Shown: positions 1-39,065 of the stretch, in pieces
Numbering within the stretch: position 1 is the stretch's first letter
How the letters are laid out: each line of letters begins with the position of its first letter
NCBI GenBank assembly: GCA_021736185.1
Contig: JAIPGJ010000014.1
Location: forward strand, 1 to 39,065
Direction: 5' to 3'
Length of the DNA: 39,065 nucleotides
From: Fidelibacterota bacterium
GTDB taxonomy: Bacteria; Fidelibacterota; UBA8477; JABMPR01
Program-made: the position numbers and the translations under genes
The notes under the pieces: model-generated
Told to the model about the DNA's origin: nothing
The model's database searches: none
Seen by the model: the letters and a program-made list of their open reading frames with translations, nothing else

Positions 1-356
1 CGATCCACACCATTGCCTTTCACCATCCTTTTGAAGCCAAGGGTGGACTCATAGAGAAATTTTTTAATTATGGACCCTTTCCCTTTGGCGCAGACGGGGA
101 GACCGTGAATCGCGGAGCCCATGATTTTACCCAGCCATATATTACCACCATGACAGCTTCCATGAGATTCCTTGTTGATCTTGAGGATATCACTCAAAGT
201 CGCATTTCCAATGCATCAGGACAGGTGGGTATGCCGCTGCAAGACCACTATACCGATTTGGTTGACAGTTGGTTGGCCGGTGAATATGTGAATATGCATC
301 TTAACCAGACAGAACTGGGTGAAGTTCAGGAATTACGTCTTATACCCAAAGATTGA
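1..356 (+). CDS. Penicillin acylase family protein (peptidase S45), C-terminal fragment
   Basis: The reading frame is open from base 3 and the gene starts before the window, so only the last 117 codons are seen. The visible piece matches the C-terminal end of Ntn-hydrolase penicillin/cephalosporin/acyl-homoserine-lactone acylases: a 'NYGPFPFGADGETVN' stretch, then 'SMRFLVDLED', an 'ASGQVGMPLQDHYTD' segment and 'WLAGEY' near the end. In this family these segments belong to the beta chain, which carries the N-terminal catalytic Ser after self-cleavage; that Ser and the signal peptide lie outside the window. These enzymes hydrolyse amide bonds of acylated amines and usually work in the periplasm. 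The real substrate cannot be told from this fragment. The ATG at 105 is internal and is not a start. Confidence 0.85.
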   Translation, partial: IHTIAFHHPFEAKGGLIEKFFNYGPFPFGADGETVNRGAHDFTQPYITTMTASMRFLVDLEDITQSRISNASGQVGMPLQDHYTDLVDSWLAGEYVNMHLNQTELGEVQELRLIPKD

Positions 357-368
357 ATCCATAAGCTT

Positions 369-425
369 CCAGGCTGGGATTAGAAACGAAGTAAGCCGAA
401 CATCGTGAGGGAAATCCCCGCCTGG
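369..425. repeat. Inverted repeat in the gap before yqgE
   Basis: Two 13-base arms, CCAGGCTGGGATT (369-381) and AATCCCCGCCTGG (413-425), pair at 12 of 13 positions around a 31-base loop. There is no T-run after the second arm, so it is not a classical intrinsic terminator for the upstream acylase gene. It could be a structured 5' leader of the next gene, an mRNA-end stabiliser, or a protein-binding site. Confidence 0.4.
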
Positions 426-502
426 TATTCCTTCAATCGCAAAATTTTTTCGCCCCCATCATTCTCTCATGGGATTTGGGCCAAATATCTCTACTTTTGA
501 GC

Positions 503-1054
503 ATGGCTTCCATGAAAGGACATATACTCATATCCATGCCTCACCTGACAGATCCTTATTTCGGGCGCTCCCTGGTATTTATTTGTGACCACGATGAAAA
601 GGGAGCCATGGGTCTGATTGTGAATAAATCTTTTGATGACAAGGTGGTCAAGGAAGTGTTCCCCACATTGATCATCAACGATGAAGCCATCAACGACGTG
701 ATTTCTCCCATGTATTTCGGCGGACCCGTATCTCTTGAGCAGGGCTTCATCCTCCACAGCAGTGACTATGTCAACTCCGATACCCTGCAGGTGACGGAGG
801 AATTCTCACTGACCAGCAATTCTGCCGTGATTGATGCCATACAGGAGGGTAAGGGTTCACAATACTATAAGATGATGCTGGGATATGCTGGTTGGGGTGA
901 AAGTCAGCTGGAGCGTGAAATAGAAAACGGGGATTGGTTGTTTCAGGACGTCACCCTGGAATTCATTTTCACCGGCAACGATTCCGAGAAATGGGTCGCC
1001 GCCACCCAGAGTTTTGGTATCGAGATAGCACCAAGCACCAGCGGGCTCGCTTAA
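503..1054 (+). CDS. yqgE: YqgE/AlgH family protein (UPF0301)
   Basis: A protein of about 183 residues with the conserved features of the YqgE/AlgH family: 'GHILISMPHLTDPYF' at the start, 'FICDHDEKGAMGLIVNKS', 'YFGGPVSLEQGFILHS', and 'LGYAGWGESQLEREIENGDW' near the C-terminus. The family is cytoplasmic, about 185-190 residues long, and of unsettled biochemical function (AlgH is linked to regulation in pseudomonads). The frame can be extended to a TTG at 476, but the ATG at 503 fits the family N-terminus better; an ATG at 512 is also possible. No clear ribosome-binding site separates the choices. It is convergent with the LicD-like gene. Confidence 0.9.
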   Translation: MASMKGHILISMPHLTDPYFGRSLVFICDHDEKGAMGLIVNKSFDDKVVKEVFPTLIINDEAINDVISPMYFGGPVSLEQGFILHSSDYVNSDTLQVTEEFSLTSNSAVIDAIQEGKGSQYYKMMLGYAGWGESQLEREIENGDWLFQDVTLEFIFTGNDSEKWVAATQSFGIEIAPSTSGLA

Positions 1055-1085
1055 CAAATCAAAAATTCAGCGGGATATCACCCTT

Positions 1086-2213
1086 CTACTCTGACTTGAC
1101 CATGGATTCATCATCATAGGCTGGGTGCCAGTAGGGTTTTGGTGTTCGCCAATCAGTGCCATATCTTAAGGCTAAAAAATCCTCTACGTGATTCGGGATG
1201 GCATACTCATGTCCCTGGAACTGAAAACAGTCCAGCTCATCCACAAAAGCAGCAGGAATCTCATTATTAATTCCAGCGATCACTGATCGATAAGTCGCTT
1301 CACTTTGGCCGTCATACAATCCTCTATACTGTGTAAAAAAATCCAGATGGGGATCGGTTCTGATTAAGCCATATTTTTGATGGAACGCTTTAACAGTACG
1401 ATACTTTCCGATATGCCACACACCTGGTCGTATACTTGGCGGAAGTATTTTTATTGGATAAATTTTTCCCAGGGCACGGATCATCTCATCCATTTTCTCT
1501 TCAGATTCAAATCGAACGCTTAGGTCCATATCCTTGTCCCAGTCGATTAACTTATTTTCCCTTATCAATCCCAACAAGGTCCCAAAATCCAGCCAGTAGT
1601 GGATTCCCAGATCTTCTAAAATTTCGCAGCTATTCCGTAACAGGTTGTGGGCGTTTTTTCGGTTTTTTGGGGTAAACTGGAATGTGTGTCGTTTATAGGA
1701 TTCAGCCAAAAGTTGTTTACGATATTTACCGATAAATGAACTGAGATCAGTTGGTATCATCAGTGTCGTTTCTTCGATCAGCACTTTCTGCAAATTATCG
1801 CCGTTTAAATCCTCATAGGCATAGCGATTGGTATGGCCACCAGCGTAAATGATGGATTCATCCAGCTTCCGCTCCACTGGAAAGATATATATAACATACG
1901 GATGTTTTGCTTGCCCCTTTACGTGGCGACTTCGCAATTTGAAACGTCCATGTCCCCAATTACGCTTCGGTTTTAATATTATTCCTTTTTGTAGTAGCAT
2001 CATGAATAGGGTGAATTTTTTGACTAAAGACAGTTTGAACAGGTACAAGTGTATATCGAATTTATATTTGGTAAAATCGCCTTCAGCAAAGCCAACCAGG
2101 GATTCACCACCCAAAGTGTAAATGGCACCCAGCTTATCGAAGGCTGAGAGAACTTCCTTTAACATGTGAGCAATGATCGGGTCTTGTGGAAGCTTTGTCG
2201 CAGTAGTATTCAC
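1086..2213 (-). CDS. LicD/fukutin-like nucleotidyltransferase-fold protein with degenerate N-terminal duplicate
   Basis: A 375-residue protein. Its C-terminal half carries LicD-family motifs: 'YWLDFGTLLGLIRENKLIDW' (about 206-225) followed by 'DKDMDLSV' (226-233; D226/D228/D230 as candidate metal ligands), and 'DFLALRYGTDWRTPK' (345-359). LicD proteins transfer phosphocholine or similar groups to surface glycans. The N-terminal half repeats the plan in weakened form: 'LGAIYTLGGESLVGF' (28-42) and 'KFDIHLYLF' (51-59) stand where the active site would be, with the acidic cluster largely lost, and 'DLSSFIGKYRK' (156-166) matches the C-terminal element. The gene starts with GTG, preceded by AGAAGGA at good spacing. 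No glycan genes flank it, so the acceptor is unknown. Confidence 0.75.
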   Translation of the reverse strand: MNTTATKLPQDPIIAHMLKEVLSAFDKLGAIYTLGGESLVGFAEGDFTKYKFDIHLYLFKLSLVKKFTLFMMLLQKGIILKPKRNWGHGRFKLRSRHVKGQAKHPYVIYIFPVERKLDESIIYAGGHTNRYAYEDLNGDNLQKVLIEETTLMIPTDLSSFIGKYRKQLLAESYKRHTFQFTPKNRKNAHNLLRNSCEILEDLGIHYWLDFGTLLGLIRENKLIDWDKDMDLSVRFESEEKMDEMIRALGKIYPIKILPPSIRPGVWHIGKYRTVKAFHQKYGLIRTDPHLDFFTQYRGLYDGQSEATYRSVIAGINNEIPAAFVDELDCFQFQGHEYAIPNHVEDFLALRYGTDWRTPKPYWHPAYDDESMVKSE

Positions 2214-2263
2214 TTCTGTAGTCCTTCTATTTTCTAATATGGTTGGAGAATCTAGCTATTCTA

Positions 2264-3307
2264 TTAAACAACAGCAGCCTCGAGCAGCTTAATTGACCCT
2301 TTCTCCGCATTGATCTCGGCATTGACACCCAGGGGAATGGTGAACTTATCTTCAATATGACCGATCATGGAACCAAACCAGGCTGGAATGCCCAGGGGTT
2401 TAATGTGATCGTCGAGGACCTCTTCCAGGGTGAAGGAACTATAGCTCTCACCAGCATCGCAATTACTGCATTTCCCAAAAACAAAACCTGAAATCTCATC
2501 CAGAATACCAGCCAGCTTGAGCTGGGTAAGCATACGGTCCACCCGGTAGGGCGCTTCATCAACTTCTTCCACAAAAAGGATATTGTTTTTGAAATCAGGT
2601 AAATAATCTGAGCCTACCATGGCAGTAAGAACGGACAGATTGCCCCCTAATAGCCTACCTTGAGCCTGCCCGCCCCGGATGGTCAGAACCCGGTTTTTCA
2701 CCTGGGTCAGATTGTCCCCCTTATCTGTGGGATTCTCCATGGTGAATGATTGACCCTCAAATAGTAGACGTCTTACATAGTCTGTGGAGTATTTATTCCA
2801 GGTGGAGATTCCAACGGGACCATGGAAGGTGACCAGTCCCGTTTTAGCATTGAGAGCCAGAAGCAGACTGGTGATATCACTATAGCCCATGATAATTTTA
2901 GGATTCTTTTCAATCGTTTTATAGTCAAGGAGTTTAAGAATACGATTACAACCCCAGCCGCCTCTGAGGGAAATGAGGGCATTCACCGAGGGATCAGCGT
3001 ACATGCTATTCACATCGGCAGCTCTGTCATCATCGGTTCCGGCGAGATAGCCGTAACGATCCAGGAGGTGAGTCCCGGCTTTCATTTTCAAACCAAGCGC
3101 TGCAAAAGTTTCTTCGGCGATATTGACATCATCGGGATGAAAGCTGGCGCCAGCAGGATTGATGAGTCCCACCGTATCCCCGGGTTTCAGACGCGGTGGT
3201 TTTAGTGCGGATTTTGAAAATATTCCAGATGCTGATGCGAGGGGAACCTGGGTGGCTACTAATCCAGTTCCAACCAGCTGTAATACTTGCCTGCGTGTGA
3301 TGCTCAT
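2264..3307 (-). CDS. LD-carboxypeptidase (peptidase S66 family), likely exported
   Basis: A 347-residue protein of the S66/LdcA family, which removes the terminal D-Ala from tetrapeptide stems during murein recycling; relatives cleave microcin C7 (MccF). The catalytic triad can be placed: Ser143 in 'MGYSDIT', a Glu at about 247 in 'FVEEVDEAPYRVDRML', and His317 in 'IGHIEDKFTIPLG'. Unlike the cytoplasmic E. coli enzyme it has an N-terminal export signal: 'TRRQVLQLVGTGLVA' resembles a twin-arginine (Tat) signal, with a possible cleavage site after 'ASA' near residue 27. Export suggests action on periplasmic peptidoglycan fragments. It lies 50 bases upstream of the LicD-like gene on the same strand and may be co-transcribed with it. 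Confidence 0.88.
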   Translation of the reverse strand: MSITRRQVLQLVGTGLVATQVPLASASGIFSKSALKPPRLKPGDTVGLINPAGASFHPDDVNIAEETFAALGLKMKAGTHLLDRYGYLAGTDDDRAADVNSMYADPSVNALISLRGGWGCNRILKLLDYKTIEKNPKIIMGYSDITSLLLALNAKTGLVTFHGPVGISTWNKYSTDYVRRLLFEGQSFTMENPTDKGDNLTQVKNRVLTIRGGQAQGRLLGGNLSVLTAMVGSDYLPDFKNNILFVEEVDEAPYRVDRMLTQLKLAGILDEISGFVFGKCSNCDAGESYSSFTLEEVLDDHIKPLGIPAWFGSMIGHIEDKFTIPLGVNAEINAEKGSIKLLEAAVV

Positions 3308-3432
3308 TGCGACCTCATAAATGAATGTTGCTGTAAACTAGCTTGAATTCAAAGTGTTAGCAATTATAAGCTTTGAATACTTGTCAAAGCACACCTGATT
3401 CAGTATTTTCAAACTCACATTATTGGGGTCAG

Positions 3433-3498
3433 ATGAAATCAATCCTGATCTATTTTTTGTTTGTGAGCCTGCTTGGGAGCCAGACAGATTTAAGCTGA
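3433..3498 (+). CDS. Possible 21-codon signal-peptide-like ORF
   Basis: In the gap 3308-3543, an ATG preceded by GGGG opens a 21-codon frame reading MKSILIYFLFVSLLGSQTDL then Ser and stop. It has the charged start and hydrophobic core of a signal peptide but no mature part. It could be a small leader, the remnant of a decayed secreted gene, or chance. It sits about 60 bases upstream of the sphingosine-phosphate lyase gene. Confidence 0.2.
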   Translation: MKSILIYFLFVSLLGSQTDLS

Positions 3499-3558
3499 AC
3501 AAGTTGTTCAACTATTGAGTATCTTGGCTGATCAATATTGTAAATGAGGAAGTTCACC

Positions 3559-4980
3559 ATGAAAACACTTCCCTCCCAGGGAAAAAACCATACTGACATT
3601 CTTGAGGAGATGCGCCAATATGGGGGGCAGGATGTTAATTATCGTCAAGCCCGCACCTGGAGTCTGGTCTACCATCTGGACGAGGAACATACCGAATTCC
3701 TAAAACAGGCTTATGGCTTATATTTTTCTGAGAATGCCCTTAACCCCATGGCTTTTCAAAGCCTGAAACGCTTTGAAACTGACGTCATAAATATGACCGC
3801 CCATCTGTTGCATGGTGATGAACAGGCAGTGGGCACCCTGACATCAGGGGGAACCGAGAGTTGTCTTTTACCCGTACTGACCTACCGGGACCTGGCCAAA
3901 GCGAACAGGAGATTCCCCTTCAAGCCTGAGATGATTGCCCCTGAGAGCATTCATGTAGCCTGGAGTAAGGCGGCTAAATATTTTGGGGTAAAAATACGCT
4001 ATGCGCCACTGAAGCAGGACTTCAGGGTGGATATCGCAGCCGTCAAGAAAATGATCAACCGTCGAACCATCATGCTGGTGGGATCGGCACCATCATATCC
4101 CCATGGTGTCATCGACCCCATCGGGGAATTGGGTCTGCTTGCACAGCAGCATAAGTTGCCCCTCCATGTGGATGCCTGTCTGGGGGGATTTTTGTTACCC
4201 TTTATTGAAATGAACGGGGGCGGCGTCCCCCTGTTTGATTTTCGCATACCTGGAGTAACATCCATATCTGCCGATGTTCACAAATATGGCTTTGCGGCCA
4301 AGGGTGCATCCACAGTGATTTATCGGGATATGAAATATATGAAGCACCAGTTTTTTATCCATGAAGACTGGCCCGGGGGTGTTTTTGCATCGCCGGCTTT
4401 ATTAGGTACCAGACCTGGAGGTGCCTTTGCGGCGGCCTGGGCGGCCATGCATGCTCTGGGTGAAAACGGCTATCGTGAGAATGCTCAAAAAATTATGGAC
4501 ATCACATCAAAACTTCAACGAGGGATTAATGCCATTGATGGGCTTCAGATTCTCGGGCACCCTGACATGAGTGTTTTCGCTTATCACTCTATAGATGATG
4601 GGATCAATATTTTTGCTGTGGGAGATCAAATGGAAGCCAGGGGCTGGCAGATTGATCGATTGCAGCGTCCCGAGGGATTGCATGTCATGGTGGTTCCAGA
4701 ACATGCAAAAATTACTGATGAGTATATCTCTGACTTAACGGCCTCCGTTGAGCTGGTAAAGTCGAATCCCAAGCTTGCCGCCAAAGGCAATGCGGCCATG
4801 TACGGCATGATTGCCAATCTGCCCTTCCGTGGAATGATCAAAAAAGAAGTCATGAAAATGATGAAGGGTATGTACAGCTCCCAGGGTCAAATGCCCATGG
4901 ATGGAAGTAAAAATCCCTGGTTGGTTGAAAAAGTGGCTGGGTTTATGCAGCGGCGCAAATCGAAGAAGTCCCAGGGTTAA
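3559..4980 (+). CDS. Sphingosine-1-phosphate lyase (PLP-dependent)
   Basis: A 473-residue PLP-fold-I protein very like eukaryotic SGPL1/Dpl1 and bacterial SPLs such as that of Symbiobacterium. It cleaves sphingoid-base phosphates to a long-chain aldehyde and phosphoethanolamine. Conserved blocks in order: 'LTSGGTESCLLPVLTYRDLA' (phosphate binding), 'VDACLGGFLLPFIE', 'GVTSISADVHKYGFAAKG' with the PLP Schiff-base Lys at about 242, 'WPGGVFASPALLGTRPGGA', and 'AMYGMI' near the end. It lacks the N-terminal membrane anchor of the eukaryotic enzyme, as in known bacterial SPLs. The start at 3559 is chosen because GAGGAAG lies 6 bases before it; an in-frame ATG at 3544 overlaps that site. The next gene is a long-chain acyl-CoA synthetase in the same direction. 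Tyrosine or glutamate decarboxylase is a less likely alternative. Confidence 0.9.
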   Translation: MKTLPSQGKNHTDILEEMRQYGGQDVNYRQARTWSLVYHLDEEHTEFLKQAYGLYFSENALNPMAFQSLKRFETDVINMTAHLLHGDEQAVGTLTSGGTESCLLPVLTYRDLAKANRRFPFKPEMIAPESIHVAWSKAAKYFGVKIRYAPLKQDFRVDIAAVKKMINRRTIMLVGSAPSYPHGVIDPIGELGLLAQQHKLPLHVDACLGGFLLPFIEMNGGGVPLFDFRIPGVTSISADVHKYGFAAKGASTVIYRDMKYMKHQFFIHEDWPGGVFASPALLGTRPGGAFAAAWAAMHALGENGYRENAQKIMDITSKLQRGINAIDGLQILGHPDMSVFAYHSIDDGINIFAVGDQMEARGWQIDRLQRPEGLHVMVVPEHAKITDEYISDLTASVELVKSNPKLAAKGNAAMYGMIANLPFRGMIKKEVMKMMKGMYSSQGQMPMDGSKNPWLVEKVAGFMQRRKSKKSQG

Positions 4981-5061
4981 TTATGATCCGGTCAAGATCG
5001 GATTTGCTTTGTCGCTGTTCAGAATGTGATAGTTTAAAGGCAACATTTTGGAGAATAGAAC

Positions 5062-6861
5062 ATGAATTATGACCATATCGGTCAGATGATCACTATCAAA
5101 ATCGCAGAGTATGGAGACCACACTGCCCTGAGATATAAGCTAGACGGTGGTTGGGCATCCTTGAGCTACAGGGAGTTCGGAGCAAAAATTACCAGTCTGG
5201 CATGTGCCATGATAAAAGCCGGGGTTAACCAGGGCGATTCTGTGGGTATTTATTCGGCCAATCGTTACGAATGGGCGGTAAGTGATTTTGCCTGCATTCT
5301 GGTGGGCGCTGTATCTGTCCCCATCTACGCTACCAATACTCGCGATCAGACCCAATTCATCGTTCAGGATGCCCGTATAAAATTGATTTTCGTGGGGAAT
5401 CTGGAGCAGTATACCCATGCTGTCTCCATCCGCAAGGATGGCCACTCCCTCCAGGTCATTTCATATGATCCCAGCATACAGGTCGATACCAGTTTTGCTG
5501 CCCATTTTCTTGACTTCCTCAAGGTTGATGAGCAGGAAACCCTTATCGATGAAATGAACCTTCGCTCTGGAAAAATCAAGACAGATGACATAACGACGAT
5601 TATTTATACTTCTGGAACCACAGGCAACCCCAAAGGAGTTATGCTCAGCCACGGAAACCTGTTTCATCAATTTGAATGTGTGGAAGCCAATTTCAATGTG
5701 ACTCATGAAGATGTTTCCCTGTGCTTCTTGCCACTAAGTCATGTCTATGAACGGATGTGGTCCTACTTTGTTTATCTCAAGGGAGCTATTCAAACCTATC
5801 TTGAAGATCCCAAGCAAGTCATTGAAACCATGCAGGAGGTTAAGCCCACGGCCATGGTATCGGTCCCCAGACTGTATGAAAAAATCTACGCAGCAGTTTT
5901 GAACGATCAGGAAAGTGCCTCAGGTCTCAAGCGTTTTCTCTTCAACAAGGCTATTGAAACAGGGGCGGTATACAACCCTCTATTCTTCCGCAAACAGCCC
6001 ATATCCACGAGACTGGCAATTAAGTATAAAATTCTGGATAAGTTGGTGCTCTCTAAAGTGAGGGCGGTCGTGGGTGGGGATAAAAATTTCTTTTCAGCTG
6101 GGGGTGCACCTCTTGATAAAAGTATTGAAGAATTTTTCCTGGCCTGCGGGTTGCTCATCTGCCAGGGCTATGGCTTAACCGAAACGTCTCCTATGATTTC
6201 ATACAATACACCTGATAATTTCAAATTTGGCACCGTAGGCAAACTGGTACCCAATTGCGAGGTGAGAATCGCTGAGACTGGTGAGATTCAGGTCAAAGGA
6301 CCCCAGGTGATGAAAGGTTATTTTAACCATCCTGAAGCAACGGCTGAGAGTTTTGAGGATGGTTGGTTTAAAACTGGAGATGTGGGTGAGTTCGATGAGG
6401 ATGGTTATCTGAAGATTACCGATCGCATCAAGGATCTGATCATCACTTCAGGGGGTAAGAATATCGCACCTCAAAATATTGAGAAACTGGTGGGTAAGGA
6501 TTTTTTTATCGACCAAATAATTGCCATTGGGGATAAACGTAATTTTGTCAGTGCTCTGGTGGTCCCGGCATTTGAAAGTCTGGAAGCCTGGGCGCATAAA
6601 AAGAAAATCCAATTCCAGAATAATGAAGAGTTGATCAGTCATCCCCACGTCATTGATTTTTTCAGGGAGCGCATCGATTTTCACTCACAGAAGCTGGCCA
6701 ATTATGAAACCATCAAGAAATTCAAGTTGCTGGCCAAGCCCTTCACTCAAGAAGGTGACGAGATGACTCCCACCCTGAAACTAAAGCGCAAGCAAATCAA
6801 TGAGAAGTTTAAGGCAATTATTGAGAGCATGTATCACAAGCAGGAAGAAAAAAAGGAGTAA
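5062..6861 (+). CDS. Long-chain fatty acid--CoA ligase (AMP-forming, FadD15/ACSL type)
   Basis: A 599-residue ANL-superfamily adenylating enzyme that activates long-chain fatty acids to acyl-CoA through an acyl-AMP. The P-loop 'YTSGTTGNPKG' is at 182-192, the adenine-binding 'GYGLTETSP' about two-thirds along, and the hinge 'GWFKTGDVGEFDEDGYLKI' is followed by 'DRIKDLIITSGGKNIAP'. The length and the C-terminal 'LTPTLKLKRK'-like end (here 'MTPTLKLKRKQI') are typical of the FadD15/ACSL branch. GGAG lies about 8 bases before the ATG. It follows the sphingosine-phosphate lyase by 81 bases and is convergent with an aldehyde dehydrogenase, so it is well placed to activate the fatty acid made from the lyase's aldehyde product. 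Confidence 0.93.
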   Translation: MNYDHIGQMITIKIAEYGDHTALRYKLDGGWASLSYREFGAKITSLACAMIKAGVNQGDSVGIYSANRYEWAVSDFACILVGAVSVPIYATNTRDQTQFIVQDARIKLIFVGNLEQYTHAVSIRKDGHSLQVISYDPSIQVDTSFAAHFLDFLKVDEQETLIDEMNLRSGKIKTDDITTIIYTSGTTGNPKGVMLSHGNLFHQFECVEANFNVTHEDVSLCFLPLSHVYERMWSYFVYLKGAIQTYLEDPKQVIETMQEVKPTAMVSVPRLYEKIYAAVLNDQESASGLKRFLFNKAIETGAVYNPLFFRKQPISTRLAIKYKILDKLVLSKVRAVVGGDKNFFSAGGAPLDKSIEEFFLACGLLICQGYGLTETSPMISYNTPDNFKFGTVGKLVPNCEVRIAETGEIQVKGPQVMKGYFNHPEATAESFEDGWFKTGDVGEFDEDGYLKITDRIKDLIITSGGKNIAPQNIEKLVGKDFFIDQIIAIGDKRNFVSALVVPAFESLEAWAHKKKIQFQNNEELISHPHVIDFFRERIDFHSQKLANYETIKKFKLLAKPFTQEGDEMTPTLKLKRKQINEKFKAIIESMYHKQEEKKE

Positions 6862-6887
6862 GCTTGTAACCGCTTGGTCTACTTTGA

Positions 6888-8435
6888 CTATAAGCGTTTC
6901 AATCCAAAAATCAGCTTAAGCAAGCCCTTCAATTTGGCTGGCCACGCACCGCCCACAATCATCATAAATCCGACCCATCGACGATATACGAACCCAGAAA
7001 CAGGGGTCCAGTAAAACTGCTTGTTCAGGGGCAGATAGTCATTCACAATGACACGCGGTTCGGTCATTTCAAGCAGGCCAAGTTCGCCATGGGTTCGACC
7101 GACGCCACTCTGTTTAAAACCACCCCAGGGCAAATTGGGGATGCCGTGGGAAATCAGGTGAGAATTGATGGTCACTACGCCAGCTTCCAGTTGGTTGGCA
7201 ATTTTGCGCCCCATGCGGTGATGCTTGGTCCAAACTGAGGCAGTTAGCCCCAGATCTGAATCGTTGGCCAGCTGGATAGCCTCCTCAATTGTCTTAAAGG
7301 GCATGACACCCATAATAGGTCCAAAGGTTTCTTCCTGCATAATACGCATTTCCTGTTTGACATCTGTCAGGATGGTAGCGGGGAGTGCCTGCGCAGTGGT
7401 CTCGTCAATCTTTGAAATCGCTTCAACCGTGGCGCCCTGGCTGATAGCCTCTTCCAACATTTGGCTTACTGAATCCCGTTGCCTTGATGTGGTCATGGGA
7501 CCGATATGAGTATACTTGTCTGCAGGGTTGCCCACGCGCAGTTTCTCAACTCTTTTCTTAAGCAGCTTCACGAAGGGGACATAAACATCCCGGTGCACAT
7601 AAATACGTTCCACACCGGCACAACTCTGACCGGAATTGGACAAGCCGGCCCAGATCGCCCCGTTTACAGCCTTTTTTATGTTCGCATCGGCGCAAACGAT
7701 CATGGGGTCATTGCCACCCAGCTCAAGTGAAACCGGTGTGAGTGTTTCAGCGGCTTTTTTCATAAGCATTTTGCCCACAGGGACACTACCGGTAAAAAAC
7801 AATTTATCAATTCCTGCTTCGAGAAAAGCATCTCCTGCAATGCGACCGGGGACATTGACCTGTACAAAGAGATCAATGGGTAACTCGCCAGCATCGACAA
7901 TTTTTTGAATCACCTGACCCACCATTTGCGTTTCTGAGGCAGCTTTGTACAGGAGACCATTGCCAGACATGAGGGCCATCAGTATTTCATGCATAGGTAT
8001 GGCCAGGGGATAATTCCACGGGGAAATGATTCCGATCACTCCCATAGGGACATGCTGGAGACGATTGCGGGTGAAAAGTCCAAAGATATGGGAGCCTTTT
8101 ACCCGACGTTCTCTTAAAACTCGGGCAGCATGCTTGATGTGGTAGTCGAAAGCCAACACAGCCGAAGAAATTTCAGTCATATAGGCATCCGCAAGGGTTT
8201 TGCCATTATCAGCAGAAATGACCCTGGCATATTCCTGGCCATGCTCAATCAGATGATGTTGCATCTTTCTGAGATGTTTTCCGCGCTCTGAAAAGGATAG
8301 CTGTGCCCATTTAGCCTGTGCTTTCCGGATTCTGGATACGGCATGTTGAATATCTTCCAGAGTGTTTTGCGGTATCTGGCCTAAGGACTCACCTGTGGCT
8401 GGATTGAATGCTTCTGTATGTGACTGTGCTGACAT
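6888..8435 (-). CDS. NAD(P)-dependent aldehyde dehydrogenase with hydrophobic C-terminal tail
   Basis: A 515-residue ALDH-superfamily enzyme. The catalytic Cys272 lies in 'NSGQSCAGVERIYV', the general base Glu238 in 'SLELGGNDPM', and the cofactor-binding 'FFTGSVPVGKMLM' is upstream of them. 'PWNYPLAIP' and 'WGGFKQSGVGR' are also family hallmarks. After the normal ALDH end there is a hydrophobic, basic tail of about 35 residues (with 'FMMIVGGAWPAKLKGLLKLI') that may associate with membrane, a feature also found in the eukaryotic fatty-aldehyde dehydrogenase ALDH3A2. Its convergent position against the S1P lyase/acyl-CoA ligase pair suggests a long-chain aldehyde substrate. From sequence alone, succinate-semialdehyde or betaine-aldehyde specificity cannot be excluded. 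The ATG is preceded by AGAGGAA. Confidence 0.88.
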   Translation of the reverse strand: MSAQSHTEAFNPATGESLGQIPQNTLEDIQHAVSRIRKAQAKWAQLSFSERGKHLRKMQHHLIEHGQEYARVISADNGKTLADAYMTEISSAVLAFDYHIKHAARVLRERRVKGSHIFGLFTRNRLQHVPMGVIGIISPWNYPLAIPMHEILMALMSGNGLLYKAASETQMVGQVIQKIVDAGELPIDLFVQVNVPGRIAGDAFLEAGIDKLFFTGSVPVGKMLMKKAAETLTPVSLELGGNDPMIVCADANIKKAVNGAIWAGLSNSGQSCAGVERIYVHRDVYVPFVKLLKKRVEKLRVGNPADKYTHIGPMTTSRQRDSVSQMLEEAISQGATVEAISKIDETTAQALPATILTDVKQEMRIMQEETFGPIMGVMPFKTIEEAIQLANDSDLGLTASVWTKHHRMGRKIANQLEAGVVTINSHLISHGIPNLPWGGFKQSGVGRTHGELGLLEMTEPRVIVNDYLPLNKQFYWTPVSGFVYRRWVGFMMIVGGAWPAKLKGLLKLIFGLKRL

Positions 8436-8729
8436 ATATTCCTCTTTTGTGGCTCAGAAAATGTATTCTGAACAACGCGGATTAGTAGAGTTTTTTGCTG
8501 AGGAAAGTCGAGTGTCGTTATCTCCTGAAAGATGAAGCATGTATTGTGTCTGGCAGGAGTTTTTTATCGAAACCTTTAGACTTGAGCTGGCTTTAATTCC
8601 ATGTAGGGACGCCGATTTTAGGAAGCAATAATGGTGAAATCGCTTATCTTAGTCACTAAAGAATCAATACATGCAACCCACTTAGTCCATTGAAATTTTT
8701 AGATTTGATAACCCGATCAGGATGAAATA

Positions 8730-11117
8730 ATGAAGAAACTGACGATGAAAGATCTTTGTAGAACCACCGATGACGAGGCTTTGAATTTTAAGTCCACTTC
8801 TGAACTTCCCAGTCTGAATCAAGTGATTGGACAGGAGCGTGCTGTTCGAGCACTACAGTTTGGACTGGAGCTGCTGGCACCGGGTTACAATGTGTTTGTA
8901 GGGGGCATACCCGGCACAGGGAAAAGGACTATCGTTAAAGACCTTGTCCAAAAGTTTGCGGCTAACAGGCCGGTTCCTCCAGACTGGTTGGTAGTGTTCA
9001 ATTTTCGAGATGAGTACCATCCCAACGTCTTCAGTTTACCAGCGGGTGAGGGGCAAAAATTCACAAAACAGATGAAGCGTCTCATTAGCAGTCTGAGTGT
9101 CGATCTTCCCAAGGTATTTACCGGAGAAATCTACGCCAAACGCAAAAAGGAAATCACCGCTGAGTTTGATACCGGTAGGGAAGAGATTATTGCTGGAGTC
9201 AATGCAGAGGCTGCTGAGAAGGGCATCCAGTTGAATCTCACGCAGGCTGGTTTTCAGACCATTCCACTTAAAGATGGCGTGCCTATGGAAGAGGCTGATC
9301 TTGCTGGTCTTACAGAGCAGGAGCTGGCAGAGATTAATGAAAAAATCATGCTGATTCAGGAGCATTTACGAGAAGCCCTGCGTGACATGGCAGAATTGGA
9401 GGAGGAACGAGCTGATGTGATAGAAAACCTCCAGGAAAAAACAGCTCTGGATTCAGTGGAGCACCGGATCGGCAGACTTCTTGAAAACTATGCTAACCAT
9501 CGTGGTATCTTCAAATATCTGGAAAATGTCAGAGATGATATTGCCGAACATGTCCGGGAGTTCGTCGGCATGGATGGATCACCGGAAGAGGATGAGTCGA
9601 CTTCGCTGAAGTCTAAAAAAGAACTCATGCAAAGATATCAGGTTAATCTGCTCGTAGATAATTATCACCAGAAAGGTGCCCCGGTTATCTTTGACACCAA
9701 TCCATCCTATTACAACCTTTTTGGCAGAATTGGGAAGGAAGCGGTTATGGGTGGCTGGTATAGTGATTTTACCATGATCACTTCAGGAGCCATTCTGCAG
9801 GCCAATGGTGGATTCCTGATCCTGGATATCCAGAGTGTCTTGCAGAGTGCCAATGTCTGGGAGCATCTCAAACGGGCCCTCAAGAACAGATCCATCCAGA
9901 TTGAAGATGTGAATGAGCAATTTGGATTTACCTCTACTACTTCCATGAAACCTGAACCCATCCCTCTGGATCTGAATGTCATTTTGCTCGGTCGCTCAGA
10001 TTATTTCCAATATCTCCAGGAAGTGGATGATGCCTTCAATAAGACCTTCAAGGTTCGGGCAGACTTTGATTATGAGGTGACTCGCAATGCTGAGAATGAG
10101 CTGCTGCTGTGTCAATTTATCGCTAGAGTGTGTCGCGAAAACAAAGCGCCTCATTTTACATCTGGGGCCGCCACACAGATCATCGTGTATAGTTCCCGGT
10201 TAGCAGGTGATAAAAGCAAGCTTTCCCTGCAATTTGGAAACCTTGTCGGTTTGATTACGGAATCAGCTTACTGGGCCAAAAAACAGAAACACCGTCAGGT
10301 TCAGCTGGAGGATGTTCGACAGGCCATTTACGAAAAACGCTTTCGCGGGAGTCTCTATGAAGAGAAGGTCTGGGAAAATATTGAGAGCAAGACCTTGATG
10401 ATCGATGTGACTGGCGAACGGGTTGGTCAGATCAATGGCCTGGCTGTTTATTCCATGGGTGATAATTCATTCGGCAAGCCCTCCAGAATCACCGCTACCA
10501 CCTACATGGGTGAGCCGGGAATTATCTCAGTTGAACGCGAAGCCAAACTCTCAGGGAAGACCTATGACAAGGGCAATTTGATAATCAACGGTTTTCTTGG
10601 TCAGACCTTCGCCCAAAGCTTCCCCTTGTCTGTTACCATCACATTAACCTTTGAACAATCCTATGGTAACATCGATGGGGATAGCGCCAGCTCAACTGAA
10701 ATCTATGTGGTTCTCTCGGCCTTGTCCAGAATCCCAATTAAACAGGGGATTGCTGTCACAGGTTCAGTTAATCAATGGGGTGAGATTCAAGCCATTGGCG
10801 GTGTGAATGAGAAAATTGAAGGTTTTTTTCACCTCTGTAAACTCCGTGGCTTGACGGGAGGTCAGGGAGTAATTATTCCCTCTGCGAATGTGGATCATCT
10901 CATGCTCATGCCTGAAATTCAAACTGCCGTTAAGGCTGGCAAGTTCAATATCTGGTCAGTGGACACCATCTCCGAGGGTATCGAGATTCTTACCGGAGTG
11001 AAAGCGGGTATTGTAAACAGGCATGGCAATTTCCCGGTGCGAACTGTTTTTGGTGAAGCCCAGAGTCAACTCAAAAAATACTTCACCGCTGTTCAAAATA
11101 TGACCAGGAAAGCATAG
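8730..11117 (+). CDS. Lon-like ATP-dependent protease (AAA + S16 protease domain)
   Basis: A 795-residue protein of the COG1067 Lon-like group (YcbZ/archaeal LonB relatives), which lacks the canonical Lon substrate-binding N-domain. Walker A 'GGIPGTGKRT' lies at about 58-67, followed by a long helical insert rich in Glu/Lys (about 130-290, probable coiled coil), then the rest of the AAA module. The C-terminal S16 domain has Ser652 in 'GDSASSTE' and Lys695 in 'GGVNEKIEG', 43 residues apart, the same spacing as the Ser-Lys dyad of E. coli Lon (679/722). It is probably a cytoplasmic quality-control protease. The gene stands alone, with 294 gene-free bases before it and 285 after; no terminator is evident in either. 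Confidence 0.92.
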   Translation: MKKLTMKDLCRTTDDEALNFKSTSELPSLNQVIGQERAVRALQFGLELLAPGYNVFVGGIPGTGKRTIVKDLVQKFAANRPVPPDWLVVFNFRDEYHPNVFSLPAGEGQKFTKQMKRLISSLSVDLPKVFTGEIYAKRKKEITAEFDTGREEIIAGVNAEAAEKGIQLNLTQAGFQTIPLKDGVPMEEADLAGLTEQELAEINEKIMLIQEHLREALRDMAELEEERADVIENLQEKTALDSVEHRIGRLLENYANHRGIFKYLENVRDDIAEHVREFVGMDGSPEEDESTSLKSKKELMQRYQVNLLVDNYHQKGAPVIFDTNPSYYNLFGRIGKEAVMGGWYSDFTMITSGAILQANGGFLILDIQSVLQSANVWEHLKRALKNRSIQIEDVNEQFGFTSTTSMKPEPIPLDLNVILLGRSDYFQYLQEVDDAFNKTFKVRADFDYEVTRNAENELLLCQFIARVCRENKAPHFTSGAATQIIVYSSRLAGDKSKLSLQFGNLVGLITESAYWAKKQKHRQVQLEDVRQAIYEKRFRGSLYEEKVWENIESKTLMIDVTGERVGQINGLAVYSMGDNSFGKPSRITATTYMGEPGIISVEREAKLSGKTYDKGNLIINGFLGQTFAQSFPLSVTITLTFEQSYGNIDGDSASSTEIYVVLSALSRIPIKQGIAVTGSVNQWGEIQAIGGVNEKIEGFFHLCKLRGLTGGQGVIIPSANVDHLMLMPEIQTAVKAGKFNIWSVDTISEGIEILTGVKAGIVNRHGNFPVRTVFGEAQSQLKKYFTAVQNMTRKA

Positions 11118-11402
11118 AAATTTTGGAGAAACAGCCATTCCGGCTCAATAGTTGCCTTGTCCAATACTTGTGAAAAATAAATGATGTCAGATATCATTCA
11201 GCATTGTTTTAAGTCAGGTGGGAATTAGTTTTTGAACATGAGTGAACCGCGGTATTCAAGCTTTGATTTGTATAAAAATAGTTTTTTAGAACAGCAGGTT
11301 TTCCCCTCAGCTCATATCCAAGAACGAGCATGGTCAGAAAGAAAAAATCCAGTCACTTTTAATCAAATAAATAATAGATTCGTTTAGCGGGAGTTCGTAT
11401 TC

Positions 11403-13241
11403 ATGGCGAAAAAAGTAATTAGAATCAATGAGGCTACCATTCGTTTTGCAGGAGACTCAGGCGATGGTATGCAATTAACCGGCACGCGCTTCACTGAAGC
11501 AACGGCCATTGTTGGCAATGATCTCAAAACCATTCCCAATTATCCATCAGAAATCCGGGCCCCTTTAGGGACGCTGGCCGGTGTGAGTGCCTTCCAACTG
11601 ATGTTTGGCTCGCAGCGGGTATTTACTCCTGGAGATCTGCCAGACACTCTGGTAGCAATGAACCCGGCAGCCTTAAAGGTTCATTTAAAGGATTTAAAAA
11701 AGGGTGGAAATATTCTGGCCAATGCCAATGCCTTCACTGATAAAAATCTAAAAATGGCTGGCTGGGAGGCTAACCCCCTCACTGATGGATCTCTGGATGG
11801 ATACATTGTCTTTAGTATGGAAATGTCCAAGCTGGTGGGGAAGGCCTTGGAAAATTCCGACCTGACTTCCAAGGGCATTGAGCGCACTAAAAACATGTTT
11901 GCTCTAGGCGTCCTGTTCTGGATGTATAATCGTCCTGTTGAGCCCACTGAAGCTTGGTTGAGAAAAAAATTCGCCAAAAATCCTTCGATTGCCGAAGCCA
12001 ATATTACCGCGATGAAGACCGGTTACAATTATGGTCAAACCACGGAAATATTTACGACTTCCTACTCAGTGGAAAAAGCCGATCTACCCAAAGGTAAATA
12101 TCGGAATATTACCGGTAATGTGGCGGTGGCCTATGGTCTGGTTTCAGCTGCCAAGCAAGCAGGCAAGGAATTGTTCCTGGGCTCGTATCCCATCACACCA
12201 GCCAGTGAAATCCTGCATACGCTCTCAGGTCTCAGGAATTATGGTGTAAAAACTTTTCAGGCTGAAGACGAAATTGCTGGTATCTCTTCAGCGATTGGTG
12301 CGGCCTATGCCGGTGATTTAGCCGTTACCACAACTTCAGGACCGGGAATGGCCCTGAAAACCGAGGCCATTGGATTAGCCATCATCACTGAACTCCCGTT
12401 GGTTATTGTCAATGTTCAGCGTGGTGGCCCCAGTACTGGAATGCCCACAAAAATGGAACAATCAGATCTGTTGCAAGCCGTCCTCGGGCGTAACAGTGAT
12501 GCCAGGATACCTGTCATTGCAGCTCAGGATCCAGCAGACTGTTTTGATTGTGCCTTTGAAGCAGCCAGAATAGCAATGAAATATATGACGCCGGTTATTT
12601 TATTATCAGATGGTTATCTTGGGCAAGGTTCCGGACCATGGAAAATTCCAGATCCCAAAACCCTTCCCGAAATTGTGGTTCATCATCCGGATGTTTCTAC
12701 TCGTGGTGAAGCGGGTTTTATGCCCTACACAAGAGATGAAAATGAAGCTCGTCCCTGGGCCCTTCCTGGAACAGCAGGTCTGGAACATCGTATTGGTGGT
12801 CTTGAAAAAGAAAACATTACCGGTATGGTGAGTCAGGATCCTGAAAATCATCAAGTCATGACAGATATCCGAGCTCGCAAAGTTGAAAATATTAAAAAAG
12901 ATATTCCTCCTTCAGTCGTTCATGGTGATGCCAAGGGTAAAGTGCTGGTCATCGGCTGGGGCAGTACCCATGGTGCCATTCACGTCGCTGTGGATCGTGC
13001 CCGTGCCAAGGGTCAATCTGTGAGCCAGCTGCATCTGCGTTGGGTCAGTCCCTTTCCGTCGGATTTAAAAGCTGTTTGTGACAATTTTGATGAAATTCTC
13101 ATTCCTGAAGTGAATTCAGGTCAATTGGCCTTACTTCTAAAAGCTGAATTACTCAGACCTATTCATCAGCTGAATAAGGTGCGGGGTGAACCTTTCCGTG
13201 CTTCAGAGATTGAAGATAAAGTTAACGAGATTCTCGGTTGA
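11403..13241 (+). CDS. korA: 2-oxoglutarate:ferredoxin oxidoreductase, alpha (gamma-alpha fused) subunit
   Basis: A 612-residue protein with the fused gamma-alpha layout of two-subunit 2-oxoacid:ferredoxin oxidoreductases. The N-terminal gamma-type domain opens with 'IRFAGDSGDGMQLTGTRF'. The alpha (pyrimidine-binding) domain follows at about 220, with 'LGSYPITPASEILH', 'QAEDEIAGISSAIGAAYAG' and 'TTSGPGMALKTEAIGLA'. With KorB it oxidatively decarboxylates 2-oxoglutarate to succinyl-CoA and reduces ferredoxin, or runs in reverse in a reductive TCA cycle. The gene is first of a four-gene run with korB (34-base gap), fumA and fumB. The ATG follows GGGAG. A different 2-oxoacid (pyruvate, branched-chain) is possible, but the architecture and fumarase linkage favour 2-oxoglutarate. 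Confidence 0.92.
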   Translation: MAKKVIRINEATIRFAGDSGDGMQLTGTRFTEATAIVGNDLKTIPNYPSEIRAPLGTLAGVSAFQLMFGSQRVFTPGDLPDTLVAMNPAALKVHLKDLKKGGNILANANAFTDKNLKMAGWEANPLTDGSLDGYIVFSMEMSKLVGKALENSDLTSKGIERTKNMFALGVLFWMYNRPVEPTEAWLRKKFAKNPSIAEANITAMKTGYNYGQTTEIFTTSYSVEKADLPKGKYRNITGNVAVAYGLVSAAKQAGKELFLGSYPITPASEILHTLSGLRNYGVKTFQAEDEIAGISSAIGAAYAGDLAVTTTSGPGMALKTEAIGLAIITELPLVIVNVQRGGPSTGMPTKMEQSDLLQAVLGRNSDARIPVIAAQDPADCFDCAFEAARIAMKYMTPVILLSDGYLGQGSGPWKIPDPKTLPEIVVHHPDVSTRGEAGFMPYTRDENEARPWALPGTAGLEHRIGGLEKENITGMVSQDPENHQVMTDIRARKVENIKKDIPPSVVHGDAKGKVLVIGWGSTHGAIHVAVDRARAKGQSVSQLHLRWVSPFPSDLKAVCDNFDEILIPEVNSGQLALLLKAELLRPIHQLNKVRGEPFRASEIEDKVNEILG

Positions 13242-13275
13242 TCCCCGGGTATTTGAATAAATAAGGGTTAGTAAG

Positions 13276-14304
13276 ATGAGTGAAACTACGATTGAAATTC
13301 AAGACTTGAATTTAACGCGGAAGGACTTCGTTCCTGGAAACGAGGTACGCTGGTGTCCGGGTTGTGGGGATTATTCGATTCTGGCAAATATGCAAAAAAC
13401 CTTACCCGTCATGGGTGTAAAAAAAGAGAACTACGCATTTATCTCAGGGATAGGCTGCTCTAGCCGTTTCCCCTATTACATGGATACTTACGGCTTTCAT
13501 TCAATTCATGGGCGGGCACCTGCCATTGCATCTGGTGTGAAACTGGCTAACCCAGAATTGACCGTTTGGGTGATTACCGGTGATGGAGATGGATTCTCCA
13601 TCGGTGGAAACCATATGATTCACGCCTTGAGACGCAATATTGATATGAATATCATGTTGTTTAACAACCGTATCTATGGATTAACCAAAGGGCAGTATTC
13701 TCCCACCTCATTACTGGGTGCGAAAACAAAATCCTCACCTTTCGGGTCTATTGACCGTCCTTTTAACCCCAGTGCTGTCGCCCTGGGTTCCAATGCTACC
13801 TTTATTGCTCGTGCACTGGATGTTGATGCCAAGGGTTTACAGGAAAGTATCAAACGAGCCCAAGGTCATAAGGGCGCCTCGTTTATTGAGGTGTACCAGA
13901 ATTGTATCATTTTTAATGATGGCGAATTTGAAGCGGTTGAGAATAAGGCTACTCGTCCCGATAATGCTTTGTTTGTCGTTCATGGAGAACCCATGATTTT
14001 TGGTGAGGAAAACGATAAGGGTATCATTATGAAGGACAATCATCCCAAGGTTGTTCATCTCGGTCAGGAGTGGTCAGAAAAAGATCTGCTCGTACATGAT
14101 GAAACCAATCAAATTATCACCAACTTACTCCTTGAGATGACCTTTGATCCAACCAACCCCACACCATTTGGTGTGTTACGGGCTGTTGATGCGCCTTCAT
14201 ATGATGAAATGATGATTGACCAGATCGAACAGGTCACGAAGGTTAAAGGAGAAGGCACTCTGGAACAGTTGTTTTACGGCGGTGATGTTTGGGAGGTTAA
14301 GTAG
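13276..14304 (+). CDS. korB: 2-oxoglutarate:ferredoxin oxidoreductase, beta subunit
   Basis: A 342-residue subunit that binds thiamine diphosphate and one [4Fe-4S] cluster. Cys27 and Cys30 in 'RWCPGCGDYS', Cys61 in 'GIGCSSR' and Cys210 in 'VYQNCIIF' are the expected cluster ligands. The ThDP/Mg motif is 'GDGDGFSIGGNH' (102-113) with the completing Asn in 'LFNNRIYG' (about 130). It partners KorA encoded immediately upstream. No separate ferredoxin-like delta subunit is encoded nearby, as is normal for the KorAB type. The gene lies 14 bases before fumA, so the oxidoreductase and fumarase are probably on one transcript. Confidence 0.94.
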   Translation: MSETTIEIQDLNLTRKDFVPGNEVRWCPGCGDYSILANMQKTLPVMGVKKENYAFISGIGCSSRFPYYMDTYGFHSIHGRAPAIASGVKLANPELTVWVITGDGDGFSIGGNHMIHALRRNIDMNIMLFNNRIYGLTKGQYSPTSLLGAKTKSSPFGSIDRPFNPSAVALGSNATFIARALDVDAKGLQESIKRAQGHKGASFIEVYQNCIIFNDGEFEAVENKATRPDNALFVVHGEPMIFGEENDKGIIMKDNHPKVVHLGQEWSEKDLLVHDETNQIITNLLLEMTFDPTNPTPFGVLRAVDAPSYDEMMIDQIEQVTKVKGEGTLEQLFYGGDVWEVK

Positions 14305-14318
14305 ATAGGGGGTTGTAA

Positions 14319-15206
14319 ATGTTTCAATACGATGAAAAAGTTCTGAAGGATCAGCTGCTGGAATTAATTCGTTTGGCAGCGACTGATCTTCCCAAGGATG
14401 TTGTGGAGAGTATTCAGGCAGCTCACCAGAATGAAGAAGATGGCTCTGCAGCACGGAGCGTTTTTGGAATGATTCTGAAAAATATCGAGTTGGCTCGAGC
14501 TGAATCTACGCCGATCTGTCAGGATACAGGAACCAATATTTATTTGGTCCATATTCCTGAAGGGCTTTCTATGCGGAAACTGACCAAACTGATCAGAGAG
14601 GCAACCGCTGAGGCTGTGGAAAAAAGTTATCTTCGCCCCAATGCCGTGGATTCGCTGACTGGCAAGAATAGCGGTAACAATGTTGGCGATGGACAGCCTT
14701 ATATTCATTTTGAAGAATGGGACAATGACACTATCGAATTCAAGCTCATGCTGAAAGGGGGTGGATGCGAAAATGTGTCCACTCAATATAAGCTGCCCGA
14801 TGTTGGCTTGTCTGCCGGTAGAGATATGGAGGGTGTCTATAAAGTAATCATAGATGCCGTGAATCAGGCTCAGGGCTTGGGTTGTGCGCCTGGAATCCTG
14901 GGTATTGGCATCGGTGGAGATCGTATGAGCTCGCACATGGCTGCCAAAACTCAGCTCTTTAGAAAAATTCCAGATACCAATGATAATCCCGACCTGGCGA
15001 AACTTGAGAGTCGTCTGAAAGATGACCTTAATAAGCTTGGTGTTGGTCCCATGGGTTTTGGTGGAAACACAACGGTGATGGGTGTAAAGATTGGTTCCCT
15101 CCATCGCTTGCCCGCAAGTTTCTTTGTGTCAATATCCTATATGTGCTGGGCCTATCGGAGGCATAGCATGATACTGAAAAGCAGTGGGGAGGTGAGCTAT
15201 GATTAA
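14319..15206 (+). CDS. fumA: Class I (Fe-S) fumarate hydratase, alpha subunit
   Basis: A 295-residue alpha subunit of the two-subunit, oxygen-sensitive fumarase/tartrate dehydratase family, which interconverts fumarate and malate. The cluster cysteines sit in 'PICQDTGTNIY' (Cys67), 'KGGGCENVSTQYK' (Cys150) and 'GLGCAPGILGIGIGGDR' (Cys189). 'NSGNNVGDGQPYIHF' and the C-terminal 'PASFFVSISYMCWAYRR' are also typical. It overlaps the start of the beta-subunit gene by 8 bases, which points to translational coupling. The corresponding single-chain enzymes (E. coli FumA/B) carry this as their N-terminal part. Confidence 0.93.
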   Translation: MFQYDEKVLKDQLLELIRLAATDLPKDVVESIQAAHQNEEDGSAARSVFGMILKNIELARAESTPICQDTGTNIYLVHIPEGLSMRKLTKLIREATAEAVEKSYLRPNAVDSLTGKNSGNNVGDGQPYIHFEEWDNDTIEFKLMLKGGGCENVSTQYKLPDVGLSAGRDMEGVYKVIIDAVNQAQGLGCAPGILGIGIGGDRMSSHMAAKTQLFRKIPDTNDNPDLAKLESRLKDDLNKLGVGPMGFGGNTTVMGVKIGSLHRLPASFFVSISYMCWAYRRHSMILKSSGEVSYD

Positions 15207-15780
15207 GCTGCAATTACCCATTTCAGAAGCAGCTATTCGCCAATTAAAGATGGGGGATGAAGTAACCATTTCCGGAATGATGGTTACAGGTCGAGATGCT
15301 GCCCATAAATATATTCACGACAACTGGCCAGACTGGCTCAGACCCATTCTTGAAAACAGCATGATCTATCATTGTGGTCCTGTGGTAAAAAGGCATGAAG
15401 ATGGTTCCTGGTCGTTTGTTGCTGCTGGACCCACGACGAGTATTCGTGAAGAACCCTATGAAGCTGCCGTGATGGAACACTATCAGGTACGTGCCGTGAT
15501 TGGCAAGGGTGGTATGGGTGAAAAAACCCTGGCTGGCCTGGCAAAATCAGGAGGTGTTTACCTCCATGCCATTGGTGGCCTGGCTGCCTCTCTGGCGAAA
15601 TCAGTGGTGAAAGTCCATGATGTCTACATGCTTGATGAACTCGGCGTTCCTGAGGCCTTCTGGCATATTGAAGTGAAGGATTTTCCTGCTGTCGTCACCA
15701 TGGATAGTCATGGGGGATCGCTTCATAAAGCCATCAAGACCCAATCGGATGAGGTTGCTAAAAAACTCATCTTTGATTGA
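15199..15780 (+). CDS. fumB: Class I (Fe-S) fumarate hydratase, beta subunit
   Basis: A 193-residue protein matching the C-terminal (beta) part of class I fumarases: 'GDEVTISGMMVTGRDAAHKYI' region near the N-terminus, 'IYHCGPVV', 'AAGPTTSIREEPYE', 'VIGKGGMGEKTLAGL' and 'VTMDSHGGSLH'. It supplies substrate-binding residues to the alpha subunit. Its ATG lies inside the 3' end of the alpha gene (ATGATTAA overlap), so the subunits are made together. It is the last gene of the korAB-fumAB run and is followed 26 bases later by an intrinsic terminator. Confidence 0.93.
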   Translation: MIKLQLPISEAAIRQLKMGDEVTISGMMVTGRDAAHKYIHDNWPDWLRPILENSMIYHCGPVVKRHEDGSWSFVAAGPTTSIREEPYEAAVMEHYQVRAVIGKGGMGEKTLAGLAKSGGVYLHAIGGLAASLAKSVVKVHDVYMLDELGVPEAFWHIEVKDFPAVVTMDSHGGSLHKAIKTQSDEVAKKLIFD

Positions 15781-15806
15781 CTCCAGACAGATATTCTATA
15801 AAAAAT

Positions 15807-15840
15807 GAGGCTGTCCCAAAAGGGCGGTCTCTTTTTTTTT
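15807..15840 (+). terminator. Rho-independent terminator of the korAB-fumAB operon
   Basis: GAGGCTGTCC (15807-15816) pairs with GGGCGGTCTC (15822-15831) along all 10 positions (three G-U pairs) around a CAAAA loop. Nine T residues (15832-15840) follow directly. It starts 26 bases after the fumB stop codon. Confidence 0.88.
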
Positions 15841-16065
15841 ATCCAGGGTATAGAGGTATAGGGGTATATAGTAAATTGGGATTTGTTGAGATGCGAACAC
15901 CTCGCCAGACACAGTCCAAAACACGTCTGCTTTGATAACCAGTGCCAGTTCCTATGGATGAAATTCCGACTGTCCGGCGTAGTTCACGAACAGTGGCGGG
16001 TGTAAATTTATCTATCGAAGCTCTGTGAGCGTTGATAGATCCCAGGAGTAATAGACATTTTAAGT
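15841..16065. other. Gene-free stretch between the fum terminator and the hairpin cluster
   Basis: Nothing with a recognisable product is present. A minus-strand frame of 90 codons crosses it but has no family features and no good start. At its left edge, 15846-15869, an 8-base unit is repeated three times with changes (GGGTATAG, AGGTATAG, GGGTATAT). The stretch may be the remains of an inserted element, as it abuts a hairpin cluster, but this cannot be shown from sequence alone. Confidence 0.4.
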
Positions 16066-16071
16066 AATAAC

Positions 16072-16211
16072 CCCGCCTTTCAAGGCGGGTGGAGGAAAAA
16101 ACCCAGACCAAGAGGGCTTTAGCCCTAAAAGAGGTTGAAGGTGTTGATGGTGTCGGAGTTAAAGCCCCTCTATTATTTCAGGCAGCCAAGCCCCTGGCTT
16201 CAAAGCAGGGG
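16072..16211. repeat. Cluster of three REP/IS200-like hairpins
   Basis: Three compact palindromes occur in 140 bases. The first, CCCGCCTT-TC-AAGGCGGG, is at 16072-16089. The second, AGGGCT-TT-AGCCCT, is at 16113-16126. The third, 16191-16211, pairs CCCCTG with CAGGGG and CTT with AAG around CA, with one bulged G. The outer two resemble the terminal hairpins of IS200/IS605-type elements and of REP sequences mobilised by REP-associated tyrosine transposases, but no transposase is present, so this may be a non-autonomous (MITE-like) copy. No T-run follows on either strand, which argues against simple terminators. Confidence 0.5.
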
Positions 16212-16223
16212 TAAGGAGATGTA

Positions 16224-16670
16224 TCAAATGCTTCTTATTGTCTTAAGAACCATTTTCCGATGGGGAATATTGGCTTCATAAAATATCCCACCCGTTTCTT
16301 CAAACCCAAAATGAGCATAAAATGGGATGGCTGAAAGCTGTGAGTTTAAATAGACAGATTCAGTCTCATTTAGCTGCTCCAGAATATATTGAACCAGGGC
16401 AGCGCCCACACCCTTTCCCCGAGCTGATTTCAATACAGCAAAACGTTCAAGCTTCTGACCATGCTCTGTCTGACGCCAGCGAGCGGTTCCAGCTGGGAGC
16501 CCATTGAGTGTAGCGAGGATGTGAGTGGAACTCTCCTCGTATTCATCATATTCGATTTCTTGAGGAACCTGCTGTTCAACAATAAAAACCACTTCCCTTA
16601 TCTGTCTTGAAGCACGCCTATCATTTTCAGACTGAATGGGGGAAACTTGAATCAGGTTTGAGGGGTTCAA
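16224..16670 (-). CDS. GNAT family N-acetyltransferase
   Basis: A 148-residue single-domain acetyltransferase of the GNAT fold. The acetyl-CoA pyrophosphate-binding loop is 'RGKGVGAAL' (84-92), preceded by the 'LERFAVLKSA' beta strand; 'AIPFYAHFGFEETG' near the end is also typical, and the pattern is close to the ElaA/YjcF-like group. The substrate is unknown. It starts with TTG inside the stop of the PAP2-like gene (TTGA overlap), so it is translationally coupled to that lipid gene and may modify a lipid headgroup or amine, but this is only an inference from position. Confidence 0.85.
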   Translation of the reverse strand: MNPSNLIQVSPIQSENDRRASRQIREVVFIVEQQVPQEIEYDEYEESSTHILATLNGLPAGTARWRQTEHGQKLERFAVLKSARGKGVGAALVQYILEQLNETESVYLNSQLSAIPFYAHFGFEETGGIFYEANIPHRKMVLKTIRSI

Positions 16671-17695
16671 TAATTAACTCCGCTTTCACCAAGAGTATCA
16701 TCAAGAAGCGCATTTTGTTTTTGATAGGCCTTCCATCTGAGTTCAAGACGGGGGCTTATAAATAAAGCCACTGCGACGACAGGGAGGGCTCCCATGATAT
16801 CTACCACATAATGGTATCTCAGATACACGGTGGCAAGAGGCAGGGAAATAGCCAGGGGCAGCTGAATCCAGAAAAAAGTCCGATGATACCGCCAGGCCAT
16901 GATCATGGTGAGTAATACGATGGCATTGTGCATGGAAGGGAAGGCATCCCGGACACGGTGAGGAGCCATATCCACGATGCTGCGGGTGAGCCCTGAAATA
17001 ATTGATGTATCCTTCCAGATATCCGTATGATAGAGCTTAGAAATCACCAGATAGGGTGATGAGGCAGGAAAAATAATATAACTGACAAAACCAATAAAAT
17101 AGCTGATCATCATGGTGAGCATCAGGATTCTAAATTCTCGGTATTGCTGTTTACGATAAAGAATGACCAGGAGAATGAGCGTCATGACATAATAATTTAT
17201 ATAGGTCAATGCGAACCAATCTGTTAATCGTGGATGGTAAAATTGTTCAGCCCAGACAGACGGTTGGATTCCAAAAAGTTTTCCATCTAGGGTTGCCAGT
17301 ATATGGTGGATGTCCTGGGGATGGATGATAAAAATGGCATCCTGAATATTGAAATAAATGATCAGAATGAAGATAAAGGGCATAAAATCCCGTATGATCT
17401 GGAAGCCCTTGTTTCTAGCCTGATAGAGAATCGAACGATAAAACAAAAAGGTGAAAAAAATGGAAACAAGAATGCGGGAAATATTCAAGGGAAGATTTTG
17501 CGCTTCTGGAAGTTGAATCACGTAAACATACAGGTTGGCGAAACTGGCAAAAAGGATCGTAAATGCAATCAGCCCAAGACCGATGAGCTCCTCAACGCGG
17601 AGAGCCTGCAGCAAGGTATTATTGATAATGAATCGCTCTTTCATTGGCCATAAAATAAGGTGTGGATTAACAATTCGTAGGTCAATTTTGCTCAT
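16667..17695 (-). CDS. PAP2/AUR1-like integral membrane phosphotransferase or phosphatase (paralogue 1)
   Basis: A 342-residue polytopic membrane protein (about six hydrophobic spans) with PAP2-superfamily active-site motifs in the arrangement of yeast Aur1/inositol-phosphorylceramide synthases: 'RDAFPSMHNA' (catalytic-type His256) and 'YLRYHYVVDI' (Arg293, His295/Asp299 region). Aur1-type enzymes move phosphoinositol from phosphatidylinositol to ceramide; other PAP2 proteins are lipid phosphatases. It is divergent from the inositol-phosphate synthase gene and clearly paralogous to the protein at 20317-21288, sharing 'SVWAEQFYHPRLTDW' and the 'REFRILMLTMM' block. The two copies may divide the roles of PI-phosphate phosphatase and headgroup transferase. 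An internal ATG at codon 18 is an alternative start. Confidence 0.8.
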   Translation of the reverse strand: MSKIDLRIVNPHLILWPMKERFIINNTLLQALRVEELIGLGLIAFTILFASFANLYVYVIQLPEAQNLPLNISRILVSIFFTFLFYRSILYQARNKGFQIIRDFMPFIFILIIYFNIQDAIFIIHPQDIHHILATLDGKLFGIQPSVWAEQFYHPRLTDWFALTYINYYVMTLILLVILYRKQQYREFRILMLTMMISYFIGFVSYIIFPASSPYLVISKLYHTDIWKDTSIISGLTRSIVDMAPHRVRDAFPSMHNAIVLLTMIMAWRYHRTFFWIQLPLAISLPLATVYLRYHYVVDIMGALPVVAVALFISPRLELRWKAYQKQNALLDDTLGESGVNY

Positions 17696-17852
17696 CTGAG
17701 GAGATATTATAAAGTCCCCACCTTACGAGGATTTTCATAAGTTGTACCACCCCTGACAATCCAAGGATAAATGGACCAATCCATGCCTTGAACTGGCGGG
17801 GAGTAAGTTTAAATTTTTACCATTATTGTTCATAGAAATCTATTGATAGAGT

Positions 17853-17869
17853 GAGAGGAGTATTTTGTG
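17853..17869 (+). promoter_or_regulatory. Ribosome-binding site fixing a GTG start for the inositol-phosphate synthase
   Basis: GAGAGGAG ends at 17860, six bases before the GTG at 17867. This supports the GTG start of the following gene. The 171-base divergent gap to the PAP2-like gene must hold promoters for both directions, but no convincing -10/-35 pair was identified. Confidence 0.7.
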
Positions 17870-19177
17870 GATACAAAAGCACCAGAGGGGAAACTGGGAG
17901 TACTAATCCCCGGATTAGGGGCCGTATCAACGACATTCATAGCCGGTGTTCATGCCATTATTAGCGGACACTCCGCTCCCATTGGAAGTGTCACTCAAAT
18001 GGGGACCATTCGTCTGGGAAAGCGGACAGAAAACCGCAGCCCCAAAATAAAAGACTTTGTACCTCTTGCCAAATTGGAGGATCTGGTTTTCGGAGCCTGG
18101 GATATTTTCGAAGACGATGGATATCAAGCTGCCTCGAGGGCTCAGGTGTTGACACCTCAGGATCTGGAAATGGCACGACCCGCTTTGGAATTGGTCAAAC
18201 CCATGAAAGCCGTTTTTGACCGGGCCTATGTAAAAAATCTGGATGGTGTACACAAAAAATCTGCTCCCAATAAAATGCTCCTCGCAGAAATGCTCATGGA
18301 TGATATAAAATCATTCAGAGCGACAAATAAGACAAGTCGCGAAGTCATGATCTGGTGTGCCAGCACAGAAGCCTATCTGGAACCCTCAGACATTCACAGC
18401 AGCCTGGAAAAATTTGAAGCTGCCCTGCTTGATAACGACCCACTGATTGCTCCAAGTATGATTTATGCCTATGCCGCCTTGAAAAGTGGCGTACCCTTTC
18501 TCATGGGGGCTCCCAACCTGACCGTTGACATCCCGGCCATTCAGGAACTGGCCATGGCCCAGGGTCTACCCATTGCGGGAAAAGACTTCAAAACAGGACA
18601 AACCCTGATGAAAACCATTCTGGCGCCAGGATTAAAATCTAGAATGCTGGGTGTTGAGGGCTGGTTTTCTACCAACATTCTGGGGAATCGGGATGGCGAA
18701 GTCCTGGATGATCCCATGTCCTTTAAATCCAAAGAAGTCTCGAAAAAGGGAGCTCTCGATTACATCCTCCAGCCTGAAACTTACCCGGAACTCTACAAGG
18801 ATCTTTATCATAAGGTCAGAATCAATTATTATCCGCCCCGTGGTGATGCCAAAGAAGGCTGGGATAATATCGATATTTTCGGCTGGATGGGCTATAAAAT
18901 GCAAATCAAGATTGATTTTCTCTGTCGCGACTCCATTCTGGCTGCCCCTATTGTTCTGGATCTGGTCTTATTCGCTGATCTGGCTCATCGCAGCAAGATG
19001 CGTGGTATTCAGGAGTGGTTATCCTTCTATTTCAAAGCACCTATGGTTGGCCCCGGACTTTACCCTGAACATGATATCTTTATTCAACTCACCAAATTAA
19101 AGAATACTCTGCGCTGGATGATGGGAGAGGAACTTATAACCCATGTGGGGCATGAATATTATGATAGCTACGAATAG
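17867..19177 (+). CDS. ino1: myo-inositol-1(3)-phosphate synthase
   Basis: A 436-residue protein of the Ino1/MIPS family, which uses NAD to convert glucose-6-phosphate to inositol-3-phosphate, the first committed step of inositol lipid synthesis. The NAD-binding loop is 'IPGLGAVSTTFIAG' (14-27). The catalytic segment 'AGKDFKTGQTLMKT' (237-250) holds conserved lysines, followed by 'STNILGNRDGEVL' and 'KVRINYYPPRGDAKEGWDNI'. The length is intermediate between the short actinobacterial/archaeal forms and eukaryotic ones. It heads a plus-strand run with the CDP-alcohol phosphatidyltransferase (14-base gap), a small membrane protein and a PAP2-like gene, the gene set expected for phosphatidylinositol synthesis and onward transfer. 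Confidence 0.93.
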   Translation: MDTKAPEGKLGVLIPGLGAVSTTFIAGVHAIISGHSAPIGSVTQMGTIRLGKRTENRSPKIKDFVPLAKLEDLVFGAWDIFEDDGYQAASRAQVLTPQDLEMARPALELVKPMKAVFDRAYVKNLDGVHKKSAPNKMLLAEMLMDDIKSFRATNKTSREVMIWCASTEAYLEPSDIHSSLEKFEAALLDNDPLIAPSMIYAYAALKSGVPFLMGAPNLTVDIPAIQELAMAQGLPIAGKDFKTGQTLMKTILAPGLKSRMLGVEGWFSTNILGNRDGEVLDDPMSFKSKEVSKKGALDYILQPETYPELYKDLYHKVRINYYPPRGDAKEGWDNIDIFGWMGYKMQIKIDFLCRDSILAAPIVLDLVLFADLAHRSKMRGIQEWLSFYFKAPMVGPGLYPEHDIFIQLTKLKNTLRWMMGEELITHVGHEYYDSYE

Positions 19178-19191
19178 AACGGTGATCTGCT

Positions 19192-19812
19192 ATGCTTAAT
19201 CGTCATCACTTGGTTGAGGGTTATTATAAACTGATAAAAAACATCGTTTCACATTCACCCCTGGCCGGAATGAACCCCAATTCAATTTCCTTAACGGCTT
19301 CCATCATTGGTGTTGTAGCTGCCTTTTTTTTCCTCATTGGGCATAGTGCTATAGCAGGGATTTTTCTGTTACTCAGCGGAATTCTGGATACCCTTGACGG
19401 AACCGTAGCCCGGCTTGGCGAACGTGCCAGTAAATTTGGAGCCGTATTGGACTCCAGCCTGGACCGTTATGTTGAGATGTTTGTTTTTATGGGAATCACT
19501 TACCATTTTAAGGACAGTCCCATGTTCTTCTGGTCATTCCTGGCCATTATGGGATCCATGATGGTGAGTTATATTCGAGCGAGAGCTCAATCCCTGGGAG
19601 TCCAGGAACTGGTTGGCTTCATGCAGCGCTTTGAACGATTTGTGATTCTTGCTGCGGGAGCCATTTTTAATGCCTGGGGTGTGGGATATTTCGGATCTGA
19701 AATTGTGTTGGAGATCGCTATTATCTTTTTAGCTCTGGGTACCAATTACACGGCCTACCAGCGTTTGATGATCGTAAAAAAAGTTGAGGAAGAACCAGCT
19801 GATCCCTCCTAA
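19192..19812 (+). CDS. CDP-alcohol phosphatidyltransferase, probable phosphatidylinositol-phosphate synthase
   Basis: A 206-residue membrane protein with the full CDP-alcohol phosphotransferase signature: Asp-x2-Asp-Gly-x2-Ala-Arg in 'LDTLDGTVAR', then eight residues, Gly, three residues, Asp, three residues, Asp ('GAVLDSSLD'). 'SYIRARAQSLG' further on resembles the basic segment that binds the inositol-phosphate headgroup in mycobacterial and archaeal PI-phosphate synthases. Directly after the inositol-phosphate synthase gene, it most likely joins CDP-diacylglycerol to inositol-3-phosphate, giving phosphatidylinositol phosphate. PG-phosphate synthase is the alternative by family alone; context argues against it. 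Its 3' end overlaps the next gene by 29 bases. Confidence 0.88.
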   Translation: MLNRHHLVEGYYKLIKNIVSHSPLAGMNPNSISLTASIIGVVAAFFFLIGHSAIAGIFLLLSGILDTLDGTVARLGERASKFGAVLDSSLDRYVEMFVFMGITYHFKDSPMFFWSFLAIMGSMMVSYIRARAQSLGVQELVGFMQRFERFVILAAGAIFNAWGVGYFGSEIVLEIAIIFLALGTNYTAYQRLMIVKKVEEEPADPS

Positions 19813-20278
19813 AATTCTGGCACTATTCCCCCTGCTTCTGGCCCAATACACTCTGGGAAAAAAAGCCTCCTTTCCTTTGGGCCTTCTTATGGGTTTCAAT
19901 GTCTGGGAAATTGGTTTAGTTGTTATCCTCTCCGACTTTATCCTCATGGCTGTCATCGATCACATTTTTGATTTGTCCTTTGAGAAGTTCAAGTGGGCGA
20001 ATTATTTGCGGGAAAGAGCTGAAAGAATTCAGATACGCATGGGCAATCGGAAATGGACCGCAGCCCTGATGAGCATTGGCTGGCTGGGTCCTTTTATTAT
20101 CACATCGGTGCCCTTCGCCGGTGGAGTATGGACAGGAATATCACTGGCCAGGGTGATGAATCTTTCAAAGAGACAGACCCAACTTGCAGTGGGGTTTGGT
20201 GTCATAATAGGATGCCTGGTATTTGTTTTGGCCGCATTGGGAATCTTAAGCCTGGTGGATATTGCTGAAATAGGATAG
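19784..20278 (+). CDS. Small integral membrane protein ('small multidrug export' family, PF06695-like)
   Basis: A protein of about 164 residues with four or five hydrophobic segments and 'WLGPFIITSVPFAGGVWTG' in its middle, a Pro/Gly-rich re-entrant-looking segment that recalls the family named small multidrug export proteins and, more distantly, DedA-type proteins. Transport of drugs has not been shown for most members. The start is a TTG inside the end of the preceding phosphatidyltransferase gene, so expression is probably coupled; a slightly later start is possible. Placement between the phosphatidyltransferase and the second PAP2-like gene suggests a job with the same lipids (movement across the membrane, or an accessory to the synthase), but no catalytic residues are recognised. 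Confidence 0.6.
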   Translation: MRKNQLIPPKILALFPLLLAQYTLGKKASFPLGLLMGFNVWEIGLVVILSDFILMAVIDHIFDLSFEKFKWANYLRERAERIQIRMGNRKWTAALMSIGWLGPFIITSVPFAGGVWTGISLARVMNLSKRQTQLAVGFGVIIGCLVFVLAALGILSLVDIAEIG

Positions 20279-20316
20279 GAATGGATGGAGTACGTGATAG
20301 CTGGAGATAGGAAAGC

Positions 20317-21288
20317 ATGAGAACCTGGATACGACGGATACAAAGTTTACGAATTGAAGAAATCATTTTTCTGGTATTTCTGATCCCGTCCATACTGATC
20401 ACCATCAGAGCCAACTGGTATTTTTATACGGCCGTGGGTGAAAATTCAAAAAAGATTGAGGGCGGCATCGCTCGCATCATCGTCACCCTGATATTAATGG
20501 TGATTTTTTATTGGTTTCTGTGGTTTCGTCCAGACAAGAGACTCTTTAAATTTATCCGTGAAGTTGCTCCATTTATTTTCGCGATTGCCATCTATACCAA
20601 CCTCCATGATACGATTCATTTTGTCAATCCCCACGATGTTCATTTTCAGCTGAACGCCATTGATGAATGGATGTTTGGTGTTTCACCAACGGTATGGGCC
20701 GAACAGTTCTATCGTCCCTGGCTGACGGACTGGCTATCCTTCGCTTATATGAATTATTTCTGGATCACCGTCATCCTGGTGCTTTATATGTATTATCGGG
20801 GTGAGAAGCGAGAGTTTAGAACCGTGATGCTGACCATGATGCTCTCATATTATGGTGGTTATATGTTATATATCCTCTTTCCAGCGGCTCCCCCGCGTCT
20901 GGCCTTAGCACCGCTCTATAGCATCAATATTTTTAAGGGGACTTCTCTTATTTCAGACAGTGCCCGCGCCATGGTCAATATCAGTGCCTCCTCAGCCAGA
21001 GGGGCTTTTCCATCATTGCATTGCGCCATTACCTTTCTCACACTGGGTATGGCCTGGCGTTTCCACAAAAGGCTCTTTTGGATATTCCTGCCCATTGGTG
21101 TGTCACTCATCGTGGCCACAGTCTATCTGCGACACCATTATGTTGTAGATATCTTTGCAGGTCTTTTGCTCTGTGCAGCCGTCTGGTACATCACACCGTA
21201 TATTGATAGCAAATGGCGTAATTATCAGGCAAAAAAAGGGATCATAACGAAGAGTCCACCTGTCTTGGCTCCTGGTGCAAAGGCTTAA
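20317..21288 (+). CDS. PAP2/AUR1-like integral membrane phosphotransferase or phosphatase (paralogue 2)
   Basis: A 323-residue polytopic protein with 'RGAFPSLHCAITFL' (FPSLH 231-235, His235) and 'VYLRHHYVVDIFAG' (Arg272, His274, Asp278), the C2 and C3 motifs of PAP2/Aur1-type enzymes. 'NLHDTIHFVNPHDVHFQL' matches 'NIQDAIFIIHPQDIHHIL' in the divergent paralogue at 16667-17695, as do the 'WAEQFYRPWLTDW' and 'REFRTVMLTMM' blocks. AGGA lies shortly before the ATG. As the last gene of the inositol-lipid run it is a candidate inositol-phosphorylceramide synthase or PI-phosphate phosphatase; the sequence cannot decide which. The nearby sphingosine-phosphate lyase makes a sphingolipid acceptor plausible. 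Confidence 0.82.
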   Translation: MRTWIRRIQSLRIEEIIFLVFLIPSILITIRANWYFYTAVGENSKKIEGGIARIIVTLILMVIFYWFLWFRPDKRLFKFIREVAPFIFAIAIYTNLHDTIHFVNPHDVHFQLNAIDEWMFGVSPTVWAEQFYRPWLTDWLSFAYMNYFWITVILVLYMYYRGEKREFRTVMLTMMLSYYGGYMLYILFPAAPPRLALAPLYSINIFKGTSLISDSARAMVNISASSARGAFPSLHCAITFLTLGMAWRFHKRLFWIFLPIGVSLIVATVYLRHHYVVDIFAGLLLCAAVWYITPYIDSKWRNYQAKKGIITKSPPVLAPGAKA

Positions 21289-21340
21289 TCCCAAGAGGTT
21301 CACAGCACAGCATTATTATTCGTCTTAAGCTTCGAACTAG

Positions 21341-21346
21341 TATAAT
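21341..21346 (+). promoter_or_regulatory. TATAAT -10-like box just before the DA1-like gene
   Basis: A perfect TATAAT is 8 bases from the ATG at 21355. If it is used, transcription would begin only a few bases before the start codon, giving a nearly leaderless mRNA; no Shine-Dalgarno sequence is seen before that ATG, which agrees. No good -35 box was found. Confidence 0.35.
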
Positions 21347-21354
21347 ATTTAAGC

Positions 21355-22329
21355 ATGCAGCGATTATTCATCAGTACTATCCTTTTCCTCACTCTATTGA
21401 CGGGCATCATCCTGGCCGGGCAACCCAGATGCAGTTACTGTAATAAACCGATCAAAGGCAATTATCTCAATGTGGATGGTAAAGCCTACCATGAAGCCTG
21501 CTACCGGGACCACGTCCAACCGAGGTGTGCCTATTGCGACAAGGTGATTGATGGAAAATATGCCCAACAGGATAAGAACATGTATCACCCCCAGTGCTAC
21601 ACGGACCACATCCTGCCCAAGTGTGATATTTGTGGTCAGCCACTCCAGGGTGCTTATTACACCGATTTCTGGGGCAATTCATTTCACGCCAGCCATTCCT
21701 CTGAATTGCCAGAATGTAATAGCTGTGGCCGACTGATCTGCGAGAGTTTAACTGGCGGTGGCTATACCCTCGATGATGGGCGTCATCTTTGCCGTATCTG
21801 TAATGAAACGGCTGTAACAGATGATTTTCTCCTGGAAGCCTCACGGAGTTATGTGCGCAGATTACTGGTATCCCAGGGGATAAATAACTTGCCTGATGAA
21901 ATCCCCATTACTCTGGTAGATCGAGATGAGTTGAAGCGACTCTCCATCTACTACTCTGAGGCCATGCACGGCTTCACCGATCATAACATTCAGACTCAGA
22001 ACGGTCGCGTCATCTCAAAAGACAGTCACATCTACATCCTCTCCCATTTACCCTTGATTATGTTTCGAGCGGTGCTGGCCCATGAAATGATGCATGTTTA
22101 TCTGTTTGAAAGGAATCTTGATTTAAGATCCGATATTCGAGAAGGATTCTGCAACCTGGGGAGTGAACTGGTTTACCAGGACAACCCCTCTGAGTATGCT
22201 GAATTCCGCCTGCTAAATATGTCCAAAAGTCAGGATCCAGATTACGGTGTTGGTTATCGCAAAATGTCCAGGCTGCTGGAGCGAAGAGGCTGGAGATACC
22301 TGCTTGAGTCCCTGGATGAAATTGACTGA
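21355..22329 (+). CDS. Secreted LIM-like zinc-finger protein with DA1-type metallopeptidase domain
   Basis: A 324-residue protein. Residues 1-21 form a signal peptide. Three zinc-finger units follow with an exact 32-residue period: C26-x2-C29-x16-H46-x2-C49, C58-x2-C61-x16-H78-x2-C81, and C90-x2-C93-x16-H-x3-H at 110-114. Two more CxxC pairs are at 121/124 and 146/149. This is LIM-like, although the gap between finger halves is longer than in classical LIM. The C-terminal half matches the peptidase domain of plant DA1: 'VDRDELKRL', 'LPLIMFRAVLAHEMMHVYL' with zinc-ligand motif H243-E244-x2-H247, and Glu263 in 'REGFCNLGSELVY' as likely third ligand. Plant DA1 is a cytosolic ubiquitin-activated peptidase; here the protein is exported. 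The substrate is unknown. Confidence 0.85.
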   Translation: MQRLFISTILFLTLLTGIILAGQPRCSYCNKPIKGNYLNVDGKAYHEACYRDHVQPRCAYCDKVIDGKYAQQDKNMYHPQCYTDHILPKCDICGQPLQGAYYTDFWGNSFHASHSSELPECNSCGRLICESLTGGGYTLDDGRHLCRICNETAVTDDFLLEASRSYVRRLLVSQGINNLPDEIPITLVDRDELKRLSIYYSEAMHGFTDHNIQTQNGRVISKDSHIYILSHLPLIMFRAVLAHEMMHVYLFERNLDLRSDIREGFCNLGSELVYQDNPSEYAEFRLLNMSKSQDPDYGVGYRKMSRLLERRGWRYLLESLDEID

Positions 22330-22530
22330 TCCCCGTTTGCCCTGAAAACAGACTGCCCATACACAACAATTGTCAATCATCTTGCAATCTTAATCTTCAG
22401 TTTTTAGATTTACACCCTATAAAAAATTTTGGGTCTGTTTCGCATTGAATTCCTTGCTCGTCATCCAATTCTTGATCTCGCCTATGTAAAAAAAATGTAG
22501 ATATCTATAACCAACTAACGGGGAGAGAAA

Positions 22531-24135
22531 ATGAAGTTTACAAAAGTTGTAATCATCATTCTGGCCGCCTTGCTGCTGTTTGGGTGTGCCAAGGTGATGT
22601 TGAAAGCCGGAGGTCTGGTAGCAGGGTTCATGCAGGAAAAGACAGGTGATGTCTCAGATGCCACGGCCTTTATCAAGTTGAATAATGTTAACCGGGGACG
22701 TCCCTGGACGGCTGTGGAAATCGAATACCTTACAGACAAGGGCTGGGATCTGGAACCCACTCCCAGCAACACCTGGATCATGTTCTCAAGGGGGATGAAA
22801 TTCCTGGAGATTGATGGGTCAGTGACTTGTAATGGTGCCCCTATGAAGTTTTACGGAAATGGTATGTATTTGAGTAAACAGGATGTGAAGCCAGGTGCCA
22901 CATACGCCTTTGAGATTAATGGCTCAGCAGGTGCTCCAGTCCAATTTACAGAAACCTATTATGGTGAAAAAATCACCATCACAAAACCAGCAGAGGGTGA
23001 TGAGGTTGATCTCTCAAAAGGCTTCCAGTTAGAATGGACGCCGGGAGCTGACACCTCTAAGATTATCAAGCTCTCTATGTTGCTGACCCAAATTGGTTTG
23101 CAAAATGTATTGCCAATCTATTTAATGGAAGATGATGGTTCCGAATTTATTTCTCCTGAAATATTAGGAGAAAGTATAGGCCCAGCTCAAAAATTTCAAG
23201 CTGGCCCCAACATGATCATGCTGGAACGACATAAAGATGTGGTTCGTAATATCATGAATGGTGATGTGGTTGTCAGTTCTGTCGATACTGATGTTATTCA
23301 AGTTACAGTAACCGGGAGTGTTAAAAGTGCCCATGGGGATAACAATCCATACATCCCAGCTATAGCCGAAACAGTTGGTGATGTGACCGTCACAATCGCG
23401 CCAACCAGAGCAGTATATAATCCTGGCTCAGGTGCCCTTGCTGATATCAGTAAAATCAAAAAGATTGGATTGAGTTCTTTCGTTTTCCGAGGGAAAACAG
23501 AGCTGACAAAAGTTAAGGAGACTTCAACAACTATCACCACCACAACCTGGGGCTATGATTTTGGAGTTCCTACGCTGACCAGACTGGCAGATAATATGGC
23601 TGATGATTTTATGGTGACTTTAACCAAAGGATTTAAAGCGGAAGAAGTTCCCAAGGAGGCTTTTATCAATAATCCTTCCTACAAACGCATGGCGTCGGGT
23701 ACAGGAACATCAGGTCCCTATAACTTCTTTGTGACCGCGAGGAATCTGGCCAATTTTGATATGTGGGAAAATTATAAGGTCAAATTTGGTGGCTTGGAAT
23801 CATGGTACTATGACATGATAAAATCCTCAGGTGCAGACGCCCTGGCAGAGTGCTACATCAAAGCCCAACGCATAGAGCCAGAGGAAGGGGCTTCAGGAAG
23901 CACTTTTACCTTTAATGTGACTATCTCAGTGGCCTTTAAAGCATATCAAGGTAATATTGTCATGGCTAGCTACATTCCCGGAGCTAATGCAGTATATAAA
24001 TCTGAGACACTGGAAATCACAAAAGATACCACCTATGAGGAATTCCTCAAGGCGTTCAAGGTCGAAAATTTTATGCTGGCCTATGCTACGGCGCTTGACA
24101 AGTGGGTTGATGCCTATAACACCCTTGAAATTTGA
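22531..24135 (+). CDS. Large lipoprotein of unknown function
   Basis: A 534-residue protein with a lipoprotein signal ending 'LLLFGC' (lipid Cys19). I do not recognise the family. Residues about 150-290 contain 'ITKPAEGDEVDLSKGFQLEW', which looks like an Ig-like or FnIII-like beta domain. The rest is mixed alpha/beta with a Thr-rich patch ('STTITTTTWGYDF') and a C-terminal section rich in aromatic residues. A good ribosome-binding site (GGGGAGAG) precedes the ATG. It is single-gene by spacing, with about 200 bases upstream and a strong terminator downstream. Surface or periplasmic location is inferred from the lipobox. Confidence 0.75.
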   Translation: MKFTKVVIIILAALLLFGCAKVMLKAGGLVAGFMQEKTGDVSDATAFIKLNNVNRGRPWTAVEIEYLTDKGWDLEPTPSNTWIMFSRGMKFLEIDGSVTCNGAPMKFYGNGMYLSKQDVKPGATYAFEINGSAGAPVQFTETYYGEKITITKPAEGDEVDLSKGFQLEWTPGADTSKIIKLSMLLTQIGLQNVLPIYLMEDDGSEFISPEILGESIGPAQKFQAGPNMIMLERHKDVVRNIMNGDVVVSSVDTDVIQVTVTGSVKSAHGDNNPYIPAIAETVGDVTVTIAPTRAVYNPGSGALADISKIKKIGLSSFVFRGKTELTKVKETSTTITTTTWGYDFGVPTLTRLADNMADDFMVTLTKGFKAEEVPKEAFINNPSYKRMASGTGTSGPYNFFVTARNLANFDMWENYKVKFGGLESWYYDMIKSSGADALAECYIKAQRIEPEEGASGSTFTFNVTISVAFKAYQGNIVMASYIPGANAVYKSETLEITKDTTYEEFLKAFKVENFMLAYATALDKWVDAYNTLEI

Positions 24136-24159
24136 TAGCAGTCCTATATAGCTAGAAAT

Positions 24160-24191
24160 AAAAAAACCCGATCAATTGATCGGGTTTTTTT
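24160..24191. terminator. Bidirectional intrinsic terminator
   Basis: A perfect palindrome CCCGATC-AATT-GATCGGG (24167-24184) is flanked by a run of A on the left and a run of seven T on the right (24185-24191). It can stop transcription of the lipoprotein gene on the plus strand and of the tRNA-Glu unit on the minus strand, whose 3' end is only 2 bases away. Confidence 0.88.
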
Positions 24192-24192
24192 G

Positions 24193-24264
24193 TGACTCCT
24201 AGGAGAATTGAACTCCTGTTGCGAGAATGAAAATCTCGAGTCCTAACCACTAGACGAAGGAGCC
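24193..24264 (-). tRNA. tRNA-Glu (anticodon TTC)
   Basis: The minus strand folds into a cloverleaf: acceptor GGCTCCT paired with AGGAGTC, D arm GTCT/GGAC, anticodon stem CGAGA/TCTCG with loop TTTTCAT (anticodon TTC at 24229-24231), and T arm AGGAG/CTCCT with loop TTCAATT. The discriminator base is A. The CCA tail is not encoded (the next bases are CAA), so it must be added by a nucleotidyltransferase. Confidence 0.94.
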
Positions 24265-24329
24265 GACTTTCAAATTGCCGCGAAACTATCATGATTCAAA
24301 CGAATCACAAATGGAATTTCGCTGGCGAA

Positions 24330-24405
24330 TGGGGTGAACGGTCGGGCTTGAACCGACGACCACGCGGACCACAACCGCGCGCTCTACCAACTGAGCTACG
24401 CCCAC
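24330..24405 (-). tRNA. tRNA-His (anticodon GTG)
   Basis: The cloverleaf on the minus strand has acceptor GTGGGCG paired with CGTTCAC, anticodon loop TTGTGGT (anticodon GTG), and T arm GTCGG/CCGAC with loop TTCAAGC. The base before the acceptor is G (the G-1 needed by HisRS) and the discriminator is C. CCA follows in the genome, unlike in the tRNA-Glu 65 bases downstream. The two are probably one transcript. Confidence 0.94.
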
Positions 24406-24478
24406 CATGTACACTTTAAAAAAGCGGGTCAATATATACGGTTGGAAATGTTCCTCCAAACGCTTTTAATCCCATATT

Positions 24479-25723
24479 TTATCCTAATTTCTTAGGAACC
24501 AGATTCCTTAGAAGTTGGCTATAGACAGGGATTCCACCTGAATATTCTGGCCAAAGCTCACCCTCAATAAGAGGGCGGCAATAGTTTCGAAAGGCTTCAG
24601 TCACATGGAAGCCGTCTTCGCGAATATAATTCGCTGGAAGCACTTTCTCCTTGTTGGCGATATTCACAATATCAGTGTGTCCCACGGACCATGAATAAGG
24701 TGTGTCTGAATCTCTGACAATGGTCACCATCTGACCATTGAGGCCATCAACGGCCAGACGCACCGCTTCTTTGCCCACGGCAATAGCTTGTTCCACATCG
24801 GTCCGGGATGCGATGTGTCTCCCCGATCGTTGAAAATAATCTGGCAAGGCGTTATGAACTTTGATCTGAAGTTTATTTTTAATCAGATTTGATATAAAAT
24901 CTCCCGCGCCACCCAGCTGGGTATGACCAAACATATCAACAGTTCCGGCGTCAGCAACGAACTTGCCTTCTGCATTCTGTAATCCTTCTGAGACTGCAAT
25001 TACACAGTATCCCACCTTGGCTCGAATTCTTTCCACCTCTGCCAGAAACGCCTCTTCTCTGAATGCGATTTCAGGTAGCAGGATAATATGAGGCCCTTCG
25101 TTTTCATTATTTGCGGCCATGGCTGTTGAAGCAGCAATCCAACCAGCGTGACGACCCATGGTTTCAGCCACAAAAGCTTTGGTACTATCATGATGCATGG
25201 AAGCGACGTCGAAGGAGGCTTCACGCAGCGAAACCGCATTGTATTTCGCAACAGAGCCAAATCCAGGGCTATTATCGGTAACGGGTAAATCATTATCAAC
25301 GGTCTTGGGTACGCCGATACAGGTCACCTCATAACCCATGTCATGGGAAAGCTGTGAAATCTTATAAGCCGTGTCCATGGAGTCATTGCCACCATTATAA
25401 AAGAAGTAGCGGACATCATGAGCCTTGAAAACTTCAATAATTCTTTCGAAATCGGCGCGATTCTTCTCCAGGGATGGAAGCTTTTTGCGGCAAGATCCAA
25501 ATGCAGCTGAAGGGGTGTAAGGTAGGCGATCAATATCAGCGATACTCTCCTGACTGATATCCACCAGATTTTCTTCCAGTACCCCATTTATACCATAAAG
25601 TCCGCCATAGATGTTGTCAATGATACCTGATTGCTGGGCAGCCTTAATCACACCATAGGCCGATCCGTTAATGACGCTGGTGACACCCCCTGATTGGGCG
25701 TATACCGCATTCGATTTAGCCAT
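24479..25723 (-). CDS. pfp: Pyrophosphate-dependent 6-phosphofructokinase
   Basis: A 414-residue phosphofructokinase-family enzyme. The phosphoryl-donor site reads 'NGGNDSMDTAYK' (GGND at 111-114) with Asp in the place that is Gly in ATP-dependent enzymes, and 'PKTVDNDLP' (139-147) carries the Lys associated with PPi use. 'AETMGRHAGWIA' and 'LGGAGDF' bind substrate. It should reversibly phosphorylate fructose-6-phosphate with PPi, an ATP-saving version of glycolysis common in anaerobes. It is the last gene of the run cysQ-like, thyX, 47-aa membrane protein, pfp. GGAGAAAA precedes the ATG. Confidence 0.9.
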   Translation of the reverse strand: MAKSNAVYAQSGGVTSVINGSAYGVIKAAQQSGIIDNIYGGLYGINGVLEENLVDISQESIADIDRLPYTPSAAFGSCRKKLPSLEKNRADFERIIEVFKAHDVRYFFYNGGNDSMDTAYKISQLSHDMGYEVTCIGVPKTVDNDLPVTDNSPGFGSVAKYNAVSLREASFDVASMHHDSTKAFVAETMGRHAGWIAASTAMAANNENEGPHIILLPEIAFREEAFLAEVERIRAKVGYCVIAVSEGLQNAEGKFVADAGTVDMFGHTQLGGAGDFISNLIKNKLQIKVHNALPDYFQRSGRHIASRTDVEQAIAVGKEAVRLAVDGLNGQMVTIVRDSDTPYSWSVGHTDIVNIANKEKVLPANYIREDGFHVTEAFRNYCRPLIEGELWPEYSGGIPVYSQLLRNLVPKKLG

Positions 25724-25761
25724 TTTTAATTTTCTCCATTCTTAAATCTGATCAATTATTC

Positions 25762-25905
25762 TTAAGAAATTCTTTCGCCGGATTTAAAATCCTTATCCAG
25801 CACATCAAGTTCTTTAAGTTTATCTTCTAATTTATTAATACGAGAATTGGCAATTAAGGCAAACGCCAGTGCTGCCAATCCGAATATAAATCCCATGGTT
25901 CCCAT
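25762..25905 (-). CDS. 47-residue single-span membrane protein
   Basis: This small frame lies between thyX and pfp. It encodes a hydrophobic N-terminal span ('GFIFGLAALAFALIA') followed by a Lys/Glu-rich helix ('RINKLEDKLKELDVLDKD') likely to form a short coiled coil, and ends 'KSGERIS'. A perfect AGGAGG (25911-25916) lies 5 bases before the ATG and overlaps the thyX stop codon, so translation is probably coupled. The function is not recognised. The strong ribosome-binding site and the coding-like composition make it more credible than a random frame. Confidence 0.7.
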   Translation of the reverse strand: MGTMGFIFGLAALAFALIANSRINKLEDKLKELDVLDKDFKSGERIS

Positions 25906-25914
25906 CCTAACCTC

Positions 25915-26616
25915 CTACCAGTTACGTGCTTTACGAATGGCCTTGATTGCATAGGGCGCTGCTGCTTCTGCAAGGTCCAAAAGTTTAAGTGCATATTGCT
26001 GAATTTCCCACTGTGCTCCCGCATGAATTCTTAATTCAACAAAGTGAATCAAATTATGGAGATTCACAGTAGCATACATTTCAGTATACATATTTTGCGG
26101 CAGCACCATTCTGGCCTGTTCTCTGGCGACACCCTGCTCAATCAGCGCTTCATAGAACTTAAACGCGCTTTCAGTATGGGCACTCACCAGGTCATGAATA
26201 TTCTTGCCATCTTTGGTGGATTCAATCAGATCATCCGTACTGGCCTGGCGATTGGTTTCGGCCTGTTGGCGGTAGGCTTTGGGGACGTAGAATTCCATAT
26301 TCATGGAGGTGTAGCGCCGACTGATCTCATTGTAGGACCAGGTACGATGACGGTGCCATTGGCGAGTCACAAAAAGAGGGCATTTTACATGAAAAGTAAA
26401 GGCAACATGCTCAAAAGGGGAGGTGTGCCTCTCATCGGCAAGGTATTGAATGAGCACTTTATCCTTTTCATCCAATGTTTCCCGTCGTTTCCCAAATGAT
26501 ACTCGGGCACCATTGACAATTTCTACATCAGATCCCATGGAGTTGATGAGGCGCACAAAACTAATCCCATCACCCAGGACATCATATGCTTCGAATTGTT
26601 TTGAATCTTGACCCAT
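25915..26616 (-). CDS. thyX: Flavin-dependent thymidylate synthase ThyX
   Basis: A 233-residue enzyme that makes dTMP from dUMP using methylene-tetrahydrofolate, FAD and NADPH. The diagnostic ThyX motif RHRxxSxNExSxRY is exact: Arg89-His90-Arg91, Ser94, Asn96-Glu97, Ser99, Arg101-Tyr102. The start is set at 26616, because GGAAAGGG lies shortly before that ATG and only one base separates it from the stop of the upstream phosphatase gene; a longer frame to 26658 would run 41 bases into that gene. It is followed by the 47-residue membrane protein, whose ribosome-binding site overlaps its stop codon. Confidence 0.95.
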   Translation of the reverse strand: MGQDSKQFEAYDVLGDGISFVRLINSMGSDVEIVNGARVSFGKRRETLDEKDKVLIQYLADERHTSPFEHVAFTFHVKCPLFVTRQWHRHRTWSYNEISRRYTSMNMEFYVPKAYRQQAETNRQASTDDLIESTKDGKNIHDLVSAHTESAFKFYEALIEQGVAREQARMVLPQNMYTEMYATVNLHNLIHFVELRIHAGAQWEIQQYALKLLDLAEAAAPYAIKAIRKARNW

Positions 26617-26617
26617 T

Positions 26618-27406
26618 TTATTTCCCTTTCCGCGCAGTATATCTTTGAATAAATGCATCTACTAAATCTTTGTTGCCCCCGGTCATACCAGGTTTGATAA
26701 TGGTGTCTCGCTGATTGTAGCTTATTTCATTTCCCGTAACCGTTTTCAGGGTCCCACCCAGCGCTGCCAATAGAGCATGCCCTCCACAGACATCCCATTC
26801 GTTTTTGGGACGTAAGGTAACGAAGAAATCCTGCTTTCCAGCAGCAACCAACCCCAGCTTGTAAGCAACACTACCAATAGGTATCAATTCCTTAAACTCA
26901 TCGGCCCAGGCGTCCCAGAGACCGCGTCGCGTTTCAGAGCGGCTGTTCAGACAACCCACCTTTTTTAACTGGGTTTCATGACAAAGCAGGGCTTTGTCAT
27001 CCTGATACCAGACCACGCCATCCTCATCTGTCTTGATCAACTCTTTGGTAACGGGATTATAGAGCACGCCCAATATGGGAGCGCCATGCTGAACCAGCCC
27101 TATAGAAGTCACAAAATGGGGGACTCCTTCAATAAATTCCTTGGTCCCATCCAGGGGGTCAACAATCCAGACAAACTCCTTATCGAGACGTTCTGGAGAA
27201 TCTACGGTTTCTTCAGACAACCACCCAAAGTCAGGGGTTGCTGCCATGAGAAATTGTTTTAAAAAGGCATCTGCCTCGTGATCCGCCGTGGTTACAGGAT
27301 TATGGTAGCTTTTATCCTGAATCTCATAAGCGTTTTTGTAATATTTTAGGAGAATATCGCCTGCTTTTATGGCAGCGTCAGCAGCGAGGGCGTGTAGATT
27401 TATCAT
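26618..27406 (-). CDS. cysQ: Inositol monophosphatase superfamily protein (CysQ-like)
   Basis: A 262-residue member of the Mg-dependent, Li-sensitive phosphatase superfamily. Metal ligands are Glu65-Glu66 in 'WLSEETVD', Asp83, Asp86 in 'VDPLDGTKEFIEG', and Asp204 in 'NEWDVCGGHALL'. The 'DGTKEFI' form is typical of CysQ (3'(2'),5'-bisphosphate nucleotidase, removing PAP from sulfate assimilation) rather than of true inositol monophosphatases. However, an inositol-phosphate synthase is encoded 8 kb away, so an inositol-phosphatase role is worth considering. It is first in a tight operon with thyX (1-base gap). Confidence 0.82.
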   Translation of the reverse strand: MINLHALAADAAIKAGDILLKYYKNAYEIQDKSYHNPVTTADHEADAFLKQFLMAATPDFGWLSEETVDSPERLDKEFVWIVDPLDGTKEFIEGVPHFVTSIGLVQHGAPILGVLYNPVTKELIKTDEDGVVWYQDDKALLCHETQLKKVGCLNSRSETRRGLWDAWADEFKELIPIGSVAYKLGLVAAGKQDFFVTLRPKNEWDVCGGHALLAALGGTLKTVTGNEISYNQRDTIIKPGMTGGNKDLVDAFIQRYTARKGK

Positions 27407-27502
27407 GGGCGTATCATAACATTTTGCACCCCAGTGTGCCAGTTCGTATTTCAGAGACCCTGGTCAGGAATTTATGGGAGCGGTTCAATATGGTGTTGAA
27501 CT

Positions 27503-28417
27503 TTATTCACTTCCAATAAGATCTGGGATCACAATATCAGTTCGTTTTAGTAAACCCCGGTGATAATCATATACTTTTGAGCTTATGCGTGCCCCGACCC
27601 TCTGTGCGGCGGCATGATCATCCCAGCCCCGGGTTAAAATGACCAGCACATAAGGGGCGCTTTGGGGAGGAAAAACCAGGGCTGCATCGTGGGCGATTTT
27701 TGTGATGGACCCCGTTTTGTGAGCGACCACAACATCTGGAGGCAATCCTGCAGGGATCATGGTGTTATAGTGCTGACGCTTCAGAATCTCTATCATTTCC
27801 TGGTGTGAAGAATCGCTGACCAGCTCTGAATGATAAACTGCCTCCATGACCTTCATCATCCCGTAGGCTGTGGTCATATTGTTTAAGCCCATATTGTATG
27901 CTTTAAGATCTTCTACGCCACGTATGACCAAAACACCATCAGCTTTGATTTCACGCATGGTAGATCCGATTGAATCAGCGCCGGTATACTCCATTAAGAT
28001 ATTGGTGGCCAGGTTGCTGCTGTGGGTAATCATCTTTTCCATAATGTCATAAATACTGAGTTTTTGATTGAGAAAAGGGTAAAGAATTTCATCCTTTTCT
28101 GACTCTATGGACAGGCTGAACAGGGAGCCATCAATAATACTGGAGAATTGATTTACGATGGGAATCTCAGCGCTCAAGTCAATTTGACCCTGGTCTCTCA
28201 TTCTAAACAGCTGGAACATAACTGGGGTTTTCATGGTGCTGGCAGCGTGGAAGAGTTTATGAGCACCATAAGCTAGAATTTCACCCGTTTCCAGATTCAT
28301 ATAGGCAATGCCAACTTCATGGGGTGTTTCTGACTCAGGAGATTTTTTTAACCCCGAGCAGGAAAATAAGCCGAAGGCAAGAATAAGAATAATTGGTAGA
28401 CGCCAGAGCTTTTGCAT
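27503..28417 (-). CDS. Class A beta-lactamase-like serine hydrolase, lipoprotein
   Basis: A 304-residue protein with a lipoprotein signal ('LAFGLFSC', Cys20) and the three serine penicillin-recognising motifs: Ser60-x2-Lys63 in 'AASTMKTPV', Ser133-Ser134-Asn135 (the SDN box) and Lys234-Thr235-Gly236. In the omega-loop region 'RGVEDLKAYN' the deacylating Glu may be Glu169, but the following Asn of true class A enzymes is replaced by Lys, so strong beta-lactamase activity is doubtful. It may be a peptidoglycan-related or other serine hydrolase. It is the last gene of the run starting with the phosphodiesterase, with a 13-base gap to the repeat protein upstream. Confidence 0.85.
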   Translation of the reverse strand: MQKLWRLPIILILAFGLFSCSGLKKSPESETPHEVGIAYMNLETGEILAYGAHKLFHAASTMKTPVMFQLFRMRDQGQIDLSAEIPIVNQFSSIIDGSLFSLSIESEKDEILYPFLNQKLSIYDIMEKMITHSSNLATNILMEYTGADSIGSTMREIKADGVLVIRGVEDLKAYNMGLNNMTTAYGMMKVMEAVYHSELVSDSSHQEMIEILKRQHYNTMIPAGLPPDVVVAHKTGSITKIAHDAALVFPPQSAPYVLVILTRGWDDHAAAQRVGARISSKVYDYHRGLLKRTDIVIPDLIGSE

Positions 28418-28430
28418 TGGATGGATTCCT

Positions 28431-30626
28431 TTATGGTTCTTGTGTGGAGTTGATGCTTAAGACACTGTCACCGAAATAATTTTCAACCTCTTTCCTGATG
28501 ATGTCACCTTCAGGAGTGTAATGGGTTGCTATCCTCAAATAGTAATCTGGATAGTACGCATATTCCACGGCTTCAATAAATCTTTTATTTTCAATGATCT
28601 CGTCTCTTTCTAAACGATCAAGTTCATCATAATAAAGCCGATTAGCACTGACAGTGGCTGATGATGTGGCGGCAAAGGTCTTCCAGATGAGTTGATGTTT
28701 CTCATTATACTGATTCTCGACGGTATGAACCGTATCGCCATTTTTATCCAGAGCGGTTTCGGTTAATACCTGACCCTGATCATTGTGGGTGTAGCTGGAA
28801 ATGATGACCGGTTTTGCCTGGGCGTCCAACTGGGCGGACTTTAAAAGTTTGCCAGCCCGAAAAGCATTCCGTTTTTCCCAGGCAACTTCACCGCTTGAAT
28901 TATAAGAAATTATCTGGATACTTTTCCCCTGTTCATTTAAACGAGAAACGACACGGGAAGTAAGCTCTCCCCTAAATTCCCCTGCAGAAATACCATCGCC
29001 TAATCCAAGGGGTGCATAGGTTGTATTGGTAATACTTCGGTTCTCATGATCATAAGTGACTTCTCGATAGATGGATCCATCTCTTTTCCGATACACCTCT
29101 TTTACAAGACGTTTCTGACCATCAAAAAATAATTCCCAATTTAGCAGACCATCATTTGTGAAACGGAGCTGGGATGTGAGCGTATCATGCAAACCATACT
29201 TAGATTCAACCCGGATATAGTCAATGGTCTCAAACCTGGAATGCTGCGTTGTATCACCCCCGGGGCGAAACAGCCACGACTCAGCTAAATCAAATTGATT
29301 ATTATAGAAGCGGGTTTTGTTGACACCACCACCATGATAAAACACCCAGGTCCCATCAAATGAATCCGGGGAAGAAAATCGTTCCGAAAAGGCTGGCAAG
29401 CTAAAAGTATCATAGAAGCGACTCACTGCAGCTGCGAAGGTGTCGGGCAAAGCAGATACTTCTTCTCTGATCACCCTATCCTGAATGTCCCGGTACCAGG
29501 TATGCAGCCATCTTGCCTCACCGGTTTGATCATAGGTCACTTCTTTATCAATGAATCCAGCAGCATTAAATTGTCGAACGGAAACTGGATGGAAACCATC
29601 GCGACTGGCAAAGATGCTGTCACGCAGGTGTTGGCCATTTTCTCCCATGACGGAACGCTTAAAGACAGCCCCACTTCTGGGGAGTCGATATTCAATAATT
29701 TTTGAACTTGAATCTGGGTGTTTTATTTCTTCTACAAAGGGGCTGCGATGATTGAATTTGTAAATATGCTGAATCTGGTTTGGTGAAGCAGGATGTTTCC
29801 AGGATCGCAGGGATTGTTGAAAAAGTTCAATATCACCCAGGCGGGTAAAAAGAAAGCGTCCATCCACACTGAAGTTGCTCCGTTCAATTTCACCCTGGGA
29901 ATTATAAAAAAGATCGGCTGACCAGGCTGGATCTCCACCAGAATATAGTTCAGAAATCCGTATGATATCACCGGCAGGACTAAAATCGTATTGATAGGGT
30001 GCTTTCCCTGGTTCATAAATAGTCTGGTGGGCCAGACGGCCGGAAGTAGTATAGGTGTTTTGCAGTTCCAGTTCATCAGAACCTGGCCGGTAGGTTTCGG
30101 TAAATAGGAGGGAATCGTTGCCATCAAAAATCATTCGCATGCGTCGATTGCCGTTCCTGTCAAACAAAAAGAATTCACGACTCAACAGTTCATTCATCTT
30201 GCCATACCAGGAGCGTTGACTCAATTGTCCCTGTTGCTTATAACTCAGGAAGCGCAGTACAAGCTGATGGTCCGGTTCAGAGAAATAGTAACCCCCAATC
30301 AGCTCTTCACCGGCATAAACCAGAGAATCAGTACGCAGGGGATGGCCATTCCGCCCCAGATAACTGATGGTTTTCAGGAGACCCTTTTCATCAAAGAATC
30401 TTTTCAGGGCAGGTCGCCCATTCTTGTAATAAACAATCTCGGTGCCCGCCTCACCCCGATATTCAATTTTGTCAGTCCAATAGCTTCGATCTTTATTTAA
30501 AAACTTGCGTACGGGACGGAGATATTCCTTAAGGTGCAAATCCGCAAGGTAACATGAATCGAGAGTTGCTGAAGTGATTGCAGAAAGCAGCAGAAGGGGT
30601 ATCAATTTTCGATAAGATTTTCTCAA
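28431..30626 (-). CDS. Exported protein with many YwqK/MORN-like beta-hairpin repeats
   Basis: A 731-residue protein starting with TTG (overlapping the stop of the 32-residue gene as TTGA). It has a signal peptide with a possible lipobox ('LDSC', Cys25). Most of the protein is a run of roughly 20-35-residue units of the type 'Y-x-x-x-G-x-x-x-x-E/K-x-x-Y/F', for example 'IVYYKNGRPALKRFFDEKG', 'LFFDGQKRLVKEVYRKRDG' and 'ISSYTHNDQGQVLTETALDK'. Such repeats resemble YwqK antitoxin/MORN and RHS/YD repeats and form extended beta-sheets. No toxin domain is seen. Function is not recognised; an envelope scaffold is plausible. Confidence 0.7.
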   Translation of the reverse strand: MRKSYRKLIPLLLLSAITSATLDSCYLADLHLKEYLRPVRKFLNKDRSYWTDKIEYRGEAGTEIVYYKNGRPALKRFFDEKGLLKTISYLGRNGHPLRTDSLVYAGEELIGGYYFSEPDHQLVLRFLSYKQQGQLSQRSWYGKMNELLSREFFLFDRNGNRRMRMIFDGNDSLLFTETYRPGSDELELQNTYTTSGRLAHQTIYEPGKAPYQYDFSPAGDIIRISELYSGGDPAWSADLFYNSQGEIERSNFSVDGRFLFTRLGDIELFQQSLRSWKHPASPNQIQHIYKFNHRSPFVEEIKHPDSSSKIIEYRLPRSGAVFKRSVMGENGQHLRDSIFASRDGFHPVSVRQFNAAGFIDKEVTYDQTGEARWLHTWYRDIQDRVIREEVSALPDTFAAAVSRFYDTFSLPAFSERFSSPDSFDGTWVFYHGGGVNKTRFYNNQFDLAESWLFRPGGDTTQHSRFETIDYIRVESKYGLHDTLTSQLRFTNDGLLNWELFFDGQKRLVKEVYRKRDGSIYREVTYDHENRSITNTTYAPLGLGDGISAGEFRGELTSRVVSRLNEQGKSIQIISYNSSGEVAWEKRNAFRAGKLLKSAQLDAQAKPVIISSYTHNDQGQVLTETALDKNGDTVHTVENQYNEKHQLIWKTFAATSSATVSANRLYYDELDRLERDEIIENKRFIEAVEYAYYPDYYLRIATHYTPEGDIIRKEVENYFGDSVLSINSTQEP

Positions 30627-30721
30627 CGATCAGACCTGTGTATCCATCTATAAAAGGTTAAAAGCAGGACGACAATACCGGCAAAGACATACAGTCCGCC
30701 AGGGAACATAAGGTCCAGCAT
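30623..30721 (-). CDS. 32-residue single-span membrane protein
   Basis: A small frame fits between two larger genes with near-zero slack. Its ATG (30721) comes 2 bases after the phosphodiesterase stop codon, and its TGA overlaps the TTG of the repeat protein. It encodes MLDLMFPGGLYVFAGIVVLL, then LTFYRWIHRSDR: a single hydrophobic span followed by a basic tail, expected in-facing by the positive-inside rule. No strong ribosome-binding site is visible, so it would depend on coupling with the upstream gene. The function is not recognised. Confidence 0.55.
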   Translation of the reverse strand: MLDLMFPGGLYVFAGIVVLLLTFYRWIHRSDR

Positions 30722-30723
30722 AG

Positions 30724-31986
30724 CTAATTGGGGAGCAACATTTTCGGTTTTAGCATGTGACTGACATTTTCCAGCTTTCCATCGGTTTCAGCTGGTTTGA
30801 GCTTCAATATTTTTGCGATGAGAGGATAGATATTGATATTCTCCACAGTGGGGTGGACATAGCCATGTTTAAAAGCCGGACCGGCTGCATAAAAGATGGC
30901 ATGCATATCTTTGTAACGGGGGTCATAGCCATGGGTGCCACCCACAAAAGTCGCCGGCACCTCATGAGTGCGCCATCCAATACTCCAATTGATATCTGCA
31001 CTGACCACCAAATCCATGACGCGTTGGTTGCTTCCATAATGGAGATATTCAGGGATGCTGTCTTTTTTCCATATCTGTACATGGGGAACCTGCTTTAGAC
31101 TATTATACACCAAATCAAGGCAGCCCTCCTTGGTATCTAACAACCAGACGGGATTGCCTCCCAGGGATGTGTCTAACCAGGTGGTTTGGATATAGTCGTC
31201 AAAATAGATCATCTTGTCGCCGGATATTCGGGCCATACCATGATCAGATGTGACAATCACATTGACCTGATCAGCGAAGGGAAGCTGTGATAATTTTTGG
31301 CGGAAATCTCCGATCAGGCTATCCAGGTATTCAAGTGTGAGCTTCACTTCATCACTTTCTGGGCTGAATTTGTGTCCAACGCCATCTGGTTCAGGGTAAT
31401 ACCAGGTAATCAGGCGCGGGCGTTCCTTCTCCGGGAGAGATAACCACGCGACAACACTATCAACACGGGCTTCATACGGGAAATGTTGATCGTATCGTTT
31501 CCAACGTGAAGGATAAATACCGGATATGGGTGCTTCACTGCCCACCCAATAGAATGAAGCCGTTTTCATGCCCTGCTTTTCAGCGGTGACCCAGATGGGT
31601 TCACCATCATAAAAAGCAGCATTCTCCACAGCATTTCTATCGCTAATCTTATAATGGGCATCCATGGTACTATCATAAAAGGTGTTTTGCACAATCCCGT
31701 GCTGATCGGGGTAGAGTCCGGTGGCCATACTATAGTGATTGGGAAAGGTTTTACTGGGGAAGCAAGGTTGTAATGATTCCAGCTTTACGCCATCACGTGC
31801 GATGGATTCCAGATTTGGCATATCAGCCATTTGGGGATAATCCCAACGACACCCATCCAATGAAAGCATGACAACATATTGTTCTTTGGGAATTTTGCTG
31901 ACATATGGATTGCTGGTACAAGCACTAATTATGAGGGTGATCAGTAGAACCGGGACGATGGCTTGTATTATTTTATGACTTTTCAT
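30724..31986 (-). CDS. Nucleotide pyrophosphatase/phosphodiesterase (NPP/ENPP family) lipoprotein
   Basis: A 420-residue alkaline-phosphatase-superfamily enzyme with a lipoprotein signal ('LIISAC', Cys23). Two-zinc ligands and the nucleophile can be placed: Asp44 in 'SLDGCRWDY', Thr80 in 'FPSKTFPNHYSMATG', Asp201 and His205 in 'EPDGVGH', Asp248-His249 in 'TSDHGM', and His352 in 'GGTHGYD'. NPPs hydrolyse phosphodiester or pyrophosphate bonds of nucleotides or of lipid headgroups; mammalian ENPP6/7 act on choline lipids and sphingomyelin. The periplasmic or surface location and the sphingolipid genes in the window make a lipid headgroup substrate possible but unproven. It is the first gene of a four-gene minus-strand run. 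Confidence 0.9.
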   Translation of the reverse strand: MKSHKIIQAIVPVLLITLIISACTSNPYVSKIPKEQYVVMLSLDGCRWDYPQMADMPNLESIARDGVKLESLQPCFPSKTFPNHYSMATGLYPDQHGIVQNTFYDSTMDAHYKISDRNAVENAAFYDGEPIWVTAEKQGMKTASFYWVGSEAPISGIYPSRWKRYDQHFPYEARVDSVVAWLSLPEKERPRLITWYYPEPDGVGHKFSPESDEVKLTLEYLDSLIGDFRQKLSQLPFADQVNVIVTSDHGMARISGDKMIYFDDYIQTTWLDTSLGGNPVWLLDTKEGCLDLVYNSLKQVPHVQIWKKDSIPEYLHYGSNQRVMDLVVSADINWSIGWRTHEVPATFVGGTHGYDPRYKDMHAIFYAAGPAFKHGYVHPTVENINIYPLIAKILKLKPAETDGKLENVSHMLKPKMLLPN

Positions 31987-32131
31987 GCTTCCCCTTTTTC
32001 ACCAGACTTTTCAGACGACCTGGGCTCGATTTGACGAATCAATTTGAAACCATTAATCTATCTGAAACACAATACCATATCAATACTGCAGTTCTGCAGG
32101 AAGGGTCGTGACGGAAGGTATGGCAGAGAGT

Positions 32132-32764
32132 TTACGGTTGCAAATTGCGAGGCGGGACCATTTTTGCCGTTCGATAAGCTCCATAAAAATCGGCCAGCCA
32201 GAACAGGGTCATGAAACTGGCGTTTATTCCGGTTCGGATGGGATTATCAGCCTGGTTATGATTGTAGGTGTTCAGGGCAAAACCAGCCACGAGGATAAAA
32301 CTGAAAAAGCCATCAACGGGATGTCCAGCATAAGCCCGACCCAAACCTGGAATAATGGATAATGAGCTTGCCAGCAGTGGGTTCTTGCCTGGCCTTTCCT
32401 CACCCCTCCAGTCCAGCGGGTCAAGCAGTCGACCATCATATTGGATTCTCGAATGAGGGTTGGTCAGGTGGTAATGTCGTGCTGAGGGGTTGCAGCGAAC
32501 GATCCGATCTGTACCAATAACGATGCCACGGAGGGCGCCCTTTTGCCGGACAGCCTGAACCATAAAGTTCGAACATGACCTTTCGAATTGGCAATTTAGC
32601 CCAGGCTGGCCATAACTGAAATGCTGCCATGTTTGAATGGGTTTGAAGAAGACTTGCTGAGCAAAGGTAAGGGAATCCATGGCATATAGGGAATCCAGGG
32701 GCGTCGTATCCTGGGAGAAGGCATGGTTAAAAATGAATAGGTAGGAAAGGAGGATTATTCGCAA
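32132..32764 (-). CDS. Exported YidD-like protein fused to a C-terminal membrane domain
   Basis: A 210-residue protein starting with TTG. It has a signal peptide ('LSYLFIFNHAFSQ'), then a YidD-type segment at about 55-95: 'NCQFERSCSNFMVQAVRQKG', 'ALRGIVIGTDRIVRCNP' with Cys58, Cys64 and Cys91 as in YidD (PF01809), a small inner-membrane-associated protein linked to membrane protein insertion. Residues about 129-198 add two hydrophobic segments ('SLSIIPGLGRAYAGHPVDGF', 'GINASFMTLFWLADFYGAY') like those in DUF5683/TM2-type proteins. Classical YidD is about 80 residues and has no signal peptide; it is usually beside rpmH, rnpA and yidC, none of which is here. It follows the outer-membrane gene by 19 bases. 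Confidence 0.78.
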   Translation of the reverse strand: MRIILLSYLFIFNHAFSQDTTPLDSLYAMDSLTFAQQVFFKPIQTWQHFSYGQPGLNCQFERSCSNFMVQAVRQKGALRGIVIGTDRIVRCNPSARHYHLTNPHSRIQYDGRLLDPLDWRGEERPGKNPLLASSLSIIPGLGRAYAGHPVDGFFSFILVAGFALNTYNHNQADNPIRTGINASFMTLFWLADFYGAYRTAKMVPPRNLQP

Positions 32765-32783
32765 TATCGTTTTGCTCGCAACC

Positions 32784-34358
32784 CTAGTGGTTTGCCGTCA
32801 ATTGAGTTAACTGGTAACTGGGGAATCCTGATTCGATATAGAGTTTCACCAGTTGAGTAAATACTTGTTGCTTATAATGATTATTGGCCTGTTGATTGGG
32901 TGTCTGAATAAAATGCAATTCATATTGATCAGCTTCCATTGAAGTCATGATAAGTGTCCCCAGACCAACCACCGGTGCAGTGACTAATCCCATAGCGAAA
33001 AGCCCAGCTTCCCCGGTGAGTATGGAGGCTCCAAGGGGTAAGACGATACAGAGGCCGCATCCCGACATGGCTGATTTCAATCCTTTACTAAATCCTCGAC
33101 GCCCCCCCTCAAATCGGACGGACTGAATGTCTTCGTAACTCAAGGTTTCAAATGTGGTTACTCCTCGAGATTCCCCGTAAACGACGATGCCATTATTTTT
33201 TACATCCTGCAAGGAAAGGCTGGTTGGCTTGGCATTGATGGAAATGATTCTTAAGCCCAGCATCACCAGAGCTGATTGCTCGTTGGCTGTCAGTGTGGAA
33301 TAGGGTTCTTCGCTTAGCGCTGGAAGTCCCGTGAAAGGATCGAATACGCTTGGTTTTTCATTGATGAGCTCACCCGTGTAAGGGTCAAAGGTCAGATCTG
33401 CCATGGGTGCCGGTTCGGGAATTATTTCTCCGGTGAAGGGATCAAATTTTAATGTTGGCTGGGGAGGTGTGGAATTATTCTGGATCATCCGGGGGAGGTG
33501 TGGAGTCACACGATGAATTTTTTGACTTTCAGGGGCTTGACCAACTGCCATACCCACACTGATAAAGAGACCACTATTATCCATGAGTTCCAACTCATAA
33601 TGCTCATCACTTTGGGATATGAGATAACTGTAATCATCGGGATTGACTTCATGTTGCTGGTTGACATAACTCACATCAATTTGTGATTGGACCAGAAAAT
33701 CCCCAAAGCGGAGTTCGCTACCTACGGTAACCCCTAGCCCCAGGGAAGAGACTTTATAAGTGTAATCTATTTCGGTCTCGGTGTAGTGTGAACCGGACCA
33801 ATTGCTTATGATATCTTGGGACTGGATATCGCCAAAACTCATGAGGCCGTGGATACCACCATACCAGTCATTTAAATTTGAAGTTGTTGAAGAAATGTAG
33901 GGTCGCAGCTGTATGACCGATCCCTTCTGGATTTTTTCACCATCTCTAGGCATTACATTATTGAGCTCGGTGTGTAATCCATAGCGATAAGGTTTATTAT
34001 CATCGGATAAAATCACTTTGCGTACATCATAACCGAACAACAGGCTGTTATAGTCTCCCGAGCCGCCACCATAGCCAATACTGGCGCCCTGTTCGTAGCC
34101 CTTGCGGTATCCAAGGTAGGAGAAACCTGCCCGTAGACCACTGATACCACCATGGCGAATATCATGCGAGCGATAATCAGTATCTGCACCAACTAGATTT
34201 GCACTGGCATACCCAGAGATAATTTTATCCCCGGGTTCCAGAATTCTCTGTGTACGAATATGACTGTTGTTATAACAGCCGCCCAGGAGTAAGACAGAAA
34301 GTATTAAGGTGAGTAATCTGCCTAAAGGTTTATTCAAGTTCGATAACTTCGGTTTCAT
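32784..34358 (-). CDS. Barrel-like lipoprotein with three FDPxTG repeats
   Basis: About 524 residues, starting MKPKLSNLNK and with lipobox 'LLLGGC' (Cys28). Residues about 40-290 alternate polar and aromatic residues with many Gly/Tyr, as in an outer-membrane beta-barrel. A repeat region follows with 'FDPFTGEIIP', 'FDPYTGELIN' and 'FDPFTGLPAL' (about 302-343). The end has an SH3/LSm-like segment ('NNGIVVYGESRG ... LSYEDIQSVRF') and Gly-rich hydrophobic stretches. The frame can be extended to 34400, but that gives a less credible N-terminus; a TTG at 34337 overlapping the upstream stop codon is another candidate start. Not assigned to a named family. It is part of the envelope operon 36316-32132. 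Confidence 0.65.
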   Translation of the reverse strand: MKPKLSNLNKPLGRLLTLILSVLLLGGCYNNSHIRTQRILEPGDKIISGYASANLVGADTDYRSHDIRHGGISGLRAGFSYLGYRKGYEQGASIGYGGGSGDYNSLLFGYDVRKVILSDDNKPYRYGLHTELNNVMPRDGEKIQKGSVIQLRPYISSTTSNLNDWYGGIHGLMSFGDIQSQDIISNWSGSHYTETEIDYTYKVSSLGLGVTVGSELRFGDFLVQSQIDVSYVNQQHEVNPDDYSYLISQSDEHYELELMDNSGLFISVGMAVGQAPESQKIHRVTPHLPRMIQNNSTPPQPTLKFDPFTGEIIPEPAPMADLTFDPYTGELINEKPSVFDPFTGLPALSEEPYSTLTANEQSALVMLGLRIISINAKPTSLSLQDVKNNGIVVYGESRGVTTFETLSYEDIQSVRFEGGRRGFSKGLKSAMSGCGLCIVLPLGASILTGEAGLFAMGLVTAPVVGLGTLIMTSMEADQYELHFIQTPNQQANNHYKQQVFTQLVKLYIESGFPSYQLTQLTANH

Positions 34359-34803
34359 AGAATGTTGTGTAACCCCACAAACCACCACCGAGTAAACCAA
34401 TCAGTGCTGCAAGACTCACATCCTGAGGGGAGGCTTCCTCATTGGCAATCAATATGGTGCCACTCAAAAAGGCACCCCCCATGGCGGCGGAAGCCAAGGT
34501 GAGCATTAATTCAGGCAAGCCGGGCTTAAAACTCACCTTGATAATCTCTCCTAAAGGTATTTCCATAGTACCAGAGACCAGAGCCATATGATAATTGCCA
34601 CCGGATACTTCAATGAGGCGACCGCTAATTTCCCGACCATCTCTGGTATGCAAAGTAAGTATGGAGCCCTGCCACTCCGTGGCGATTTTTTTTATGCGAA
34701 TCAGTTTAGTCTGATCAGTGAAAGTGCTCGTGTTCTGAGCAAATGAAGAACTCACTGAAAGAGCTAACAATGTGACAAGCACTGCAAATCGTTTGACATG
34801 CAT
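34330..34803 (-). CDS. Small exported protein with SH3/LSm-like segment and two hydrophobic spans
   Basis: A 157-residue protein with a clear signal peptide (cleavage near 'SFAQN', about residue 22). Residues about 45-92 read as a small beta-barrel: 'GSILTLHTRDGREISGRLIE', then 'VSGGNYHMALVSGTMEIPLG', then 'EIIKVSF'. Two hydrophobic Gly/Ala-rich stretches follow ('LMLTLASAAMGGAFLSGTIL' and 'LAALIGLLGGGLWGYTTFY'). The layout, beta segment then hydrophobic pair, is repeated at the C-terminus of the downstream barrel lipoprotein. The function is not recognised. Its stop overlaps the next gene's start region. Confidence 0.7.
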   Translation of the reverse strand: MHVKRFAVLVTLLALSVSSSFAQNTSTFTDQTKLIRIKKIATEWQGSILTLHTRDGREISGRLIEVSGGNYHMALVSGTMEIPLGEIIKVSFKPGLPELMLTLASAAMGGAFLSGTILIANEEASPQDVSLAALIGLLGGGLWGYTTFYETEVIELE

Positions 34804-34831
34804 ACTTATTTCCCCATTTCAACCAACATTT

Positions 34832-36316
34832 CTATAACTCGTACAGCTCCCAGTAAAAGACAAGATAGGGCTGTTGGAAATGGATTCCCAGCCTAAACGT
34901 TTCATTGACGGCATACAGAAAACCAAAGTCAAAATCCAGCATGCTGTATTTGCCGCTGGCGCTATCCAGGACAAAGCGAGTATCATCTCCGAAATAGTCC
35001 TCCCATGCCTGAGAGAAGGATCTGTATTTGTTTCCATTATCAGCCCAGACTTCTGCCAGAAATTTCATGTTTTTGGACAAATCGTATTCAAAACCGGCAA
35101 AGAGTCTGAATGGAATTGCGAATTCACCTTCATCCATCCACGAAAAGCTGGAGTCGGCGTTTAAAATATTGTTCTTCAGCAAGGGGAAGGTGTTGGTTCT
35201 GGCTCCGAAATGAGCCCCGACCTTTCCGCGACCGCTCTCCATGGTTCTGCGATAGGACTGGACAAAATAGAATTCAGCATACACGCCGCTGGCTTCAGGA
35301 TCTTCCATAACATAACTCACATTCATGTTCTCTTGGTCATTCAGGGTAACTCCGGGACGCATTTCAACAAACTGTGAATAGCGGGCAACCAGGTTCTTCA
35401 TTGGATAATTCCGGTGGAGATTCATCCCTACAGCCGCTGCAGATTCTTTGGCTGCTGTGGGGCGATGATAAAACCGCCAATGGCCCTGGAGATTAAGATC
35501 TCCAGTGAAGTTACTGCCAAACTGAGTTCTCAGCATGAAGCGCTCGGTAAAGCCGTAGCCAAGGGATAAGCCACTGACATAGAAAGTATGAGCCGGCAGG
35601 GGGAAGGCTGTGGGATCCATGAAGATGTCTGTTAGAACGGCCTCTCCCTGATAAAAGGTTTTCTTCTCTTCAGCCCAGGCGACACGTTTGCCACCGTGAA
35701 AGCGATCCATGTCCTTAATGTCTTTTTTATTGATAACGACATCACCATACTTGGACCGAATCACCATCTCTTGCTGGTTGTCTTTGAGGACGGGTCCCAC
35801 ATAGCGTGTATCATCTTTTTTGGTGATTTTTGCCGTTTCTTCAAGAATATCACCACTTGGTATATTCAGGGTACCATCGGGGGTCTCAATCTGACAGATA
35901 TTTCCAGTTATTTTCAAAATCGTACCACTAATAATATTGCCATCTACCAGGTAGAAGCGTTTTGACATACCTTCCTCAAGAATGCTAGCTTTCAGCACGG
36001 TGGTTTCTGGTGCGACTGGTTTTGTCGCCAAGGGAAGTGGTGACTGTGTCATGGGATTTGACGAACTTAATTCATCGCTGGGCTTATCTCCAAATTGGAA
36101 GGACTGGATGACTTTCACGGCATTGTCCTTGGAAAGGTTATCCAGCGTGGAGTTATAATTTAACTCTAAATAATTATCCAGAGCGATTTTAGTGAAGCCA
36201 TTATTTGTGGCCAGGGTTAAGATGGCACTTTTTTGAGCGAGAAGAATACTTCCATCCTGGGCGCTGAGAGCGGCTACCCAAAAAAACAGCACAAGAAACG
36301 ATCTGAATTTTTTCAT
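34832..36316 (-). CDS. Outer-membrane beta-barrel protein with N-terminal SH3/LSm-like segment
   Basis: A 494-residue protein with a signal peptide (cleavage near 'ALSAQDG'). Residues about 117-165 hold a segment like that in the 157-residue neighbour: 'FYLVDGNIISGTILKITGN', 'ICQIETPDGTLNIPSGDILE', followed by a second, similar one ('MVIRSKYGDVVINKKDIKDM'). Residues about 235-494 are a probable beta-barrel with aromatic girdles ('FYVSGLSLGYGFTERFMLRT') and end in 'YLVFYWELYEL', a typical C-terminal strand for BAM recognition. First gene of the envelope operon; the next begins 28 bases later. Confidence 0.72.
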   Translation of the reverse strand: MKKFRSFLVLFFWVAALSAQDGSILLAQKSAILTLATNNGFTKIALDNYLELNYNSTLDNLSKDNAVKVIQSFQFGDKPSDELSSSNPMTQSPLPLATKPVAPETTVLKASILEEGMSKRFYLVDGNIISGTILKITGNICQIETPDGTLNIPSGDILEETAKITKKDDTRYVGPVLKDNQQEMVIRSKYGDVVINKKDIKDMDRFHGGKRVAWAEEKKTFYQGEAVLTDIFMDPTAFPLPAHTFYVSGLSLGYGFTERFMLRTQFGSNFTGDLNLQGHWRFYHRPTAAKESAAAVGMNLHRNYPMKNLVARYSQFVEMRPGVTLNDQENMNVSYVMEDPEASGVYAEFYFVQSYRRTMESGRGKVGAHFGARTNTFPLLKNNILNADSSFSWMDEGEFAIPFRLFAGFEYDLSKNMKFLAEVWADNGNKYRSFSQAWEDYFGDDTRFVLDSASGKYSMLDFDFGFLYAVNETFRLGIHFQQPYLVFYWELYEL

Positions 36317-36548
36317 AAGAAGACCCCTTATTTTTTTGAATGGAACAATAATAAGGGAAAAGATGACTTTTACAATACTTGTTATTGAAAACTAAAAAGT
36401 TACCAATCTATTAAAGAACCATTCTGGACGCTAGCGAAAGCGCTTCCAAATACCTGCGTGTTCGGACCATACATCTGGCTTCGCTATTTGATATCAATTA
36501 AGCCAAGCGGGGCGCGAAAACTGCTATCAATATTCTGAGTGGCTCTCC

Positions 36549-37271
36549 TTAACGATTGAGTGTCGTCTGTAAGCGAGTAAAAAAGTCAATATAAAATTGC
36601 TGGTCCTGTACCGGTCCAGATTCAACAATACTGGGTCCCTCGTAATGTTCACCCTGAACGGTCAATCGAACCCGGGTTTGCTGGAGCGAAATATCCTCCA
36701 GATTAACCGTCATATAATAGGTATAGGAATCGGGGCCAGAGACTGAACTTGAACTCTCACCACCAATAAAGATGTTAGAATCATGATGGTGGGAACGAGG
36801 TCTATGTGAACGCCGTGGACGGCTATGATCTTTATCCTTATCGTTGTCGTTATCATCATCTCCATCAAAGACATCAAATATCCAGGCAAAGAATAATCCT
36901 ACTACGGCGATGGTGCCAGCTACAATGCAAAAAGTCCCCAGACCTTCCTCAAAGTCGCTTGCCCCGGCGGCTTCGGCTTCCATTTCTCGACTAATCGGGG
37001 CGAGCAATCGTTCTGATGTCCTGGAGGCAGTTAAAATCCCCAGATCCATGTCAACATTATCCACAGTATAGTGCATTTCCTGGAGGACCATGCTGATCGC
37101 CTTGGCAACCTCGTCTGGAGAGCCATTGAAATCTCTGGTCTGAAGCACCCGGGCTTGCTCTGGAGGGAGTTCTGCAGGTCTATTAGCGCATCCAGATATT
37201 ATTACTGATAAGTAAATAATAAGCAGCCAACTAGATCCTCGAGAAAAGCGGTTTCTAGATAAAATTTTCAT
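36549..37271 (-). CDS. Lipoprotein with a charged Asp/Arg/His linker
   Basis: A 240-residue protein with lipobox 'VIISGC' (Cys28). Residues about 43-85 ('QTRDFNGSPDEVAKAISMVL', 'QEMHYTVDNVDMDLGILTAS') match a widespread lipoprotein domain in which a short motif ends in 'LG-hydrophobic-hydrophobic-AS'. A hydrophobic stretch ('GTFCIVAGTIAVVGLFFAW') follows, then a striking low-complexity linker going from acidic ('DVFDGDDDNDNDKDKD') to basic and His-rich ('HSRPRRSHRPRSHHHD'). The C-terminal part ('TYYMTVNLEDISLQQTRVRL') again belongs to the lipoprotein domain, so the hydrophobic and charged part looks like an insertion. Divergent from the TPR gene. Confidence 0.68.
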   Translation of the reverse strand: MKILSRNRFSRGSSWLLIIYLSVIISGCANRPAELPPEQARVLQTRDFNGSPDEVAKAISMVLQEMHYTVDNVDMDLGILTASRTSERLLAPISREMEAEAAGASDFEEGLGTFCIVAGTIAVVGLFFAWIFDVFDGDDDNDNDKDKDHSRPRRSHRPRSHHHDSNIFIGGESSSSVSGPDSYTYYMTVNLEDISLQQTRVRLTVQGEHYEGPSIVESGPVQDQQFYIDFFTRLQTTLNR

Positions 37272-37412
37272 AAGTTATCAGCCTTCCTGTTGCATTTGAT
37301 AGAATTTGTTCCCCCAGGGGACCAATATTTCTGCTTTGTACACTTACCATAAATCTTAATTTGATATTAGCAAAGAGTAAATATAATATAATATTCACAC
37401 TAAGGCACTATC

Positions 37413-38378
37413 ATGGTTTTAAAATTTGCAGCACTTGTGGGCATGCACCTGATTTTATTAAACTGTTCACCAGATAAAATTTCTGAAGCAAAGCAGGAGG
37501 CTTCGTATATGCACGATTTTGATAAATTATGGAATTTTAATGAACCTGCTCAAACGGAACAAAAATTCAGGGATGTTCTGGCGATAAGCAGTGCTGAGCA
37601 GAATCCTGAATTTAGACTTGAGCTGCAAACTCAAATTGCCAGAACCCTGGGTCTTCAACAAAAATTTGATGATGCCCATAAGCTATTGGATCAGGTTGAG
37701 TTGGAGTTGAAATCGGAGTATCCTGTTGCCAGAATTCGCTATTTGCTGGAGCGGGGCCGGACCCTCAACTCATCAGGAAAAGCGGACGAATCCCTCCCGC
37801 TGTTTCTGGAGGCCTGGGAACTGGCCCTGGAGAAGCAGGCGGACTTTTATGCCGTAGATGCTGCCCACATGTTAGGCATTGTAGCGCCGCCTGAGCAACA
37901 ACTCGTCTGGAATAAAAAAGCCATGGATCTGGCAGAAAAAAGTCCAGACAAAAGGGCTCAGGGCTGGTTAGGCTCTCTATACAATAACATTGGCTGGACC
38001 TATCATGATATGCAGGAATACGAAAAGGCGCTGGAAATCTTTTTGAAGGGTCTGGATTGGCGGGTGGCTCACGAACAGGTGGGGGAAACCCGAATAGCCA
38101 AATGGTGTGTTGCCAGAACCCATCGTTCTCTGGGTCATATTGACCAGGCACTGGAGATGCAATATGATCTTGAAAAAGAAATAAACGCTGCGGGACAAGA
38201 CGAAGATGGATATGTCTCAGAAGAAATTGCTGAGTGTCTGACCCTCCTGGGTAAACCTGCTGAGGCAGCGCCCCATTTCATGAAGGCCTGGAAGCTCCTC
38301 TCCCAAGATATCTGGCTGCAAAAAAATGAAGGGGAACGCCTGGATAGATTGAAAACGCTGGGGGAGAAAACATTTTGA
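37413..38378 (+). CDS. TPR-repeat lipoprotein
   Basis: A 321-residue helical protein with a short lipoprotein signal ('MHLILLNC', Cys18). It shows several tetratricopeptide-like repeats, such as 'LYNNIGWTYHDMQEYEKALE' with 'IFLKGL', and 'WCVARTHRSLGHIDQALEMQ'. TPRs mediate protein-protein contacts; the partner is unknown. A TATAAT occurs in the AT-rich run about 30 bases before the ATG and could be its -10 box. The glutamine amidotransferase gene begins 20 bases after it, so they may share a transcript. Confidence 0.78.
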   Translation: MVLKFAALVGMHLILLNCSPDKISEAKQEASYMHDFDKLWNFNEPAQTEQKFRDVLAISSAEQNPEFRLELQTQIARTLGLQQKFDDAHKLLDQVELELKSEYPVARIRYLLERGRTLNSSGKADESLPLFLEAWELALEKQADFYAVDAAHMLGIVAPPEQQLVWNKKAMDLAEKSPDKRAQGWLGSLYNNIGWTYHDMQEYEKALEIFLKGLDWRVAHEQVGETRIAKWCVARTHRSLGHIDQALEMQYDLEKEINAAGQDEDGYVSEEIAECLTLLGKPAEAAPHFMKAWKLLSQDIWLQKNEGERLDRLKTLGEKTF

Positions 38379-38397
38379 TGACTCAGGACCTCAAACC

Positions 38398-38958
38398 TTG
38401 ATTCTGCTCATTGATAACTACGATTCTTTTACCTATAACCTCTACCAACAGGTATCAAGTTTCGGGCAGGAAGTAAGGGTGGTGAAGAATGATGCTCTGG
38501 CACTGGGGGCCATTGCTGCGCTGAAGCCTGAGCGGATCATTCTAAGTCCGGGACCAAAGACGCCAGCCGACTCAGGCATTTGTATTCCGGTCATCAAGAC
38601 TTTCTTTGAAAGCATTCCCATTCTGGGAATATGTCTGGGACATCAGTGTCTGGCTGTTGCCTTTGGTCAGGCTGTTGTTCCTGCTCAACGACTGGTTTAT
38701 GGGAAAACAACCACGATCACCACACAGGGCTCGAGAATTATGGCCGATCTGGACCCTTCTTTTGAAGTGGCACGATATCACTCCCTGGTGATTGATGCTG
38801 TGCCGGAAGGTTTCCAGGCAACTTCTCATGATGCCGCCGGAGATATCATGTCCATCGAGCATAAAAGCTTGCCTCTTTTTGGATTGCAATTCCATCCAGA
38901 ATCATTCTTGATGATGAACACAGGTAATAAAATTATCGAAAAATTTCTGGCATTCTAA
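38398..38958 (+). CDS. pabA: Anthranilate/aminodeoxychorismate synthase glutamine amidotransferase (TrpG/PabA)
   Basis: A 186-residue class I glutamine amidotransferase that gives ammonia to TrpE or PabB. The start 'ILLIDNYDSFTYNLYQQ' is typical; the nucleophilic Cys is in 'GICLGHQCLAVAFG', and the His-Glu pair in 'GLQFHPESFL'. The start codon is TTG; no in-frame ATG fits. The single-copy context has no other trp genes in view, so TrpG and PabA cannot be told apart; an amphibolic role is common. The next gene begins 1 base after the stop. Confidence 0.9.
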   Translation: MILLIDNYDSFTYNLYQQVSSFGQEVRVVKNDALALGAIAALKPERIILSPGPKTPADSGICIPVIKTFFESIPILGICLGHQCLAVAFGQAVVPAQRLVYGKTTTITTQGSRIMADLDPSFEVARYHSLVIDAVPEGFQATSHDAAGDIMSIEHKSLPLFGLQFHPESFLMMNTGNKIIEKFLAF

Positions 38959-38959
38959 A

Positions 38960-39065
38960 ATGAGCAAAGAGCAACTCTGGGCCAAAGTTTCTGTGGAAAA
39001 CAGCCATCGTTTTCGAACGGACGGTGAAGGTAGCGCTCTGTGGCGTGATCTTCTGGCCTTTGAGC
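38960..39065 (+). CDS. 5' fragment of a gene cut by the window edge, possibly PabB-like
   Basis: An open frame of 35 codons starts MSKEQLWAKVSVENSHRFRT and runs off the end. It begins 1 base after the amidotransferase stop codon, which suggests coupling. By context the large subunit of aminodeoxychorismate or anthranilate synthase is expected, but the visible residues carry no diagnostic motif. Confidence 0.45.
   Translation, partial: MSKEQLWAKVSVENSHRFRTDGEGSALWRDLLAFE

What the first reader, a model, noticed from the sequence alone, without database searches (positions are those of the whole stretch)
21355..22329. Secreted bacterial DA1-like peptidase with tandem 32-residue LIM-like fingers
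DA1 peptidases with LIM domains are known from plants as cytosolic, ubiquitin-activated growth regulators. This protein has the same order, zinc fingers then HEMMH peptidase domain, but with a signal peptide and no ubiquitin-binding motif recognised. The three fingers have an exact 32-residue period, which indicates recent or constrained tandem duplication. Activation and targets outside the cytoplasm would have to differ from plant DA1.
Basis: partly seen in the sequence, partly recalled or inferred. Interest (0 to 1): 0.75.

Follow-up and report, generated by a model that had tools for sequence, protein, structure and literature searches.

The report
Exported bacterial relative of plant DA1
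A marine bacterium carries a probably exported protein-cutting enzyme built like the plant growth regulator DA1, with zinc fingers in front of a zinc peptidase; it belongs to a bacterial family already glimpsed in print, and the number of its outer fingers differs between lineages.

Summary
The observation largely holds. The ORF at 21355-22329 (324 aa) has an N-terminal hydrophobic segment, CxxC motifs at residues 26, 58 and 90 (period 32), HEMMH at 243-247 and Glu263. Pfam scores it above cut-off for DA1-like (39.1 vs 25 bits) and LIM (37.6 vs 22.9). That unit and the catalytic residues are invariant in 33 of 33 aligned sequences, window included. The outer 32-residue modules number 0 to 3 by lineage, and 7 of 46 homologues begin with LIM-type spacing instead. 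The modules are old, not recent.

All 46 host-phylum (Neomarinimicrobiota) homologues have a hydrophobic leader, weak in two; no leader was seen in 13 Bacteroidota relatives. Export looks like a lineage trait.

Bacterial relatives of DA1 are already in print: Dong et al. 2017, citing Burroughs et al. 2011, report Roseiflexus proteins. This is a new member of a known kind with unusual outer fingers. Most likely it is a periplasmic zinc endopeptidase whose LIM-like unit gates or positions the catalytic domain. Its substrates are unknown, and ubiquitin activation is very unlikely. In Bacteroidota, leaderless relatives often sit beside PP2C, VWA and kinase genes.

The parts
21355..22329 (+). DA1-like LIM-peptidase gene, 324 aa, ATG to stop
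   Evidence: Pfam PF12315 and PF00412 above cut-off; under purifying selection in the genus
21355..21420 (+). N-terminal hydrophobic segment (export signal or anchor), residues 1-22
   Evidence: hydropathy only; all 46 phylum homologues (window included) have a hydrophobic stretch before the first finger, 44 of 46 with maximum 1.9 or more
21427..21522 (+). outer zinc module 1 (C26 C29 H46 C49), residues 25-56
   Evidence: motif scan; ligand counts
21523..21618 (+). outer zinc module 2 (C58 C61 H78 C81), residues 57-88
   Evidence: motif scan; ligand counts
21619..21714 (+). first half of the LIM-like unit (C90 C93 H111 H114), residues 89-120
   Evidence: all four ligands invariant in 33 of 33 rows
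21715..21801 (+). second half of the LIM-like unit (C121 C124 C146 C149), residues 121-149; C124 lines up with plant DA1 Cys274
   Evidence: all four ligands invariant in 33 of 33 rows; plant alignment uses a recalled sequence
21802..22326 (+). peptidase domain, residues 150-324
   Evidence: AF2 model pLDDT 95.8 on 69 sequences
22081..22095 (+). HEMMH active-site motif, residues 243-247
   Evidence: H, E and H invariant in 69 of 69 rows
22141..22143 (+). Glu263, proposed third zinc ligand
   Evidence: invariant in 69 of 69 rows; lies on the helix after the HExxH helix in the model
22150..22152 (+). Cys266, three residues after Glu263 on the same helix; candidate inhibitory cysteine (inference)
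   Evidence: Cys in 64 of 69 rows, Ala in 5
17867..21288 (+). neighbouring genes, not shown to belong to the same system: myo-inositol-1-phosphate synthase, CDP-alcohol phosphatidyltransferase, small membrane protein, PAP2 protein
   Evidence: Pfam; PAP2 lies within 5 kb of the DA1-like gene in 12 of 12 genus loci, in none of 27 other loci of the phylum

Best explanation
The gene encodes an exported zinc endopeptidase of the DA1 kind. Shown by sequence: a hydrophobic leader, two outer zinc-finger modules, a LIM-like unit with ligands for two zinc ions, and a catalytic domain with HExxH and a downstream Glu, all under strong purifying selection except the leader. Inferred: the leader takes it across the inner membrane to the periplasm; each outer module binds one zinc and helps bind the substrate or a partner, and modules can be added or lost in 32-residue steps; the invariant LIM-like unit gates or positions the peptidase, as in plant DA1, where changing Cys274 in this unit abolishes ubiquitylation and activity; the peptidase makes limited cuts in envelope proteins. 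What switches it on is unknown. Ubiquitylation is very unlikely, since no UIM is seen, the site is extracytoplasmic if the leader works, and bacteria of this kind are not known to have ubiquitin (recalled). The zinc or thiol state of the 12 Cys in the zinc sites, with Cys266 beside the catalytic Glu, is my preferred guess for the switch and is the weakest step.
For: Pfam DA1-like and LIM over cut-off. All eight LIM-like ligands and HExxH/Glu263 invariant in 33 of 33 rows; catalytic residues in 69 of 69 rows from several phyla. AF2 model of the whole protein pLDDT 92.8 and of the domain 95.8. Foldseek matches the finger region to LIM structures (PINCH LIM4-5, E 2.7e-6). Leader hydropathy. Module number varies in 32-residue steps. 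Cys274 of plant DA1, in the LIM-like unit, is needed for ubiquitylation and activity (passage); it lines up with C124 when a recalled plant sequence is used. Non-synonymous change far below synonymous.
Against: I saw no activity data for any bacterial member. The peptidase-domain model has no significant PDB match (best E 0.23). Neighbours give no consistent function: the inositol-lipid linkage is seen only in the host genus; a PAP2 match is found in 19 of 19 genus genomes while the DA1-like gene is found in 14, and one genome (G002, 94% complete) has no such gene at the matching place, so the gene is dispensable there. Export rests on hydropathy alone. A Cys-rich zinc protein in an oxidising compartment is unusual (general knowledge).
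Confidence: 0.6

Rival explanations
1. It is a membrane-anchored processing protease for the neighbouring inositol-lipid or PAP2 membrane proteins, working as part of that gene cluster.
For: In 12 of 12 genus loci fetched, PAP2 lies within 5 kb of the gene, directly beside it (55-71 bases) in 8 of them, and close by after insertions or rearrangement in 4.
Against: 0 of 27 loci from elsewhere in the phylum have PAP2 or the inositol-phosphate synthase nearby (some of these contigs are short). A PAP2 match is found in 19 of 19 genus genomes, five of which have no DA1-like gene; among those five the PAP2 match is 83-85% identical in three, 79% but partial in G007 and only 58% in G001. In G002 the cluster is followed directly by the phosphofructokinase gene.
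Confidence: 0.12
2. It is mainly a zinc-holding or zinc-sensing envelope protein; the peptidase is secondary and acts on itself or when zinc is lost.
For: Four predicted structural zinc sites plus the catalytic one in 324 residues; module number changes while the LIM-like ligands are kept.
Against: The catalytic residues are strictly kept (69 of 69 rows), and 11 of 46 phylum homologues have no outer modules.
Confidence: 0.12
3. It is a cytoplasmic protein whose hydrophobic N-terminus is not an export signal, and it works like the leaderless Bacteroidota members.
For: Relatives without a recognisable leader exist in Bacteroidota, a Fusobacteria bin, a Deltaproteobacteria bin and Sericytochromatia.
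Against: A hydrophobic leader is present in all 46 phylum homologues examined, weak in two, and it has the looser constraint typical of signal peptides.
Confidence: 0.08

Closest known systems
Plant DA1 family (DA1, DAR1, DAR2; Pfam PF12315)
   Same: Order LIM, LIM-like, HExxH peptidase; the plant motif is given as HEMMHX15EE (passages). A profile of the bacterial family aligns along fingers and peptidase of the recalled Arabidopsis sequence (110.1 bits).
   Different: No UIM found; hydrophobic leader; two outer modules linked by 8 residues in place of a canonical LIM linked by 2; HExxH to the Glu-Gly is 15 residues here and 16 in the recalled plant sequence.
Roseiflexus DA1-like proteins (named in Dong et al. 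2017, citing Burroughs et al. 2011)
   Same: Bacterial proteins with four CxxC/H pairs, similar to the DA1-family C-terminal region (passage).
   Different: I could not fetch them or read Burroughs et al. 2011, so leader and module number were not compared. I recall from its abstract that prokaryotic LIM domains were proposed as partners of membrane-associated peptidases; if so, exported LIM-peptidases may already be described there.
Eukaryotic LIM-domain proteins (PINCH, paxillin)
   Same: Zinc-module sequence and fold: paxillin E 1.6e-8 by profile, PINCH LIM4-5 E 2.7e-6 by Foldseek.
   Different: A LIM domain joins its two zinc sites by a 2-residue link (recalled); modules 1 and 2 here are separated by 8 residues.
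SprT/SPRTN metalloproteases (family name recalled; PDB 6mdw)
   Same: Best but non-significant fold match of the peptidase domain, probability 0.82.
   Different: E 0.23, TM 0.38, 16% identity; Pfam SprT-like far below its cut-off (12.3 vs 25.6 bits).

Membership tests
DA1-like (Pfam PF12315) | score above the curated cut-off | tested here: met
   39.1 bits vs 25; only positions 65-125 of 213 are covered
DA1 family | LIM domain before the peptidase | tested here: met
   PF00412 37.6 bits vs 22.9, best stretch residues 26-84; but the match spans two modules linked by 8 residues, not a canonical LIM
DA1 family | LIM-like zinc pairs directly before the peptidase | tested here: met
   C90 C93 H111 H114 C121 C124 C146 C149, invariant in 33 of 33 rows
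DA1 family | HExxH plus downstream Glu | tested here: met
   invariant in 69 of 69 rows
DA1 family (plant sense) | ubiquitin-interacting motifs at the N-terminus | tested here: not met
   no UIM among hits listed up to E = 1; only 25 residues, mostly leader, precede the first finger
DA1 family (plant sense) | activation by ubiquitylation, inhibition by phosphorylation | not testable with these tools
   known for plants from passages
DA1 family (plant sense) | cytosolic location | tested here: inconclusive
   a hydrophobic leader speaks against it, but by hydropathy only; no location experiment or signal-peptide predictor
Gluzincin / clan MA peptidase | zincin fold with HExxH and Glu on successive helices | tested here: inconclusive
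   model has the two helices; no significant PDB match
Gluzincin / clan MA peptidase | peptidase activity | not testable with these tools
   needs protein

The most novel reading that the evidence does not exclude
DA1 peptidases are an old bacterial class of switchable proteases in two forms: exported ones whose substrate range is set by adding or losing 32-residue zinc modules, and cytosolic ones wired to kinase/phosphatase (TerY-P-like) loci. Plant DA1 would descend from a bacterial clade of mostly leader-bearing members, having lost the leader and gained ubiquitin motifs as a new switch.
Probability: 0.2. Interest if true: 0.65.

Novelty: new member of a known kind. Interest (0 to 1): 0.4.

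Why it matters
Plant DA1 is studied mainly through ubiquitin. Bacterial relatives that keep the LIM-like unit and catalytic centre but show no ubiquitin motif would reveal what the core does by itself and how the LIM-like unit controls the peptidase. The shortest members (about 265 residues) are good targets for a first structure of a DA1-type peptidase domain: I found no PDB chain matching that domain by sequence and no significant one by fold.

Tried and rejected
Mobile-element carriage: no match in the plasmid or phage collections; in viral contigs 2 stretches matched a pattern but neither was confirmed. Anti-phage role of the window protein: no PADLOC hit. Recent finger duplication: rejected. 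A function read from neighbours: in other families of the phylum the neighbours look like housekeeping genes that differ from family to family (phosphofructokinase likeness by BLAST, aldolase- and dehydrogenase-like names by eye; phosphoglucomutase by Pfam), so I draw no function from them. Promoter and terminator scans in 17600-24600 were at chance level (15 found vs 14.6 expected; 6 vs 6.3). Paper searches for Marinimicrobia with LIM domain, and for DA1 with UIM, LIM and horizontal gene transfer, found none; others found no paper on a bacterial DA1-like protein beyond the passages cited. This covers only the open library. A polymorphic-toxin paper looked relevant in a listing, but the held text has no LIM or DA1 as a whole word. 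PMC11143343 was seen in listings only. The plant placement in the tree is weak: one recalled sequence on a branch of 1.89, midpoint root. The HExxH-to-Glu spacing was counted by a simple pattern that misreads two rows (L040, L176).

Rows dropped: A1 uses 33 of 46 phylum homologues, chosen for spread. A2 has 69 rows: of 106 domain extracts, 69 were kept after removing those with X, of odd length or over 85% alike, and the window's own extract stands in for its copy in L001; L098-L117 were not given. One search looked at 60 of 80 loci, and three of them (L134, L154, L158) gave no neighbour table. The genome scan kept the best 80 of 90 relatives and used one motif pattern, so divergent members are missed. 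Two unrelated ORFs (L068, L069) matched the query weakly and were left out. The neighbour association in Bacteroidota has no background control.

Full report
What is there. The ORF at 21355-22329 (+) encodes 324 residues. Pfam gives DA1-like (PF12315) 39.1 bits against a cut-off of 25 at residues 211-268, and LIM (PF00412) 37.6 bits against 22.9, best at residues 26-84. CxxC motifs start at 26, 58, 90, 121 and 146; HExxH starts at 243; Glu263 follows in REGFCN. The zinc ligands read as four sites: C26 C29 H46 C49; C58 C61 H78 C81; C90 C93 H111 H114; C121 C124 C146 C149. The third is not an exact copy of the first two: it ends HxxH and carries one more residue before the His.

How old the modules are. 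In 14 proteins of the host genus, the same module compared between species is 68.8%, 60.4% and 67.2% identical (modules 1, 2, 3), while within a protein modules 1 and 2 are 46.0%, modules 2 and 3 29.3% and modules 1 and 3 30.6% identical, gaps allowed (ungapped). The duplication looks older than the genus and the spacing is held by constraint. Against 10 genus relatives, non-synonymous differences are 0.14-0.26 and synonymous ones 0.71-0.84 per site; in the leader the former rise to 0.36-0.61.

Distribution. PF12315 is found in 22 of 60 genomes (host included, 59 near relatives). The protein itself finds a match in 46 of 245 genomes of the phylum, including 14 of 19 of the genus (host included in each). 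A scan of named bacterial genomes with alignment A1 gave 90 confirmed relatives from 115 stretches, of which 80 were kept. By record title these are 37 Neomarinimicrobiota (four titled only 'bacterium', on contigs that one search places in the phylum), 13 Bacteroidota, 11 Zixiibacteriota, 7 Sericytochromatia or Cyanobacteria, 6 Ignavibacteriota including Melioribacter, 2 Proteobacteria, 2 Opitutae, 1 Deltaproteobacteria and 1 Fusobacteria. Most are metagenome bins, so single-bin labels may be wrong. The closest named records are Candidatus Neomarinimicrobiota MAGs at up to 77% identity, so the window is from that phylum. Nothing was found on plasmids or phages.

Architecture varies in steps. 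Of 46 phylum homologues, window included: 11 have the LIM-like unit alone (in two of these a further CxxC lies in the leader), 1 has one extra 32-residue module, 17 (the window among them) have two, 10 have three, and 7 begin with a LIM-type first spacing (26, 27 or 23 residues between CxxC motifs). The LIM-like unit keeps its spacings of 31 (once 32) and 25 in all 46. In alignment A1 (33 of the 46) all eight LIM-like ligands, HExxH and Glu263 are invariant, while the outer ligands are largely absent where the module is absent. In alignment A2 of 69 peptidase domains across phyla, H, E, H, E and G are invariant; Cys266 is Cys in 64 and Ala in 5. Of ten representatives scanned, nine score above the DA1-like cut-off; one Rikenellaceae member scores 23.1, just below it.

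Export looks like a lineage trait. All 46 phylum homologues have a hydrophobic stretch before the first finger; its maximum is 1.9 or more in 44 of 46, and 1.70 and 1.03 in the two others. Of 13 Bacteroidota members, 8 could be measured (maximum 1.42) and 5 have fewer than 13 residues before the first CxxC. The Deltaproteobacteria member scores -0.59; the Fusobacteria member, Sericytochromatia L123 and L136 and a cyanobacterial bin (L134) have 2 to 7 residues before it. Most Zixiibacteriota, Ignavibacteriota, Proteobacteria and Opitutae rows measured do have a leader; L129 and L142 do not by this measure, with uncertain start codons. This is hydropathy, not a signal-peptide predictor.

Structure. 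AF2 on A1 gives pLDDT 92.8; Foldseek against the PDB matches the finger part to LIM proteins (PINCH LIM4-5, E 2.7e-6), with 11 matches at or below 0.001. AF2 on the peptidase domain with 69 sequences gives pLDDT 95.8, with HExxH on helix 85-103 and the Glu on helix 110-126 (domain numbering). Foldseek finds nothing significant for the domain; the best is 6mdw, protease-dependent DPC repair, E 0.23. By profile search, the 35 PDB sequences listed up to E = 1 match the finger part, and no listed best stretch reaches the peptidase domain.

Relation to plant DA1. Dong et al. 2017 (PMC5322733; [quoted passage not shown] 2011, and show that Cys274 in the LIM-like unit is needed for ubiquitylation and activity. 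Burroughs et al. 2011 is not held; from memory its abstract links prokaryotic LIM domains to membrane-associated peptidases. With an Arabidopsis DA1 sequence recalled from memory, the A1 profile aligns along fingers and peptidase (110.1 bits in all), and C274 falls on the window's C124. In a tree of 70 domains the plant row falls in a set of 22 rows with Zixiibacteriota, Ignavibacteriota, some Neomarinimicrobiota and one cyanobacterial bin (98/99), but on a branch of 1.89 and without an outgroup. HExxH to Glu-Gly is 16 residues in the plant and in 19 of the 21 bacterial rows of that set, and 15 in 43 of the 48 other rows, which hold the window (one row in each count, L176 and L040, is misread by the pattern and fits the majority). 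These are leads, not proof of descent.

Neighbours. In the window the gene follows an inositol-phosphate synthase, a CDP-alcohol phosphatidyltransferase, a small membrane protein and a PAP2 protein. PAP2 lies within 5 kb in 12 of 12 genus loci fetched, directly adjacent in 8, and in none of 27 other loci of the phylum. A PAP2 match is found in 19 of 19 genus genomes (best match only 58% identical in G001, partial in G007), five of which have no DA1-like gene; in G002 the cluster is followed directly by the next conserved gene, a phosphofructokinase. So it is an accessory gene. In Bacteroidota, 10 of 13 relatives have a PP2C gene within four ORFs (Pfam); 9 of these also have a VWA gene (by BLAST cluster, Pfam in three of them) and 7 a kinase-like gene (cluster, Pfam in four). 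This resembles the TerY-P triad (definition from a passage in PMC11090510). No background rate was measured, and five of the ten are Rikenellaceae. Plant DA1 is inhibited by phosphorylation by receptor kinases (passage in PMC9546594), so kinase control is a plausible shared theme, not a shown one.

Mechanism and verdict. Best reading: a periplasmic zinc endopeptidase, LIM-like unit as gate, outer modules as adjustable binding parts, substrate and switch unknown (0.6). The finding is real and well conserved, but bacterial DA1-like proteins were known; what is added is the probably exported form, the stepwise variable fingers and the split between leader-bearing and leaderless lineages. Whether Burroughs et al. 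2011 already describes these features I could not check.

Noticed in passing
L163, L167-L173, L175, L177 (Bacteroidota loci): Leaderless DA1-like genes lie beside PP2C (10 of 13 Bacteroidota loci), VWA (9) and kinase-like (7) genes, resembling TerY-P triads; no background control.
   Followed up: partly
L161, L174, L165: The other three Bacteroidota DA1-like genes lie beside Double-GTPase and TraG-like coupling ATPase genes (L161, L174) or a tubulin-like gene and a sub-threshold VWA-like gene (L165).
   Followed up: partly
window 17867-21288: Cluster of myo-inositol-phosphate synthase, CDP-alcohol phosphatidyltransferase, small membrane protein and PAP2: possibly an inositol-lipid pathway.
   Followed up: partly
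window 24482-25723; L051, L054-L058, L061-L066, L089; genus loci L070-L078, L080: A phosphofructokinase-like gene is in the same fetched stretch as the DA1-like gene in 10 of 12 genus loci and, at 22-29% identity, in 13 of 27 other phylum loci; may be chance or old gene order.
   Followed up: no
window 22531-24135: 534-aa protein with a lipobox-like start (by eye) and no Pfam match, next to the DA1-like gene; found in 4 of 12 genus loci fetched (some end before that place).
   Followed up: no
window 28434-30626: 731-aa protein on the minus strand with no Pfam match; looks repetitive by eye.
   Followed up: no
L129: Ignavibacteriales DA1-like gene next to a 1430-aa protein whose start resembles a secreted protease (by eye only).
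   Followed up: no
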